64,000 nucleotides of DNA from an uncultured Flavobacteriaceae bacterium (GCA_943842625.1 CALTCK010000002.1:124001-188000), one strand, 5' to 3'; counted from the stretch's first letter, positions 1 to 64,000 are shown. Program-made: numbers and translations. Notes: generated by a model from the sequence alone, not told the origin.

Positions 1-1173
1 CTTTTAGGTTAAAATGATCACTGGCATTTGCAACATCTATGGTTTTTTCTTGCTTAGTGAACAAATCGATGGTCTCTTTTTTCATACTATAGGCTTGATT
101 AGTAATTTGCCCTATAAATACAAAATAAGAGGCTTCCTCATCGGTAATTGAATATCGAGCCATTAATTTTTGCTTGGATTCACTTATATATTCTCTGTCA
201 AATGCTTCTATTTGAATTTCAATTTTAAGTAACTCTCTATTTAATAACATCTTAGATATATTGCTCAACACAAAATCATCTTCGTATTGCCAAGATTTCA
301 TTGCAGAAATTATATCATTATCATCTAAATTCGCAAATTCATTGAGAATTTCGCTGTTAATTGATTTTTTAGTAATCGAACAATTTAGGAAAAAACTTAA
401 ATGTTTACTAGCATTAATAACCACTCCGTTAGTAACTAAATATTTTGCTCTTTTTAGGAGTCTAGTCAATAATTGTTCAGCAACTAAACTTGTCTTATGT
501 AAATATACTTGCCAATACATTAATCTTCGGGCAATAATAAATTTTTCAACAGAGTAAATACCTTTTTCTTCAACCACCAGTTTATCCTCCACTACATTTA
601 ACATACTTATTAATCGCTCCGAATTAATTGAACCCTCTGAAACTCCAGTGTAGAAACTATCACGCTTTAAATAATCTAGACGATCCATATCTAATTGTCC
701 TGAAATTAATTGATAAAAAAAGTTTCTATGGTAATTATCACTGAAAATTTGGATTGCCAATGTTAATCTGTTGTTAAATTCTTTATTGAGTTCAGACATA
801 AATAACAATGAAATTGACTCATGATCTATGCCCTCAACAATACTATGTTCCATAGCGTGAGAAAAAGGGCCGTGACCTATATCGTGAAGTAATATGGCTA
901 TATACAACGCTTCGGATTCTTCAGCAGAAATTTTTACACCTTTAAATACAAGGGTTTGAACCGCTTTTTGCATTAAATGCATCGCTCCAATAGCATGTTG
1001 AAATCGAGTGTGATGAGCTCCTGGATAAACCAGATACGACATTCCCATCTGAGAAATTCTCCTCAACCTTTGAAAAAACCGATGCTCTATAAGCTCAAAA
1101 ATGATTGAGCTAGGTATGGTAATAAAACCATAGATTGGATCGTTAATTATTTTAAGCTTGTTCTGGGAATTCA
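1..1173 (-). CDS. HD-domain phosphohydrolase (dGTPase-like), 3' end outside window
   Basis: The ORF track misses this gene because it runs off the left edge and has no ATG start. Reading the minus strand gives an open frame from about 1173 down to base 1. It shows the HD-superfamily signature: an upstream His (HHTRFQHAIGAMH), the HD pair (LLHDIGHGPFSHAME) and a later Asp (QLDMDRLDYLKRD). Family members are metal-dependent phosphohydrolases related to dGTPases and SpoT-type enzymes; the substrate here cannot be read from sequence. The protein begins near KIINDPIYGF, as family members do. The in-frame stop upstream leaves only TTG (1173) or ATT as start, so TTG is my choice. It is divergent from porX. 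Confidence 0.85.
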
Positions 1174-1221
1174 AAATAATTTTTTTTAATTTTTAATATA
1201 GCTATTAAAGAATGACTAAAT

Positions 1222-1229
1222 TATTTTTG
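1222..1229 (+). promoter_or_regulatory. -7 box of porX promoter
   Basis: TATTTTTG fits the Bacteroidota primary-sigma -7 consensus TAnnTTTG and lies 43 bases before the porX ATG. I see no clear -33 TTG at the expected distance, so this is a partial match. Confidence 0.4.
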
Positions 1230-1272
1230 TATTTAAGAATAAAGTCTTTAATTTAAAAACAAATATACATAT

Positions 1273-2820
1273 ATGAGTGAAATAAAAGTACTTTGGGTCG
1301 ATGATGAAATAGAATTATTAAAGCCACATATCATTTTTCTTGAAAAAAGGGATTATAACGTTACAAAAGCTTTGAGTGGAACTGAAGCTCTCGAAGAAAT
1401 AAAAAAACAGAATTTTGATATTGTGTTTCTTGACGAAAACATGCCAGGTCTCACTGGAATTGAAACTTTGGCAGAAATAAAAGAATATCAAGTAAATCTG
1501 CCTGTGGTAATGATAACTAAAAGTGAAGAGGAATATATAATGGAAGAAGCTATTGGATCCAAAATTGCTGATTACCTTATAAAACCTGTTAATCCAAACC
1601 AAATATTATTAAGCTTAAAAAAGAATCTTGATCTAACGAGACTTGTTTCTGAAAAAACAACCTCTTCATATCAGCAAGAATTTAGAAAAATTACTACTGA
1701 ATTGTCAATGATCAACAGCCATGAAGAATGGATTGAAATGTACCAAAAACTTGTTTATTGGGAATTAGAACTTGAAAATATTGATGATTCTGGTATGTTT
1801 GAAATTCTAGAGTCTCAAAAGAACGAGGCTAATATTCAGTTTTGTAAGTTTATCGATAAAAGTTACCCTAAATGGTTTAACTCAGAGGAAGGCAATCCAA
1901 CTCTATCTCACACCTTATTTAAAAATAAAGTTTTACCGGTAATTGAAAAACAAAAAACACTATTTGTAGTAATAGACAATTTAAGATATGATCAATGGAA
2001 AGCTTTTGAACCTTTCTTAAATAGCAGTTTTAAAAAAGATACTGAAGAACTCTATTACAGTATTTTACCAACTGCAACTCAGTATGCAAGAAATTCTATA
2101 TTTTCTGGTTTAATGCCAAGTGAAATGGAAAAATTACATCCTGATTTTTGGTTAAATGATACAGACGAGGGTGGTAAAAATATGTTTGAAAAAGATTTTT
2201 TGGAAGCTCAATTACAAAGACTTGGCAAAACCCTTAATTGGAGTTATCATAAAATATCAAGTTTAAGGCAAGGAAAAAAATTATCTCATAATTTTAGATC
2301 TTATAAAAATAATGAACTGATTGCAGTAGTTTATAATTTCGTAGACATGCTTTCTCACTCCAAGACTGAGATGGAGGTTATAAAAGAATTGGCTTCTACT
2401 GATAAATCCTATAGATCTTTGACTCAAAGCTGGTTTAAAAACTCTCCATTATTAGATATTATTCAACAAGCATCATCTTTGGGGTTTAAATTAATAATTA
2501 CAACAGATCATGGAACAATTAATGTAAAATATCCGACCAAAGTTATTGGAGATAAAAATATTAGTTCCAACTTAAGATATAAAACAGGAAAAAGTCTTTC
2601 CTATGAAGAAAAAGATGTTTTAGTTTCAAAAGATCCAAAAAAAATTCATTTACCGGCAATTAATATGAGTAGTTCTTTCATTTTTGCAAAAAGTGATATG
2701 TTTTTCGCATATCCCAATCGGTATAATCATTTTGTTAGCTACTATAAAAACACCTATCAGCACGGTGGCGTATCTATGGAAGAAGTTATGATTCCTTTTA
2801 TCGTTTTAGATCCTAAATAG
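1273..2820 (+). CDS. porX: PorX, type IX secretion/gliding response regulator with PglZ domain
   Basis: This 515-aa protein has an N-terminal receiver domain (about residues 1-120): acidic pair in LWVDDE, phospho-acceptor Asp in FLDENMPG, Thr in VMITK and Lys in LIKP. The C-terminal half is a PglZ/alkaline-phosphatase-like domain with metal-site motifs VVIDNLRYDQW, ILPTATQYARN and ITTDHGT. This architecture and length match PorX, the cytoplasmic response regulator that works with the kinase PorY to control type IX secretion in Porphyromonas and gliding flavobacteria. PglZ domains of this type have been reported to have nucleotide phosphodiesterase activity. All key receiver and metal-binding motifs appear intact. 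No porY or structural por/gld genes are in the window. Confidence 0.95.
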   Translation: MSEIKVLWVDDEIELLKPHIIFLEKRDYNVTKALSGTEALEEIKKQNFDIVFLDENMPGLTGIETLAEIKEYQVNLPVVMITKSEEEYIMEEAIGSKIADYLIKPVNPNQILLSLKKNLDLTRLVSEKTTSSYQQEFRKITTELSMINSHEEWIEMYQKLVYWELELENIDDSGMFEILESQKNEANIQFCKFIDKSYPKWFNSEEGNPTLSHTLFKNKVLPVIEKQKTLFVVIDNLRYDQWKAFEPFLNSSFKKDTEELYYSILPTATQYARNSIFSGLMPSEMEKLHPDFWLNDTDEGGKNMFEKDFLEAQLQRLGKTLNWSYHKISSLRQGKKLSHNFRSYKNNELIAVVYNFVDMLSHSKTEMEVIKELASTDKSYRSLTQSWFKNSPLLDIIQQASSLGFKLIITTDHGTINVKYPTKVIGDKNISSNLRYKTGKSLSYEEKDVLVSKDPKKIHLPAINMSSSFIFAKSDMFFAYPNRYNHFVSYYKNTYQHGGVSMEEVMIPFIVLDPK

Positions 2821-2843
2821 ATGTGCTTTTTAAAGCTAAATAT

Positions 2844-2876
2844 TTTGATATCAATCGGTAATAATTTGTATTTTTG
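2844..2876 (+). promoter_or_regulatory. Promoter of tsaE
   Basis: TTTG at 2844-2847 and TATTTTTG at 2869-2876 are separated by 21 bases, a full TTTG/TAnnTTTG promoter. The TTG at the end of the -7 box is the start proposed by the ORF track, which would lie upstream of transcription. The first usable start is therefore ATG 2889 or 2892. Confidence 0.55.
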
Positions 2877-2888
2877 GAGCAAACTTCC

Positions 2889-3299
2889 ATGATGGAATTC
2901 AATTTTAATCTACAAGAACTTACCTTTGTTGCTAAAGAAATATTGCGAAATGTTCCAAATAAAACCTTACTATTTTATGGAACTATGGGAGTAGGAAAAA
3001 CTACCTTAATAAAAGAATTATCCAAACAATTAGGGGTTACAGATGTTATCAATAGTCCAACTTTTTCATTGGTCAATGAGTATGAAATAATAAAAGACAA
3101 AATATATCATTTTGATTTTTATAGAATAAAATCCGAGGAAGAAGCGCTAGATATAGGTATTGAAGAATATTTTTTTTCGGGACATTGGAATTTGATAGAA
3201 TGGCCTGAAAACATCAGCAATCTTCTACCACCAAATAGTACAAAAATTGAAATGAATAAAAATCAAAATGGTACTAGAACTTTAAACATAGTATTTTAA
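2889..3299 (+). CDS. tsaE: tRNA threonylcarbamoyladenosine biosynthesis ATPase TsaE
   Basis: TsaE is the P-loop ATPase that works with TsaB and TsaD to make the t6A modification at position 37 of ANN-decoding tRNAs. The Walker A motif is GTMGVGKTT, followed by the family motifs SPTFSLVNEY, HFDFYR and the IEWPE loop. At 136 residues from ATG 2889 it is of normal length. The track's TTG start at 2874 lies inside the -7 promoter box, so I moved it to ATG 2889 (2892 is equally possible). It sits between porX and ald and has its own promoter. Confidence 0.92.
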   Translation: MMEFNFNLQELTFVAKEILRNVPNKTLLFYGTMGVGKTTLIKELSKQLGVTDVINSPTFSLVNEYEIIKDKIYHFDFYRIKSEEEALDIGIEEYFFSGHWNLIEWPENISNLLPPNSTKIEMNKNQNGTRTLNIVF

Positions 3300-3340
3300 A
3301 ATAATTTTATTTACGTAACTTAGTCCATATATACTAAATA

Positions 3341-4541
3341 ATGTCTAAAATTAAATCTCCATTTACCAAAGAACAACTTCTTCCCCAGGAAGAAACACTA
3401 GAGATTGTAAAGCAAAAAGGTGAACTTTTCATTGGATTACCCAAAGAAACTCATTTCCAAGAAAAAAGAATTTGTTTAACTCCAGATGCCATTGCCGCCA
3501 TAGTTGCTAATGATCATCGAGTTCTAATTGAAAAAGGAGCTGGAGAAAAAGCTGGATTTTCAGATTCAGATTATAGTGAAGCTGGTGCTGAGCTCACTGA
3601 CGATAAAAATAAAGTTTTTGGTTGTCCAATCATCCTGAAGGTCGAACCTCCGTCTTTAGACGAAATAGAGCTAATTAATCCCAAAACAATTTTAATAACG
3701 GCGCTTCAATTAAAAACACGTGATAAAGTATATTTTGAAGCATTAGTCAAAAAAGAAAATAACAGCACTGGCCTTTGAATTTATAAAAGATGAAGCTCAT
3801 AGTTATCCTGCAGTTAAAGCATTAAGCGAAATTGCTGGCACCGCATCGGTATTAATCGCCTCTGAGTTAATGGCCAATAACGAATTAAGCAACGGAATGC
3901 TTTTTGGTAATATAAGTGGTGTTCCTCCTGCTGAAGTTGTTGTTATTGGAGCAGGTACAGTTGGTGAATACGCAACAAGATCAGCACTTGGTTTAGGGGC
4001 CAATGTTAAAGTATTTGATACCTCAATTACGAGATTAAGAAATCTTCAAGTTAAAGTTGGAAGGCCTTTGTACACCTCTACTTTACAACCTAAATACCTT
4101 ATGAAAGCTTTAAGACGATGTGATGTAGCTATTGGAGCTTTAAAAGGAACGAATAGGGCTCCAGTAGTAGTAACCGAAGATATGGTGGAAAAAATGAAAA
4201 ATGGTGCCGTTATTATTGACGTAAGTATCGATATGGGAGGTTGTTTTGAAACTACTGAAATTACGAGTCATGATCAACCTACCAAAATCAAGTATGGGGT
4301 TATCCATTATGGTGTCCCTAATATTCCTGCCAGATATCCTAAAACTGCCTCCATTTCCATCAGTAATATCTTTACCCCATATCTTTTAAATATGGCTGAA
4401 TCTGGTGGTTTAGAAAATGCGATTAGATTTGATTCAGGTTTAAAAAATGGATTGTATTTTTACCGTGGAATTTTAACAAATAAAGCAGTAGCTGATTGGT
4501 TTGGTTTACCCTATAGCGATTTAAATATTCTATTGTTTTAA
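3341..4541 (+). CDS. ald: Alanine dehydrogenase, one-base frameshift
   Basis: Alanine dehydrogenase converts L-alanine and NAD+ to pyruvate, ammonia and NADH. The track shows two pieces (3341-3778 and 3870-4541) that form one protein. The first has the N-terminal catalytic domain (IGLPKETHFQEKRICLTPDA). The second has the Rossmann fold (VVIGAGTVGEYA). The frame changes at about 3750-3758: removing one base (probably the G inside the A-run) restores continuous family sequence from ALVKKK to ITALAFEFIKDE. The corrected length is 399 aa, usual for flavobacterial homologues. I infer a sequencing error rather than a dead gene because both halves are fully conserved, but a real mutation cannot be excluded. 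Confidence 0.88.
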
Positions 4542-4581
4542 AAATAAAACGATTTCATACAAACTATTAACAAAATAACTA

Positions 4582-4974
4582 ATGAGTATTTTAAAAAGAT
4601 TTGCATTTTATTTTGGGGGCTTTGCAATCGGAATTGTTTTATTATTATTTTTTATTGGCGGTAGTGGAGCATCGTGTGAATTTGATTATAGTCCAAATGC
4701 TAGAGTATTAAAAAATATTCGAAATAAAGAACGGACACTAAGTTTAAAAAGCATAACTACTCTTAGGGAATATCAACTAGACACCTCTTTTATTTCTTTG
4801 GCTCTTACAGAGGGTAATGTGTTATTCTCAAAAAGCAATACCTCTTTAGATTCCTGCAAAATATATCAGATAGAATTCCCGACAGCAATTAAATCAAAAA
4901 CTAAATTGATCCATCTAACAATTGAAAATTGTAATAAAATAGCAATTGTGCAAGAAATTGAAATCAAAAAATAA
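4582..4974 (+). CDS. DUF4258 membrane-anchored protein
   Basis: This 130-aa protein has a single N-terminal transmembrane segment (about residues 7-27, FYFGGFAIGIVLLLFFIGG). A small soluble domain follows that resembles DUF4258 (SLKSITTLREYQLDTSFIS, DSCKIYQIE). In flavobacteria a protein of this kind commonly follows alanine dehydrogenase, as here with a 40-base gap. Its function is unknown to me. It probably faces the periplasm or stays bound to the inner membrane. It converges with proline dehydrogenase with one base between stops. Confidence 0.75.
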   Translation: MSILKRFAFYFGGFAIGIVLLLFFIGGSGASCEFDYSPNARVLKNIRNKERTLSLKSITTLREYQLDTSFISLALTEGNVLFSKSNTSLDSCKIYQIEFPTAIKSKTKLIHLTIENCNKIAIVQEIEIKK

Positions 4975-4975
4975 G

Positions 4976-6148
4976 CTATAACTTTCTTCTTTGTTTTTCC
5001 TTTTTTATTAGCGAAAGTTCTCTGCTTGTTTGACCTGTAACTGAAGTATTTTCCTCAGCCCTCCTAATTAAATAAGGCATCACATCCTTGACTGGACCGA
5101 AAGGAATATATTTTGCAACACCATAGCCTAATTTAGCTAAATTAAATGTGATATGATCACTCATACCATAAAGTTGACCGAACCAAACTCTTGAGTCGTT
5201 TTTAGCAATTTTTTTTTCTTTCATTTGATGGATAGCTAAATAAGTACTTTCTTCATTATGAGTTCCAATGAATAATTCTATTTCACTTAAGTTATTTAAA
5301 ATATAATTTAAAACTTCGTTAAAACAATTGTCAGTAGCTTCTTTTGTTTCGCAAATTGGTGATTTATAGCCCATGGATTCAGCTCTTTCATTTTCCTTTT
5401 CAAGATAAGCTCCCCTTACTATTTTATATCCTAATTTATATCCATTGGCTAGAGCTTTTTTGTGTTCTGCTTTTAAGAAATCTAATCGATCCCAGCGATA
5501 ACATTGTAAAGTATTAAAAACGACTACCTTTTTCTGGTTGTATTTCGCCATTAAATCTGTACAGAGTTCGTCTGCAGCTCTCTGCATCCAGGACTCTTCA
5601 GCATCTATTAAAAGTTTAATATTTGCTTGTGAAGCGCTATTACTTGCAACATCAAATCTTTTCTTTACTTGTGACCACTCAATAACTTCTTGATTAGATA
5701 ATTCTATTTTTTCAGTAACCTTTTGAAATAATTCAAATCGTCCTAAACCAGAAGGTTTAAAGACAGAAAATGGCATAGCATTTTTAATTTTTGAAAAAGC
5801 CGTTAATTCAATAACTTTATTCAAAGTACTATTAAATTGTTTCTCTCCTTCCTTACCCTCAACTGAAAAATCCAATACAGATTTAACCCTTAATTTTGAA
5901 AGGCTCTCAACTACAGGCATACAGTCATTTTCATTGATACCACCACAAAAATGATCAAAAACAGTAGAACGAATTAAACCCTCTACAGGTAAGTTTGCAT
6001 TCAAAGCAAATTTAGTTACCGCAGTACCAATTTTTACTAGGGGTTCATTAGCTATCATTTTGAATAAAAAGTAAGCACGCTCAAGCTGAGAGTCACTTTT
6101 TAATTTAAAAGCAACTTCGGTATTTTCAAAAATAGAATCGATAGTCAT
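4976..6148 (-). CDS. Proline dehydrogenase (PRODH domain)
   Basis: This monofunctional FAD-dependent proline dehydrogenase oxidises proline to delta1-pyrroline-5-carboxylate, the first step of proline use. The 390-aa protein has the PRODH TIM-barrel motifs: VVVFNTLQCYRWDR, YKIVRGAYLEKE, FGQLYGMSDHI and the C-terminal LIRRAEENTSV with the substrate-binding Arg pair. There is no P5C dehydrogenase domain, so it is not a bifunctional PutA. Upstream on the minus strand TACCTTTG (plus 6201-6208) fits a -7 box, giving a leader of about 45 bases. It is divergent from aroB. Confidence 0.9.
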   Translation of the reverse strand: MTIDSIFENTEVAFKLKSDSQLERAYFLFKMIANEPLVKIGTAVTKFALNANLPVEGLIRSTVFDHFCGGINENDCMPVVESLSKLRVKSVLDFSVEGKEGEKQFNSTLNKVIELTAFSKIKNAMPFSVFKPSGLGRFELFQKVTEKIELSNQEVIEWSQVKKRFDVASNSASQANIKLLIDAEESWMQRAADELCTDLMAKYNQKKVVVFNTLQCYRWDRLDFLKAEHKKALANGYKLGYKIVRGAYLEKENERAESMGYKSPICETKEATDNCFNEVLNYILNNLSEIELFIGTHNEESTYLAIHQMKEKKIAKNDSRVWFGQLYGMSDHITFNLAKLGYGVAKYIPFGPVKDVMPYLIRRAEENTSVTGQTSRELSLIKKEKQRRKL

Positions 6149-6270
6149 TGTGATGAAGAAATTTTAATTTGCTAAAAAAAAAGTACTAAAATATGCGATC
6201 CAAAGGTAATAAATTTTAAACTTTTTATTTGTTTTTAAAACTTATAATGAACAATATTTAAGCATTGAAA

Positions 6271-6302
6271 TTGGATTTAATCAATTTATATATTTAGCTT
6301 TG
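6271..6302 (+). promoter_or_regulatory. Promoter of aroB
   Basis: TTG at 6271-6273 and TAGCTTTG at 6295-6302 are separated by 21 bases, matching the TTG/TAnnTTTG consensus. Transcription would begin about 20 bases before the ATG. Confidence 0.6.
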
Positions 6303-6330
6303 AGGTTTAAAAATAACCTATCATTAAAAT

Positions 6331-7410
6331 ATGAGAGAAATTATTAAAAATACAGGCTCGGTATATTTTAGTTCATCAAAGTGGGATATCTTAAATATTA
6401 AGATTAATGATTTAAAACCATCTACCATCTTTATTTTAGTAGATGCAAATACCTTAAAATATTGTTTAGCTTTTATGTTAAATAAATTAGAGCTAAAGGA
6501 CAATTATAAAGTGCTTGAGATACAAGTAGGTGAGGTAAATAAAAATATAAAAACATGTGAATATTTATGGAATCAATTATCTGAAAATAATGCCGATAGG
6601 CAAAGTCTATTGATCAATCTTGGCGGCGGAGTGGTTACTGATATAGGAGGTTTTGTGGCTTCCACCTTTATGAGAGGAATTCAATTTGTTAATATTCCAA
6701 CCACCTTATTAGCTATGGTAGACGCATCCATTGGAGGAAAAAATGGAGTTGATCTTGGAATTATAAAAAATCAAATAGGTGTAATTAACGATCCTGTTAT
6801 GGTTATAATCTGTAAAGAATTTTTAAATACCCTGCCAAAAAACCAAATTAAAGCTGGATATGCCGAAGTTATCAAACATGGCATCATTGATTCTAAAAGT
6901 TATTGGAATAAAATTAAAAATTTTAACGAATTAAATATTGACGAAATGGATGCTATTATTTGGGAATCGGTGTTAGTCAAAAATAACATCATCACCATTG
7001 ATCCATTTGAAAAAAACACAAGAAAAAAACTCAACTATGGGCATACTCTTGGACATGCTATTGAGTCTTACAGTATCGGTAAACATTCTTTGCCGTCTTT
7101 ACTTCATGGAGAAGCTATAGCGATTGGTATGGTACTAACTACCTACATTTCACATATTCAATGTGGTTTCCCAAAAGAAACGCTTACAGAAATAAGCAAT
7201 TATATTTTTAATAAATTTAAAAAAACTGAATTTAATCAAGATGATATTAAACACATCATCAAATTATTAAAACACGACAAAAAGAAACACGATAACAAAG
7301 TTTTGTTTGTTTTGTTAAATGATATCGGAAAACATCAACTAAACTGTGAAGTACCTAAAGATCTAATATTCGAAGCATTTGATTATTATAAAAATATAGA
7401 TCAAAGTTAA
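6331..7410 (+). CDS. aroB: 3-dehydroquinate synthase
   Basis: AroB converts DAHP to 3-dehydroquinate in the shikimate pathway, using NAD and a metal ion. The 359-aa sequence has the NAD-binding region (INLGGGVVTDIGGFVAST) and PTTLLAMVDASIGGKNGVD. The metal ligands are Glu in GYAEVIKHG and the His residues of GHTLGHAIE and LHGEAIAIG. All active-site motifs are present and the length is normal. It has its own promoter and converges with the Lrp-type regulator gene. Confidence 0.95.
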   Translation: MREIIKNTGSVYFSSSKWDILNIKINDLKPSTIFILVDANTLKYCLAFMLNKLELKDNYKVLEIQVGEVNKNIKTCEYLWNQLSENNADRQSLLINLGGGVVTDIGGFVASTFMRGIQFVNIPTTLLAMVDASIGGKNGVDLGIIKNQIGVINDPVMVIICKEFLNTLPKNQIKAGYAEVIKHGIIDSKSYWNKIKNFNELNIDEMDAIIWESVLVKNNIITIDPFEKNTRKKLNYGHTLGHAIESYSIGKHSLPSLLHGEAIAIGMVLTTYISHIQCGFPKETLTEISNYIFNKFKKTEFNQDDIKHIIKLLKHDKKKHDNKVLFVLLNDIGKHQLNCEVPKDLIFEAFDYYKNIDQS

Positions 7411-7415
7411 TTGAG

Positions 7416-7446
7416 GATAATTAGTCTTGATAATAGACCAATTATC
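7416..7446. terminator. Inverted repeat between convergent aroB and lrp
   Basis: GATAATTAGTCT and AGACCAATTATC form a 12-base stem with one mismatch and a 7-base loop. There is no strong T-tract. Its position between convergent stops suggests a shared terminator. Confidence 0.4.
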
Positions 7447-7463
7447 AGCCCTTATTTTCGATA

Positions 7464-7943
7464 TTAAAATTCCTTGAAAATGGAATGCATTAATCGCTTC
7501 TTATCATTGATGCTTTCTTCGAGAGATATCATGGTTTCAGTTCGAGTAACTCCATCAATATCATCTAATTTATAAATAATATTTTTAGCTTGGCTGGTAT
7601 CTTTTGCTCTTATTTTACAAAAAATATTAAATCGACCCGTTGTAACATGCGCTACAGTAACAAATGGAATCTCACTTATACGTTCTAATACAAATTGTGT
7701 CTGAGAGGTTTTGTTAAGAAATATTCCTACGTAAGCGATGAAAGAATAACCTAATTTCTTATAGTCTAACGTAAGAGAAGACCCAGTAATTAATTTGACA
7801 TCTTCCATTTTTCTTACCCTAACATGAACTGTACCTGCCGAAATATTAAGCTTTTTAGCTATATCAGTAAAAGGCGTTCTAGTATTTTCAATTAACATGT
7901 CTAGAATCTTGTGGTCAGTATCGTCTAATTTAAATTTTGCCAT
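7464..7943 (-). CDS. Lrp/AsnC family transcriptional regulator
   Basis: This 159-aa protein has an N-terminal winged HTH (KLDDTDHKILDMLIENTRT, DIAKKLNISAGTVHVRVRKM). It is followed by the RAM ligand-binding domain (YVGIFLN..., VTVAHVTTGRFNIFCKI). Such proteins are amino-acid-responsive regulators that assemble as dimers to octamers. The ligand is unknown; proline or alanine metabolism genes nearby are possible targets, but this is a guess. The track start (GTG 7964) overlaps a TAAATTTG -7 box, so I take ATG 7943, giving the usual MAKFKLDDTD start. Confidence 0.92.
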   Translation of the reverse strand: MAKFKLDDTDHKILDMLIENTRTPFTDIAKKLNISAGTVHVRVRKMEDVKLITGSSLTLDYKKLGYSFIAYVGIFLNKTSQTQFVLERISEIPFVTVAHVTTGRFNIFCKIRAKDTSQAKNIIYKLDDIDGVTRTETMISLEESINDKKRLMHSIFKEF

Positions 7944-7961
7944 TTTTTTTATTGTAGAGCA

Positions 7962-7990
7962 CAAATTTACTAACTAATACTAAAACTCAA
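7962..7990 (-). promoter_or_regulatory. Promoter of the Lrp-type gene
   Basis: On the minus strand TAAATTTG (7962-7969) is preceded by TTG (plus CAA at 7988-7990) with an 18-base spacer. The promoter overlaps the 3' end of the upstream M14 peptidase gene, so the regulator can be transcribed independently. Confidence 0.5.
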
Positions 7991-9143
7991 AACAATTTTT
8001 ATCGAAATATTTTAGTGATTCGTCTTTTTTATTACTGATAACTGAAATTACTGAGCCAATTTTAATAATATTTTGAGAATTCACTAACACATTCGTTAAA
8101 TTACCATCAATTTCTTTATGCCCAAACTTATTTTTAAGGTTGCCAATCTCTGTAAGAATTGGAATAAACTTAATTTCATTATGAACCAAAGACTCCTTAA
8201 ATTGAATAGCTAATGAAGTTTTTTCGAGTTCATTACCAATTAAAACATTTCTTAAAATAAAATCATAATAATTTTTTTTATTTTCTGGGATTTTAAAGTA
8301 ATCTTTATAAGATACAACATTAATTTTGGAGTCAGTTAAACCAAATAACGAAACAAAAGAATAAAACAAATATTTTCTTGTTTCCTCTCTTAGGTAATCA
8401 TTAGAAATATGACCTGCTTCAAATAAAATTACAGGTACCCCACTCAATTGAAAAAAGTCTCCAAAACAGTTGTGATTAAAGGTATCGTCATAACGACCAA
8501 TTTTCCCTTTTAAATGGCCCTCGAGATAGTTGTTGATTTTTACAATCATCTTCATCGCTTTTTTTCTTGATGAAGTAACCGTTCGCTCACTGTTTGAAGA
8601 GGGAGACAAAAAGGAAATTGTAGCCGGCAAACCAGATTCTAAACCAAAAATAGAACGTTGTCCATGTAAATTGAGACACAAATCGGGTTGGATAACTTTA
8701 AAAGCATTCATCAAAATAATACTCTCTGTTTGTGATAAATTTTGAGCATCTCGATTTAAATCGATACCATTCGCGTTTTTTCTTGTATATAAGCGTGCAC
8801 CATCAGGATTTAAAATCGGTATGACGTACAGAGTGTATTTCTTTTTAAAGCTTCTAATTTCGCCCTTAAAATCATTCGCTTTGGATAAAAATTTAAAAAA
8901 ATCAAATAATGCCTTGGTAGTTGTTGATTCGTTACCATGCATTTGAGACCAAGCAAAAACCTTAAAAGGTCCAGAACCAATTTCTACTAATGAAATTTCT
9001 TCTCCTAATTCAGAAACACCTAATTTAGATATGTTGAACTCTTTCTTGTAAATTTTATAAAGAGGCTTTAGGTGATCTAAATTGAGATATCTACCACTCA
9101 AATTTGATTCAAAACCATCAGAAAACCAATCTTCAATTTTCAT
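7980..9143 (-). CDS. M14 family zinc carboxypeptidase
   Basis: This 387-aa protein is a zinc metallocarboxypeptidase of family M14. The zinc ligands are visible as the HxxE pair in QMHGNEST and the distal His in LNLHGQ. The substrate-binding motifs NPDGARLYTRKN and GIDLNRD and the catalytic Glu in VILFEAGH are also present. I see no signal peptide, so it looks cytoplasmic, unlike many secreted M14 enzymes. It may trim peptides or amidated substrates. TACCTTTG (plus 9163-9170) is a candidate -7 box, giving a short leader. The Lrp-type gene lies directly downstream on the same strand. Confidence 0.88.
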   Translation of the reverse strand: MKIEDWFSDGFESNLSGRYLNLDHLKPLYKIYKKEFNISKLGVSELGEEISLVEIGSGPFKVFAWSQMHGNESTTTKALFDFFKFLSKANDFKGEIRSFKKKYTLYVIPILNPDGARLYTRKNANGIDLNRDAQNLSQTESIILMNAFKVIQPDLCLNLHGQRSIFGLESGLPATISFLSPSSNSERTVTSSRKKAMKMIVKINNYLEGHLKGKIGRYDDTFNHNCFGDFFQLSGVPVILFEAGHISNDYLREETRKYLFYSFVSLFGLTDSKINVVSYKDYFKIPENKKNYYDFILRNVLIGNELEKTSLAIQFKESLVHNEIKFIPILTEIGNLKNKFGHKEIDGNLTNVLVNSQNIIKIGSVISVISNKKDESLKYFDKNCFEF

Positions 9144-9434
9144 ACTCTAAAAAGTTAATACACAAAGGTAATTAATGTATAGTTTACATTTGTAATATGT
9201 TTTGCTTTACAATATTGTTTACAATTGAAAACATATTTAATAGAAATTTCATAAGATATTAAACGGGAAAAATTTTTTTAATAAATATTATATAGTTTAC
9301 TATTAATCAATATATTATGTATTTTTAATAAAGTAAAAGATTAATATAAAAAGTATATTTTTTATAAAATATTCTTCTTTTAAAGTCTTATCAATTACAT
9401 TTGTAACTTTAAATTCTATTTTTACATTATTACA
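9144..9434. promoter_or_regulatory. Divergent intergenic region with repeated TTTACA motifs
   Basis: This strongly AT-rich spacer separates the M14 peptidase and the XRE regulator. It holds GTTTACA at 9182-9188, CTTTACA at 9205-9211, GTTTACA at 9217-9223 and GTTTAC at 9295-9300, plus the palindrome ACAATATTGT at 9210-9219. Candidate -7 boxes are TACCTTTG (minus, 9163-9170) and TACATTTG (plus, 9396-9403). The TTTACA cluster could be an operator for the adjacent regulator, which is an inference. I see no gene here. Confidence 0.35.
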
Positions 9435-9839
9435 ATGGTAAACAGTACAGATTTCGGTATTAGACTTCAAAAAATACTTGATTATTATAATATTTCAGCT
9501 GCAGAATTATCAAATCAAATTAAGTTTAACAGATCCACTATTTCTCACCTCCTATCGGGCAGAAACAAACCTAGTTTAGATTTTGTAATGAGAATTCTAC
9601 AAAAATATCCAGAAGTGGAATTATACTGGTTATTAAACGGAAAAGGTTCTTTTCCTTCAATTGTAAAAAAATCAGCCCCTATTGATACAACTACAACTAG
9701 CGAAGCTATCAAAATTGAGTCTATTTTACCATCAAATAGACACTTGACTGAAGTAGCGTCTTGTTCATTAAATAATCCTGATGTGGATCAAATAGTGATA
9801 TTTTTTAAAGACGGAACATTTAAGTCCTATAAAAATTAA
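9435..9839 (+). CDS. XRE-family helix-turn-helix regulator
   Basis: The N-terminal 70 residues of this 134-aa protein form a Cro/CI-type HTH: FGIRLQKILDYYNISAAELSNQ, then the recognition helix region FNRSTISHLLSGRNKPS and LQKYPEVELYWLLNGKG. The C-terminal half is low in structure except for a conserved-looking end (DQIVIFFKDGTFKSYK). Proteins of this layout are common in flavobacteria and their targets are generally unknown. Autoregulation through the TTTACA cluster upstream is possible. It is followed by a small lipoprotein gene 45 bases downstream. Confidence 0.8.
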   Translation: MVNSTDFGIRLQKILDYYNISAAELSNQIKFNRSTISHLLSGRNKPSLDFVMRILQKYPEVELYWLLNGKGSFPSIVKKSAPIDTTTTSEAIKIESILPSNRHLTEVASCSLNNPDVDQIVIFFKDGTFKSYKN

Positions 9840-9883
9840 AATATATCATTTAAAATTCAGAGTTTTGTATTAAAATAATCGAA

Positions 9884-10255
9884 ATGAGAATTTGTGTCAG
9901 TTTATGTTTTTTGTTACTAATTACAAGTTGCTACAGTCCTGAACGTAATTGTCAAGAATTTAAGACAGGTACTTTTTCCTACGAGGCCCTCGTTGGGACT
10001 GAGGTTCTCACTACAGTATTTGTAAGAACGGATACTTTAGAGATTGATTACTTTCAAAATAAGTCAGACACTTCCTCTATACGATGGATTAATGATTGTG
10101 AGTACATCGTACAAAAAATAAACCCAAAAAACAGGGCAGAACAAAAAGCAATTCACATGAAAATACTGACCACGCAAAATAACACTTATCTTTTTGAATA
10201 TAATATCGTCGGTGATTCTAAAAAACAGAAAGGAACTGCAAAAAAAATTAATTAA
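9884..10255 (+). CDS. Small predicted lipoprotein
   Basis: The 123-aa product starts with a lipoprotein signal peptide (MRICVSLCFLLLITSC, lipobox Cys at residue 16). A small domain of about 105 residues follows, with predicted beta character (TGTFSYEALVGTEVLTTVFVRTD, SSIRWINDCEYIVQ). I do not recognise the family with confidence; the pattern of short strands and the DCEY motif recurs in uncharacterised flavobacterial lipoproteins. The stop codon overlaps the trmL start (TAATG), so the two genes are translationally coupled or at least co-transcribed. Confidence 0.7.
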   Translation: MRICVSLCFLLLITSCYSPERNCQEFKTGTFSYEALVGTEVLTTVFVRTDTLEIDYFQNKSDTSSIRWINDCEYIVQKINPKNRAEQKAIHMKILTTQNNTYLFEYNIVGDSKKQKGTAKKIN

Positions 10256-10707
10256 TGCCTTTAAATATTGTACTTATAGAGCCAGAGATTCATACGAATA
10301 CTGGAAATATCGGAAGATTAAGTTTGGCTTCAAATTCAAACTTGCATTTAGTAAAACCTCTTGGTTTCGAATTATCTGATAAGCGTTTAAAAAGAGCAGG
10401 ATTGGATTATTGGAAGCATATTTCTTTGTTTATTTATGATGATTTTGATGATTTTTTAAATAAAAACAAAAATAAAGAAATGGTTTTTCTTTCGAGTCAT
10501 GCTAAAAAAAAACATTGGAATATCCCTTATACAGACAATATGTTTTTAATCTTTGGAAAAGAATCTGAAGGATTGTCCAATCAAATTTTAAAGAATCACC
10601 TTGACAATACTTATAGAATTCCTCTTTATAATAAAAATATTCGAAGTTTAAATTTAGCAAATGCTGTCAGTATTGTAGTTTATGAGGGCCTTAAATCTAT
10701 TCAATGA
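10255..10707 (+). CDS. trmL: tRNA (cytidine(34)-2'-O)-methyltransferase TrmL
   Basis: TrmL is a SPOUT-family methyltransferase that 2'-O-methylates the wobble C/U34 of certain leucine tRNAs. The 150-aa sequence shows the three SPOUT motifs: [13 protein letters not shown] (motif 1), FLIFGKES-type segment [13 protein letters not shown] (motif 2) and [15 protein letters not shown] (motif 3, the SAM-binding knot). It is of normal length. The start overlaps the previous stop, and the stop overlaps the start of the VF530-type gene, giving a tight three-gene unit. Confidence 0.93.
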
Positions 10708-10925
10708 AATTAGAACAACACAACAATCCATTACATGGAATTACATTGAAATTCATATTAGAGTTTTTAGTGGAAGCCTATGGGTGGCATGAACTAGGTG
10801 GTCTTATAAAAATAAATTGTTTTAATACCAATCCCACCATAAAGTCTAGTTTAACTTTTTTAAGAAAAACTCCTTGGGCTAGAGACAAAGTGGAAAGCTT
10901 GTATTTAAAAACAATTAAAAAATAA
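10704..10925 (+). CDS. VF530 family DNA-binding protein (DUF2132)
   Basis: This 73-aa protein matches the VF530/DUF2132 family from start to end: [49 protein letters not shown]. The family is known structurally as a small helical fold with predicted DNA binding; its cellular role is not established. It overlaps trmL by four bases and converges with parC. Confidence 0.88.
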
Positions 10926-10965
10926 TTAAAGTATACCTCTAAAATTTCAACGAAATACAATTCAA

Positions 10966-13656
10966 TTAAAAAAGAAGTGTTTGGCCCTCATCGTCTATTT
11001 CAGGATCCACAAAATTATCTTTCTTTAAATTATCAGAAGAATCTTCGGGGGAAGCAATAGTGTTTAAGTCGTTTTTGTCAGGTACAATCACATTAATTTC
11101 CTCGATCACCTCTAACTCTTCCAAAGGAGTTTCTTCAATTGGTTCATAACGCAAAGGTTCTTTTGGATTTATCTCAATTAATTTATCCTTAGTTAATTGA
11201 TTTCCTAAAGCTGATATTCCTTTAATAGCAATAAAATTTTCTAATTTTATTACTGTATTTTCTTGACGTTCTTTACCTCTTTTCTTGGCAAAAACCAATT
11301 CAACAACAGGCCTATAATCTGTAAATACTGTTTCTAAATAGGATTTTGAATGATCTGAAATTACTTTTTCTTCTTTATCAGGATTTTCTATTAAAAATCG
11401 TTTTACATAAAAAAGTTCCTTTTCACCTTCCCAATATATCACCGAAATAGGCTTTTTAGGATCCCACTTTTCCAAAACAATCATCGCATCATTGAAATGG
11501 AGTGTTATTTCTGGCACAACTGTTTTGACGATACCATTTTGATCTATAATTAACAATCTATCTTCACTTGTAAAGTCACCTAGAAGCTCTCCTCGTTGAT
11601 CTACATTTAATCGTTGTACGGTTTCATCAAACCAAATTTTTCTTGGTTTTAAGGTCGAGAGTCCTTTTTCTTTTAACTCAATTCTTTTCACAGAGTACTT
11701 AGTTACTATATTTCCACGAGACCCTCTACCTTTTACGATCATATCGGTAAAATCAAGATCAAATTTAAGCTTCTTTATACTTCCAGTTTGTCTTAGAAGT
11801 ACGGTTACTAATTCTGCCTCACCATTTGGATTGGCAGTAAAATAAATTACTTTAGTTGATTTAGTTCCTTTGGTTAAATCATAAGCTTTATCTCGGGTTA
11901 TCGAAGTAACTGAAAACCTTTTGACGTAGGACGCTCCTCGTGCCCCATCTCTATAAATCATGTTATAAATTGTACGAGTATCTTTTTTCTTAAAAACAGC
12001 AACGTGGATAATATCTTTCCCAATAAATGTTTTTGCACCTACTTTGGTTACCATCATTTTACCATCTTGAGTAAAAACAATAACATCATCAATATCACTA
12101 CAATCAGTAACATACTCATCTTTTCGGAGGCTGGTTCCAACAAAGCCTTCTTCTCTATTTACGTAAAGTTTAGTATTTCGAATTACTACTTTAGTTGCTT
12201 CAATATCGTCAAAAACTCGAATTTCAGTTTTTCGCTCCCTACCCTTTCCATAATCGGCCTTTAATCCTTTAAAATAATCTATTGCAAATTCGATTAGATG
12301 ATCTAAATGATGCTTAATTTGAGCTATTCGTTCTTCCAAAGCATCTATTTTCTGCTGCGCTTTGTCGATATCAAATTTTGAAATACGTTTAATTTTAATT
12401 TCTGTCAACCGAACGATATCCTCTTCTACTACAGGTCTTTTTAAATGGCTAATATGTGGCTTTAGACCCTTATCGATTGCGGATATAACTCCTTTCCACG
12501 TTTCTTCTTCTTCAATATCTCGATAAATACGATTTTCAATAAAAATTCTTTCAAGAGATGCAAAATGCCATTGTGCCTCTAATTCATTTAATTGAATTTC
12601 TAATTCGCTTTTTAACAAAGCAACTGTCCTGTCTGTTGAAGTTTTAAGCATTTCATTGACACCCACAAACAAAGGCTTATTATCTTCAATTACACAGCCA
12701 AGAGGAGATATAGGTGTTTCACATTTTGTAAAAGCATACAGTGCGTCTATGGTCTTATCTGGAGAAATTCCATTAGGTAAATGAATTAGTATCTCTACCT
12801 CTGCAGCGGTATTATCTTCAATCTTTTTAACTTTAATTTTCCCTTTTTCGTTTGCTTTTAAAATCGAATCAATTAGTGATGTGGTGGTGGTACTAAAAGG
12901 AATTTCAGTAATGGACAACATATTTTTACCATGATGATTAATTCTTGCCCTTGATCTTATTTTTCCACCCCTTAACCCATCATTATAATTTGTTACATCT
13001 GCAACGCCTCCAGTTGGAAAATCTGGAAATAATTGAAACCTCTTTCCTTGTAAGTGTTTGATGGATGCTTCTATTAATTCTATAAAATTGTGAGGTAAAA
13101 CCTTTGTTGATAAACCTACCGCAATCCCCTCAGCTCCCTGCGCCAATAACAATGGAAATTTAACGGGTAAGTTAATAGGCTCTTTTCTTCTTCCGTCATA
13201 AGAGGCCTGCCATTCGGTGTTTTTTGGATTATAAACTACCTCAAGCGCAAATTTTGAGAGTCTTGCTTCAATATAACGAGACGCAGCAGCTCTGTCACCC
13301 GTTAGTATATTTCCCCAGTTCCCTTGAGTGTCAATTAAAATATCTTTCTGCCCTATTTGAACCATTGCATCAGCAATACTCATGTCTCCATGAGGATGAT
13401 ACTGCATCGTATGCCCTACAATATTGGCAACCTTATTGTATCTTCCATCGTCCAGGTCTTTTAAAGACTGCATGATTCGCCTCTGAACTGGCTTAAAACC
13501 ATCTTCAATTGCTGGTACAGCTCGTTCTAAAATTACATAAGAGGCGTAGTCCAAAAACCAATCTTTGTACATACCAGTAACCTTAGTTATAGTATCTTCA
13601 CTTTGGTTTTCAGTAGAATTTAATTCATCTTCATTATAGTTTAATTCGTCACTCAT
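10966..13656 (-). CDS. parC: DNA topoisomerase IV subunit A (ParC/GyrA family)
   Basis: This 896-aa protein is the breakage-reunion subunit of the type IIA topoisomerase that decatenates daughter chromosomes. The N-terminal WHD contains VQRRIMQSL, the HPHGD loop and the catalytic Tyr in AAASRYIEARLS. A tower and coiled coil follow, then a C-terminal beta-pinwheel. The last roughly 90 residues are acidic and low complexity (EETPLEELEVIEE, DEGQTLLF). The residues aligned with E. coli ParC Ser80 and Glu84 in the quinolone-binding loop are Met and Asp (HPHGDMSIADAM). It lies 20 bases downstream of parE and is surely co-transcribed. Confidence 0.93.
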   Translation of the reverse strand: MSDELNYNEDELNSTENQSEDTITKVTGMYKDWFLDYASYVILERAVPAIEDGFKPVQRRIMQSLKDLDDGRYNKVANIVGHTMQYHPHGDMSIADAMVQIGQKDILIDTQGNWGNILTGDRAAASRYIEARLSKFALEVVYNPKNTEWQASYDGRRKEPINLPVKFPLLLAQGAEGIAVGLSTKVLPHNFIELIEASIKHLQGKRFQLFPDFPTGGVADVTNYNDGLRGGKIRSRARINHHGKNMLSITEIPFSTTTTSLIDSILKANEKGKIKVKKIEDNTAAEVEILIHLPNGISPDKTIDALYAFTKCETPISPLGCVIEDNKPLFVGVNEMLKTSTDRTVALLKSELEIQLNELEAQWHFASLERIFIENRIYRDIEEEETWKGVISAIDKGLKPHISHLKRPVVEEDIVRLTEIKIKRISKFDIDKAQQKIDALEERIAQIKHHLDHLIEFAIDYFKGLKADYGKGRERKTEIRVFDDIEATKVVIRNTKLYVNREEGFVGTSLRKDEYVTDCSDIDDVIVFTQDGKMMVTKVGAKTFIGKDIIHVAVFKKKDTRTIYNMIYRDGARGASYVKRFSVTSITRDKAYDLTKGTKSTKVIYFTANPNGEAELVTVLLRQTGSIKKLKFDLDFTDMIVKGRGSRGNIVTKYSVKRIELKEKGLSTLKPRKIWFDETVQRLNVDQRGELLGDFTSEDRLLIIDQNGIVKTVVPEITLHFNDAMIVLEKWDPKKPISVIYWEGEKELFYVKRFLIENPDKEEKVISDHSKSYLETVFTDYRPVVELVFAKKRGKERQENTVIKLENFIAIKGISALGNQLTKDKLIEINPKEPLRYEPIEETPLEELEVIEEINVIVPDKNDLNTIASPEDSSDNLKKDNFVDPEIDDEGQTLLF

Positions 13657-13676
13657 ATTTGATCCTATGTGATTTC

Positions 13677-15527
13677 TTATTCAACAATTTCGTCCAACTC
13701 AACTTTTAAATTATTGATAATAAACTCCTGCCTATTTGGGGTATTTTTTCCCATATAAAATGCTAATAAATCCTCAATACTCATACTCTTATCTAGCATT
13801 ACGGGATCCAACCGAATATCATTACCTATAAAATGTTTAAATTCATCCGGAGATATCTCACCTAATCCTTTAAAACGAGTTATTTCAGGTTTTGGTTTTA
13901 ATTTTTCAATAGCTTTAACTCGTTCTTCATCAGAATAGCAGTATATGGTTTCTTTTTTATTACGAACTCTAAACAAAGGAGTTTCTAATATATATAAGTG
14001 GCCTTCTTTAATAACTTCAGGAAAAAATTGAAGAAAAAAAGTAAGTAATAACAATCGAATATGCATCCCATCAACATCAGCATCGGTAGCAATAACAATA
14101 TTGTTATATCGAAGATCTTCCATACCTTCTTCAATATTTAAAGCAGCTTGAAGTAAATTAAACTCTTCATTTTCATAAACTACTTTTTTACTCATTGCAT
14201 AACAATTAAGCGGCTTACCACGTAGAGAAAAAACTGCTTGTGTATTGACATCACGACTTTTGGTAATACTTCCACTAGCAGAGTCTCCCTCAGTTATAAA
14301 CAAGGTAGATTCTAGACGACGTTCTTTTTTCATGTCACCTAAGTGCACCCTACAATCTCTAAGTTTTTTATTGTGCAGACTTGCCTTTTTAGCTCTGTCT
14401 TTTGCTAGTTTACGAATTCCTGTAAGATCTTTTCGCTCTCTTTCAGCTTGCATTATTTTACGTTGCAAAGCCTCAGCAGATTCAGTATTTTTATGTAAAA
14501 AGTTATCTAAATTGGTTTTTATAAAATCATTGATGTAGGATCGTACTGTAGGAAGTTGGCCGCCCATATCTGTTGAACCTAACTTGGTTTTAGTTTGACT
14601 TTCAAAAACTGGCTCCATCACTTTTATAGCAATTGCTGACACAATTGATTTACGAATGTCACTGGCATCATAATTTTTACCGTAAAATTCTCTAACGGTT
14701 TTAACTATACTCTCTCTAAAAGCAGCTTGATGAGTACCTCCCTGTGTAGTGTGTTGACCATTAACAAAAGAATGGTATTCTTCACTGTACTGTGATTTAC
14801 TATGAGTAATCGCAATTTCTATGTCTTCTCCTTTTAGATGGATAATGGGGTACAACATGTCCTCTGTTGGTATGTTTTCTTCTAATAAATCCTTTAGTCC
14901 ATTTTCAGAATGATATTTTTCACCATTAAAATCGATGGTTAAACCTGGATTTAAGTAGACATAATTTTTAAGCATCTTTACGACATACTCATTACGATAC
15001 TTAAATTTTTTAAAAATGTTTTCGTCCGGAATGAAGCTAACTTTTGTACCTTTTCGTTTTGAAGTTTCTTCAACTTCTGAGTCTATTTTTAGTTCACCTA
15101 ATTCAAATTCAGCAAATTTAATTTGGTTATCTCTAACTGATTCGACCCTAAAATGACTAGAAAGCGCATTGACCGCTTTGGTACCAACACCATTTAATCC
15201 TACAGCTTTTTTAAACGCACGTGAGTCATATTTTCCACCAGTATTCATTTTTGATACTACGTCAACTACTTTTCCAAGCGGAATACCGCGCCCATAATCT
15301 CTGACTCTAACTTCCTTCTCTTTAATTCGTATTTCAATTGTTTTACCCGCGCCCATCACGAATTCATCAATACTATTGTCAATAACCTCTTTTAAAAGAA
15401 TATAAATACCATCATCAGGAGAGGATCCATCACCCAACTTACCGATGTACATACCAGGTCTTAATCGGATGTGTTCTTTCCAGTCTAAAGATCGTATATT
15501 GTCCTCTGTATATTGTTGTTGAGCCAT
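13677..15527 (-). CDS. parE: DNA topoisomerase IV subunit B (ParE/GyrB family)
   Basis: This is the ATPase subunit of topoisomerase IV (616 aa). The GHKL ATP-binding motifs are [22 protein letters not shown] and [14 protein letters not shown], with the QTKTKLG Lys loop. The TOPRIM metal motifs are [11 protein letters not shown] and [12 protein letters not shown]. The length fits ParE better than GyrB, and the partner gene parC follows directly, which supports topoisomerase IV. No gyrase genes are in the window for comparison. Confidence 0.93.
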
Positions 15528-15636
15528 AGTTTAGGTATCCAGGCTAATATAAAATTTAGGTAGAAAATCTAAAGCCTAAAAAAAGGAAAGTAATTAACAA
15601 TAATGCAACTAAAATTGTTGAAAAATTTATGAGTTA

Positions 15637-16731
15637 TTATATGTTAAATCTAAAATGCATTACATCTCCATCATCAACTACATAATCTTTACCTTCCACA
15701 CTTAACTTTCCAGCTTCTTTAACCTTTGCTTCACTCCCATAAGTCACAAAGTCATTGTATTTAATCACTTCTGCACGAATAAAACCTTTTTCAAAATCGG
15801 TATGTATAACCCCTGCTGCTTGGGGAGCCGTAGAACCAATATCAATAGTCCATGCTCTTACTTCTTTTTCACCCGCAGTAAAATAAGTTTGTAGGTTTAA
15901 TAATTTATAAGCACCTCTAATGAGTTTTGCTGAACCTGCTTCTTCCAATCCTAAATCCTCCAAAAACATCTGACGTTCATCGTATTCTTCTAATTCATTA
16001 ATATCTGACTCCGTTCCAACAGCTAGAAAAATAACCTCCGCATTTTCATCGGAAACAGCATCTTTTACTCTATCAACATATTTATTGCCATTTGATGCAG
16101 AGGCCTCATCTACATTGCAAACGTACATAACGGGCTTATCAGTAATAAACTGAATTACATTAATAAAATCCTCTCGCTCTGAAGGAGTTAAATCGATAGC
16201 TCTTACTGAAGTTCCTGCTTCTAATCCTCCTTTAACTTTATTCAATGCAACTTCTTCCTTTTGAGCATCTTTATTTCCTGTTCTAGCAGCTCTTTTAACT
16301 TTATCTAATTTTTTTTCAGTTGTTTCTAAGTCTTTTAACTGAAGTTCAATATCAATGGTCTCCTTATCTCTTATTGGATCTATACTTCCATCAACATGAA
16401 TTATATTATCATTATCAAAACAACGCAAAACATGTAAAATGGCGTCTGTCTCTCGAATATTTCCCAGAAACTGATTCCCTAAACCTTCCCCTTTACTAGC
16501 TCCTTTAACCAAACCAGCGATATCAACTATCTCAACAGTTGCAGGCAAAACTCGCTGAGGGTTGACCAATTCTTCTAATTTTTCTAGTCTTGGATCTGGC
16601 ACATTAACAACGCCAATATTTGGTTCAATCGTACAAAATGGAAAATTAGCACTTTGTGCTTTAGCATTCGATAAACAATTAAATAATGTTGATTTTCCTA
16701 CGTTTGGTAATCCTACTATTCCTGCTTTCAT
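15637..16731 (-). CDS. ychF: Ribosome-binding ATPase YchF (Obg family)
   Basis: YchF is a conserved P-loop NTPase that prefers ATP, binds ribosomes and takes part in stress responses. The 364-aa protein has the G1 motif GLPNVGKSTLFN, G3 DIAGLVKGASKGEGLG and the altered G4 region (YVCNVDE) that goes with ATP rather than GTP use. A C-terminal TGS domain is also present (FTAGEKEVRAW..., YVVDDGDVMHFRF). The length is normal. It has its own promoter directly upstream. Confidence 0.95.
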   Translation of the reverse strand: MKAGIVGLPNVGKSTLFNCLSNAKAQSANFPFCTIEPNIGVVNVPDPRLEKLEELVNPQRVLPATVEIVDIAGLVKGASKGEGLGNQFLGNIRETDAILHVLRCFDNDNIIHVDGSIDPIRDKETIDIELQLKDLETTEKKLDKVKRAARTGNKDAQKEEVALNKVKGGLEAGTSVRAIDLTPSEREDFINVIQFITDKPVMYVCNVDEASASNGNKYVDRVKDAVSDENAEVIFLAVGTESDINELEEYDERQMFLEDLGLEEAGSAKLIRGAYKLLNLQTYFTAGEKEVRAWTIDIGSTAPQAAGVIHTDFEKGFIRAEVIKYNDFVTYGSEAKVKEAGKLSVEGKDYVVDDGDVMHFRFNI

Positions 16732-16751
16732 TTTTTAATTTTTAATGGCTG

Positions 16752-16779
16752 CAAATATACATTATCGATTCGAAATCAA
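16752..16779 (-). promoter_or_regulatory. Promoter of ychF
   Basis: On the minus strand TATATTTG (plus 16752-16759) is preceded by TTG (plus CAA 16777-16779) with a 17-base spacer. The leader to the ATG is short. Confidence 0.5.
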
Positions 16780-16852
16780 TTCTTTTTATTTAGTAATTAA
16801 AAAAATACTGAGGAAGAATAAAAAAGCAAAAATGAATAAAGCTCCATTATGA

Positions 16853-17206
16853 TTATGCGTCTCTGTGCAAAAAAGATTTTTTAGATAACAACTCAGTTTC
16901 TGTTTCTACGACGTCTTCATCGGGGATACAGCAATCAACTGGACAAACAGCAGCACATTGAGGTTCTTCATGGAAGCCAATACACTCCGTGCATTTATCA
17001 GGAACAATAAAGTAAACCTCATCACTAATTGGCTCTTGTTCTATTGATGCATTTACCTCTTTACCATTAGGCAGAAGTACTGCTCCAGATAAATTAGTAC
17101 CCTCTTCAAATTTCCATTCATCTGAAGCTTCGTAAATTGCATTGTTTGGGCATTCGGGTTCACAAGCACCACAATTTATGCATTCGTCAGTTATTATAAT
17201 TGCCAT
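16853..17206 (-). CDS. 2[4Fe-4S] ferredoxin
   Basis: This 117-aa small electron carrier has two [4Fe-4S] cluster motifs: [12 protein letters not shown] near the N-terminus and [22 protein letters not shown] in the C-terminal half. An insertion of about 40 residues separates the first cluster from the second, and the second motif has the extended spacing of the Azotobacter/Allochromatium-type ferredoxins. It is a low-potential redox partner; which enzyme it serves is unknown. It is divergent from the acyl-CoA reductase gene. Confidence 0.9.
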
Positions 17207-17229
17207 AGTGTTTACTTTTTCTAACTTTG
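17200..17229 (+). promoter_or_regulatory. Promoter of the luxC-like/serC/serA run
   Basis: TTG at 17200-17202 and TAACTTTG at 17222-17229 are 19 bases apart, a full consensus match. The track's TTG start (17227) lies inside the -7 box, so the ATG at 17269 is the start. Confidence 0.6.
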
Positions 17230-17268
17230 TGTAAATTTAAAACTTCAAGTTTTAACATCAAAAATAAA

Positions 17269-18333
17269 ATGCAATTATTAAATAGAATTCAGGCCTTCAC
17301 AAAACTAGGAAGATTTATGAGTCAGTTCTCTGACAATAATTATATCAAAAAGGAAAACATTCCTTACAATAATTTGTATTTTAATAAGATGGTGGAGCTC
17401 ATTAAACAGTTAAAATCTCACAATGGATGGTTTAATGAAAGTAATGTTCAGTTTGCCTTAAAAAGCTGGGGAGAATGTTTAACTGAAAACAATTTACAAA
17501 AATGGACTGCACAATACAATATAGATGACTCTACTAATAAAGAAATTGCAATCATTCTAGCTGGAAATATACCATTGGTTGGATTTCATGATTTTTTATC
17601 TGTTTTAATTTCTGGAAATAATGTAATCGCAAAACTTTCGAGCAATGATAAATTATTATTACCCTTCCTAGCAAACTACCTAATTGAATTAGAACCAGTG
17701 TTTAAGGATAAAATTAATTTTACTTCGGAACAACTTGTGAATTTTGACGCGGTCATCGCTACCGGAAGTAATAATACAGCGCGATATTTTGATTATTATT
17801 TTGGAAAATATCCAAATATCATAAGGAAAAACAGAAATTCAGTAGCCATCTTATCTGGTAAAGAAACTGAGCATGAATTAATTGCTTTGGCTGATGACAT
17901 ATTTAGATATTATGGTTTGGGCTGCAGGAATGTTTCAAAAATCTATATTCCTGAGGGTTATAATTTTGAAGCTTTTTTTAAAGCAATTTTTTGCTGGAAA
18001 GAAATAATTAATGATCATAAATACATCAATAATTATGATTACAACAAAGCTGTTTATTTGATGAGTGATATCAATTTATTGGACAATGAATTTTTACTTT
18101 TAAAAGAAGACATCAACTTTTCATCGCCTATTTCCGTTTTATTTTACGAATATTACGAAAATCTTTCAGACCTAAAAAAAACATTAGAACATGAGAAAGA
18201 AAATATTCAGTGTATCGTTTCTAACATGGAAATCAATCAAAAAGTTAATTTTGGTGACTCTCAAAGTCCAAATCTTTGGGATTACGCAGATGATTTAGAC
18301 ACTCTTGATTTTCTTTTAAATTTAGCTAATTAA
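17269..18333 (+). CDS. LuxC-family acyl-CoA reductase
   Basis: This 354-aa member of the LuxC/aldehyde-dehydrogenase-like family reduces acyl-CoA or acyl-protein to the aldehyde with NADPH. Visible features are the nucleotide-binding region (IAIILAGNIPLVGFHDFL, AVIATGSNNTARYF) and the catalytic Cys in YYGLGCRNVSK near residue 220. There are no lux genes nearby, so it is not a bioluminescence gene. In flavobacteria this gene is usually found next to serC. The physiological substrate is unknown. ATG 17269 is chosen because the upstream TTG is within the promoter. Confidence 0.85.
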   Translation: MQLLNRIQAFTKLGRFMSQFSDNNYIKKENIPYNNLYFNKMVELIKQLKSHNGWFNESNVQFALKSWGECLTENNLQKWTAQYNIDDSTNKEIAIILAGNIPLVGFHDFLSVLISGNNVIAKLSSNDKLLLPFLANYLIELEPVFKDKINFTSEQLVNFDAVIATGSNNTARYFDYYFGKYPNIIRKNRNSVAILSGKETEHELIALADDIFRYYGLGCRNVSKIYIPEGYNFEAFFKAIFCWKEIINDHKYINNYDYNKAVYLMSDINLLDNEFLLLKEDINFSSPISVLFYEYYENLSDLKKTLEHEKENIQCIVSNMEINQKVNFGDSQSPNLWDYADDLDTLDFLLNLAN

Positions 18334-18398
18334 AATATTAATAATTTAACGAATAATATTTTTGGTTTTCTGATATTTGCATTGCAATTTTAAAAAAA

Positions 18399-19466
18399 AT
18401 GAAAAAACACAATTTTAGCGCAGGCCCTTGTATTTTGCCCCAATCTGTTATGCAAAAAGCTTCAGATGCTGTAATAAATTTTAACGATTTAAATCTTTCA
18501 CTTATTGAAATCTCTCATCGAAGTAACGATTTTGTCGAGGTAATGGAAAATGCTCGGAGTTTAAGTCTAGAATTATTGGGACTTAAGGATAAAGGTTATA
18601 AATCTTTATTTTTGCAAGGGGGTGCTAGTATGGAATTTTTGATGGTAGCCTTTAACTTACTCGAAAACAAAGCTGCATACCTAAATACAGGTACTTGGTC
18701 AAGTAAAGCAATCAAAGAGGCAAAGTTATTAGGGGAATTGGTCGAAGTAGGCTCCTCTAAGGATAAAAATTTTAACTACATTCCCAAAGGTTATACAATT
18801 CCGTCTGACGCAGACTATTTTCACTGTACCAGTAACAATACTATTTTTGGAACACAAATAAATGAGTTTCCAATAACAGAGGTGCCGATTGTATGTGATA
18901 TGAGTAGCGATATATTCTCTAGACAACTAGATTTTTCGCGATTCGATATTATTTATGCTGGAGCCCAAAAAAATATGGGGCCCGCTGGGACTACGTTAGT
19001 AATTATTAAAGAAGATATACTTGGTAAAGTATCCAGAACAATTCCTTCAATGTTAGATTACCAAGTCCATCTTAGTAAAGACAGTATGTTCAATACACCT
19101 GCTGTTTTTCCTGTTTACGTATCTATGTTAACGCTGGAATGGCTAAAAAATTTAGGAGGAATTTCAGAAATTGAAAAAATCAATAATAAAAAAGCTGAGA
19201 TATTATATTCAGAAATTGATAGAAACCCATTGTTTACAGGATTTGTTTCTGACAAAGAAAATCGATCTAAAATGAATGCCACTTTTAACTTAGTCGACAA
19301 CTCACTATCTAATCGCTTTGATCAATTATGGAACGAAGCTGGTATAAATGGCTTAAGTGGTCATCGAAGTGTTGGTGGATATCGTGCCTCCATGTATAAC
19401 GCTTTACCATTAGAAAGTGTAAATATCCTTGTAGATGTAATGAAAAACTTAGAACAAAAAGCATAA
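18399..19466 (+). CDS. serC: 3-phosphoserine aminotransferase
   Basis: SerC is the PLP-dependent transaminase that converts 3-phosphohydroxypyruvate to O-phosphoserine in serine and PLP synthesis. The 355-aa protein starts with the family motif NFSAGPCILP, has SHRSNDF and the phosphate-binding LQGGASMEF. The PLP Lys is in YAGAQKNMGPAGTT. The C-terminal GHRSVGGYRASMYNA completes the active site. TATTTTTG at 18357-18364 could be a local -7 box. The product O-phosphoserine is also a possible precursor of cysteate (see the 49.7-52.1 kb genes). Confidence 0.95.
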   Translation: MKKHNFSAGPCILPQSVMQKASDAVINFNDLNLSLIEISHRSNDFVEVMENARSLSLELLGLKDKGYKSLFLQGGASMEFLMVAFNLLENKAAYLNTGTWSSKAIKEAKLLGELVEVGSSKDKNFNYIPKGYTIPSDADYFHCTSNNTIFGTQINEFPITEVPIVCDMSSDIFSRQLDFSRFDIIYAGAQKNMGPAGTTLVIIKEDILGKVSRTIPSMLDYQVHLSKDSMFNTPAVFPVYVSMLTLEWLKNLGGISEIEKINNKKAEILYSEIDRNPLFTGFVSDKENRSKMNATFNLVDNSLSNRFDQLWNEAGINGLSGHRSVGGYRASMYNALPLESVNILVDVMKNLEQKA

Positions 19467-19491
19467 ATTAAAACTATTATACAACTTAACT

Positions 19492-20442
19492 ATGAAAGTA
19501 TTAGCAAATGATGGCGTCTCTAAATCTGGTATTAAATCTTTAGAAAAAGCAGGTTTTGAAGTGATAACTACTACTGTGGCTCAAGAACAACTAATTGAAT
19601 ACATCAATGATCATCAAATTGATGTTATTTTGGTAAGAAGTGCTACAAAAGTTAGACAAGATATCATAGACTCTTGTCCTAGTCTAAAAATTATTGGTCG
19701 TGGCGGTGTAGGTATGGATAATATAGATGTTGATTATGCAAGAAGTAAGAACATTAAAGTTATTAATACTCCAGCTGCATCTTCTGCTTCTGTAGCTGAA
19801 TTGGTATTTGCACATTTATTTGGAGGCGTTCGTTTTCTATATGACTCAAATAGAAATATGCCTTTAGATGGTGATTCAAAATTTAAAGAACTGAAGAAAA
19901 ATTATGGTGGAGGTCGCGAATTAAGAGGAAAAACGCTGGGTATTGTTGGTTTAGGAAGAATCGGACAAGAAGTTGCTAAGATTGGAATTGGCTGTGGCAT
20001 GAAAGTTATTGCCAGCGATAAATTTATGGAAACCACAACAATTTCAGTTGCATTTTATGATAAGCAAAAGTTAGATTTTAAGATTCAAACTATCCCATTT
20101 GAACAACTTTTGAAAGAAAGTGATTTTATTAGTGTTCATGTTCCTGCACAAAAAGACTATATATTCGGAAAAACAGAGTTTAATAAAATGAAAGATGGCG
20201 CTGCTATTATCAATGCTGCGAGAGGCGGAGTAATTGACGAGACAGCACTTATTGAAGCCGTAGAAAACAATAAGCTTTCTTTTGCGGCTATTGATACCTT
20301 TGAAAATGAACCAACACCCGCAATTAAAGTATTAATGAATGGCAAATTGTCGTTGACACCTCATATTGGTGCTGCTACTAACGAAGCGCAGGATCGAATA
20401 GGAATTGAATTAGCAGACCAAATTAAAAATATATTGTTATAA
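19492..20442 (+). CDS. serA: D-2-hydroxyacid dehydrogenase, probable 3-phosphoglycerate dehydrogenase
   Basis: This NAD-dependent D-2-hydroxyacid dehydrogenase (316 aa) has the GxGxxG motif GLGRIGQEVAKIG, the NAD-ribose Asp (VIASDKF) and the catalytic Arg (INAARGGVIDE), Glu (ENEPTPA) and His (LTPHIGAAT). It lacks the C-terminal ACT domain of feedback-regulated SerA. Its place 25 bases after serC supports 3-phosphoglycerate dehydrogenase as its activity, making serC-serA a complete route to phosphoserine. The serine phosphatase is not in the window. Confidence 0.88.
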   Translation: MKVLANDGVSKSGIKSLEKAGFEVITTTVAQEQLIEYINDHQIDVILVRSATKVRQDIIDSCPSLKIIGRGGVGMDNIDVDYARSKNIKVINTPAASSASVAELVFAHLFGGVRFLYDSNRNMPLDGDSKFKELKKNYGGGRELRGKTLGIVGLGRIGQEVAKIGIGCGMKVIASDKFMETTTISVAFYDKQKLDFKIQTIPFEQLLKESDFISVHVPAQKDYIFGKTEFNKMKDGAAIINAARGGVIDETALIEAVENNKLSFAAIDTFENEPTPAIKVLMNGKLSLTPHIGAATNEAQDRIGIELADQIKNILL

Positions 20443-20491
20443 AATTTCTTTTGTTATTTATTTATTAAATATTTTTTAAATATTAAGAATT

Positions 20492-21031
20492 TTGAATTCA
20501 TTAAAAAATCATATTAGTAACCAATTATTTATTCTTAGAAATTTTAATAAACATTGGGAAATTACCTCGAATTGGCAATTACTATTTCCTCTTATAGGTT
20601 TGGTGGGACTCTTCTACTCTGCTAATAAATTTGTAATTTTATTAGGTATAAAATTATTATTTTTTAAAATCACTACCACTGTAGTAATAAGTTATATTTT
20701 ATTGAGAACCACTTTATTTCTTTTTAAAAAATTAGAAAAAAAATGGAAGTTAAGCTATCGATGGGAAATGATACGAGTTTTCATGGTTTTTGCACTTACA
20801 GGAAGTAGTAGTGCCTTGATAGGCAAACCTCTATTAAAAATAATTGGTATCACAAAAGATAATTTTCAACCGCTAGTTTATTGGATACTATACCTTCTGA
20901 TTGGATTTTTATTTTATCAAATACTTTTAGTTACCTTTGGCTGGCTTTTTGGTCAATTTAAATTCTTCTGGAATTTTGAAAAAAAAATGCTTAATAGAAT
21001 GAAATTAGGGTTTTTGTTAAATGAAAAATAG
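20492..21031 (+). CDS. DUF6787-type membrane protein
   Basis: This 179-aa membrane protein probably has four helices. The C-terminal half resembles DUF6787 (EKKWKLSYRWEMIRVFMVFA ... FGWLFGQFKFF). The N-terminal half follows a similar plan (FNKHWEITSNWQLLFPLIG), which suggests an internal duplication. The only possible start is TTG 20492 or ATT just upstream, since no ATG occurs until far into the protein. Its end overlaps the next gene by 11 bases. The function is unknown. Confidence 0.7.
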   Translation: MNSLKNHISNQLFILRNFNKHWEITSNWQLLFPLIGLVGLFYSANKFVILLGIKLLFFKITTTVVISYILLRTTLFLFKKLEKKWKLSYRWEMIRVFMVFALTGSSSALIGKPLLKIIGITKDNFQPLVYWILYLLIGFLFYQILLVTFGWLFGQFKFFWNFEKKMLNRMKLGFLLNEK

Positions 21032-21356
21032 AGAAAAAATAAAATCTTTACTTAATACCGCTGCACTATTGTTGATAACGATAGTGTTGTTCCCATCGGT
21101 TTTTCAATTGGTACACGTTTTTGAAAAACATGAACAAAATTATTGTTTTGAAAATTCCACACATATTCATGAACACGAAATTGAATGTTCGGTTTGTGAT
21201 TTCAAGTTAAATTCCACTGACGAACAATTACCAAAGTATGTTGAGTTTTTAACAATCAATTTTGACAAACAACTAATTTACGAGTATTATAACTTCAAAT
21301 ACAATCATCAGCATTTATCTTATTCTTTAAGAGGCCCACCAACCCTAGCTTCCTAA
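21021..21356 (+). CDS. His/Cys-rich small membrane-anchored protein
   Basis: This 111-aa protein has one N-terminal hydrophobic segment (about residues 12-32) and a periplasmic part rich in His, Glu and Cys: HVFEKHEQNYC, HIHEHEIECSVCDF and FKYNHQHLSYS. It ends in RGPPTLAS. The CxxC and clustered His suggest metal binding, but this is an inference. Similar small proteins ending in RGPP precede TonB receptors in other flavobacteria as far as I recall. It overlaps the DUF6787 gene and precedes the TonB receptor by 78 bases, so a role in sensing or presenting a metal to that receptor is plausible. Confidence 0.65.
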   Translation: MKNREKIKSLLNTAALLLITIVLFPSVFQLVHVFEKHEQNYCFENSTHIHEHEIECSVCDFKLNSTDEQLPKYVEFLTINFDKQLIYEYYNFKYNHQHLSYSLRGPPTLAS

Positions 21357-21434
21357 TTTTTATCTATTGGCTTGTGTTAGTTTTATTTAATCGCAAGCTT
21401 CCCTTTACTCAGAGTATCAAGTAATTCATAAAAT

Positions 21435-23832
21435 ATGAAGTATTGTATCATCATTACTTTATTGTTGAACTGTGTAATGTATAGCCAAAATTGCAATCAT
21501 TCCCTTGAAGGGTATGTTTTAGATTTTCATAATGGAGAACCTATTGCTGGCGCAACCTTACAAATTGAAAATTCACAGCTTCATACAATTTCAGATAGTA
21601 ATGGAAAATTTATTATTAATGACCTTTGCGAGAGTTCGCTAGAACTTATCGTTTCACATATTTCTTGTGATCAAAAAATAGTGGAAATTGATCTTAAAAA
21701 AACGATACAAACGACCATTTATTTAGAACATCATATTGAGGAACTTGAGATGGTAGCCATCAAAGGAAACAATTCAAACAATGGTGCTATTTCTGCGCAA
21801 AAGGAAAAAATAGATAAAAAAATAATCGACAATTTTAGTTCCGAAAGTTTAGGGACTATTTTAAAACAAGCTAAAGGGGTTTCTTCTATAAATACAGGGA
21901 ACAAAATTGTAAAGCCAGTGATTAACGGACTGCATAGTAGTAGAATTGCCATAATGAACAACAATGTTCGTATGGAAGATCAAGAGTGGGGTATTGAACA
22001 TGCTCCTAATATTGACGTCAATGCCATCGATCATATTACCGTCATTAAAGGCTCCAATGCGCTGGCTTATGCAGGAGATGCTATAGGTGGTATTGTGGTT
22101 TTAAAACCACTACGATACCTTAATAAAGACACTTTATACGGAAAGACCATTGCAGGTTTTCAAAGCAATGGTTTGGGTTACAACCTAAACAGTATGCTTT
22201 CTAAAAATTTTAAGAACGGATGGTTTGCAAATGGAAATGTTGGTTATAAACAAAACGGGGATTTAAAATCTCCAGATTATAATTTAACCAATACCGGAGC
22301 AAAAAGTTTTTCAGGGAGTGTAATCTATGGGCTATCAAAAATTTGAATATGGTTTTGAAGCCAATCTCAGTTATATAGACAATACCATGGGAATTTTAAG
22401 TGCCTCCCATATTGGAAATGTAGGAGATTTGGTCAATGCAATCGATAACGAAGAACCTCGCATTATTAATGATTTTTCATATACTATCAATTCACCAAAA
22501 CAAGAAGTTTCTCATTTACTTGGTAAAATAAACTTTTACAAACGTTTTAGTGCTTTAGGTAAGCTTTCTATACAGTATGATTATCAAAATAACCATCGGT
22601 TTGAATTTGATAAAAGAATTGGAGATGATAGAGATAAACCAGCGGTCGATCTTGAATTGATAACCCAAAATTTAAAATCAGATTTGATGATTGATAAGTT
22701 TGATAACTCAACAATTTATCTGGGAGTTACTGGTAAGTATCAAGAAAACATTGCCAATCCAGAAACTGGAGTTAGGAGACTCATCCCTGATTATGAGAAA
22801 ATGGATGTTAGTATTTATGGTATATGGAATACTACTTTTAATCATAAATTAAAAACTGATTTCGGTGTACGGTATGATTATAATTTTATTGATGCGCAAA
22901 AATATTACAAAACTAGTCGATGGGAAGAGCGTGGATATAGCGGGGATTTTAGTGATTTTATCGTGGACGACTTGGGAACTCAACTTTTAACAAACCCAAC
23001 ATTTACCTATCATAATATTTCCTTATCTGCAGGTCTTATTTATAGTGTCAATAAAAACAATGACCTTATTTTTAATTATGGCTTATCATCCAGACCACCC
23101 AATCCGTCAGAATTATTTAGTGATGGATTGCATCATTCTGCTGCGCGAATAGAGTTAGGAGACTTGAGGTTGACTAAAGAAATATCGAACAGAGTTGGAC
23201 TTAGTTATCAACTAGAGGCTAATAAAATAAATTTAAGTGTAGATACCTTTATCAACCAAATCAATGATTTTATCTATTTAAAACCCACCGGAACGCAAAC
23301 GACCATTCGTGGCGCCTTTCCAGTCTGGGAGTATTTTAAAACCAATGCATTGTTGGCAGGCATTGACACCAGCATTGATTATCAATTTACAGAGCTTTGG
23401 AGCTTAAACTCAAAATTTTCGTATGTGTACGGACAAAACACAGAGGAAGACATTCCATTAATCGATATTCCTGCATTAAAATTAAATAACGCACTTAATT
23501 ATAGATTAAAAAATTGGAATCATTTAAACGTACGTTTAGCTCATGAGTGGGTTGGCAGACAAAATAGATATCCTAACTATAATTTTGAAACCTATATTCC
23601 AACGACTGGAGAATATGTAGAAGTAGATATAAGTACACCTCCTAATGCATTTCAGTTAATTCATTTGTTTGGAGATGTGACTTTTTTGTTAAATCAAAAA
23701 TCAACCTTAAATTTAATGATTGGAATAACAAATTTATTTAACACAAACTACAGAGAATATTTAAACAGATTAAGGTATTATGCTGATGATACCGGAAGAA
23801 ATATTACTATTCAAATTAAATTTAACTATTAA
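21435..23832 (+). CDS. TonB-dependent receptor, one-base frameshift
   Basis: The two track ORFs (21435-22346 and 22327-23832) are halves of one outer-membrane receptor. The first has a signal peptide, a carboxypeptidase-like regulatory domain (VLDFHNGEPIAGATLQI) and the plug (GTILKQAKGV, VIKGSNALAYAGDAIGG). The second is the beta-barrel, ending ITIQIKFNY with a terminal aromatic residue. Reading GGG as GG at about 22328-22330 restores VIYGYQKFEYGFEANL, giving roughly 798 aa. The plug sequence with DQEWGIEHAP and the adjacent His-rich protein resemble metal-uptake receptors of the ZnuD type; the substrate is not proven. It is either a sequencing error or a recent inactivation. Confidence 0.82.
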
Positions 23833-23844
23833 AAACCAAAAAAA

Positions 23845-24414
23845 ATGAAAAATTATTTCAAATTAGTATCAATTACACTTTTTACACTTTTATTTGTTGC
23901 TTGTTCAAGCGATGACGATGCCGCACCAGAACCAGTAAATGAAGAAGAAGTAATAACAACAATGATTGTTACCCTAGATGGTCCAGATCAAGTTGTAACA
24001 TTAGAATATCAGAGATCCAGATGGACCTGACGGACCTGACTCTGCAGATACTTACTGTTTCAGGAGCGTTAACTGCTAATACTACTTATGCTGGATCTAT
24101 TAGGTTACTGAACGAAACAGAAGACCCGGCTGAAAATGTAACAGAAGAAATTGAAGAGGAAGATGATGAACATCAATTTTTCTATACACCTAGTTCAGAC
24201 TTAAACGTTGAAGTAGATTATGGAAATTTTGATGGTAACGGGAATCCTTTAGGAACAATGTTACATTCTTACTACAGGTGCAGCTAGTTCAGGGTCGTTA
24301 ACATTTACATTACAACATGAGCCAACTAAACCAAATACAGGTTTAGAAGATGCAGGAGGAGAAACTGATATAGAAGTTACTTTTGACGTAGACAATTCAA
24401 TAATTTGCTTCTGA
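23845..24414 (+). pseudogene. Surface-exposed acidic lipoprotein, three one-base insertions
   Basis: The product starts with a lipoprotein signal (LFTLLFVACSSDDD). SSDDD after the Cys fits the flavobacterial surface-export signal. The protein matches a small flavobacterial family that databases often name type 1 periplasmic binding fold: VTLDGPDQVVTLEY, LTANTTYAGSI, LNETEDPAENVTEEIEEEDDEHQFFY and the C-terminal TLQHEPTKPNT, AGGETDIEV. The frame changes at about 24008-24014, 24047-24053 and 24261-24266, each by one extra base, so the last part returns to the first frame and ends at TGA 24412. Corrected length is 188 aa. It follows the TonB receptor by 12 bases and is probably its surface partner. 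Confidence 0.75.
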
Positions 24415-24420
24415 GTTTTT

Positions 24421-24447
24421 AAAAAGCCCCTAATGGGGCTTTTTTTA
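24421..24447. terminator. Hairpin terminator
   Basis: AAAAAGCCCC, loop TAAT, GGGGCTTTTT and further T residues form a strong intrinsic terminator after the lipoprotein gene. The A-rich left arm lets it also serve the convergent minus-strand gene that ends at 24448. Confidence 0.85.
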
Positions 24448-24735
24448 TTAACTATCGTTTCTCGGATCATCGTGTGCGTTTTTTTTCCAAATAAAAGTAT
24501 ACAACCACATCAAGGTAAAAGTTGGAATGATATCTAAGCCTGGAAGTATTTCTTCTAGAAAAACAACAACAGCTGCAATTTTACCTTGAGTACCCCGGTA
24601 CATTTTATTTATTTGAAATGCAGCATAAGGTGCCCATATTAAATCTATAATGGTCCCCCAAAATGGAATAAACATGGTGGCTATTCCTATTAGATCTAAT
24701 AAAATTCCTTTTCTTAATAATTTATATTTGTCCAT
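24448..24735 (-). CDS. Small membrane protein
   Basis: This 95-aa protein has two or three hydrophobic segments (GILLDLIGIATMFIPFWGTIIDLIW and FTLMWLYTFIW) and a polar, charged C-terminus (KKNAHDDPRNDS). Pro and Gly around FIPFWG, and the central PYAAFQINKMYRG, are typical of a small conserved bacterial membrane family, but I cannot name it. The function is unknown. It lies 60 bases downstream of msrA on the same strand and could be co-transcribed with it. Confidence 0.65.
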   Translation of the reverse strand: MDKYKLLRKGILLDLIGIATMFIPFWGTIIDLIWAPYAAFQINKMYRGTQGKIAAVVVFLEEILPGLDIIPTFTLMWLYTFIWKKNAHDDPRNDS

Positions 24736-24795
24736 TTATAAAATTGCTAAACAATTTATTAGCTACCCTATCTCATTTAAAAATAAAAGACTTAT

Positions 24796-25323
24796 CTATT
24801 TTAATTTAGTTGAAAATAATTTTTTAATTTTTTCAATTTTAGGAGTAATAGTATAATCACAATATTTCTGTTCAGAATTTTGATTGTAATAATCGTGATG
24901 ATCTTCTTCAGCATCATAAAACAACTCTAAGGGAGTAATTTCGGTCACAATTGGAGCTTTAAAAAAATGACTTTTATTTAATTGGTCTATAAATGCTTCA
25001 GCTAAAATTTTTTGTGTAGGGGTAGTATAAAATATTCCACTTCTATACTGGGTGCCAATATCAGCCCCTTGCCGATTTAAAGTTGTAGGATCGTGGGTTG
25101 CAAAAAATATTTCTAGTAGACTTTCAAAAGAAACCAGTTGTGGGTCATAATCAATTTGAACTGCCTCGGCGTGACCTGTTCGACCGGAACAAACCTCTCG
25201 ATAACAAGGGTTTTTTATGGTGCCCCCAGTATATCCAGGTTTAATTTTTATAACGCCTTTAATTCGTTGAAAAATAGCCTCCGTACACCAAAAACAGCCA
25301 CCAGCAAATATTGCTTTTTCCAT
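24796..25323 (-). CDS. msrA: Peptide-methionine (S)-S-oxide reductase MsrA
   Basis: MsrA repairs oxidised methionine (the S-epimer of the sulfoxide) using thioredoxin. The 175-aa protein has the catalytic motif AGGCFWCTEAIF, in which the first Cys is the nucleophile, and the family motifs YTGGTIKNPCYREVCSGRTGHAE and HDPTTLNRQGADIGTQYRS. The C-terminal YNQNSEQKYCDYTI supplies a possible resolving Cys. No MsrB is fused or adjacent. No signal peptide is seen, so it acts in the cytoplasm. Confidence 0.95.
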   Translation of the reverse strand: MEKAIFAGGCFWCTEAIFQRIKGVIKIKPGYTGGTIKNPCYREVCSGRTGHAEAVQIDYDPQLVSFESLLEIFFATHDPTTLNRQGADIGTQYRSGIFYTTPTQKILAEAFIDQLNKSHFFKAPIVTEITPLELFYDAEEDHHDYYNQNSEQKYCDYTITPKIEKIKKLFSTKLK

Positions 25324-25465
25324 AATTTTTAATTTAATACTAAGTTACAATTAATCACCCAACCAACTTACAGACGATCAATTTTTAACGTTTTGTTAGT
25401 AAACTAAACCTAAGTTAGCCTTAATTTTGTTTTTATTTAATCTAGGACTCTAATTAAGCTAATAA

Positions 25466-27889
25466 ATGCGTTATATACTTTCCTTATTGCTTTTATTATT
25501 AAGTACCTCCACTTTTTTTTCACAGGAAAAAAAAGAAATAGAAGCGAATAGGATAAGTAACCCTCCAAAAATTGACGGTGTTTTAGACGACGATATATGG
25601 AAATCGATATCTGGTGTATCCGACTTTAAGATGTTTGAACCAGGAAATGAAGGATTGATAAGTCAAGAATATCAGACAATAATAAAAATGGCATACGATG
25701 ATAATGCTATTTACATTGCAGCCTACATGTTTGATCCAAACCCTGATAAAATCCTTCGTCAATTAAGTCAAAGAGATGAGGTTTTTGTTCAGGCTGATTT
25801 ATTTTACATTGCTTTAAATACCTTAAATGACGGAATCAATGAAACCAGATTTTATGTCACTAGCGCAGGAACTATTGGAGATTCAAAAAGTTCTCAAAAT
25901 GAAGAGGATTTTAATTATAATGTTGTTTTTGATTGTAAAACATCCATTGATAATAAAGGTTGGTATGCAGAATATAAAATACCCTACAATGCATTAAGAT
26001 TTCCAGAAATTGAAATCCAAGATTGGAGTGTAAACTTTTACAGAGAGTTAAAAAATAAAAATGAAACGCATAGTTGGAACTTTATTGATAATAAAAAAGG
26101 AAATGAAAAATTATACAACGGTCTAATTAAAGGCATAAAAGATATCAATCCACCGGTTAGATTAACATTTTATCCTTTTGCTCAAGGACTTGTTTCAAAC
26201 CTAGATAGTGATACCGAAACCAATATAACCGCAGGCTTAGATTTAAAATACGGAATTAGTGATAGTTTTACCTTAGATTTAACATTAGTTCCAGATTTTG
26301 GACAAACGGCATTTGATGAAGTTAGACTTAACCTAGGACCTTTCGAGCAAACCTTTGATGAAAACAGAGCCTTCTTTACAGAAGGTGTTGAATTATTTGA
26401 TAAGGGTGAAATTTTCTTTTCTAGGCGTATCGGAGGTCCACCTTCAGGTACCATTAAAGATCTTAATACCAACGAGGACATCATTGAAAGTCCTTCGAAT
26501 GCAAACATACTGAATGCAATAAAAATTTCTGGTAGAACCAAAAAAGGATTGGGTATTGGTTTTTTAAACTCAATAACAGAAAGGACTTATGCAACCATAA
26601 GAGATACAGTTAGTGGAACTACTCGAAAATCAATAATCGAGCCCATTTCAAATTACAATGTTTTTGTTTTGGATCAAGTATTTAGCGGAAATTCATCGAT
26701 ATCACTCATTAACACGAATGTACTTCGGGATGGTAGCGATTTTAGGGATGCTAATGTAACAGCAGGTGTATTTAGTATCGCTGATAAAGAAAATAGATTT
26801 AGAACTTCAGGAAGGGCGATATTTAGTAATGTTAACGAAGGAGAAGGTTTTAAGACTGGTTTCCAGTCCGAATTCGATATTTTTAGAACAGAAGGTAACC
26901 TTAGATATCGAGTTGGACATGATTTTGCTAATACGACCCTTGATATTAATGATTTAGGAGTTAATTTTAGAAATAACTACAACAATTTTGTTGCTGGTGT
27001 TTCCTACGAAATATTTGAACCTTCTAAGTTGTTTAATAAATATGAGATAAGTTTAACCGCTAGACATCGAAGGCTTTATAAGCCTGATGTTCAGACCGGA
27101 AATAACCTAAGTTTAGATTCTTTTTTTTTCACAGCCAATCGTTTTGCTTTTGGTTTAGATGCTGACTTAAACAGCGAGAGAAAAGATTATTTTGAACCTC
27201 GTATTGACGGCAGGTACTTTATTTATGCTCCAAATTTTAGAGTAAGTACTTGGATATCTACTGATTTTAGAAAGAAATTTGCTTTTGATTTAAGAGGAGG
27301 TATAAGAAATTTTATAGACGACGAACAATACAATTACAAGATAGGTTTTACACCAAGATATCGCGTCTCCAATCATTTTATATTGATATGGGAAGCAGAA
27401 CTTTATACTAGTAAAAATAATAAAGGCTATATCGATGATAATGGTATCGATGTTTATTTTGGACAAAGAGATATCCTTAACCTAGAAAATTCGCTACAGG
27501 CAAGTTATAACTTTGACCCGTATAAAGCAATAGATTTAAGATTTAGAAACTATTGGGGAACCGCAGATTACAGTGATGATTTATTTTTTTTATTGAATCA
27601 AAATGGAACACTGACCCAATTTGATTATGATATCTCCGAATACAACCCAAACAGAAATTTTAATATTTGGAACATCGATTTGAGCTTCAGGTGGCGATTT
27701 GCTCCGGGAAGTGAAGTTTCATTTCTTTACAGAAATCAAATTTTTAACGAAGATGATTTGTCTAATATTAATTTTGGCGATAGCTTAGATAATTTATTTC
27801 AACAAACCGCCCAACATACTTTTTCAATCCGAGTGACCTACTTTCTAGACTATAATAATTTAAAAAATATTTTTAAACACAATTCATAA
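25466..27889 (+). CDS. DUF5916 outer-membrane protein with CBM9-like domain
   Basis: This 807-aa exported protein begins with a signal peptide (YILSLLLLLLSTSTFFSQ). The first roughly 200 residues resemble a family-9 carbohydrate-binding-like domain (PPKIDGVLDDDIWKSI, TIIKMAYDDNAIYIAAYM, GWYAEYKIPYNALRFPE). The remainder fits DUF5916 and looks like a large beta-barrel with alternating aromatic strands ending TFSIRVTYFLDYN. Such proteins are abundant in marine Bacteroidota and their substrate is unknown. TAATTTTG at 25432-25439 may be its -7 box. Confidence 0.85.
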   Translation: MRYILSLLLLLLSTSTFFSQEKKEIEANRISNPPKIDGVLDDDIWKSISGVSDFKMFEPGNEGLISQEYQTIIKMAYDDNAIYIAAYMFDPNPDKILRQLSQRDEVFVQADLFYIALNTLNDGINETRFYVTSAGTIGDSKSSQNEEDFNYNVVFDCKTSIDNKGWYAEYKIPYNALRFPEIEIQDWSVNFYRELKNKNETHSWNFIDNKKGNEKLYNGLIKGIKDINPPVRLTFYPFAQGLVSNLDSDTETNITAGLDLKYGISDSFTLDLTLVPDFGQTAFDEVRLNLGPFEQTFDENRAFFTEGVELFDKGEIFFSRRIGGPPSGTIKDLNTNEDIIESPSNANILNAIKISGRTKKGLGIGFLNSITERTYATIRDTVSGTTRKSIIEPISNYNVFVLDQVFSGNSSISLINTNVLRDGSDFRDANVTAGVFSIADKENRFRTSGRAIFSNVNEGEGFKTGFQSEFDIFRTEGNLRYRVGHDFANTTLDINDLGVNFRNNYNNFVAGVSYEIFEPSKLFNKYEISLTARHRRLYKPDVQTGNNLSLDSFFFTANRFAFGLDADLNSERKDYFEPRIDGRYFIYAPNFRVSTWISTDFRKKFAFDLRGGIRNFIDDEQYNYKIGFTPRYRVSNHFILIWEAELYTSKNNKGYIDDNGIDVYFGQRDILNLENSLQASYNFDPYKAIDLRFRNYWGTADYSDDLFFLLNQNGTLTQFDYDISEYNPNRNFNIWNIDLSFRWRFAPGSEVSFLYRNQIFNEDDLSNINFGDSLDNLFQQTAQHTFSIRVTYFLDYNNLKNIFKHNS

Positions 27890-27947
27890 CTATTAGAATT
27901 GTCTAATCACCTTATAAATAGTATTTTCACACCATAATATCTTTATT

Positions 27948-28613
27948 ATGATAAAAGCGATCAACTTACATAAGTTTTATGACGAATTACATGTTTTAAA
28001 AGGAGTAAGTCTGGAAATAAAAAAAAGTGAAGTTATTTCAATCGTCGGGACCTCTGGAACCGGAAAAACAACATTACTTCAAATTTTAGGAACTTTAGAT
28101 TCTTTTTCAAGTACTAAAGAAAAAAGCTCATTGTTAATTGATGGTCAGGACATTGACGCCCTAAGTCAGCAACAATTAGCAACATTTAGAAATAAAAATT
28201 TAGGTTTTGTTTTTCAATTTCATCAATTATTACCAGAATTTAGCGCTTTGGAAAATATTTGTATTCCCGCATATATTGGAAACACCCCAAAAACAGTTGC
28301 AGAAAAAAAAGCAAAAGAACTTTTATCATTTTTAAATTTAAGTAATAGAATTAATCATAAGCCCAACGAGCTATCTGGAGGAGAGCAACAAAGGGTTGCC
28401 GTGGCTAGAGCACTAGTAAATAATCCTTCTATCATTTTAGCCGATGAACCAAGTGGTAATTTGGATACTGAAAGTGCTGAAAATCTACATAATTTATTTT
28501 TTAAATTAAGAGATGAATTTGGTCAAACATTTGTGATTGTTACTCATAACAATAGTTTAGCTTCTATGGCAGATCGGAAATTAGTAATGAAAGATGGAAT
28601 TATTTTATCCTGA
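27948..28613 (+). CDS. LolD-type ABC transporter ATP-binding protein
   Basis: This 221-aa ATPase has Walker A GTSGTGKTT, the Q-loop in FVFQFHQLLPEFSALEN, signature LSGGEQQRVAVARAL, Walker B IILADEPSGNLD and the H-loop IVTHN. The sequence resembles LolD/MacB/FtsE-type ATPases. In Bacteroidota it is usually annotated LolD, which extracts lipoproteins from the inner membrane. No LolC/E permease is adjacent, so the partner must be encoded elsewhere. It is followed after two bases by the TIGR02757 gene. Confidence 0.88.
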   Translation: MIKAINLHKFYDELHVLKGVSLEIKKSEVISIVGTSGTGKTTLLQILGTLDSFSSTKEKSSLLIDGQDIDALSQQQLATFRNKNLGFVFQFHQLLPEFSALENICIPAYIGNTPKTVAEKKAKELLSFLNLSNRINHKPNELSGGEQQRVAVARALVNNPSIILADEPSGNLDTESAENLHNLFFKLRDEFGQTFVIVTHNNSLASMADRKLVMKDGIILS

Positions 28614-28615
28614 TC

Positions 28616-29392
28616 ATGAACCAGAAAGATTTAAAAGATTTTCTAGATGTTAAGGTTAAAGAATATAATAATAAAAAATTTATTGAAAGTGACCCTATCC
28701 AAATTCCACACCAATTATTAAAATATGGTGCCTCTAAAAACGATATAGAAATCATAAGCTTTTTAGTGGCTACAATTTCCTGGGGAAACAGAAAAAGTAT
28801 CATAACTAACTCCAATCGTTTGCTAACTCGCATCAATCATTCTCCCTATGAATTTGTGATGAATTATTCAAAAAAAGACTTTCACTCCATCGCTGGATTT
28901 GTGCACCGAACCTTTAATGACAGAGACTTAAATTATTTTATTTTGGCTCTACAAAATATCTATAAAAATCATGGTGGCTTAGAATCCATATTCAAAAAAA
29001 ATATAAAAAATCATTCATTACAATTTTCTATTCATGAATTTAAAAAACTATTTTTTAGTTTACCGCACCCAGCAAGAACAGAAAAACATGTAAGTGATCC
29101 ACTCAAAAATTCTGCGGCAAAAAGAATCAATATGTTTTTAAGATGGATGGTAAGAAATGATTTTAGTGGAGTCGATTTCGGAATTTGGAATACAATACCG
29201 ATGTCTGTTTTATCCTGTCCTTTGGATGTACATACGGGAAATGTAGCAAGAAAACTTGGTTTAATATCTCGAAAGCAAAATGATGCCAAAGCTTTGAAAG
29301 AGCTCGATCAATCCTTAAGAATTTTAGATGCAGAGGATCCTGTTAAGTATGATTTTGCATTATTTGGCTTGGGAGTTTTTGAATCTTTTTAG
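28616..29392 (+). CDS. TIGR02757/DUF2400 family protein
   Basis: This 258-aa protein of the TIGR02757 (DUF2400) family has DPIQIPHQ and a helical region (DIEIISFLVATISWGNRKSI). The C-terminal KRINMFLRWMVRNDFSGVDFGIW, PLDVHTGNVARKLGL and KYDFALFGLGV follow. The pattern recalls a helix-hairpin-helix glycosylase-like fold (DVHTGNVARK), but a catalytic activity has not been established to my knowledge. It sits directly behind the LolD-type gene and is probably co-transcribed with it. Confidence 0.85.
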   Translation: MNQKDLKDFLDVKVKEYNNKKFIESDPIQIPHQLLKYGASKNDIEIISFLVATISWGNRKSIITNSNRLLTRINHSPYEFVMNYSKKDFHSIAGFVHRTFNDRDLNYFILALQNIYKNHGGLESIFKKNIKNHSLQFSIHEFKKLFFSLPHPARTEKHVSDPLKNSAAKRINMFLRWMVRNDFSGVDFGIWNTIPMSVLSCPLDVHTGNVARKLGLISRKQNDAKALKELDQSLRILDAEDPVKYDFALFGLGVFESF

Positions 29393-29545
29393 TTGATTAA
29401 ATAATAAGCACTGAGCTTTTTAACATTATCTAATTCTACATTTAGATCATTATAGTTGTACATAATTAAATTAAATTTCACCTTTCTGCACAACTAGTCA
29501 TAATTATTATGTGGCATTGTTTATATTTGCAAAATAAATATTGGA

Positions 29546-31483
29546 ATGCAGTTTAAACACCCTGAACTTCTTTACGCCCTATTTCTGCTAGTTATTCCTA
29601 TTTTTATTCATCTATTCCAACTAAGACGTTTTAAAAAATTACAATTTTCTAATCTTGATTTTTTAAAAAGAGTTCGCATAAAAACTCGTAAAAGTTCACA
29701 GCTAAAGAAATGGATCCTACTCCTTACAAGAATGGCTGTTTTTTCTTGTATCATCTTAGCTTTTTCTCAACCCTTTTCCGCTTCAAAATCTGCTTTAAAA
29801 AATGATAAAGAATTAGTGATTTATATTGACAACTCATTTAGTACTCAACTAATTGACACAAAAGGAGTATCCTTACAAACACATCTACAAAAATTATATT
29901 CGCAGGATTTTTATGATTATAAAATTAGCTGGTTAACCAATGATTTTTCAAAAAGAAACACTTCCGCACAAAACTTTAAAAACGATATTTTAACTATTAA
30001 TCACTCTCAAAGACAATTAAGTCCTAAAGAAGTTATTATTAAATCCAATCAACTTTTTTCAACTAAAAACAATAATTCAGAAAAGCGAATCGTCTACATA
30101 TCTGATTTCCAATCTAAATCTGAATTTCCTGAAGTCCCGGATGGAATAACCCTAGATATAATTGCTTTAAAGTACCAAGAGGTTTCTAATATTAATATTG
30201 ATTCTGTTTATATAGCTAATACAAATATAGCTAGTGTAAATCTTAAAGTAATAATAACTGGCCAAGGTCTTATCCCAGAAACAGTTCCTATTTCACTTTA
30301 TAACAAAAATAAACTAATAGCTAAAACTGCTATTAATTTTGGTCAGGATTTTAGTAGTATTAAAAAGAAAGAAGTAATTTTTGAGATCGATAATAATGAA
30401 AAATTCGAAGGAAAATTAGAGATTACCGATCCTAATTTAAAATTTGACAACAACTTATATTTTAGCACCAATCTAAGAAAAAAGATAAAAGTCTTAGATA
30501 TTGGAAACACTGATAATAATTATTTCAAGAGAATCTTTAAAGAAAATGAATTTAATTACATACAACAAGGTTCTAAAGACTTAAACTATACCAATTTTAG
30601 TTCTCAAAATTTTATTATTTTAAATGAATTAGAGCAAATATCCGAGTCGTTAGTTACTGCTATAAAATCGTATACTGACCAAGGAGGCTCCTTATTAATA
30701 ATTCCGTCCAGTAATGCTATTATTGAGCAGTATAATCTATTGTATGCATCTCTAGAATTAGGAACCATTTTAAATTTTAATACGAATGAAAAAAAAATAA
30801 CCAAAATAGAATTTGAAAATCCTTTATACAAAAACGTTTTTGAAAAAGAAATTAATAATTTCCAATATCCAATAGTTAATTCCTTTTTCAATTTAAACTC
30901 ATCTGTCCAGAAAGTATTGAGTTTTGAAGATTCAAAGCCTTTTTTACTAAAAAAGAATCATATCTATACTTCCACCGCAGCCATCAACTCACAAAATTCA
31001 AATTTTCAGAACTCTCCTCTTATTGTGCCCACATTTTATAATATGGCCAAACAAAGTTTAGCGTTACCAAAGCTGTATTATGAAATAGGAAAACAAAACC
31101 TTTACTCAATTCCTATTTCTTTAAAGCAAGATGAAATTCTTAAAATATCTGACAGTTTAAACACCTCTATCCCCTTGCAACAAACTAAGAAAAATCAGGT
31201 AAACATAACTACCGAAAATAACCCCTCCAATGCTGGAAACTATTCCATTACTAAGGATGATATAGTTATAGATAAAGTTAGTTATAATTTTGATAGACAA
31301 GAAAGCATTCTAACCTATTCCAATCCCAATAATTGGGACAATACAAATCTGTACAATAATGTGGGTGATTGGTTTGATAATATAGCTCTGGATAATAAAA
31401 TTAATAGTTTTTGGAAATGGTTTGTTATTTTAGCACTACTATTTCTTTTAATAGAATTGGTTATTTTAAAATTTTACAAATGA
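29546..31483 (+). CDS. BatA-like membrane protein
   Basis: The 645-aa protein starts with the BatA N-terminal region (FKHPELLYALFLLVIPIFIHLFQLRRFKK), with transmembrane helices near residues 6-24 and 58-78. A large periplasmic domain follows and the protein ends in a C-terminal helix (FWKWFVILALLFLLIELVILKFYK). The central part (ELVIYIDNSFSTQL) resembles a vWA-like domain, but the MIDAS DxSxS motif reads DNSFS, so it may be only partly conserved. TATATTTG at 29522-29529 fits a -7 box. The family is linked to aerotolerance operons but the molecular role is unclear. Its stop overlaps the next ATG (ATGA). Confidence 0.8.
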   Translation: MQFKHPELLYALFLLVIPIFIHLFQLRRFKKLQFSNLDFLKRVRIKTRKSSQLKKWILLLTRMAVFSCIILAFSQPFSASKSALKNDKELVIYIDNSFSTQLIDTKGVSLQTHLQKLYSQDFYDYKISWLTNDFSKRNTSAQNFKNDILTINHSQRQLSPKEVIIKSNQLFSTKNNNSEKRIVYISDFQSKSEFPEVPDGITLDIIALKYQEVSNINIDSVYIANTNIASVNLKVIITGQGLIPETVPISLYNKNKLIAKTAINFGQDFSSIKKKEVIFEIDNNEKFEGKLEITDPNLKFDNNLYFSTNLRKKIKVLDIGNTDNNYFKRIFKENEFNYIQQGSKDLNYTNFSSQNFIILNELEQISESLVTAIKSYTDQGGSLLIIPSSNAIIEQYNLLYASLELGTILNFNTNEKKITKIEFENPLYKNVFEKEINNFQYPIVNSFFNLNSSVQKVLSFEDSKPFLLKKNHIYTSTAAINSQNSNFQNSPLIVPTFYNMAKQSLALPKLYYEIGKQNLYSIPISLKQDEILKISDSLNTSIPLQQTKKNQVNITTENNPSNAGNYSITKDDIVIDKVSYNFDRQESILTYSNPNNWDNTNLYNNVGDWFDNIALDNKINSFWKWFVILALLFLLIELVILKFYK

Positions 31484-32732
31484 ATATTTTAATTAAAGCT
31501 GCAATTATTGTTGACGCATCAACAAAACATCATCTTAAAAAAAGAGATGTTTTAATTGAAAAAGGAAAGATTACTAAAATTGCGAAAACAATCTCAAATA
31601 GTGATCAATTTAAAGAGATAAAATTACCCAACCTGCATATTTCTCAAGGATGGTTCGACACCAGTGTTTCTTTTGGCGAGCCAGGTTTTGAGGAGCGAGA
31701 AAACCTACAAAATGGTTTGATAACAGCTGCAAAAAGTGGGTTTACCCATGTAGCGGTTAATTCCAATACCAATCCAGTAACCGATAATAAATCTACGATC
31801 CATTTTTTAAAATCGCAGGCCAATAACAATGCTGTTTCTTTGTATGCTGTAGGATCATTAACAGCAGGATCGAACGGTAAAGATTTAGCAGAAATATTTG
31901 ATATGCAGAACGAAGGAGCCATCTGTTTTTATGACTATAAAACTCCAGTAAAGAATCCAAATCTACTAAAAATAGCATTGCAATATTCTCAAACGTTTGA
32001 TGGCCTCATACAATCTTTTCCTTTTGAGAGCTCTATTGCTAAACAAGGAAATGTAAATGAAGATGTAAACAGCACCAAATTGGGTCTAAAAGGGATACCA
32101 AATTTAGCAGAAGAACTTCAAATAATTAGGGATTTATATATTCTCGAATACACCGGAGGAAAGCTTCACATACCAACTATTTCAACAAAAAAATCAGTCG
32201 CTTTGTTAAAGATGCTAAAAACAAAGGTTTAAATGTAACTTGTAGTGTATCTATAAACAATCTTATTTTGACGGATGATGTTTTAAATAGCTTTGATTCA
32301 AATTATAAATTACAACCACCACTAAGAACTATAAAGGATATAAAGGCCCTTATAAAAGGATTAAATGAGGGAACTATTGATGCAGTTACAAGTGATCATA
32401 ATCCAATCGATATTGAGAACAAAAAAATTGAATTTGATCACGCTCTCTATGGAAGTGTTGGTTTAGAAAGTTGTTTTGGAGCCTTAAATAACACCTTAGA
32501 TATTGAAAAAACTATAAAATACTTAACTGGGTTAAAAGAGGATTTTAAAATTCAAATAAATAGTATTGATGAGGGAAATAATGCAGACATTACTTTATTT
32601 AACCCTGAGGAACAATGGGTATTTAACCAAAAGAATATCCTATCTAAATCAAAAAACTCAGCGCTTCTTGGCTGTCAACTAAAAGGTAAAGTTTACGGAG
32701 TTATTGCCAACAAAAAAATGATTTTAAATTAA
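31480..32732 (+). CDS. Dihydroorotase-like amidohydrolase lacking HxH, one-base frameshift
   Basis: This is an amidohydrolase-superfamily protein of the dihydroorotase type in two track pieces (31411-32232 and 32268-32732). Loss of one base near 32203-32205 (GCTTTG-TTAAA, probably GG read as G) separates VAL from VKDAKNKGLNVTCSVS. Corrected length is 417 aa. The start is ATG 31480, overlapping the BatA-like stop; the track's TTG start lies inside that gene. Most striking, the metal-binding DxHxH of active enzymes reads WFDTSVSFGEPG, so both His are missing. The later TSDHNPIDI is kept. It may be a catalytically inactive homologue, as known in other bacteria. Confidence 0.82.
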
Positions 32733-33055
32733 TGAAAAACAAATCAAATTATAAAGCAATATTAGCTTATTTATCATTTATAGGTTTAATAATTGCCTAT
32801 ATTTTAAATATGGAAGAAAAAGACAAATTGGTAAGTTACCATATCAAAAATATGTTTGGTTTAGTGATCCTATTATTTATTTCCACCACTTTTATAAAAG
32901 GCAATTCCTTTTTGTTTTTTAGTGGTCAAGTTATATGGGTTGCTTGTTTTTTTTCCTGGACATACTCTCTAATTATGGCAATTACAGGGAAACAAAAAGG
33001 AATCCCCATTATTACTGATCTGTTTCAAAAATGGTTTAATTTTTTAAATCAATAA
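32732..33055 (+). CDS. Small membrane protein (DUF4870/Tic20-like)
   Basis: This 107-aa protein has three or four hydrophobic segments (AILAYLSFIGLIIAYIL, MFGLVILLFISTTFI, FFSGQVIWVACFFSWTYSLIMA). It also has the short polar motif SYHIKNMFG typical of DUF4870/Tic20-like small membrane proteins (LVxYHxxQ-type). The function is unknown. Its ATG overlaps the stop of the dihydroorotase-like gene by one base, and the esterase gene follows directly, so it is the middle gene of an operon. Confidence 0.7.
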   Translation: MKNKSNYKAILAYLSFIGLIIAYILNMEEKDKLVSYHIKNMFGLVILLFISTTFIKGNSFLFFSGQVIWVACFFSWTYSLIMAITGKQKGIPIITDLFQKWFNFLNQ

Positions 33056-33718
33056 ATGGAAAAACAACAATTACAATTAGAACACCAATACAGAGCTTCA
33101 AATTTAAACGATCCTAAAAATGCCCCACTAATTATAATGCTCCACGGTTATGGCAGCGATGAGAATGATTTATTTTCTTTTGCATCTGAATTACCATCCA
33201 AATATGCTATAATTTCATTAAAGGCGCCCTACGGTTTAAATCCTCATGGTAATGCCTGGTATGCCATCCATTTTGATAACGTAGACGGAAAATGGAGTGA
33301 CGACAATCAAGCTATAAATTCCAGAGATAGGGTTGTTAGTGTCATAAATGAAATTATTGAAAAATATCCCGTGGATAAAAACAACATAACCCTCTTGGGT
33401 TTTAGTCAAGGAACTATCCTGGGATTATCAATTGCTCTCAGTTATCCTAAAAAAATAAAGAACATAATTGGTTTAAGTGGTTATGTAAACGAAGGAATCC
33501 TCAAAGAAGATTATCATAAAAACGACTTCAAAAATTTGAATATTTATTCTTCACATGGTACTTTAGACCAGGTAATACCTGTAGAATGGGCTAGAAAAAC
33601 AAAACATTTTCTTTCTAATATAGTACCCGATCTTACATACAACGAATTTCCTGTAGGTCATGGCGTTTCCCCTCAAAATTTTTATGATTTTAAAAATTGG
33701 TTAGAGAAACATAGCTAA
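33056..33718 (+). CDS. Phospholipase/carboxylesterase, alpha/beta hydrolase
   Basis: This 220-aa serine hydrolase is of the carboxylesterase/phospholipase family. The oxyanion-hole motif is IMLHGYGSDEND, the nucleophile elbow GFSQGT. The catalytic Asp is in GTLDQVIPV and the His in PVGHGVS. There is no signal peptide, so it is probably cytoplasmic. Its natural ester substrate is unknown. It starts immediately after the membrane protein gene (TAAATG), sharing the BatA-like operon, and converges with the next minus-strand gene. Confidence 0.9.
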   Translation: MEKQQLQLEHQYRASNLNDPKNAPLIIMLHGYGSDENDLFSFASELPSKYAIISLKAPYGLNPHGNAWYAIHFDNVDGKWSDDNQAINSRDRVVSVINEIIEKYPVDKNNITLLGFSQGTILGLSIALSYPKKIKNIIGLSGYVNEGILKEDYHKNDFKNLNIYSSHGTLDQVIPVEWARKTKHFLSNIVPDLTYNEFPVGHGVSPQNFYDFKNWLEKHS

Positions 33719-33719
33719 A

Positions 33720-34238
33720 TTATAACGAAGGATACAGTAAAGATGAAATTTGATTCAATTCAATTTTATTCTTTTTTGTAACATAATACTCTAAAATCAT
33801 TTCTCCCCAATACCGACCATCAGTAAAATCAGCAATAATCCATTTGTGATTAAGAAATTTAATTTTATTTATTTTCATCTTACCATTCATTCCTTCGTAG
33901 GGAATCAGATAGTTTTTTTCTTTTACTAAATTTTGATCATACATATATTCTGATACCTGGTTTTCAATTTCTAGTGACTCAAAACCTAATTTTTCAACAT
34001 AAGACATTGCATTTTCGTTTCCTTGAAGTGTAAAATAGTTACAACTTAAATTTTCATTTGATAAAATCTCTAGGGAATCCTTAAGTGTTAACAACTCATT
34101 TTTTAGATTAGAAATAGTATTTCTTTGTTTTTCAATTTTATTTTCTTGTTTTTCGAATATTTTTTTTTCATTCATGTACTGGAATATTACAAACAGTAAC
34201 GTAAATAAAAATAAATACATAAATAAAGTACGTTTCAT
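33720..34238 (-). CDS. Membrane-anchored coiled-coil protein
   Basis: The 172-aa protein has an N-terminal membrane anchor (LFMYLFLFTLLFVIFQYM, about residues 4-21). A coiled coil follows (EKQENKIEKQRNTISNLKNELLTLKDSLEILSNE-type heptads, residues 25-65). A small globular domain of about 100 residues contains YFTLQGNENAMSYVEKLGFES and NHKWIIADFTDGRYWGEMI. The domain recurs in uncharacterised flavobacterial proteins, and I do not know its function. The gene follows the MBL-fold gene with 3 bases between them, so they form one unit. Confidence 0.65.
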   Translation of the reverse strand: MKRTLFMYLFLFTLLFVIFQYMNEKKIFEKQENKIEKQRNTISNLKNELLTLKDSLEILSNENLSCNYFTLQGNENAMSYVEKLGFESLEIENQVSEYMYDQNLVKEKNYLIPYEGMNGKMKINKIKFLNHKWIIADFTDGRYWGEMILEYYVTKKNKIELNQISSLLYPSL

Positions 34239-34241
34239 TTT

Positions 34242-35018
34242 TTATAGATTTAATTTAAGTGTATCGTAAGCTAAAAATACATTGTCAGGAAGTTCTTTTT
34301 CAATTTCTGAATGAAAACCCAATAAATGACTAATGTGAGTTAAATAGGCTTTTTTTGGATTAATTATAGTTATAATTTCTACTGCTTCATCTAAAGAAAG
34401 ATGCGAATGATGTTTTTCTTTTCTTAGCGCGTTGATAACCAATATAGAAGTGCCTTTAATTTTATCAAGTTCCTCTTCAGCTATCGTCTTTACATCTGTT
34501 AGATATGTAAAATCATCTATTCTAAATCCTAATATTGGTAATGACCCGTGCAATACCTCAACAGGAATTATTTGCTTCCCTCCTGCTTGAAAACTACTCG
34601 ATTTGGAAATTTCAATTTCATTTAAAGTTGGAGAACCTGGGTATTTATGTTCAGTTTCAAAAATATAAGAAAATCGTTGGTGTAAATTTTTAAAAACTTG
34701 TTTCTGAGCAAAAAAAGAAATAGCACCTTGTTTAAAATAAAAAGGTCTAATATCATCAATACCCGCCGTATGATCATTGTGTTCATGCGTTAGTAAAACT
34801 CCGTCAATTTTGCTGCAATTCGCTCTTAACATTTGTTGTCTAAAATCAGGTCCACAATCAATAACGTAATTATAATGATCCCACGAAATTAAAATAGAAA
34901 CACGAAGTCTTTTATCCTTTAAATCGTTGCTTTTACAAACTGGGTGTTCACTTGCAATTACAGGAATTCCTTGCGAAGTTCCAGTTCCAAGAAAAGTGAT
35001 TGTTAAACTTGAATTCAT
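34242..35018 (-). CDS. MBL-fold metallohydrolase (PhnP-like)
   Basis: This 258-aa enzyme has the metallo-beta-lactamase fold. The signature LTHEHNDHTAGIDD carries the HxHxDH metal ligands. Other motifs are FLGTGTSQGIPV at the N-terminus, VIDCGPDFRQQML, the metal Asp region DFTYLTDVKTI and the terminal His in KAYLTHISH. This pattern resembles PhnP, a cyclic phosphodiesterase. No phn genes are near, so a general phosphodiesterase or nuclease-like role is likely. TATTTTTG (plus 35022-35029) fits a -7 box. Confidence 0.9.
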   Translation of the reverse strand: MNSSLTITFLGTGTSQGIPVIASEHPVCKSNDLKDKRLRVSILISWDHYNYVIDCGPDFRQQMLRANCSKIDGVLLTHEHNDHTAGIDDIRPFYFKQGAISFFAQKQVFKNLHQRFSYIFETEHKYPGSPTLNEIEISKSSSFQAGGKQIIPVEVLHGSLPILGFRIDDFTYLTDVKTIAEEELDKIKGTSILVINALRKEKHHSHLSLDEAVEIITIINPKKAYLTHISHLLGFHSEIEKELPDNVFLAYDTLKLNL

Positions 35019-35040
35019 CTACAAAAATAACAGTATTTAT

Positions 35041-35070
35041 TTTGTTTAACTAAGGTATTTATTAACTTTG
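35041..35070 (+). promoter_or_regulatory. Promoter of the 477-aa unknown gene
   Basis: TTTG at 35041-35044 and TAACTTTG at 35063-35070 lie 18 bases apart and 20 bases before the ATG, a clear TTTG/TAnnTTTG promoter. Confidence 0.6.
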
Positions 35071-35090
35071 TTTCCAGAAAATAAAACAAC

Positions 35091-36524
35091 ATGTCGATTA
35101 CTATTTCAGGAGAAAAAGATTTTGAAAATATTCCATCCACTAAGAGCAAAGCTCTTAGAATTAACTTGAATGAAAATATTTATGGTTCATTCGCTGAGAT
35201 TGGTGCCGGTCAAGAAACCGTTCGAAATTTTTTTAGAGCTGGTGGAGCCTCTGGAACGATCGCTAAAACCATGTCTGCCTATGATAAGGATTTTAGCGAT
35301 GCTATTTATGGAATAGAAGAAGACAACCGATATGTTACTGAGTCGCGTGTAAAAACAATGCTTAGCCACGAAATTAATTTGATTGAACAACGACTTCCAA
35401 GAAGTAAACATCCTGATAGACTATTTTTTTCGTATGCCAATACAGTAGCTACCATTGATTTTGCTAAAAAATTTAAAGGACACGGGTGGGTTGGTATTAA
35501 ATACCAGGTAGAGCCAGACGGTGATTACAATGAAATTGTATTACATATTCGTTTTCACGAAAACGAAGCCACACTGCAGCAAAACACTCTTGGTACGCTT
35601 GGTGTTAATCTAATTTATGGTGCATTCTACAAATTTAACGAACCAAAAAAATTGCTTCGATATTTATATGATCATATTGATCAAGATAAAATTGAAATTG
35701 ATACCATAAATTTTTCAGGACCACAATTTAGTGAAGTTGATAATCGATTAATGAGTTTACAGCTTATTAAAAACGGAATGACTCAAGCTGTTATGTTTGG
35801 TCCAGATGGAAAAAACATATTGCCTGCAGCTATATTGTACAAAAAGAACATCTTGGCCTTAAGAGGAAGTTTTAGACCTGTAACTAAGGTTAATATTGAT
35901 ATGTACGAAAAATCATTAGATATTTTCAAAAAAGAAAAAAAGGTCGATGATGATAAAACTATCGTTATTTTTGAGATTACCTTGTCTAATTTGAGAGCTG
36001 AAGGAGAAATTAATGAAGAAGATTTTATGTCTCGTGCAAGATTATTATGTTCATTGGGGCATACGGTTATGATTTCAAACTTTCAAGAATATTATAAATT
36101 AGTAGAGTATTTCTCGGCTTATACAAAAAAACGAATGGGATTAGCTCTAGGAGTAAATAATATGATTGATATTTTTGATGAAAAGTATTATCGCCATCTA
36201 AGTGGTGGTATTTTAGAAGCTTTTGGAAAATTATTCTTTAAAGATCTTAAAGTTTATGTTTACCCAATGTTAGATCCAGATACGGGAGAATACACCAATA
36301 GCGACAACCTGAAAGTGCACCCACGAATGAAAGAACTCTATAAGTTTTTTAAATACAATGGAAAGGTGGTTGACATCGAAGATTTTGACAAGGACCATCT
36401 TAATATTTTTTCCCGTACTGTACTTAAAATGATTAAAAATAATGATGAAGGTTGGGAAAAACTCCTTCCAGAAGGTGTTTCTGAAATAATTAAACAAAAA
36501 GAACTCTTCGGTTACTCTAGATAA
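35091..36524 (+). CDS. Conserved 477-aa protein of unknown function
   Basis: I recognise this as a strongly conserved flavobacterial protein without an assigned activity. There is no signal peptide or membrane segment, so it is cytoplasmic. Conserved-looking stretches are LNENIYGSFAEIGAGQETVRNFFRAGGASGTIAKT near the start, VATIDFAKKFKGHGWVGIKY, LGTLGVNLIYGAF, QLIKNGMTQAVMFGPDG, ILALRGSFRPVT and FYGG-like LSGGILEAFG. The order and Gly-rich turns suggest a nucleotide- or substrate-binding alpha/beta fold, which I cannot prove. Automated names such as TonB-dependent receptor would be wrong, since it has no barrel or export signal. It has its own promoter and converges with bcp. Confidence 0.75.
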   Translation: MSITISGEKDFENIPSTKSKALRINLNENIYGSFAEIGAGQETVRNFFRAGGASGTIAKTMSAYDKDFSDAIYGIEEDNRYVTESRVKTMLSHEINLIEQRLPRSKHPDRLFFSYANTVATIDFAKKFKGHGWVGIKYQVEPDGDYNEIVLHIRFHENEATLQQNTLGTLGVNLIYGAFYKFNEPKKLLRYLYDHIDQDKIEIDTINFSGPQFSEVDNRLMSLQLIKNGMTQAVMFGPDGKNILPAAILYKKNILALRGSFRPVTKVNIDMYEKSLDIFKKEKKVDDDKTIVIFEITLSNLRAEGEINEEDFMSRARLLCSLGHTVMISNFQEYYKLVEYFSAYTKKRMGLALGVNNMIDIFDEKYYRHLSGGILEAFGKLFFKDLKVYVYPMLDPDTGEYTNSDNLKVHPRMKELYKFFKYNGKVVDIEDFDKDHLNIFSRTVLKMIKNNDEGWEKLLPEGVSEIIKQKELFGYSR

Positions 36525-36527
36525 GAC

Positions 36528-36989
36528 TTATTCGTTTTCTTCTAATATTTGAGAAGCATGCGACTTAGTCTTTACTTTATCTATAACCCTAATTACGAAG
36601 CCTTTTTCATCGATAAGAAATGTTTTCCGATGAATGCCGTCATATTCACGACCCATAAACTTTTTTAAGCCCCAAACTCCAAAAGCATGGATGACTTCTT
36701 TATTTTCGTCTGCTAACAAAGGAAATGGAAAATTATATTTATTTCTAAAATTAGTTTGTCTTTTTTGATTGTCAGCACTAACTCCTAGGAGTTCAAAACC
36801 TTTTTCTTTTAGTAACTCGAAGTTATCCCTTAAATTACAGGCTTCGACAGTACATCCGGGAGTACTCGCTTTAGGATAAAAAAACATCACTAGCTTTTTA
36901 CCCTGGTAATCATTAAATTGTATGGTATTACCATCCTGATCTGTCGATTTGAAATTTGGGACCTTGTCACCTACTTTTAGTGTATTCAT
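36528..36989 (-). CDS. bcp: Thioredoxin-dependent thiol peroxidase (Bcp)
   Basis: This 153-aa peroxiredoxin of the BCP/PrxQ type reduces hydrogen peroxide and organic hydroperoxides with thioredoxin. The active-site motif FYPKASTPGCTVEACNLRD contains the peroxidatic Cys and the second Cys five residues later, which is the resolving Cys in PrxQ enzymes. The length is normal. It is cytoplasmic, with no signal peptide. It is divergent from nth, 28 bases apart. Confidence 0.94.
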   Translation of the reverse strand: MNTLKVGDKVPNFKSTDQDGNTIQFNDYQGKKLVMFFYPKASTPGCTVEACNLRDNFELLKEKGFELLGVSADNQKRQTNFRNKYNFPFPLLADENKEVIHAFGVWGLKKFMGREYDGIHRKTFLIDEKGFVIRVIDKVKTKSHASQILEENE

Positions 36990-37017
36990 TTTTTTACTTT
37001 TGTGTAAAAATACATAA

Positions 37018-37665
37018 ATGACGAAACAAGAAAAAATAGTTTATATAATAAATACATTAGAACGTATTTATCCTGAAACTCCTATCCCACTTGACCATAA
37101 AGATCCATACACCTTATTAATTGCTGTTTTATTGTCTGCACAAAGTACCGATAAAGGAGTAAATAAAATTACCCCTATTTTATTTAATATGGCGGATAAT
37201 CCTTATGATATGATTAAATTATCAGTAGAAGAGATTAGAACTATTATTAGGCCGGTTGGTTTATCGCCAATGAAATCAAAAGGTATCTATGGATTATCAA
37301 AAATATTAATTGACAAACATCAGGGAAAAGTCCCAACTAATTTAGAAGATTTAGAGGCATTACCAGCAGTGGGTCATAAGACGGCCAGCGTGGTTTTATC
37401 ACAGGCTTTTAATATCCCAACATTTCCTGTAGACACACACATCCATCGATTAATGTATCGATGGGGAATGACTAATGGTAAAAATGTGGTTCAAACCGAA
37501 AAAGACGCTAAAAGATTATTTCCAAAGAATTTATGGAATAAATTACATTTACAAATTATATTTTATGGTAGAGAGTATTCACCCGCGAGAGGTTGGGACA
37601 TTAACAAAGATATCATCACAAAAAAAATTGGAAGAAAGTCTATTCTTAAAAAAATTAAAAACTAA
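37018..37665 (+). CDS. nth: Endonuclease III without the iron-sulfur cluster
   Basis: Endonuclease III is a bifunctional DNA glycosylase/AP lyase that removes oxidised pyrimidines. The 215-aa protein has the helix-hairpin-helix and catalytic motif LPAVGHKTASVVL (catalytic Lys) and the catalytic Asp in FPVDTHIHRLM. The C-terminal part, where E. coli Nth has four Cys for a [4Fe-4S] cluster, reads GREYSPARGWDINKDIITKK, and the whole protein contains no cysteine. Loss of the cluster is known in some members of the family. TACTTTTG at 36995-37002 may be its -7 box. Confidence 0.92.
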   Translation: MTKQEKIVYIINTLERIYPETPIPLDHKDPYTLLIAVLLSAQSTDKGVNKITPILFNMADNPYDMIKLSVEEIRTIIRPVGLSPMKSKGIYGLSKILIDKHQGKVPTNLEDLEALPAVGHKTASVVLSQAFNIPTFPVDTHIHRLMYRWGMTNGKNVVQTEKDAKRLFPKNLWNKLHLQIIFYGREYSPARGWDINKDIITKKIGRKSILKKIKN

Positions 37666-37667
37666 AA

Positions 37668-37693
37668 AAAACCTCGAAAAAATTCGAGGTTTT
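37668..37693. terminator. Hairpin terminator between nth and the 50-aa gene
   Basis: AAAACCTCGAA, loop AAAA, TTCGAGGTTTT form an 11-bp perfect stem between convergent genes. The A and T flanks make it usable in both directions. Confidence 0.8.
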
Positions 37694-37700
37694 ACAAAGT

Positions 37701-37853
37701 TTAGTTTAGAAGTGCTTCAAACTTCATTTTATTATAATCTATAACACTTAAAGCCTTTGAATAATCCAGAAGAAATTTAATTGTTTCTTCTTTTGGAACT
37801 AAGTTTTCATTCACGTGTTCCGAGCGTGAAATTCCAGAGTACATTTTTTGCAT
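37701..37853 (-). CDS. 50-aa small conserved protein
   Basis: This gene is too short for the ORF track. On the minus strand ATG (37853) opens a 50-aa frame that starts MQKMYSGISRSEHVNENLVP, continues KEETIKFLLDYSKALSVID and ends KFEALLN. The amino-acid use is protein-like, a terminator follows its stop, and it fills the space between nth and the sigma-factor gene. I recall similar short proteins in flavobacteria, but no function. It might be a small helical protein with an adaptor or antitoxin-like role, though nothing in the sequence shows this. Confidence 0.55.
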   Translation of the reverse strand: MQKMYSGISRSEHVNENLVPKEETIKFLLDYSKALSVIDYNKMKFEALLN

Positions 37854-37911
37854 ACAATAAGTATTTCAAGGTTATCTATTTTAATAACGCATCAAAATAT
37901 TTATTATTGTA

Positions 37912-38496
37912 TTAATTTGTCAACACAATATTATGCTTGTCAATAACCTTACGAAGGTTGATTAATGCATATCGCATTCTACCAAGAGCGGTATTGATAC
38001 TAACACCTGTTTTTTCACTGATATCCTTAAAACTCATTTCCTTATAAATACGCATTAACAGTACTTCTTTTTGATCGTCAGGTAACTCTTGTATGATTTT
38101 TTTTAAATCACCTTCTACCTGTTTTTTTATCATTGATTTTTCAGCATTCAAAGAGCCATCATGAAGTACTGAAAAAATATTAAAATCAGTATTGTTTTCG
38201 AACTTTGGCATTCGATTGTTTTTTCTGAAATGATCGATGACTAAATTATGTGATATTCGCATTACCCAGGGGATAAATTTACCTTCCTCATTATAGGCAC
38301 CTCTTTTTAAAGTTTTAATGACTTTAATGAAAGTATCTTGAAAAATATCCTCAGAAATATCTCTATCAAATACTTTTGAATATATAAAACTATATATTTT
38401 TTGTTTGTGACGGGTTATTAATACGCTTATTGCTTGTTCGTTGCCATTCATGTAGGCGCTAACCAATTGTGCATCTGTAGATTCTTTTTTTATCAT
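37912..38496 (-). CDS. ECF-type RNA polymerase sigma factor
   Basis: This 194-aa sigma-70 family protein has region 2 (LITRHKQKIYSFIYSKVFDRDISEDIFQDTFIKVI, WVMRISHNLVIDHFRKN) and region 4 (LPDDQKEVLLMRIYKEMSFKDISEKTGVSINTALGRMRYAL). It lacks regions 1 and 3, as extracytoplasmic-function factors do. No anti-sigma gene is adjacent. The track start gives an extra 10 residues (MFCKLFKSTV); I prefer ATG 38496 (MIKKESTDAQLV) because TATGTTTTG, close to a -7 box, overlaps the upstream start. It is divergent from uvrA. Confidence 0.88.
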   Translation of the reverse strand: MIKKESTDAQLVSAYMNGNEQAISVLITRHKQKIYSFIYSKVFDRDISEDIFQDTFIKVIKTLKRGAYNEEGKFIPWVMRISHNLVIDHFRKNNRMPKFENNTDFNIFSVLHDGSLNAEKSMIKKQVEGDLKKIIQELPDDQKEVLLMRIYKEMSFKDISEKTGVSINTALGRMRYALINLRKVIDKHNIVLTN

Positions 38497-38715
38497 AACA
38501 GTACTTTTAAATAGTTTACAAAACATACGATTCCATATGCTTTTTGTGATCTAATTTTTATTTAAAAAAGTAATATTATGCTATAGGCAAAAAAGATTTT
38601 ATGGTTATACTCTGGGGTAAATATAATAACAATCGATTAACAATTGCAAAAAAAAACAACTATTTTCAATAAAAAATATTAATGAACCTTATTATAAATC
38701 TCAAATTGGAAGTGT

Positions 38716-38723
38716 TATCTTTG
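38716..38723 (+). promoter_or_regulatory. -7 box of uvrA promoter
   Basis: TATCTTTG fits TAnnTTTG and lies about 33 bases before the TTG start of uvrA. I see no TTG at the right distance for a -33 element. Confidence 0.4.
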
Positions 38724-38755
38724 CAAAATTCACTATTAAATATGAGAATAAAAGC

Positions 38756-41533
38756 TTGAATATTGATTCCATAAATATTAAAAAAAATATAGTAATCCAT
38801 GGAGCTAAACTTCACAATCTGAAGAATATTTCTGTGGTTATTCCTAGAAATAAACTGGTTGTGATTACCGGTTTATCTGGAAGCGGAAAATCAAGTTTGG
38901 CTTTTGACACCCTTTATGCAGAGGGACAACGACGTTATGTGGAAAGTTTATCTTCTTATGCCAGACAATTCTTAGGACGGCTTAATAAGCCTAAGGTAGA
39001 CTCTATTAAGGGGATTTCTCCTGCAATTGCAATCGAACAAAAGGTAAATTCTACCAACCCACGTTCAACAGTTGGAACTACAACCGAAATTTACGACTAT
39101 CTAAAATTATTGTACACTCGAATTGGTAAAACCATATCTCCAATTTCTGGAAAAGAAGTAAAGAAAGATAACGTTACCGATGTTATTAATTTTTTAAAAG
39201 AATTTAAGGAAGGTGAAAAACTTCTCCTTCTGGCTCCTATCATATTAGAAAAAGGGCGAACCATTGAAAATAAATTACTCGCGCTGTTACAACAAGGATA
39301 TGCCCGAATTAAGTTGGGGGATCGCATTGTTAGACTCGACGATTTAAAAGGCGAAAAGTTGCCAAAAAAAATAAATTTAGTGGTAGACCGTATTATTACT
39401 AAGAATGATGAAGATTTTCTAAATAGATTGGCAGATGCCGTAGAAATTGCTTTTTTTGAAGGAAAAGGTGAACTTCAGATCGAAAATATTTCCAATTCTT
39501 CTTTAACGGTATTTAATAACCGTTTTGAAGCTGATGGAATTTCATTTTTAAGCCCAAACATCCATTTATTTAGTTTTAATAATCCTTACGGAGCTTGTAA
39601 AACTTGTGAAGGTTATGGTGATGTTATTGGTATTGACAGTGATTTAGTAGTTCCAAATACCGTATTATCTGTTTTTGAAAATGCTATTTTTCCATGGAGA
39701 GGCGAATCTATGAGTTGGTATCGAGACCAACTTGTAAATGCCGCTTATAAATTTGATTTCCCTATCCATAAACCTTGGTTTGAATTATCTGAAGATCAAA
39801 AGCTATTGGTCTGGGAAGGCAATGAACACTTTAGAGGATTAAATGATTTTTTTGAAGAATTGACCTCAAAAAGCTATAAGATTCAGAACCGAGTAATGCT
39901 CTCCAGGTATCGTGGTAAAACCATATGCAACACCTGTAAAGGGAAACGTTTGAGAAAAGAAGCTAGTTATGTAAAAATTAATGGAACTTCCCTACAAGAA
40001 TTAGTTGAATTACCGCTAGAAAAAGTAACCACTTTTTTTAAAAACCTAAAACTTAATAAATATGATAAAGAAATTGCTAAAAGACTTTTAATTGAAATTA
40101 ACAATCGATTGGAATTTCTAAATAAAGTTGGTTTAAATTATTTAACACTTAATCGAAAATCCAATACCCTGTCTGGTGGCGAATCACAACGAATTAATCT
40201 CGCTACTTCATTAGGTAGTAGTTTAGTGGGATCTATGTATATCTTAGACGAACCAAGTATTGGCCTACATCCAAAAGATACAGAACGACTTATTGAAGTA
40301 TTAAAGTCGTTACGAGATTTAGGCAATACAGTCATCGTCGTAGAGCACGACGAAGACATCATGAAAGCAGCAGACGAAATTATCGATATTGGTCCTGAAG
40401 CTGGGAGTTTTGGAGGTGAAGTAGTTGCTACTGGAAATTATAAAAACTTATTAAAATCAAACTCATTAACGGCTCAATATTTAAACGGAGCCCTTTCTAT
40501 TGAAATCCCAGCACAAAGAAGAACCTCAAAAAACAGTATCCAATTATTTGGTGCTAGACAGCATAATTTAAAAAATATAGATGTTCAATTTCCATTGGGT
40601 TGTTTTACAGCTATTACTGGTGTTTCTGGTAGTGGTAAAAGTACCTTGGTAAAAAAAATATTATATCCAGCCATTTTAAAAGAAGTTGGTGGTTATGGTG
40701 AAAAGCCTGGTCAATTTAGCAAATTAGAAGGAAATTTTTCAAGTATTAAAAATGTAGAATTTGTAAATCAAAACCCCATTGGACGTTCCAGTAGATCCAA
40801 TCCTGTTACCTACATCAAAGCCTACGATGATATTAGAAGTTTATTTTCAAAACAAAAATTAGCTGACATTAGAGGATATAAACCCAAACATTTTTCGTTC
40901 AACGTTGATGGTGGTCGTTGTGAAAAATGCAAAGGTGAAGGTGAAGTTACTATAGAAATGCAATTTATGGCAGATGTTCATTTAGAATGTGATGTTTGTA
41001 AAGGAAAACGGTTTAAAAAAGAAGTATTAGAAGTTCAGTTTCATAAAAAAAATATCCACGACGTATTACAGATGACGGTAGAGGATGCGATCAACTTTTT
41101 CAGAACCAATGGAGAAACTAAAATTACCAACAAGTTGCAACCGCTTCAAGATGTTGGATTGGGTTATGTACAATTAGGACAAAGCTCTTCTACCCTCTCG
41201 GGTGGAGAAGCACAACGTATTAAATTAGCATCCTTTTTAATTAAAGGAACCACCAAAGAAAAGACCCTTTTTATATTTGATGAGCCAACTACAGGTTTAC
41301 ATTTTCATGATATTAATAAATTATTAAAGTCTTTTTATGCATTGTTAGACAAAGGCCACACTGTAATTGTAGTAGAACACAATATGGACTTAATTAAGTG
41401 CGCCGATCATGTGATTGATTTAGGAATTGATGGCGGCGAAAAGGGTGGCGACTTGATTGCCCAAGGAACTCCAGAAGAGGTCGCTAAAAACAAAAAGTCT
41501 TACACTGCCGCTTATTTATCTGAGAAGATTTAG
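38756..41533 (+). CDS. uvrA: Excinuclease ABC subunit UvrA
   Basis: UvrA is the damage-sensing ATPase of nucleotide excision repair. The 925-aa protein has two ABC modules: Walker [15 protein letters not shown] and [13 protein letters not shown], signatures [16 protein letters not shown] and [15 protein letters not shown], and Walker B segments before EHD and EHN. Zinc-finger CxxC pairs are CKTCEGYG with CNTCKGKR and CEKCKGEG with CDVCKGKR. In-frame sequence upstream has no ATG, and the nearby ATG at 38742 is in another frame with a quick stop, so TTG 38756 is the likely start. It ends before a strong hairpin. Confidence 0.94.
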
Positions 41534-41714
41534 TATAATTATACTAACCCGGAATTTTTCTTTTACCAGGTTTTCAGCGAAAAAAAACTTATAAAAAATG
41601 AGCAATTTATTGTTAAATAAATCATAAACATATTTTTAAATATGTTATGGCATAATGATTGCTATTAAAAAAATGTAATATATTTTATTAATAAGTTTGA
41701 GTTGGTTTGTTTTT

Positions 41715-41747
41715 AAAATCCGTCTTTTAGTTAAAAAGACGGATTTT
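41715..41747 (+). terminator. Hairpin terminator after uvrA
   Basis: AAAATCCGTCTTT pairs with AAAGACGGATTTT over 13 bp with a 7-base loop. The T-run in the right arm is short, so the hairpin is strong but the U-tract is modest. Confidence 0.7.
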
Positions 41748-41828
41748 ATGTTTTAGGATAGCTCCTTTTTTTTATGATAGCAAACAACAATATCTTTTTT
41801 CATATTGTATATCAGCACTTTACAAATA

Positions 41829-41844
41829 TGGCACGGTCGTTGGT
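41829..41844 (+). promoter_or_regulatory. Candidate sigma-54 promoter
   Basis: TGGCAC, five bases, TTGGT matches the -24/-12 sigma-54 consensus TGGCACNNNNNTTGCW except for G in place of C in the -12 GC. Transcription would begin near 41855, between the two candidate ATG codons, so ATG 41878 becomes the start. No TAnnTTTG box is visible near the gene. Confidence 0.45.
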
Positions 41845-41877
41845 ATTGTAATGATAGAAACATTAAAAACAACTATT

Positions 41878-42930
41878 ATGAAAAAAGCAATCACACTATC
41901 CATCGGAATCTTTCTTATTAGTTTTTCTTTTTTGATTGCCTCCACAACGGAAACCACAAATAATAACTTAAATCCAAATTTTATTAATTATGGTAATTCC
42001 TACATTTTTACGGTTCAGAATGTTGAGTTTTCAGTTTTTCCAGATGGTCAATTCGATTTCACATATTTAGGAAATAATTCTCCAAACATCAACATTAGTT
42101 ATAACGCTGGTTTCAATTATGAGATGTATGTTCAGTACGACATGTATGGGGGCGTTATTCAAGTAGAAAATGTACCTATTTATTATGATGAATTTGGCAG
42201 AGTTTCGCAAGTAGGCACCATAAATATATACTATAATAGAAATCGAGTTACAAGAATTGGAGGGCTTTATATTCATTACAACCGTTATGGATATTACGCC
42301 TACAGTTCTGGCTTTATTAATGCCTTTAACTATCATTACACCTACAGACCTTGGCATTCATATTACATTAGACCTGCCTATACTAACTGTTTGGTATATA
42401 ATTATCCGTACAGAAGGAATTACGTACCCACACGCTACAGCTATACAGTTCACCATAATTATTATAGAAATAGAGGTAGAAACAATAATACCTATGCGAA
42501 TGGTAGAAGAAATTTTGATCGCCCCGGTAGATATAACCACTATAAAGGTGGACGGTATGAAGTAAATAAAAATTATCAGCCATCTCGAAGAAGGACTTCT
42601 GTAGCTGTTGCATCTAAACCAATTATTAATAGAACAAGACCTGTCTATCATACTAAGCCAATAACCAACAATCAGAATCCTAGAGGAAATCGTTTAGTTA
42701 ATAATTTAAATACAAAACCAACTCTAACTGGTAGTCATAGATTTAGAAGTAATAGAAATACAATTTTAAATGGCAGGAAGGTTTCATCTCAAACAAATAT
42801 GAATACTCAAAACCGAACAACTATGTATTCTAGCTCTAAGACTTCAAATATAGTTTCGAACACTAAAAGGAGTCAACAAGTAAATAGCAATACTACTTTG
42901 TCAAGAAAAAGAAGTAGAGGACTGTACTAA
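41878..42930 (+). CDS. Secreted Tyr/Asn/Arg-rich protein
   Basis: From ATG 41878 this 350-aa protein begins with a signal peptide (KKAITLSIGIFLISFSFLIA). The next 130 residues contain repeated short beta-type units built on Tyr and Gly: VEFSVFPDGQFDFTY, VPIYYDEFGRVSQVGTINIYY, VTRIGGLYIHYNRYGYYAY. This recalls the tandem strand pattern of bacterial secreted and matrix proteins. The C-terminal 190 residues are very basic and rich in Asn, Arg and Tyr (NYYRNRGRNNNTYANGRRN), probably disordered. I do not know the function; polyanion or polysaccharide binding is possible. The sigma-54-like promoter suggests special regulation. Confidence 0.65.
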   Translation: MKKAITLSIGIFLISFSFLIASTTETTNNNLNPNFINYGNSYIFTVQNVEFSVFPDGQFDFTYLGNNSPNINISYNAGFNYEMYVQYDMYGGVIQVENVPIYYDEFGRVSQVGTINIYYNRNRVTRIGGLYIHYNRYGYYAYSSGFINAFNYHYTYRPWHSYYIRPAYTNCLVYNYPYRRNYVPTRYSYTVHHNYYRNRGRNNNTYANGRRNFDRPGRYNHYKGGRYEVNKNYQPSRRRTSVAVASKPIINRTRPVYHTKPITNNQNPRGNRLVNNLNTKPTLTGSHRFRSNRNTILNGRKVSSQTNMNTQNRTTMYSSSKTSNIVSNTKRSQQVNSNTTLSRKRSRGLY

Positions 42931-42943
42931 AAGTAGTGATAAA

Positions 42944-42983
42944 AATCCTCTGATGGGCATCAACTCATTAAAGGGGATTTTTT
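42944..42983. terminator. Imperfect hairpin between convergent genes
   Basis: AAAAATCCTCT and AAAGGGGATTTTTTTT flank a loop of about 15 bases and end in a run of eight T, between the stops of the YN-rich protein and the glycosyltransferase. Confidence 0.55.
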
Positions 42984-44264
42984 TTATAAGTTTTTAATCA
43001 AATTACTCATATTAGAGGTCAGTTTTTTTCTGCTAAAACTTGATAATCCTTTAGAATTTAAAATTAAATGACCTTGCCTATATGCCTGATAATATGTGCT
43101 GATTTGGTTTTTAAGTTTTTCTTTTTCAGAATAACCGCAATAGCAACCAGAACTGGTTTCCTCGATGATTTTTTCAACATCGCTTTCTAAAGGACCAATT
43201 GCCAGTATTGGTCGTTTTGCAGCGAGGTATTCAAATAATTTACCTGGTATAATAGCCTTCGTCTCAGGAAGGTTCATTTCAATTAATAATAAAACCTGAG
43301 AATTACACTGTAATTGAATTGCTTTTTGATGCGATAAATATCCCAACGATAAACACTGATTTGTTAAACCGTATTTTCGAATACTATTTGGTATAGCGTC
43401 ACTTACAGATCCAGCCAGTTGTATCAATAAATCTTCGGAAAACTGGGAGTCCTCTGAACACAGTTCGGATAACGCCTCCCATAACACAATAGGATTTCTA
43501 TTGCTTAGTAAAGAGCCTACATGCGATAAGGTAAATTTTACATCTAAATTAGGTTTAAATTCGTCAATAGAATCGTATCCATTAGTAATAACTTCAATGG
43601 GGGTGTTGGTGATTTTTTCAAATTCTCGTTTAGTAGTTGCACTCGTTACAACTAAATGATCTGCTTTTGTTAACACTTCTGATTCTAAGGCTAAATGCTT
43701 TTTTTGAGCTCTTTTACTTAGTCTCAGCGATTTGTGATAATGAATGGTTGTCCAAGGATCTCTAAAGTCTGCTACCCATTTAATTCCTGTTTCCTTTTTT
43801 AAGGATTTACCAATTAAATGTAAACTGTGAGGGGGGCCCGAAGTAATAATGACCTCTACCTTTTGTTCAGATATAAAATTTCTTAAAAAACCTATCGATG
43901 GCTTTACCCATCCTACTCTGGCATCTGGAACAAAAAAATTACCACGAATCCATAAAAGGACTTTTTCTAAAACAGATTGTTTTTGCTTTGTTATAATTCC
44001 ACTACTAACCCGATTTGTTTTCTTTTTTGAAAATAGATTTGCAAATCTATAAGGTTCTTTTATTGGAAATCGAATGATTTGAATTCCTTTTGGAAGCTCA
44101 GAACTAATAGATTCGTCTATTAAAGGATAATGAGGGTTATCTGGAATAAAAACGATAGGGTCAATTCCAAACTCTTTAAAATAAGTAATAAACTTGAGCC
44201 ATCTTTGAACACCAGGACCACCAGCTGGCGGCCAATAATACGTAATTACTAGTACACGTTTCAT
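42984..44264 (-). CDS. Glycosyltransferase (GT4-like)
   Basis: The 426-aa protein has the two-domain GT-B layout. The N-terminal domain shows VLVITYYWPPAGGPGVQRWLKF and ITSGPPHSLHLIG, followed by ADFRDPW. The C-terminal nucleotide-sugar domain has ITNGYDSIDEF and the Glu region LPETKAIIPGKLFEYLAAKRPILAIG. It fits family GT4 and likely adds a sugar to a surface polysaccharide or glycolipid at the cytoplasmic face. The 6-base gap to yfhO suggests that the two act together. Confidence 0.88.
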   Translation of the reverse strand: MKRVLVITYYWPPAGGPGVQRWLKFITYFKEFGIDPIVFIPDNPHYPLIDESISSELPKGIQIIRFPIKEPYRFANLFSKKKTNRVSSGIITKQKQSVLEKVLLWIRGNFFVPDARVGWVKPSIGFLRNFISEQKVEVIITSGPPHSLHLIGKSLKKETGIKWVADFRDPWTTIHYHKSLRLSKRAQKKHLALESEVLTKADHLVVTSATTKREFEKITNTPIEVITNGYDSIDEFKPNLDVKFTLSHVGSLLSNRNPIVLWEALSELCSEDSQFSEDLLIQLAGSVSDAIPNSIRKYGLTNQCLSLGYLSHQKAIQLQCNSQVLLLIEMNLPETKAIIPGKLFEYLAAKRPILAIGPLESDVEKIIEETSSGCYCGYSEKEKLKNQISTYYQAYRQGHLILNSKGLSSFSRKKLTSNMSNLIKNL

Positions 44265-44270
44265 AACTTT

Positions 44271-46709
44271 TTATTCATTATTAGATGGTACTTTCTTTCT
44301 GCTATTCCTATAAAAGCCTCCAGCAAATACCAATAAAAATAAAATGCTACTAGCCAATGATAATTGACTGCCGATAGTAATAACTTGGGGTTCAAATTTA
44401 AATTCAATAGTATGAGATCCTTTTGGAATCGTGAGAGCTCTCAAAATATAATTTGCTCTATAATGTTCCACTAAATTTCCATCTATGTATACATTCCAAC
44501 CATCCGGGTAATAAGCCTCAGAAAAAAGCGCTAATTGATAAGTTTCGGTAGTTGATTCATAAACTAGGTGGTTTGGATTATGACTCTTTAATTTAATGGT
44601 TGCTGTGGAATCTCTTTTAGTATCTTCTAAAGGTAATTTATCACTAAATTCTTTATGAATTATGGCTGTACTTTTAGTATTTAGACTATCAAGCAATAAT
44701 AATTCTTCATTGGTGTTTTGGGCGATCAATACATTTTCTACGAACCAAGCAGCACCGTTTGCGTATGGATTACGTTGAGGGAAAGCTGTTCCATTTTTTC
44801 CTTGGGTAATGATGTATCGTACATTCATCATATTTAGTATCCCTATATCTCCTTTACTTAAATAGAAATTATCGATATCCTGAATTCGTCCAGGTTTTGC
44901 CGCATGGTAACCGCCTAATGCATTGTGGTAATAACTTGCTTTACCACTATTAAATGGACTTGAAGTCACGTCATAAACTCTAAAATACGCTGTATCCTTT
45001 AAAATTTCTTTATCTGCGAAGTTTTCTTGAAAAGGATGGTCCATAATTCTAGACTTTACAAAATCATCGTTATTTACATATCTTCTGTCAACTCCAACCA
45101 AATCAAATACTATCAATATTGCGAACAAAACAACAGCAGTTCCTTGTTTGAGTTTTGATTTAAAATAAAACCATAAAATTCCAGCTGATAACAAAACAAA
45201 TATAAGGGATCTAAGGGCATCACTGGTAAACAATGTCATTCTATCCTCTTCCATGGCAGCAACAAATCTTGGACCTAAATCTTTCATGAAATAAGTATCG
45301 TAGGGACTTGTAAAATCAAATAAGAAAGATTTAAATAAAATGAATATGATAGTTATTCCGGCAGTAATTCCTGTAGCATACATAAGCGCTTTTTTCTTTT
45401 TCTCCAATCCTTCAGAGGTAAATAGAAACTGTTGCAATCCAATGATTGCTAAAATCGGAAGCAATAACTCCAATAACACTTGTATAGAAGATACCGCTCT
45501 AAACTTATTGTAAAGTGGAATGTATTCAATAAAAAAGTCGGTAATAAAACTTAAATTTTTCCCCCAAGATAAGAGCAAGCTTAGTAGAATTCCTGAAACT
45601 AACCACCATTTTAATTTACCTTTAATTAGAAATAAGGATAGTAAAGCCAGGAAAATAATTACAGCACCAACATAAGCAGGTGCAGCTACTATCGGTTGAT
45701 CACCCCAATACATGGGTACTTGATTTAAAATTTGATTGGCTTCTTGAGAAGAAGCTCCTAATTGCATAATAGCCTCTAATGATTTTGGGTTGTCAGGTAA
45801 AGGTTCTGAAGACCCTCCACCCATAAACCTAGGGATGTATAAATTAAAACTTTCTAACTTCCCATAACTATATTCTGTGATGTAATCGTAGTCGAGTCCT
45901 TTATTAGCCACTTTAGCACTTCCGTCAGGATTAATTGTTAATTCGCTATTCCCCCTAGTAGAAGTAGCTGCATACTCTTTTGTTGCTAAAATATTAGTGG
46001 CGTTGAGGCCTATTGCAAAAATTACTGCTACCACTAAAACTCCTACACCCTTGAAAAAAGTCGGTAATGCTTTATTTTTATAGGAATCGATTAAATACAC
46101 AAGACCGATTACCAAAACTAACAAAAGCAAATAATAAGTCATTTGGAAGTGATTTGCAACCAGTTCTAGCGCCAAGGCTATCGTAGTTAGTAAAAAACCT
46201 CTAAAGAATGCTCCTCGCAAGGCTAAAATAATTCCACTTAAAACCAATGGCATGTATGCAATTGCATGTGCTTTTGCATTGTGTCCTACACCTAAAATAA
46301 TGATCAAATATGTTGAAAATCCAAAGGCTAAGGCTCCTATAAAAGCCAATTTGTAATCTAATTTTAGTACTAAAAAAAGTATATAGATACCAACGAAATA
46401 AAGAAATAAATAATCAGCAGGTCTTGGTAAAAACCGTAAACTTAAATCTAGTTTTTTTATATAATTATGAGGGTATTTTGCGCCTAATTGATAGGTAGGC
46501 ATTCCTCCAAAAGCAGCATTGGTCCAATAAGTTTCTTCACCAGTCGATTTTCTAAAATCGTTCTGCTGTTTTGCCATTCCAGTATATTGAACTATATCAC
46601 TCTGAAATATTTTTTTACCCTGTAAAACTGGGCTGAAATAAGTAAGAGAAATCATTGTAAATAAAATGAATACAATAATATGGGGCAGGAACTTTTTTAG
46701 TTGTTTCAT
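44271..46709 (-). CDS. YfhO family membrane protein
   Basis: The 812-aa polytopic protein has about 12-14 hydrophobic segments, mostly in the first 550 residues (FLPHIIVFILFTMISLTYF, YLFLYFVGIYILFLVLKL, AIFAIGLNATN). A large periplasmic C-terminal domain follows (FRVYDVTSSPFNSGKASYYHNALGGYHAAKPGR, GSHTIEFKFEPQ), and the protein ends with a last membrane helix. This matches YfhO, a GT-C-fold relative thought to move sugars from lipid carriers onto cell-envelope polymers. The conserved Asn-rich N-terminal loop is present. It precedes the glycosyltransferase gene on the same strand. Confidence 0.88.
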   Translation of the reverse strand: MKQLKKFLPHIIVFILFTMISLTYFSPVLQGKKIFQSDIVQYTGMAKQQNDFRKSTGEETYWTNAAFGGMPTYQLGAKYPHNYIKKLDLSLRFLPRPADYLFLYFVGIYILFLVLKLDYKLAFIGALAFGFSTYLIIILGVGHNAKAHAIAYMPLVLSGIILALRGAFFRGFLLTTIALALELVANHFQMTYYLLLLVLVIGLVYLIDSYKNKALPTFFKGVGVLVVAVIFAIGLNATNILATKEYAATSTRGNSELTINPDGSAKVANKGLDYDYITEYSYGKLESFNLYIPRFMGGGSSEPLPDNPKSLEAIMQLGASSQEANQILNQVPMYWGDQPIVAAPAYVGAVIIFLALLSLFLIKGKLKWWLVSGILLSLLLSWGKNLSFITDFFIEYIPLYNKFRAVSSIQVLLELLLPILAIIGLQQFLFTSEGLEKKKKALMYATGITAGITIIFILFKSFLFDFTSPYDTYFMKDLGPRFVAAMEEDRMTLFTSDALRSLIFVLLSAGILWFYFKSKLKQGTAVVLFAILIVFDLVGVDRRYVNNDDFVKSRIMDHPFQENFADKEILKDTAYFRVYDVTSSPFNSGKASYYHNALGGYHAAKPGRIQDIDNFYLSKGDIGILNMMNVRYIITQGKNGTAFPQRNPYANGAAWFVENVLIAQNTNEELLLLDSLNTKSTAIIHKEFSDKLPLEDTKRDSTATIKLKSHNPNHLVYESTTETYQLALFSEAYYPDGWNVYIDGNLVEHYRANYILRALTIPKGSHTIEFKFEPQVITIGSQLSLASSILFLLVFAGGFYRNSRKKVPSNNE

Positions 46710-46788
46710 CTAGATTTTAAAAATACTTGGGGAATTTATGAAAAAATGTGGAGTTCTTTTAAAATAACAGAAAAGAAGTTTTTACAGA

Positions 46789-47064
46789 TCAGTCAAGTTC
46801 TTCAAAATCGATGTACTCTCCTACTTTCGATTTGGAAGTTTTCGTACTAGACTTTAAGGGATCAATTGTAATTTTTCCTTCTTCATTTTTTCTAGCTTTT
46901 TCTGGTTGAAAAGGGTTTTCACCAAAAGCATTTCCAAAACCTTTTGTAGCTTTTTTGACCATATATTTTAATAAATAGGGTTTTAAAAACTTAAATAAAA
47001 TTTTTAACCCATAGTATACCAAAAGTACTGTTAATACCGTTTCTAAAAAGGAATTCATATTCAT
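46789..47064 (-). CDS. DUF4834 family small membrane protein
   Basis: This 91-aa protein has one membrane helix at the N-terminus (LETVLTVLLVYYGLKILFKFL). A conserved cytosolic tail follows (KKATKGFGNAFGENPFQPEK, KVGEYIDFEELD), matching DUF4834. The role is unknown. TATTTTTG (plus 47079-47086) is a candidate -7 box upstream. It lies 79 bases from yfhO on the same strand. Confidence 0.8.
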   Translation of the reverse strand: MNMNSFLETVLTVLLVYYGLKILFKFLKPYLLKYMVKKATKGFGNAFGENPFQPEKARKNEEGKITIDPLKSSTKTSKSKVGEYIDFEELD

Positions 47065-47138
47065 ATTTTATTGCTGGTCAAAAATACAAATAGATTGGAT
47101 AATTTTGTAAAAACTAGTATTAAATAAATGATAAATTA

Positions 47139-47146
47139 TATCTTTG
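47139..47146 (+). promoter_or_regulatory. -7 box that excludes the TTG start at 47144
   Basis: TATCTTTG fits TAnnTTTG. The track's start TTG (47144-47146) is part of the box, so translation must begin downstream at ATG 47165. Confidence 0.5.
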
Positions 47147-47164
47147 AATCTAACCAAAAACTTT

Positions 47165-48196
47165 ATGGTCATTAAGCGTAGTAAAATTTTATTTCTTTTT
47201 TTATTTATATCAATTTCAGTATTTGCTCAATATACAGAAACGATAAATTCTAATCGCCCAGGATTTTCGCAGGGAGCATTTTCTGTTGGAAAAGATGTTT
47301 TACAATTTGAAACTGGTTTTGGACTAGGCAAAGAGGAACATTCAATCTTAAATAAAAAAACAGATGCTTTTATCATTGATTATAATTTTAGGTATGGAAT
47401 TTGGAAAGAAGAGCTAGAAATTAGTTTGATTGGCGCTTACCAATCAAATGCTGTTTCATTAGTTGATTCTGGTGACAACTTTAAAGAAAGTAATTTTAAC
47501 ACAAATACGATAGGTGCTAAGTATTTATTCTTTGATCCTTATCGAAAAAGACAAATTGAAAAACCAAACCTATACAGTTGGAAGGCCAATAATAGTTTTA
47601 AATGGAAAGACTTAATACCAGCAATATCTGTATACGCAGGAGCAAATTTTGATCAAGCAAATAACCCTTTAACCCACCTTTCTAATAATGACTTAACATT
47701 TTTTAATCCAGAATTAAAAACAGGAATAGAAATAAGCCCAACTGTCGCAATAGCAACTCAAAATAATTGGGGGAGTTGGGTCTTTGTCATAAATCTTATT
47801 GGGGAACGCATTACGTTGGATGAAAAATCCTATTCTTATATTTTAACCTTAACCCATACCTTTAATGCGAAACTTTCGGCTTTTATTGAAAACCAGGGCA
47901 TAAAAAGTGATTTTTATGCAGACCAAATATTTAGAGGCGGTGCTGCCTATTTAGTGAGTAAAGATTTTCAAGTAGATGTCGCATTTTTAATGAACTTTAA
48001 AGACACTCCTTCTAGACAATTTGGAAGATTAGGCATATCTTACAGGTTGGATATGCATGCAAACGATCAATATATAGAAGAAAAAGGGAAAGCTGGAAGA
48101 GCAAAAAAAAGAAAAGAAAAAAACAAGACAAAAAAGAAAAAAAATAAACGAATGGATGGTGTTAACCTTGAAAGTAACAATGGGGTAAATTTGTAA
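47165..48196 (+). CDS. Outer-membrane beta-barrel protein with basic tail
   Basis: This 343-aa exported protein has a signal peptide (SKILFLFLFISISVFA) and a body of alternating hydrophobic and aromatic strands (NSNRPGFSQGAFSVGKDVLQFETGF, ISPTVAIATQNNWGSWVFVIN). It resembles the transporter-like barrel family often named 'MetA-pathway of phenol degradation'. The barrel appears to end at RLGISYRLDM. A strongly basic tail of about 45 residues follows (EEKGKAGRAKKRKEKNKTKKKK), which is unusual for an outer-membrane protein. The substrate is unknown. ATG 47165 is chosen because TTG 47144 is in the promoter. Confidence 0.8.
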   Translation: MVIKRSKILFLFLFISISVFAQYTETINSNRPGFSQGAFSVGKDVLQFETGFGLGKEEHSILNKKTDAFIIDYNFRYGIWKEELEISLIGAYQSNAVSLVDSGDNFKESNFNTNTIGAKYLFFDPYRKRQIEKPNLYSWKANNSFKWKDLIPAISVYAGANFDQANNPLTHLSNNDLTFFNPELKTGIEISPTVAIATQNNWGSWVFVINLIGERITLDEKSYSYILTLTHTFNAKLSAFIENQGIKSDFYADQIFRGGAAYLVSKDFQVDVAFLMNFKDTPSRQFGRLGISYRLDMHANDQYIEEKGKAGRAKKRKEKNKTKKKKNKRMDGVNLESNNGVNL

Positions 48197-48205
48197 TTTT
48201 AATCA

Positions 48206-49333
48206 ATGATAAAAGTAAAAGAAATAAAATCTAAAAGGGAAATATTACAATTTGTAAAATTTCCATTTTCATTATACAAAGATTGCAAATACTGGGTGCC
48301 TCCTCTAACAAATGATGAACTAGAAACTTTAGACAAGGCAAATAACCCTGTTTTTAAAAATGCCGAGGCTACTTATTATCTAGCTTTTAAAAATAAAAAG
48401 ATAGTAGGAAGGATCGCTGTGATCATTAACCACATAGAAGTAAAGGAACAAAAGAAAAATAAAGTTCGTTTTGGTTGGCTGGATATGATTGATGATATTG
48501 AGGTTACAAAAGCATTATTGCAAAAAGTAATTGAAATTGGAAAACTACATAAATTAGAATATGCGGAAGGTCCCGTTGGATTTTCAAATATGGAAAAGGC
48601 TGGTATATTAACTTTTGGTTTTGAAGAGTTAAATACGATGATTACTTGGTACCAATATCCTTATTATGCAGAACATTTAAAAAAATTAGGATTTCAAAAA
48701 CAGGCAACATGGGTAGAATTTAGATTGCTAAATCCATCAGAACATCTACCAAAAGTTAAACGATTTTCTAACTTAATAAAGGAAAAGTATAATTTAGAAG
48801 TTGTCAGATTTAAAAAGAAAAAAAATATACTACCGTATGTCGATGATATGTTTGGTTTGTTAAATAAAACATACAATTCTTTACAAACATTTGTACCTAT
48901 TCAACAATACCAAATTGATCATTATAAGGATAAGTATTTTAATTTTATTAATCCTGAATATATCACTTGTATTATGGATAAAAACAAAAAATTAATTGCA
49001 TTTTCCATAGTAATGCCCTCCTTTTCAAAAGCACTAAAAAAAGCAAACGGATCACTATTCCCATTTGGATGGTATCATTTAATGAAGGCTCAACGAAAAA
49101 ATGACACCGCAGCTTTCTACTTGATCGGCGTAGATCCTGAATACCAAGGAAAGGGAATTACTGCTCTCATATTTGATGAAGTAAGTGCGATTTTTAGACG
49201 AAAAGGGATTACACAAACCGAAACTAACCCGGAACTTGAAGAAAATGTAGCGGTGCAACAATTATGGAAACATAACAGTCCTGTGAAACATAAAGAGCGT
49301 AGTACGTTCAGAATTGATTTAAAAAACTTATGA
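48206..49333 (+). CDS. GNAT-like N-acetyltransferase
   Basis: The 375-aa protein belongs to a group of long GNAT-related proteins. The N-terminal half has FVKFPFSLYKDCKYWVPPL and AFKNKKIVGRIAVIINH. The C-terminal half has FYLIGVDPEYQGKGITALIF, which carries the acetyl-CoA pyrophosphate-binding QxxGxG/A motif. Substrate unknown. It is 9 bases after the outer-membrane protein gene and overlaps the cupin lipoprotein gene by 4 bases, so it is part of a three-gene operon. Confidence 0.82.
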   Translation: MIKVKEIKSKREILQFVKFPFSLYKDCKYWVPPLTNDELETLDKANNPVFKNAEATYYLAFKNKKIVGRIAVIINHIEVKEQKKNKVRFGWLDMIDDIEVTKALLQKVIEIGKLHKLEYAEGPVGFSNMEKAGILTFGFEELNTMITWYQYPYYAEHLKKLGFQKQATWVEFRLLNPSEHLPKVKRFSNLIKEKYNLEVVRFKKKKNILPYVDDMFGLLNKTYNSLQTFVPIQQYQIDHYKDKYFNFINPEYITCIMDKNKKLIAFSIVMPSFSKALKKANGSLFPFGWYHLMKAQRKNDTAAFYLIGVDPEYQGKGITALIFDEVSAIFRRKGITQTETNPELEENVAVQQLWKHNSPVKHKERSTFRIDLKNL

Positions 49334-49704
49334 AACCATTTTTTGTATTTATATGTTTTATGACTGTTCTTTTACTAAGCTCCTGTAAAACAAAATCGTT
49401 ACTTCCAGATCCGTTATCAGCAGGATGGAACGGTAAAAAAGTTTGTGAGAAAATTGAAGACAATAAATATCAACGTATTTTAAAATGTACCTTCAAGCCA
49501 GGTGTAGGTCATGAGCGACATTATCATTTACCACATTTTGGATATACATTGGAGGGAAGTACTTTTAAAATTAAAGATACTACTGGAACCAGAATTGTAA
49601 ACGTTAAAACTGGAAGTTATTTTAACAATAACGGTATCGAATGGCACGAAGTGATTAACATTGGTGATAGCACTGCGGTATTCCTTATTATTGAACCTAA
49701 ATAA
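49330..49704 (+). CDS. Cupin-domain lipoprotein
   Basis: This 124-aa protein has a lipoprotein signal peptide ending LLLSSC (Cys at residue 19). A single cupin barrel follows: the metal-binding motif PGVGHERHYHLPHFGYTLEG with three His and one Glu, and the second motif YFNNNGIEWHEVINIGDS with a further His. The ligands for a divalent metal are present, so a small-molecule-binding or enzymatic role at the envelope is possible; the substrate is unknown. Its stop is adjacent to the stop of the convergent alpha-oxoamine synthase gene. Confidence 0.8.
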   Translation: MKPFFVFICFMTVLLLSSCKTKSLLPDPLSAGWNGKKVCEKIEDNKYQRILKCTFKPGVGHERHYHLPHFGYTLEGSTFKIKDTTGTRIVNVKTGSYFNNNGIEWHEVINIGDSTAVFLIIEPK

Positions 49705-50965
49705 CTATTCTCCCATTGCAGCTGCAACTGCTGCTGAAAGTCTTTTGTAAGTACCGTTCTCTAAACGCTCACGTATCGAGTTAAATGCCTCTAATGTTTT
49801 TGCTACATCGTCTAAAGTATGAGAAGCAGTTGGGATCATACGTAGTAAAATTAAACCTTTTGGTATAACTGGATATACTACTATAGAACAAAATATACCA
49901 TGATTTTCACGTAAATCTTTTACCAAAGCCATGGCTTCTGGGATAGATCCCTTTAGATAAACTGGAGTCACACAACTTTGAGTGGTTCCAATATCGAAGC
50001 CTTGCTTTTTTAAACCACCTTGCAATGCATTTACATTTTCCCAGAGTTTATTTTTAAATTCTGGCATGGTACGTAGCATATCTAAACGCTTCAATGCTCC
50101 TTCTACCAATTGCATTTGCAATGATTTGGCAAACATTTGAGACCGAAGGTTGTACTTAAGATACGTTATTATTTCGTCATCAGCAGCAATAAAAGCTCCT
50201 GTACTAGCCATTGATTTTGCAAAAGTTGCGAAGTATACATCAATATCGTCCTGAACACCTTGTTCCTCTCCAGCACCAGCTCCAGTTTTACCTAGAGTAC
50301 CAAAACCGTGAGCATCATCTACAAACAGTCTAAAGTTGTATTTTTTCTTAAGCGCTACTATTTCTTTTAACTTTCCTTGTTCTCCGCGCATTCCAAATAC
50401 ACCTTCGGAAATTAGTAAAATTCCACCACCACTTGCTTTTGCCATTTTAGTGGCTCTTTGTAAGTTTTTCTCAATACTTTCTAAATCATTATGCTTATAG
50501 GTAAATCGTTTACCCATGTGCAGTCTAACTCCATCGATAATACAGGCATGTGCATCCACGTCATAGACAATAATATCATCTTTAGAAACCAAGGCATCAA
50601 TCGTTGAAACCATTCCTTGGTAGCCAAAATTTAAAAGATAAGCAGCTTCTTTATTAACAAATTCTGCCAATTCATTCTGCAACTGCTCGTGTAAATCAGT
50701 ATGACCACTCATCATTCTAGCTCCCATAGGGTAAGCCGAACCGTATTTTACGGCTGCCTCAGCATCTACTTTCCTTACCTCAGGATGGTTTGCCAATCCT
50801 AAGTAATCGTTGATACTCCAAGTAATAACTTCTTTACCTTGGAATTTCATATGATTTGAAATTGGACCTTCTAATTTTGGGAAATACAAAATAGCCCTCG
50901 GCTACTTCAGCCCATTTACCGAGTGGTCCTTTGCTTTTGTATATTTTATCGAATAAATCTTTCAT
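49705..50965 (-). CDS. Alpha-oxoamine synthase (possible cysteate acyltransferase), one-base frameshift
   Basis: This PLP enzyme of the alpha-oxoamine synthase family condenses an amino acid with an acyl thioester. The track begins at TTG 50889, but the real start is ATG 50965 (MKDLFDKIYKSKGPLGKWAE). One extra base in the CCC/GGG run (plus 50879-50881) breaks the frame between YFVF and PKLEG. Corrected length is 419 aa. Active-site motifs are NDYLGLANHPEV, DDAHGFGTLG and the PLP Lys in FATFAKSMASTG. It could act on glycine (KBL), serine (serine palmitoyltransferase) or cysteate (sulfonolipid synthesis). The neighbouring cysteine-synthase-like gene favours the last, which is inference. Confidence 0.85.
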
Positions 50966-50987
50966 CTTCTTAAAAATTAAGGTTTAT

Positions 50988-51018
50988 CAAAAATACTATT
51001 TTTTTTGTAGCATAACAA
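50988..51018 (-). promoter_or_regulatory. Promoter of the alpha-oxoamine synthase gene
   Basis: On the minus strand TATTTTTG (plus 50988-50995) is preceded by TTG (plus CAA 51016-51018) with a 20-base spacer. It sits just before ATG 50965 and supports the extended gene rather than the track start. Confidence 0.55.
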
Positions 51019-51044
51019 AAGACATGCACATAAGAAAATAACAA

Positions 51045-51074
51045 ACAAAAAAAGCTACCGTAGGAGTAGCTTTT
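51045..51074 (-). terminator. Terminator of the cysteine-synthase-like gene
   Basis: On the minus strand AAAAGCTAC, seven-base loop, GTAGCTTTT and further T residues form an intrinsic terminator between the two PLP-enzyme genes, so they are probably separate transcripts. Confidence 0.65.
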
Positions 51075-51098
51075 CTGAGGTTTAAAATTCTATTTATT

Positions 51099-52136
51099 TT
51101 ACTTAACGTAATGTATTTCAGCTTCTTTTGATTTATTTTTTTCCATAAATCCTTGCTGTTCCATCCATTCGTTATTGTAAACCTTACTCATGTATTTTGA
51201 ACCATGATCTGGAAATATTGCAACTACGACGCTTTCATTATTAAAAACACCCTCGGCATTTAATTGTTTTAACCCCTCTAATACAGCACCACTTGTGTAA
51301 CCTACAAATAAACCTTCTTTACTTGCTATTTCTCTTGCTGAATGAGCACTTCCTTCGTCCGTAACTTTTACAAAACGATCTATTTTGTCAAAATCTGTTG
51401 CCGAAGGAATTAAATTTTTTCCCAAGCCCTCAATTCGATATGGGTAAATTTCATTTTTATCAAACTCCCTCGTTTCGTGATATTTTTTCAAAACAGAACC
51501 ATAGGCGTCTATTCCTATAATTTCAATATTTTTATTTTGTTCCTTTAAGAATTTTGCAGTACCAGAAATAGTTCCTCCAGTACCACTACAAGCTACTAGA
51601 TGCGTAATTTTACCTTCCGTTTGGTTCCAAATTTCAGCTCCTGTAGAATTATAATGAGCTTCGATATTCAATTCATTGAAATATTGATTGATATAAATGG
51701 AGTCCTCAATTTCTTTATGAAGTCTCTTAGCAACTTCATAATAAGATTTGGGATCTTCTGCTGAAACATGAGCTGGACACACATAGACCTCTGCTCCCAT
51801 TGTTTTGAGCATATCTATTTTGTCTGGCGAGGATTTTGAACTAACTGCAAGTATACATTTGTAACCCTTTATAATACTTACCATAGCTAGACTAAAACCT
51901 GTATTACCACTTGTAGTTTCAATAATGGTATCACCTGGTTTTAAAATCCCTTTTTTTTCAGCTTGTTCAATGATATAAAGCGCTATTCTATCTTTGGTAG
52001 AGTGTCCAGGATTAAACCCCTCAACTTTTGCAAAAAAACTTCCTTGAAATTTCGAGACAATCTTATTAAGTTTAATTAATGGTGTGTTACCCACTAGACC
52101 TAACACATTGTTATAAACATTTAAATTTTTATTCAT
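51099..52136 (-). CDS. Cysteine-synthase-like PLP enzyme (possible cysteate synthase)
   Basis: This 345-aa fold-type II PLP enzyme is of the OASS/CBS family. It has the PLP Lys in GHSTKDRIA (GGSVKDR in most cysteine synthases), the substrate loop [31 protein letters not shown] and the phosphate loop SGTGGTISG. In sulfonolipid-making Bacteroidota, cysteate is made by an enzyme of this family from phosphoserine and sulfite, next to an alpha-oxoamine synthase, as here. An ordinary cysteine synthase or cystathionine beta-synthase remains possible. TAAATTTG (plus 52187-52194) fits a -7 box, giving a 50-base leader. Confidence 0.85.
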
Positions 52137-52210
52137 AAAAGGAAATTTTGCAAAAAAAATAAAAAAAGCACTATTTTTATAGAGTTCAAATTTACGATAA
52201 AAAATACTAA

Positions 52211-54346
52211 CTACTTATTTACCCCTTCTAAATCTAACAAAAAAGAATAAGACCTAGCATACTTTTTTAGTGCATTAAATCTTCCTGAAGCTCCACCATG
52301 ACCAGCCTCCATATTTATATGAAGCAAGAGTAAATTAGTATCGGTTTTCATATCCCTCAATTTAGCGACCCACTTTGCGGGTTCCCAATATTGCACCTGC
52401 GAATCATGAAGTCCAGTAGTCACCAGCAAATTAGGATAATCTTTAATCGCTACTTGATCGTAAGGAGAATACGAAGTCATATAATCGTAGTATTCCTTTT
52501 CATTTGGATTTCCCCATTCATCATACTCCCCAGTAGTCAATGGAATAGAATCATCTAACATGGTGGTAGTTACATCAACAAAAGGAACTTCTGCAACTAT
52601 ACCATTATAAATTTCTGGAGCCATATTTGTAATTACTCCCATTAACAAGCCTCCAGCTGATCCACCATTTGCATAAAGATGTTTGGAAGAAGTGTATTTA
52701 TTAGCAATTAAATATTTAGATACATCAATAAAATCAGTAAATGTATTTTTCTTTTTTAATAATTTTCCATTCTCATACCAGGATCTTCCAAGGTATTCAC
52801 TTCCTCTTACATGGGCGATTGCAAAAATAAATCCTCGATCTAATAAACTTAACCTTACTGTTGAAAAATAGGGATCTACCGTACTTCCATAAGATCCATA
52901 TGCGTAAAGTAGTAAGGGTGTCTTACCATTCATCTTAATTCCTTTTTTGTATACCATCGATACTGGTATTGAAGTACCGTCGGCTGCAGCAGCCCATATC
53001 CTTTTAGATTCATAATTATTTTTATTAAAACCAGTACCCAGGACCTCTGTTTCCTTCAAAATAATTTGTTCTCGTGTATCCATATTAAAATCAATAATAG
53101 ATGAAGGAGTTATTAAAGAGTTATAAACATACCGTAATACCTTTGAATCAAATTCAGGATTAACTGAAACAAACGCTGTATACGTCTCATTATCAAAGGG
53201 TAAATAGTAGGAATCTGCACCATCCCATTTAACAACTTTTATTCTGTTTAAACCATTTGAACGTTCACTAATTACGTAATAGTCTTTAAAAATATCAATA
53301 TCTTCCAGTAATACGTCCTCTTTGTGAGCTATCATTTCTTCCCAGTTATCCATCGAAGTAGTATCGTCAGATGTTTTCATCAACTTAAAATTACTAGCTC
53401 CATCCATATTGGTTAATACATAAAAAGAATCGTTGTAATGAGATATAGAATATTCTAGTCCTCTAACTCTAGGTTGAAAAATCTTAAAATCTTCAAAAGG
53501 AGTATCTGCATTTAAAATTCTGTATTCTGAAGTTAAGGTGCTGTAACTTCCAATGACTAAAAACTTTTTGGATTTTGTTTTAAAAACAAAAGTTCCAAAT
53601 GTTTCATCTTCTTCAGCAAAGATAAGCTCATCGCTAAGCGATGAAGTGCCTAACCGATGTCTAAATATTTTGCTGGAACGCAGAGTTTGTTCGTCTTTTT
53701 GAGCATAAAATAAAGTGCTATTGTCATTCGCCCATGTGGATCCTCCAGTAGTAAGCGGAATAGTTTCATCCAAAATAGTGCCAGTCAGTAAATCTTTAAT
53801 ATAAATGGTATATTTTCTTCGACTTACCGTATCGACTCCAAAAGATATTTTTGTATTGTCAGGACTTACGCTCAAACCTGATAAATTATAATAGGAATGT
53901 CCTTCTGCCATTTCATTAACATCAAAAAGCAATTCTTCCTCGGCTTCTAAACTATCTCTTTTTCTTGTGTAAATTGGATAATCCTTTCCTTTTTCATATT
54001 TTGTAATATAATAATAACCATTGAAACGATAAGGAACAGATTCATCATCTTTCTTGATTCTACTTTTCATTTCTTCAAATAAACTTTTTTGAAAATCTTT
54101 AGTATGTTCGGTCATCCGATCGTAATAATCATTTTCACGCTCTAGATAATCGATTACTTCTTCGTTATCACGTTCATTCAACCAGTAATAATTATCTAAT
54201 CTAACATCTCCATGCTTCTCTAGATGTTTTTCTATTTTGTCTGCTTTAGGAGCTTGTATTTCCATAGTCGTTTTAGATATTTCTTTATTTCTACAAGAAG
54301 CAACAAAAATAAGCGTTAGCAACGAAAAAATTAATGTTTTTTTCAT
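52211..54346 (-). CDS. S9 family serine peptidase (oligopeptidase B-like) lipoprotein
   Basis: This 711-aa prolyl-oligopeptidase-type enzyme has a lipoprotein signal ([10 protein letters not shown], Cys 18). An N-terminal propeller follows ([42 protein letters not shown]). The C-terminal alpha/beta hydrolase has the nucleophile motif [13 protein letters not shown], with Asp and His in [12 protein letters not shown] and EAGHGGASG. The similarity is to oligopeptidase B, which cuts after basic residues; the acidic pocket that confers this is not verified. It probably works in the periplasm on peptides. It is divergent from ybaB. Confidence 0.92.
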
Positions 54347-54380
54347 TAGGATTTTATAGATTAGTTTGATTACAATATAC

Positions 54381-54388
54381 TAATTTTG
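54381..54388 (+). promoter_or_regulatory. -7 box of ybaB promoter
   Basis: TAATTTTG fits TAnnTTTG. The track start TTG 54386 is inside it, so translation begins at ATG 54410. Confidence 0.5.
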
Positions 54389-54409
54389 TTTCAAATTAAT
54401 ATATATGTC

Positions 54410-54730
54410 ATGTTTGGAGATTTAAAAGGAATGATGGGTAAACTAAAAGAAGCCCAGGCAAAAGTAGCAGCCACAAAACAACGAATGAACACTGTCTTAA
54501 TAGATGAAAAAAGTAGTGATAGCTTTTTAAAAGTAACGATTACTGCGAATAGAGAACTAAAGCATATTGAAATAGATGATTCCTTATTGCAAAATAAAAC
54601 ACAATTAGTTGAATCTTTAATTCTAACTTTAAATAAAGCCATCGATAAAGCGACGACTATAAATGAGAAAGAAATTGCTGCTGTTGCTAGTGAAGGAATG
54701 CCAAAAATACCTGGAATGGATTTGTTTTAA
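54410..54730 (+). CDS. YbaB/EbfC family nucleoid-associated protein
   Basis: This 106-aa protein matches the YbaB/EbfC family: [21 protein letters not shown] at the start, the central strands and the C-terminal [16 protein letters not shown]. Members form dimers that bind DNA and are often encoded near recR or dnaX, which is not the case here. ATG 54410 gives the typical [11 protein letters not shown] start; the longer track form (MFQINIYV) arises from the promoter. It overlaps the convergent threonine aldolase gene by 4 bases. Confidence 0.9.
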
Positions 54731-55752
54731 TATTCATAATTTTTAAGAACATTAAGAACAATATGATGCATTTCATCTGTGTAATCTAAATGAGTTACCA
54801 TTCTAAGCTTACCTTGCCCCATATCGCTAATTTGTATATGGTTTTCAGACATATCTTTCATAAATTGATCCTTTGACATTTCATCTATTAAATTAAAGAT
54901 AACAATATTCGTATCAGCGGGTTCTACTTTCTTTATGTAATCTAATTTTTGAAGCGTTTGAGCAATTTCTGATGCTTTTTGATGATCCTCTGCTAATCTT
55001 TCAAAATGATGATCCAAGGCGTACAATCCTGCCGCTGCCATGAAACCAACTTGTCGCATTGCACCACCAAGGATTTTACGTACTCTAATAGCTCTTGCCA
55101 TTAGTTCATTACTACCAAGTAAAATAGTACCAAGGGGAGTTCCAAGACCTTTACTTAAACAGACAGAAATCGTATCAAATATTTTTCCATAGCTATTTGG
55201 GTCTTCATTTTTTGCAACTAAAGCATTCATGAGTCTTGCACCATCTAGATGCAAGCCTAAGCCGAAGCTATCACATAAAGTTCTTACTTTTTTAAACTCT
55301 TCAAAATCATAACAAGCACCTCCCCCTTTATTCGTTGTGTTTTCTAGACAAACCAAGGTCGTATTTGGCGTATGGTAATTTGAAATTGGACTAATCCCTT
55401 TTTCTATTGCTGAGGCTGTAATCATTCCTCTATGGCCGTCAATTAAATTACAGGTAACTCCACTATTAAATGCAACTCCCCCTGCTTCGTAATTATAGAC
55501 ATGAGCCCACTTATCGCAAATTAGTTGATCGCCAGGTTGTGTGTGTAATTTTATGGCAGTTTGATTAGACATAGATCCAGTCGGAAAAAAAAGCGCTGTA
55601 TCCATACCAAACATTTCTGCGAATCTACGTTCTAATTGATTTACAGTAGGATCCTCTTTATAAACATCATCTCCAGTTGGCGCCTTTATAATGGCTTGCA
55701 ACATTCCTTTTGTAGGCTTGGTTACCGTATCACTTCGTAAATCTATATTCAT
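54727..55752 (-). CDS. Low-specificity L-threonine aldolase (GntG-type)
   Basis: This fold-type I PLP enzyme (341 aa) cleaves L-threonine or allo-threonine to glycine and acetaldehyde. It has the family start [42 protein letters not shown] and the PLP Lys in [12 protein letters not shown]. The Arg for the substrate carboxylate is in [11 protein letters not shown]. The track start TTG 55773 adds seven unrelated residues; ATG 55752 gives the usual MNIDLRSDT start. It could link threonine, glycine and serine pools with the serine genes. Confidence 0.9.
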
Positions 55753-55915
55753 TGGGAGTTTTTTATTTATCAATAAATAAATTTAAAAATTAAAATTTAT
55801 TTTTTCTAAATTCAAAATTAAGATTTTTGAGTTTAGATTCATTATTAATTTTAATATTTTAAACTATTGCAAAAATTAAATTACAACTATTTCTTGACTC
55901 ATCAGTTGGTGTACT

Positions 55916-58318
55916 TCAGTTCATAAAACATGGAGCGCTTCCAATAGGACTCCCGTCTGGGATTTTTGAAACCTTATGAACATCAAACTTTTCAGGATAT
56001 TTCCTAAAACTAATTAGCTCTCTAATTAATTGATTGTTAAAGGTAGATTTATCAGATTTTAAAGAGGTGAATAAATCATCTAAAGTTTCATTGGCAACAG
56101 ACTTGACTTGAGGTGAAGCTTGATCAGAAGCAATTAAATTCATTAAATTTTGAATTGTAATGTATTGTAAGGTATGCGCTATCTCTTTTTCATATGATGT
56201 TTTAACTTTTAAATCAAAACTGTGACTTATCAATTTAGTTAGAACTTCGTTTAAACTCAAATTAGCATTTGAAATAGCATGTTGTTCAATTAATCTATTG
56301 GCTCTCTCGGGATTTAATAATAATTTGAGTGTCAGATCACTTGCAGTAGCAACGGCCCCCAAACTATTAAAGGCTACATTGGTATTACTTTTAAAAGATT
56401 CTCTAGTTCTATCATAGCCCATTGCCCTTGGGGGGAAAAGTTTAAGAATTCGGTGCGGGATTTTTAAAGTATTGATGCTGAGCGTTTGCAAGATTTCATC
56501 TAATGCTGCTTCTTGTTCCTTTTTTGAAATAATTTGAACAGCGATCCCAGAATCTCCTTTTACAGCATACGTATAATCTAGTCCCCCTATTAATTTGATT
56601 ACAGCCTCTGTTTGGTATCGATGATAAAAGTATAGAGGAACATACACATCTTCAAGTTTTGAAAAAGGTTCCCCATTTTTAATGTTATCCATTGAAAAAT
56701 TTTCAATTGCTTTCTTTCTTACTGCCAAAACATTTTTTAATTCCTCAGTGGCAGAAGCACCATTGTCCCACAAATGTGCTTTAGCGTTTGCCCCTCCTTG
56801 CGGTCTCGCATCTGCATCTGAAATATAATACAAGCCTTTAGAGAATGCCGCTGTCAATAAATTAGACAAATAGTTTTTCTCCAATTGATTTTCAGGAATG
56901 TCACTATAAGAATAAGCTACGGTAACTTTATCCCAGGCTCCTATTCCCGATGCGTAAGCTTCAGAAAAGTCAATAGTATCATTTTTTAAAGTGATCTTTG
57001 GGTGTGGATAATCCATGACACTTGCCCTATCGGAAACGCTTGCAGCAAAATTATGTGCAAAACCTAAGGTATGTCCTACTTCATGAGCTGAAAGTTGACG
57101 TATTCTTGCCAAGGCTAATTCTAACATCGGTTGATAATTTTGATCATCATTTCCGAAGGGTCGGTTCATTAAGGCTTGTGCGATTAAGAAATCTTGTCTT
57201 ATTCGTAAACTTCCTAGACTTACATGTCCTTTTATAATTTCACCAGTTCGAGGATCATTAATGGAACCTCCATAGCTCCAACCTCTTGTAGAACGGTGAA
57301 CCCATTGTATAACATTATATCGAACATCCAAGGGATCAGCCTCAGGTGGCAACATCTTAACTTGAAAAGCATTTACATAACCAATTGCTTCAAAAGCTTG
57401 ATTCCACCAACTTGCACCCTCTAATAAAGCAGAACGAATTGGTTCAGGGGTTCCAGGGTCTAAATAATAAATTATGGGCTCAACAGCCTCTGAGCGGGTT
57501 TCATTTGGATTTTTCTTATGCAATCGATGCCTATATATAAATTGTTTTTTGATAGGTTCCCAAACGGGTGTTGAATAATCCATGTAAGACATAGGAAAAG
57601 AACCTGATTTGGCATTAAAAATTCTTGGACTGTAGTTATCATCTGGCAATTCAATAAACCCAATATGCTGTCTAACGGATATGGAATTGGCATCTGGCGA
57701 AACAGAAACGATGTTTTTACCCTTTGGTTCCCCAATAAAAGTTAATAAGGATTCAAATTCAACATTTTTCGGAAATGCCTTAGTATTTTCAAGCCACAAT
57801 ACATTTCGTGAAGCATCAAGTTTATAGCTTCCTTGTAAATTATCTTTTAATCTTTTAGAAACGTGATGGGCATCACGAAGTAAAAAAGGAGTTAAATTGA
57901 TGATGTATTTTTCGTCTCTTATTTCTTTGATCGGGAAACCAAAGATGATTGATTTTGCAAAAGCTTCTTCGATCGATTTTTTTTCAAATTCGTTATCAGA
58001 AATTGCTCTAAATTTTTGATTGGGTTGTAATAATAATATCTTATTACCACTTTTAATAAATTTAACGACGACACCATCCCCTATCTGCCCTCGATCCAAA
58101 CCAATATCGTTTGACCCCAATCCAGAAGCTAAAAAATGAGTATACAAAAACTCTTTATTTAGTTTGTCTACTTCTAGGTATATTTTGCCTTCGGTAGCTG
58201 AATAGTAAAAATTAAAATAACCATTATATAATTTTAAGTCTTTTTTTTCTTCGATAAATTGTGCAGAAAGTGAATGCAGATTAAATAAAACAACCAAATA
58301 GAGTACTACATATTTCAT
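55916..58318 (-). CDS. Zinc-dependent metalloprotease (metzincin, DUF5117/DUF4953)
   Basis: The 800-aa protein has a signal peptide (YVVLYLVVLFNLHSLSAQ). A DUF5117-type N-terminal region follows (LDRGQIGDGVVVKFI). The zinc site SAHEVGHTLGFAHNF is a HExxHxxGxxH metzincin motif, and the downstream VMDYPHP supplies the Met-turn. DUF4953 fills the C-terminal part, with a last short tail (SAPCFMN). Large proteases of this type are common in Bacteroidota and mostly uncharacterised. I see no type IX secretion C-terminal domain, so it may remain in the periplasm or outer membrane. It is divergent from prfB. Confidence 0.87.
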   Translation of the reverse strand: MKYVVLYLVVLFNLHSLSAQFIEEKKDLKLYNGYFNFYYSATEGKIYLEVDKLNKEFLYTHFLASGLGSNDIGLDRGQIGDGVVVKFIKSGNKILLLQPNQKFRAISDNEFEKKSIEEAFAKSIIFGFPIKEIRDEKYIINLTPFLLRDAHHVSKRLKDNLQGSYKLDASRNVLWLENTKAFPKNVEFESLLTFIGEPKGKNIVSVSPDANSISVRQHIGFIELPDDNYSPRIFNAKSGSFPMSYMDYSTPVWEPIKKQFIYRHRLHKKNPNETRSEAVEPIIYYLDPGTPEPIRSALLEGASWWNQAFEAIGYVNAFQVKMLPPEADPLDVRYNVIQWVHRSTRGWSYGGSINDPRTGEIIKGHVSLGSLRIRQDFLIAQALMNRPFGNDDQNYQPMLELALARIRQLSAHEVGHTLGFAHNFAASVSDRASVMDYPHPKITLKNDTIDFSEAYASGIGAWDKVTVAYSYSDIPENQLEKNYLSNLLTAAFSKGLYYISDADARPQGGANAKAHLWDNGASATEELKNVLAVRKKAIENFSMDNIKNGEPFSKLEDVYVPLYFYHRYQTEAVIKLIGGLDYTYAVKGDSGIAVQIISKKEQEAALDEILQTLSINTLKIPHRILKLFPPRAMGYDRTRESFKSNTNVAFNSLGAVATASDLTLKLLLNPERANRLIEQHAISNANLSLNEVLTKLISHSFDLKVKTSYEKEIAHTLQYITIQNLMNLIASDQASPQVKSVANETLDDLFTSLKSDKSTFNNQLIRELISFRKYPEKFDVHKVSKIPDGSPIGSAPCFMN

Positions 58319-58435
58319 AAAAATTTATTTTTTTTAAAGCTATAAAAAATATTGGAATTTTCTTTTAAGATGAATTGTTAAATTCTATTTTTACGAGGAC
58401 TTAATAACAAAAAAATACCGATAGTTCGGGACTAT

Positions 58436-59543
58436 ATGATTACACTTGATCAAATAAAAGATCTTAAGGAGCGCCTGGATGCGTTAAGGAGGTATCTTTG
58501 ACGTTGCTGGAAAAAAGATTGAAATAGCGAACGACGAAGAAAAAACCTACGATCCCAATTTTTGGAACCATCCAAAAGATGCAGAAATTTTCATGAAGTC
58601 ACTTCGAACCAAGAAAAAATGGATTTCAGACTATAATAAGGCCTTGATTATTACAGAGGATACCGAAGTATTATTCGAATTTTTCAAAGAAGGTGAAGGA
58701 ACTGCCGAACAACTAGAAAAACGCTTTAACAATGCCTTAGAGGCTATTGAAACTCTTGAGTTCAGGAATATGCTGAGTGACGAAGGAGATCATCTTAGCG
58801 CTGTATTACAAATAACCGCAGGGGCTGGAGGTACCGAAAGTTGTGATTGGGCAGAAATGCTCATGCGTATGTATTTGATGTGGGCCGAAAAACATCAATT
58901 AAAGGTAAAAGAACTTAATTTTCAATCAGGAGACGTGGCAGGAATTAAAACGGTCACTCTAGAAATTGAGGGTGAATACGCTTTTGGTTGGTTAAAAGGT
59001 GAAAATGGTGTTCATCGATTGGTTCGTATTTCTCCTTTTGACAGCAATGCAAAAAGACATACTAGTTTTGCCTCAGTTTATGTATACCCTCTGGCTGACG
59101 AAACGATTGAAATAGCTATTAATCCCGCAGATATATCCTGGTCTTTTGCTAGAAGCGGTGGTGCTGGTGGTCAAAATGTAAATAAAGTCGAGACTAAAGC
59201 CATCTTGACTCATGAACCTACGGGGATTATGATTCATAATTCTGAAACCAGGTCACAGCTAGAAAATCGAGAGAAAGCAATGCAAATGTTAAAGTCGCAG
59301 TTATATGAAATTGAATTGCGAAAACAACAAAGCCACCGAAATGAAATTGAGGCTAATAAAATGGCCATCGAATGGGGTTCGCAAATAAGAAACTATGTTT
59401 TGCATCCCTATAAATTAATTAAAGATGTTCGAACTGCTCATGAAACTGGCAATGTTGACCAAGTCCTAAATGGAGATATTGATAGTTTTTTAAAAGCGTA
59501 TTTAATGAGTAATGGGCAAGAAGAAAATAGCAATGAACTATAA
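58436..59543 (+). CDS. prfB: Peptide chain release factor 2, programmed +1 frameshift
   Basis: RF2 ends translation at UGA and UAA. The ORF track shows only 58593-59543, but the true gene starts at ATG 58436 ([21 protein letters not shown]), stops at the internal TGA 58499 and resumes in the +1 frame from GAC 58500. The joined protein is 368 aa. It has the stop-codon-recognition tripeptide region ([19 protein letters not shown]) and the catalytic GGQ loop ([15 protein letters not shown]). The frameshift gives autoregulation: low RF2 lets ribosomes slip and make more RF2. Confidence 0.95.
58487..58502 (+). promoter_or_regulatory. prfB +1 programmed frameshift signal
   Basis: AGGAGG (58487-58492), three bases, then the slippery codon CTT (58496) and TGA C. 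This matches the bacterial prfB recoding site: an internal SD-like element, CUU slip codon and UGA C stop context. Confidence 0.93.
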
Positions 59544-59579
59544 AAAAAAGCAGCTAAACTTAAATTTAGCTGCTTTTTT
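59544..59579. terminator. Bidirectional hairpin terminator after prfB
   Basis: AAAAAAGCAGCTAAA, loop CTTAAA, TTTAGCTGCTTTTTT form a perfect 15-bp stem with A and T flanks, between convergent prfB and the DUF2911 gene. Confidence 0.9.
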
Positions 59580-59596
59580 AAAGGAGATAAAGTAGT

Positions 59597-60457
59597 TTAT
59601 TTATCTTCTGATTTTTTACCTTCCCATGCCTTTAACGATTTGGTATTTAAAGCTACGTAATCCTCGTTTCCAGCTTCTTTAGCAAGCGCTAATGATTTTT
59701 TTGCTGCTTTTATAGCACCATTTTTATCTCCCGATTTCGCGTAAATTAAAGACTGTTGTCTGTGATACCAAAAAGCAGGATTCTCTCTCATTTCGATAGC
59801 TTTATCAATCCAGTTTTTTGCTTTTTTAATATCTTTATCAGCGTTAAGGTAGTAAACAGCAGCTGTATAGTAATCTCCAGCATTCGGTCCACTCATCACT
59901 GACTCGATACTTTTTGTAACTTGAGTATCTGTAAAAAATGAAATGGGTACAGCAACATAAGTATGATCCCAACGAAATCCTAAAGTAGCAGAGTCATTGG
60001 TTATGGCATCAAACGAAATTGTAAAAGTTTCCACCTCCATGGGCATAGCTACTACATTTGCTTTGATCGAAGCTACCACCTTTTCATTTTCCCAGGCAGC
60101 TGGAGTACCCCAATTAGAAGTATCCGAGTAAAAATATACCTCCCAGGATTGCGCATTAGGTTTCGTAAATATTGCATAGGTACCTGCTTTTACCTCTTTA
60201 GAACCAATTATTACATCCTTATCGAAGGTAATAGTGGTATTTTTATTTGCACCTGTTCTCCACATTTTTCCGTAAGGTACTAATTCGCCAAATATATTTC
60301 TTTCTCGCATCGAAGGTCTAGAGTATGACAATTCAATATTAGTAAGACCTACAGTTTGAGTTACAGTTTGAGAAGTACTAGGTTGCGGAGACTTTATTTG
60401 AGCGTTTACTGATAAAGACAACGAACATATAAAAGTCAATAAAATAAGTTTTTTCAT
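59597..60457 (-). CDS. DUF2911 exported protein
   Basis: This 286-aa protein has a signal peptide (LILLTFICSLSLSVNAQ). DUF2911 follows in the first 180 residues (SPQPSTSQTVTQTVGLTNIELSYSRPSMRER, MWRTGANKNTTITFDKDV, GTYAIFTKP). The last 90 residues look like a helical repeat of TPR type (YLNADKDIKKAKNWIDKAIEMR, GDKNGAIKAAKKSLALAKEAG). It is periplasmic. DUF2911 is common in Bacteroidota and without an established function. TAGCTTTG (plus 60489-60496) is a candidate -7 box. Confidence 0.87.
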   Translation of the reverse strand: MKKLILLTFICSLSLSVNAQIKSPQPSTSQTVTQTVGLTNIELSYSRPSMRERNIFGELVPYGKMWRTGANKNTTITFDKDVIIGSKEVKAGTYAIFTKPNAQSWEVYFYSDTSNWGTPAAWENEKVVASIKANVVAMPMEVETFTISFDAITNDSATLGFRWDHTYVAVPISFFTDTQVTKSIESVMSGPNAGDYYTAAVYYLNADKDIKKAKNWIDKAIEMRENPAFWYHRQQSLIYAKSGDKNGAIKAAKKSLALAKEAGNEDYVALNTKSLKAWEGKKSEDK

Positions 60458-60704
60458 TTTTATAGTGTTTAATTAATTTTAAAGAATACAAAGCTAAACA
60501 AACACAACATAATTAATTTAATTTATAGTGTTTTTCACAAAAAAATAACAAATTAATGTTTTCAATAAGCCAAAACTTTAAAATTAAAATCGTTGAATTA
60601 ATTTAAATAAAATATTCAAATAAAATAGTTGAGCAATTGAAGTCAGTTTTAAACAATTTTTAGCATCTTGCGTATGGTTATTTCATCTTAGACACACCAT
60701 TGTT

Positions 60705-61271
60705 ATGAAAATTTATTTCCCTTTTCTCCTATTATTGTTGGCTTTAACCAATAGCACCCATGCTCAAGAACTAAGTATTGAAGGACAATTTCAAGATTTG
60801 ATCAAAAAATCCAATAATTATCAAGGATACAAAGTAGTAAAAAAGGAAAAATTGTACACTTTGCGCAGTAATGTATCCGATTCAATCAAAGGCTTTAAAC
60901 AAGAAATTAATTCCCTTGATGAGGAAAAAGCACTTCAAAACTCTAGTATTGATAAGCTTACTCGTGAACTAGAAAGCACAAAAAAAGAATTAGCTATTTA
61001 TAAAAACAAAGAAAAAGTTATTAATGTTTTAGGTTTATTGATACAGAAGTCTACCTACAATTTGTTTGTGTTTTTTAGTCTTGGTTTTTTATTACTAATT
61101 ATCTTTTTATTATTTGTACGTTTTAAAAATAGCTACAATATTATTAAAACCACCAAAGAAAAATTAGAGGAAACCGATAATGAATTTGAAAATTTCAGAC
61201 AACGCTCACTAGAACGAGAACAAAAAATTAGAAGAAAGCTTCAAGACGAACTAAATAAACAAAAAAAATAA
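60705..61271 (+). CDS. Exported coiled-coil membrane protein
   Basis: This 188-aa protein starts with a signal peptide (YFPFLLLLLALTNSTHAQ). A periplasmic coiled coil follows (LDEEKALQNSSIDKLTRELESTKKELAIYK), then one membrane helix (LFVFFSLGFLLLIIFLLFV, about residues 122-142). A charged cytoplasmic coiled-coil tail completes it (KEKLEETDNEFENFRQRSLEREQKIRRKLQDEL). Such proteins are sometimes misnamed tRNA (guanine-N1)-methyltransferase in databases; nothing here supports methyltransferase activity. Function unknown. It converges with murA. Confidence 0.72.
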   Translation: MKIYFPFLLLLLALTNSTHAQELSIEGQFQDLIKKSNNYQGYKVVKKEKLYTLRSNVSDSIKGFKQEINSLDEEKALQNSSIDKLTRELESTKKELAIYKNKEKVINVLGLLIQKSTYNLFVFFSLGFLLLIIFLLFVRFKNSYNIIKTTKEKLEETDNEFENFRQRSLEREQKIRRKLQDELNKQKK

Positions 61272-61272
61272 A

Positions 61273-62584
61273 CTAGTCCAGTCTTGTAATTTTAGCACCA
61301 ATAGCTCGCAGACGTTCATCTATATTTTCGTATCCACGATCAATTTGCTCAATATTCTGAATAATACTAGTACCATTAGCAGATAATGCCGCTATTAATA
61401 GAGAAATCCCAGCTCTAATATCGGGTGACACCATCGTGGTTGCTTTTAGGGGATATTCAAAGTTATGCCCAATAACTGTTGCTCTGTGTGGGTCGCATAG
61501 AATAATCTTTGCACCCATATCGATTAATTTATCCACAAAGAAAAGACGACTCTCAAACATTTTTTGATGAATAAGTACGCTTCCTTTTGCTTGCGTTGCA
61601 ATAACCAACACAATACTCAACAAATCAGGAGTAAAACCTGGCCAAGTGGAATCGGAAACAGTTAAAATAGAACCATCAATATAGCCTTGTATTTCATAAC
61701 TTTCTTGTCGAGGGATATAAATGTCATCACCCACTTTTTCGAGGGTAATCCCCAACTTTCTGAAAGTTTCAGGAATCAAACCAAGATTTTCCCAGCTTAC
61801 ATTTTTAATAGTAATCTCACTTCTGGTCATTGCTGCAAGCCCAATCCAACTGCCAATTTCAATCATGTCGGGTAAGATTCTGTGCTGACAACCATGTAAG
61901 GACGAAACTCCCTTCTACTGTTAGTAAATTGGATCCAATTCCATTAATTTTTGCGCCCATAGAAACTAACATCTTACATAACTGTTGAAGATATGGCTCA
62001 CAGGCAGCATTATAAATAGTGGTGGTTCCCTCGGCTAAAACAGCAGCCATTAAAATATTGGCAGTTCCAGTAACCGATGCCTGATCTAGAAGCATATAAG
62101 TACCTTTGAGACCGTTAGCAGCTTCGACACCATAAAAACATTCTTCCTTATTGTATCTAAAAGTAGCGCCCAGTTTTATAAATCCTTCAAAATGAGTGTC
62201 AAGTCTCCTTCTACCAATTTTATCACCTCCTGGTTGCGGTATAAATCCTTTACCAAATCTACTTAATAATGGACCAACAATCATAATTGATCCTCTTAAA
62301 GCACTACCCTCTTCTTTAAATCGTTCAGATTCTAAATAGTCTAAATCTAAATTGTCAGATTTAAACGAATAAGCCCCTTTTCCTAATTTTTGAACGGTAA
62401 CACCAAGGTTTCCTAAAATTTCTATTAATTTATTGACATCTCGTATGTCAGGCACATTATTAATTAAAACTTCCTCGTCTGTAAGTAATACAGCACACAA
62501 TATTTGCAACGCTTCGTTTTTTGCACCTTGAGGTATAATTTCTCCTTGTAATTTACAACCTCCTTCAATACGAAATGATCCCAT
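61273..62584 (-). CDS. murA: UDP-GlcNAc 1-carboxyvinyltransferase MurA, one-base frameshift
   Basis: MurA transfers enolpyruvate from PEP to UDP-GlcNAc, the first committed step of peptidoglycan synthesis. The track pieces 61859-62584 and 61273-61866 make one protein of 436 aa. One extra base in the GGG run (plus 61910-61912) breaks the frame between LLTVEG and [17 protein letters not shown]. Motifs are [42 protein letters not shown] and [17 protein letters not shown]. The active-site loop reads [15 protein letters not shown], with Asp where fosfomycin-sensitive enzymes have Cys. Both halves are fully conserved and the enzyme is normally essential. Confidence 0.9.
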
Positions 62585-62652
62585 AAAAATAATTAGTTTT
62601 GATTCTTTTATTAAACAACAACCAATTGCTTATGGTTATTATTGTTTAATTA

Positions 62653-63297
62653 TTAATATTTTTTTCTAGCTCTGCCTTTATTGTTTTTGTAATTTTTTTG
62701 ATGTTTCTTTTGACCGTAGGTTTTCTTATTTTTAAGAATAGTCATCGAATCTAATAATTTTTCTTCGGAGTCTTTGAGGTTTAGTTTTCCTTCAGAAAGT
62801 TCAAATAAATGATTAAATATTACATCATCTTCAACAGTATCCTTATTCCAATTTAAAAAACATTTCTTCATGTGGTTGGCAATCGTAAAAACCAATGCCT
62901 CTTTTTTATCCCCTTCTTCCCAACTATTAGCAACATCAATCATTCGCTTGATGTTATTTCCATAAAAACGATATTTTGGAAAATTTTGAGGGTAATTTAA
63001 AGACTCCGGTCGTTCTTGGAGTTCTTCTTTTTTTGGAATTGGATAAGGTGAATCTACCTCCAGTTTAAAATCGGAGATAATGAATAATTGATCCCAAAGT
63101 TTGTGTTGAAAGTCTGGAACATCGCGTAAATGTGGATTTAAGTTTCCCATCACTGCAATGATACTATTCGCAACTTTATTTCTTTCTTCTTTGGTTTCTC
63201 TAGAAATAGCAAAATCTACCATTTTTTGAATATGTCTACCATATTCAGGTATAATAAGTTTTTCTCTCTCCGAATTGTATTCTATGTGATCTATCAA
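62653..63297 (-). CDS. DUF4290 family protein
   Basis: The 214-aa protein matches DUF4290, a Bacteroidota family of unknown function: EREKLIIPEYGRHIQKMVDFAI, MGNLNPHLRDVPDFQHKLWDQLF, YRFYGNNIKRMIDVANSWEEG. The last 25 residues are very basic (KKTYGQKKHQKNYKNNKGRARKKY), which suggests nucleic-acid or ribosome contact, but this is inference. The start is TTG 63297; no ATG fits in frame. It lies upstream of murA on the same strand, 68 bases away, and downstream of DUF493, an order seen in other flavobacteria. Confidence 0.82.
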   Translation of the reverse strand: MIDHIEYNSEREKLIIPEYGRHIQKMVDFAISRETKEERNKVANSIIAVMGNLNPHLRDVPDFQHKLWDQLFIISDFKLEVDSPYPIPKKEELQERPESLNYPQNFPKYRFYGNNIKRMIDVANSWEEGDKKEALVFTIANHMKKCFLNWNKDTVEDDVIFNHLFELSEGKLNLKDSEEKLLDSMTILKNKKTYGQKKHQKNYKNNKGRARKKY

Positions 63298-63381
63298 AAT
63301 TTTTGGATAAAATGTGGTTTAGCAACCTACAAGGTGAATTAATATGTGAAGTAATCTAATAATGCATGCAAAATACTAATT

Positions 63382-63675
63382 TTATAAAGAAATCACTCCC
63401 TCCACTTTAGAAACTTTTTTATATTTTTCAATTACCGCATCTGGAGATTTCATATTCACCTTTATCGATATACTGGTATAAGTACCTTTAGACGAGTCTC
63501 TTTTTGTGATTTCAGCATTGGTATTGTTAAATATAGCCTCAATTTCTGAAATTTTTGATTCGCTTGTGGGAATAATAAATTTATACAAATAAAGAGCAGG
63601 CCATTGGGTGTCGTTCTTTAAACTTTTCTTTAGTTTCTTATAAAAAGCTGCTGTATCTTTTTCGTTCCGCATCAT
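63382..63675 (-). CDS. DUF493 (YbeD-like) family protein
   Basis: This 97-aa protein matches DUF493/YbeD: FYKKLKKSLKNDTQWPALYLYKFIIPTSE, a ferredoxin-like fold with KRDSSKGTYTSISIKVNMKSPDAVIEKYKKVSKVEGVISL at the end. It resembles small regulatory ACT-like domains. E. coli YbeD has no firmly assigned role. It leads a minus-strand run with DUF4290 and murA and is divergent from the AAA ATPase gene. Confidence 0.88.
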   Translation of the reverse strand: MMRNEKDTAAFYKKLKKSLKNDTQWPALYLYKFIIPTSESKISEIEAIFNNTNAEITKRDSSKGTYTSISIKVNMKSPDAVIEKYKKVSKVEGVISL

Positions 63676-63692
63676 ATATTTATTACAGATTA

Positions 63693-63700
63693 CAAATATA
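63693..63700 (-). promoter_or_regulatory. -7 box of the DUF493-DUF4290-murA run
   Basis: TATATTTG on the minus strand (plus CAAATATA) fits TAnnTTTG and lies 18 bases before the DUF493 start. I see no clear -33 element. Confidence 0.4.
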
Positions 63701-63752
63701 GGGTTTCGCTATCAATAATTATTTACGTTATTTGCATATTATCTTTTTTATT

Positions 63753-64000
63753 ATGCTCAAAAAAATTGTCATTACCGGTGGTCCTGGATCTGGAAAAACT
63801 TCTCTAATTGATTTTTTAGAAGAAAATGGATATCAATGTCAACATGAAATTTCAAGACAAGTAACACTGGAGGCGAAAAAAAAGGGAATTGATCAACTAT
63901 TTTTATCCGATCCAATTTTGTTTAGCCAACTATTATTGAAAGGGCGTTTACAGCAGCATCAGGAAGTTGATCATTTTAAAAAAACAATACTATTTTATGA
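63753..64000 (+). CDS. AAA family ATPase, 3' part outside window
   Basis: The frame starts at ATG 63753 and is open to the window edge (82 codons). It begins MLKKIVITGGPGSGKTSLID with a canonical Walker A, then continues NGYQCQHEISRQVTLEAKKKGIDQL. This resembles the NadR-like/AAA_28 predicted ATPases commonly found in this position in flavobacteria. It is absent from the ORF track because the stop lies outside. Function cannot be stated further from the part visible. Confidence 0.8.
   Translation, partial: MLKKIVITGGPGSGKTSLIDFLEENGYQCQHEISRQVTLEAKKKGIDQLFLSDPILFSQLLLKGRLQQHQEVDHFKKTILFY

Follow-up and report, generated by a model that had tools for sequence, protein, structure and literature searches.

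The window analysed here is a stretch of 64,000 nucleotides from an uncultured Flavobacteriaceae bacterium, and the nearest named genome is the Flavobacteriaceae MAG FRAM18_bin221. All features described below lie on the plus strand. A DUF6787 gene (20492-21031) overlaps at its end with the start of a small open reading frame (ORF; 21021-21356), which begins with ATG and encodes 111 amino acids; the two are usually neighbours in related genomes as well. A gap of 78 nt, in which a hairpin (21369-21399) starts 12 nt past the stop codon, separates the small ORF from a gene for a TonB-dependent receptor. The receptor gene consists of a 5' part (21435-22346) with CarboxypepD_reg and Plug domains, ended by a frameshift at 22327, and a 3' part (22327-23832) that encodes the TonB beta-barrel. 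Finally, a broken gene for an acidic lipoprotein occupies positions 23845-24414. A first-pass annotation had placed three co-directional genes here, encoding a His-rich small protein, a receptor and an acidic surface lipoprotein. The position and orientation of the three are confirmed, as are the domains of the receptor, but the receptor gene is not a single ORF.

The sequence of the small protein is MKNREKIKSLLNTAALLLITIVLFPSVFQLVHVFEKHEQNYCFENSTHIHEHEIECSVCDFKL...HQHLSYSLRGPPTLAS. It contains three elements. Sequence and hydropathy indicate a hydrophobic targeting segment near the N-terminus (approximately residues 12-30; 21054-21110). This is followed by a candidate metal-ligand cluster made up of H32, C42, H48-x-H50, H52 and C56-x-x-C59 (21114-21197). 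The cluster includes the His-rich stretch reported earlier, HIHEHEIECSVC, which is indeed present at residues 48-59. Its CXXC motif reads CSVC. After a further 44 residues comes the sequence R104-G105-P106-P107 (21330-21341), four residues before the stop, so that the protein ends in LRGPP-TLAS-stop. This C-terminal RGPP is the most informative feature of the small protein and had been missed in the first-pass annotation.

The small ORF has homologues in 25 of the 59 near relatives searched, in 84 of 395 genomes from the class and in 120 of 396 from the phylum, and 191 of these homologues are distinct. Three weak matches among the near relatives (L026-L028) contain internal stops; they were dropped as false and are left out of the first count. 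The family profile finds a single copy in the genome of the window, and a search of genome contigs with a profile from the closer alignment finds only four MAGs, from the Flavobacteriaceae or Flavobacteriales. Compared with three relatives, the ORF has a dN/dS of about 0.2. This value, together with the presence of homologues across the phylum, indicates that the small ORF is a real gene.

Conservation is concentrated in the cluster and the C-terminal motif. In an alignment of the 21 closer homologues, H32, C42, C56, R104, P106 and P107 are invariant, and H48 and H50 are conserved in at least 90% of sequences; the second Cys of the CXXC is often lost while the His ligands are kept. Among 87 divergent homologues, with a mean column identity of 19%, R104, P106 and P107 alone are invariant, and H32 and C56 remain at 90% or more. 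A hydrophobic N-terminal segment, judged by hydropathy only, occurs in 169 of 188 homologues, and the CXXC is present in 133 of the same 188, including the copy in the window. The distance between the first Cys of the cluster and the Arg of the motif is nearly constant (46-49 residues in 170 of 188).

The motif R[AG]PP occurs near the C-terminus of 185 of the 191 distinct homologues, and in nearly all of them it lies 1-5 residues ahead of the stop. The remaining six comprise four with RSPP, one with KGPP and one that is truncated where the retrieved sequence ends. As a control, other ORFs of similar size at the same loci were searched for the same ending, and none of 3,878 carries it. Across the homologues, each of the six Arg and four Pro codons occurs within the motif. 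The constraint therefore acts on the peptide and not on the DNA.

RGPP and RAPP have been shown experimentally to be translation-arrest motifs, and they are over-represented at the C-terminal ends of small exported proteins whose genes precede regulated ones, including genes for TonB receptors (PMC12992588). The arrest peptides related to TonB receptors have been surveyed as a class that spans Gram-negative phyla (PMC12992588). The small ORF resembles members of this class in its RGPP close to the stop, in the hydrophobic segment at its N-terminus, which corresponds to their signal sequence, and in its same-strand position 78 nt upstream of a receptor.

The closest parallel is CruR (BP2923, a DUF2946 protein) from Bordetella pertussis, which is encoded upstream of the TonB transporter BfrG/CrtA (PMC9426467, PMC12914433). 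CruR is the first gene of its TonB-receptor operon, and its CXXC is required for control by copper while its RAPP is required for receptor expression (PMC9426467). In vitro, CruR stalls ribosomes on RAPP (PMC12992588). Both CruR and the protein of the window are small exported proteins with a CXXC and a C-terminal R-x-P-P, and both are encoded as the first gene before a TonB receptor. The separation between CXXC and motif is 45 residues in CruR (PMC9426467) and 44 here, and the distance from Cys to Arg in CruR is 49 (C90 to R139; PMC9426467). In both cases an untranslated gap precedes the receptor, of 162 nt in CruR and 78 nt here. The two also differ in several respects. The protein of the window has RGPP instead of RAPP and carries additional conserved His and Cys residues (H32, C42, H48 and H50), and in its family the second Cys of the CXXC is dispensable. 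No PepSY_TM gene follows, and some relatives of the small protein head zinc-uptake genes.

The relationship to DUF2946 (PF11162) is more distant. The protein of the window has no match in Pfam, DUF2946 included, nor in NCBIfam or PHROGs. Weak matches to DUF2946 are found in 8 of 87 relatives, with a best E-value of 0.0017. One distant relative (G097) exceeds the DUF2946 cut-off, and the family profile finds the same protein. Because of this, remote kinship between the two families is likely. By analogy, then, the small ORF appears to work like CruR, yet its product fails the DUF2946 cut-off.

A second known system is CutF from Rhodobacter capsulatus, which is likewise exported, carries a metal motif and a proline-rich C-terminus, and is encoded directly upstream of metal genes. 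When copper is in excess, CutF increases the amount of a copper oxidase by way of an RNA stem-loop, and CutF-like proteins have been listed from Bacteroidota too (PMC9973294). The family described here probably overlaps with those members of the list. The metal response of CutF, however, runs in the direction opposite to that proposed below, which counts against the arrest reading. A third example is engineered: in vitro, the folding of a Cys2His2 zinc finger releases the SecM arrest in a strictly zinc-dependent manner (PMC4571824). This SecM-ADR1a force sensor is similar in that a Zn-dependent Cys/His domain would release an arrest peptide by folding, but its domain lies 24-26 residues from the stall point, as against about 47-75 here. 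The earlier statement that such small proteins have no described function thus no longer holds, given that the principle has been described for CruR (PMC9426467) and CutF (PMC9973294) and in the survey of RAPP/RGPP peptides (PMC12992588).

Taken together, the arrest motif, the fixed distance between ligands and motif, and the location of the gene, first in line ahead of differing uptake systems, suggest that the small ORF acts in cis as a regulatory leader like CruR or CutF, that is, as an arrest uORF. With motif, spacing, conservation, selection on the peptide and gene order all seen at this locus or in its family, this is considered highly probable; that confidence concerns the mechanism and does not extend to zinc as the metal.

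The leader could act as follows. The hydrophobic segment would direct the nascent chain to the membrane. The ribosome would then stall once P106 and P107 of RGPP occupy its P and A sites, as has been shown to happen in CruR. At that moment about 45-75 residues would separate the Cys/His cluster from the stall point in the peptidyl-transferase centre; at or just past the tunnel exit and near the translocon, the cluster would serve as the metal sensor. When metal is scarce, the stall would persist and keep the ribosome at the uORF's 3' end, allowing expression of the TonB receptor and, where it is intact, of the lipoprotein. Expression in scarcity is proposed by analogy with CruR. The stalled ribosome probably prevents Rho or an attenuator from ending transcription within the 78 nt of the gap. 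Metal binding would make the cluster fold and pull on the chain, the stall would be released, and downstream expression would fall; Rho or another terminator could then stop transcription in the gap. Stalling of this particular peptide, binding of metal by it, the direction of the response and the coupling of stall to receptor are all inferred.

The genes that follow the leader in other genomes provide information about its function. A TonB receptor gene lies directly downstream in 133 of the 191 loci, and at least 22 further loci have one in second place, which makes at least 155 with a receptor first or second. Co-occurrence of the three gene families, which the first-pass annotation had suggested as a check, is found for the small gene and the receptor; the acidic lipoprotein, which can be encoded on either side of the receptor, is a common yet optional partner that is present in only part of the loci. 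The proposal of a three-part metal-uptake unit is only partly supported. The three genes probably form a metal-uptake locus with a very strong linkage between leader and receptor, but in this assembly the receptor carries a one-base frameshift, and the third component is optional and is broken here.

Most members of the family precede TonB receptors without an assigned substrate. Where the downstream genes can be assigned to a metal, they point to zinc. In 7 of the 191 loci, an unannotated outer-membrane-like protein is followed by ZnuA and/or an ABC-3 permease or an AztA-like ATPase. The ZnuA and ABC-3 neighbours have Pfam E-values of 5e-53 and 1.5e-38, and NCBIfam matches to AztC, AztB and AztA fall below their cut-offs. 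In 5 of the 191 loci, a CobW-type GTPase lies downstream, and two of these five match the ZigA zinc-metallochaperone model at 540-552 bits (cut-off 600). Orthologues far from any receptor had been named beforehand as a finding that would speak against a metal-uptake unit. The outcome is mixed: some do precede ZnuA or ZigA genes instead of a receptor, but these too are metal-uptake genes.

Not all neighbours fit as readily. In about 9 loci the leader is followed by an ABC-2-type ATPase, in several cases ahead of a receptor, and one receptor in these loci scores as a siderophore type; the occurrence of such genes next to leaders of the same family is evidence against the zinc and arrest reading. 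In Caulobacter, on the other hand, the genes under Zur control include znuGHI-znuK, in which an ABC-2 system adjoins a TonB receptor (PMC4176598). The reverse search, from zinc genes to leaders, found the leader in 3 of 30 ZigA loci and no convincing case in the 30 best ZnuA loci. Therefore, zinc genes in the phylum are usually under other control.

Zinc is the most likely metal to be sensed, and is favoured with moderate confidence. The same arrest mechanism could also sense and import copper, as CruR and its Bordetella TonB transporter do. Copper would account for the CXXC in the window and in most homologues, for the copper links of CruR and of most Cys-type CutF-like proteins, and for the presence of OprC among the nearest solved relatives of the receptor. 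These points are offset by the loss of the second CXXC Cys in many homologues while the His ligands stay, and by downstream genes that, where assignable, serve zinc uptake and not copper. No copper ATPase, CusABC, PCuAC, multicopper oxidase or other copper-specific gene is found among the neighbours of the leader. Furthermore, Cu-related RAPP/RGPP uORFs are stated to be lacking in Bacteroidota (PMC12992588). Copper is thus placed second, and is rather unlikely.

The receptor itself does not decide between the metals. Its nearest solved relatives include both OprC and ZnuD (models TIGR01778 and NF038289), which belong to the same broad receptor superfamily as the receptor of the window. The latter fits the copper model about as well as the zinc one, in each case far under the cut-off. 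The intact receptor of the sister genome hits models for heme, copper and zinc receptors, likewise with scores far short of the cut-offs: it scores 88.8 bits with the ZnuD zinc receptor model (cut-off 950) and 91.3 bits with the TonB-dependent copper receptor model of OprC (cut-off 472). The copper site of OprC is formed by Cys and Met. Since the plug and barrel of the receptor contain no Cys, an OprC-like site of this kind is excluded.

Two other explanations give the small protein a different role. In the one put forward by the first-pass annotation, it is an exported metal binder that acts in trans in the periplasm, together with the receptor and lipoprotein. The hydrophobic export segment, the His/Cys cluster and the tight linkage to the receptor would all be expected of such a protein. 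A binder of this type leaves unexplained why R-x-P-P at the C-terminus is invariant, why its distance to the ligands is fixed, why the gene comes first before unrelated uptake systems and why no other residues are conserved; the similar protein CutF, moreover, is degraded after export (PMC9973294). The arrest motif, spacing and first-gene position point to a cis-acting leader instead, and a periplasmic binder is unlikely, with little weight given to it. Alternatively, the uORF may monitor protein export, as do SecM, VemP and MifM, or outer-membrane assembly, and not metal. An export signal combined with a RAPP-type motif is the anatomy of a Sec monitor (PMC12992588), but the conserved residues are Cys and His, and no sec, yidC or bam gene lies downstream in any of the 191 loci. 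This is the least probable of the alternatives.

It is also possible that the arrest leader controls nothing in the organism of the window, its receptor and lipoprotein being pseudogenes. Compared with the closest genome (G001), whose receptor ORF is intact and encodes 798 amino acids, the receptor gene here has one additional A at 22327, which splits it into two ORFs. The lipoprotein gene begins as had been described, with a lipobox followed by SSDDD and an acidic sequence, but its first frame is open for only 61 amino acids (23845-24030) before several single-base indels. In the sister genome the lipoprotein stops at 74 amino acids, while intact relatives at other loci have 182-200. Against a dead locus, the receptor shows strongly purifying selection on both sides of the extra base (dN/dS 0.08 and, in the 3' part, 0.13), the receptor of the sister genome is intact and the uORF itself is conserved. 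Judging from these dN/dS values, either selection maintained the receptor frame until very recently or the extra base was introduced erroneously during assembly. A dead locus is accordingly a minority view, of about the same standing as copper.

If the zinc-sensing leader is correct, it may extend well beyond this window. A phylum-wide family of zinc-sensing arrest leaders would control zinc import in Bacteroidota, through TonB receptors, ZnuA-ABC systems and ZigA GTPases, in cis and after the start of transcription, without a DNA-binding regulator. The chances of this wider proposal are judged to be even. To our knowledge, little has been described of how Bacteroidota control zinc import, and for many of their TonB receptors no substrate has been assigned. 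The ligands and stall motif of the leader can be read from sequence, which would mark many receptors as metal-regulated and suggest which metal. We likewise know of no earlier natural zinc-responsive arrest peptide. The leader would be the first, a natural counterpart of the engineered SecM-zinc-finger sensor, and would show that nascent chains can sense metals other than copper.

The theme of arrest uORFs and TonB receptors is already published; the link to zinc is absent from the accessible papers. Zinc, ZnuA and CobW are not mentioned in the main text of PMC9973294 or of PMC12992588. No report connecting zinc with arrest peptides, TonB and Zur was found in a literature search that lay outside preprints, supplements and most subscription papers.

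Searches of the DNA and RNA around the leader gave few signals. A search for Zur or Fur sites upstream had been suggested earlier, but Zur-like palindromes are no more frequent than chance (65 found, 74 expected); the genome encodes one Fur-family protein. Scans for intrinsic terminators and promoters found no more than chance, and Rfam contains no known RNA element matching the region. A hairpin does exist in the gap, at 21369-21399. A ribosome stalled on PP should, by the toeprint rule, cover the mRNA only to about 21352. The idea that the stalled ribosome opens the hairpin was set aside, as this coverage ends short of 21369 and most relatives have no hairpin. Because the ribosome would not reach it, the hairpin is more likely to make the polymerase pause or to act as an attenuator than to serve as an anti-start structure. 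Most other lineages are without it, including more remote loci, where the gap is about 40 nt long, and this confinement to close relatives counts against the arrest reading. The hairpin is common to the window and three close relatives, and a fourth (L030) has a different hairpin at the same place.

The TonB-dependent receptor encoded at 21435-23832 may be the main route by which the metal enters the cell, since the window's own genome, which is 84% complete, lacks any homologue of ZnuA in a whole-genome search and encodes a single regulator of the Fur family. The receptor's reading frame is disrupted by one surplus A at 22327. Because dN/dS is low on both sides of this position, the break either arose by mutation very recently or stems from an error in the assembly.

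The neighbouring lipoprotein region (23845-24470) is about 20% divergent from the sister genome and carries numerous single-base indels relative to it. This region is undergoing decay or very fast change, and the lipoprotein gene is truncated in the sister genome too. A further cluster of single-base indels separates the two genomes at 12130-13522, unlike most other parts of the window.

The small His/Cys-rich leader has its start codon within the 3' end of a DUF6787 gene (20492-21356 for the pair), and this gene order is kept in many related genomes. The leader may therefore be transcribed from a housekeeping promoter lying upstream.

Homologous leaders occur in several other settings. Some genomes have two near each other (L080/L081, L099/L106, L121, L123), either each 5' of its own receptor or lipoprotein gene or in direct tandem. 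At L082 (765-1910), L179 and similar loci, a leader ending in RAPP precedes the gene for a roughly 380-aa outer-membrane-like protein, with ZnuA/ABC-3 genes after it. This protein, one copy of which had no match in Pfam or NCBIfam, is a candidate zinc-specific outer-membrane channel. Finally, in several genomes of the same family, an ABC-2-type ATPase gene lies 3' of a RAPP/RSPP leader (L105, L155, L159, L160, L167, L193, L199). A TonB receptor also lies downstream at those loci examined for one, an arrangement that recalls znuGHI-znuK of Caulobacter; one of these receptors is of the siderophore type by score.
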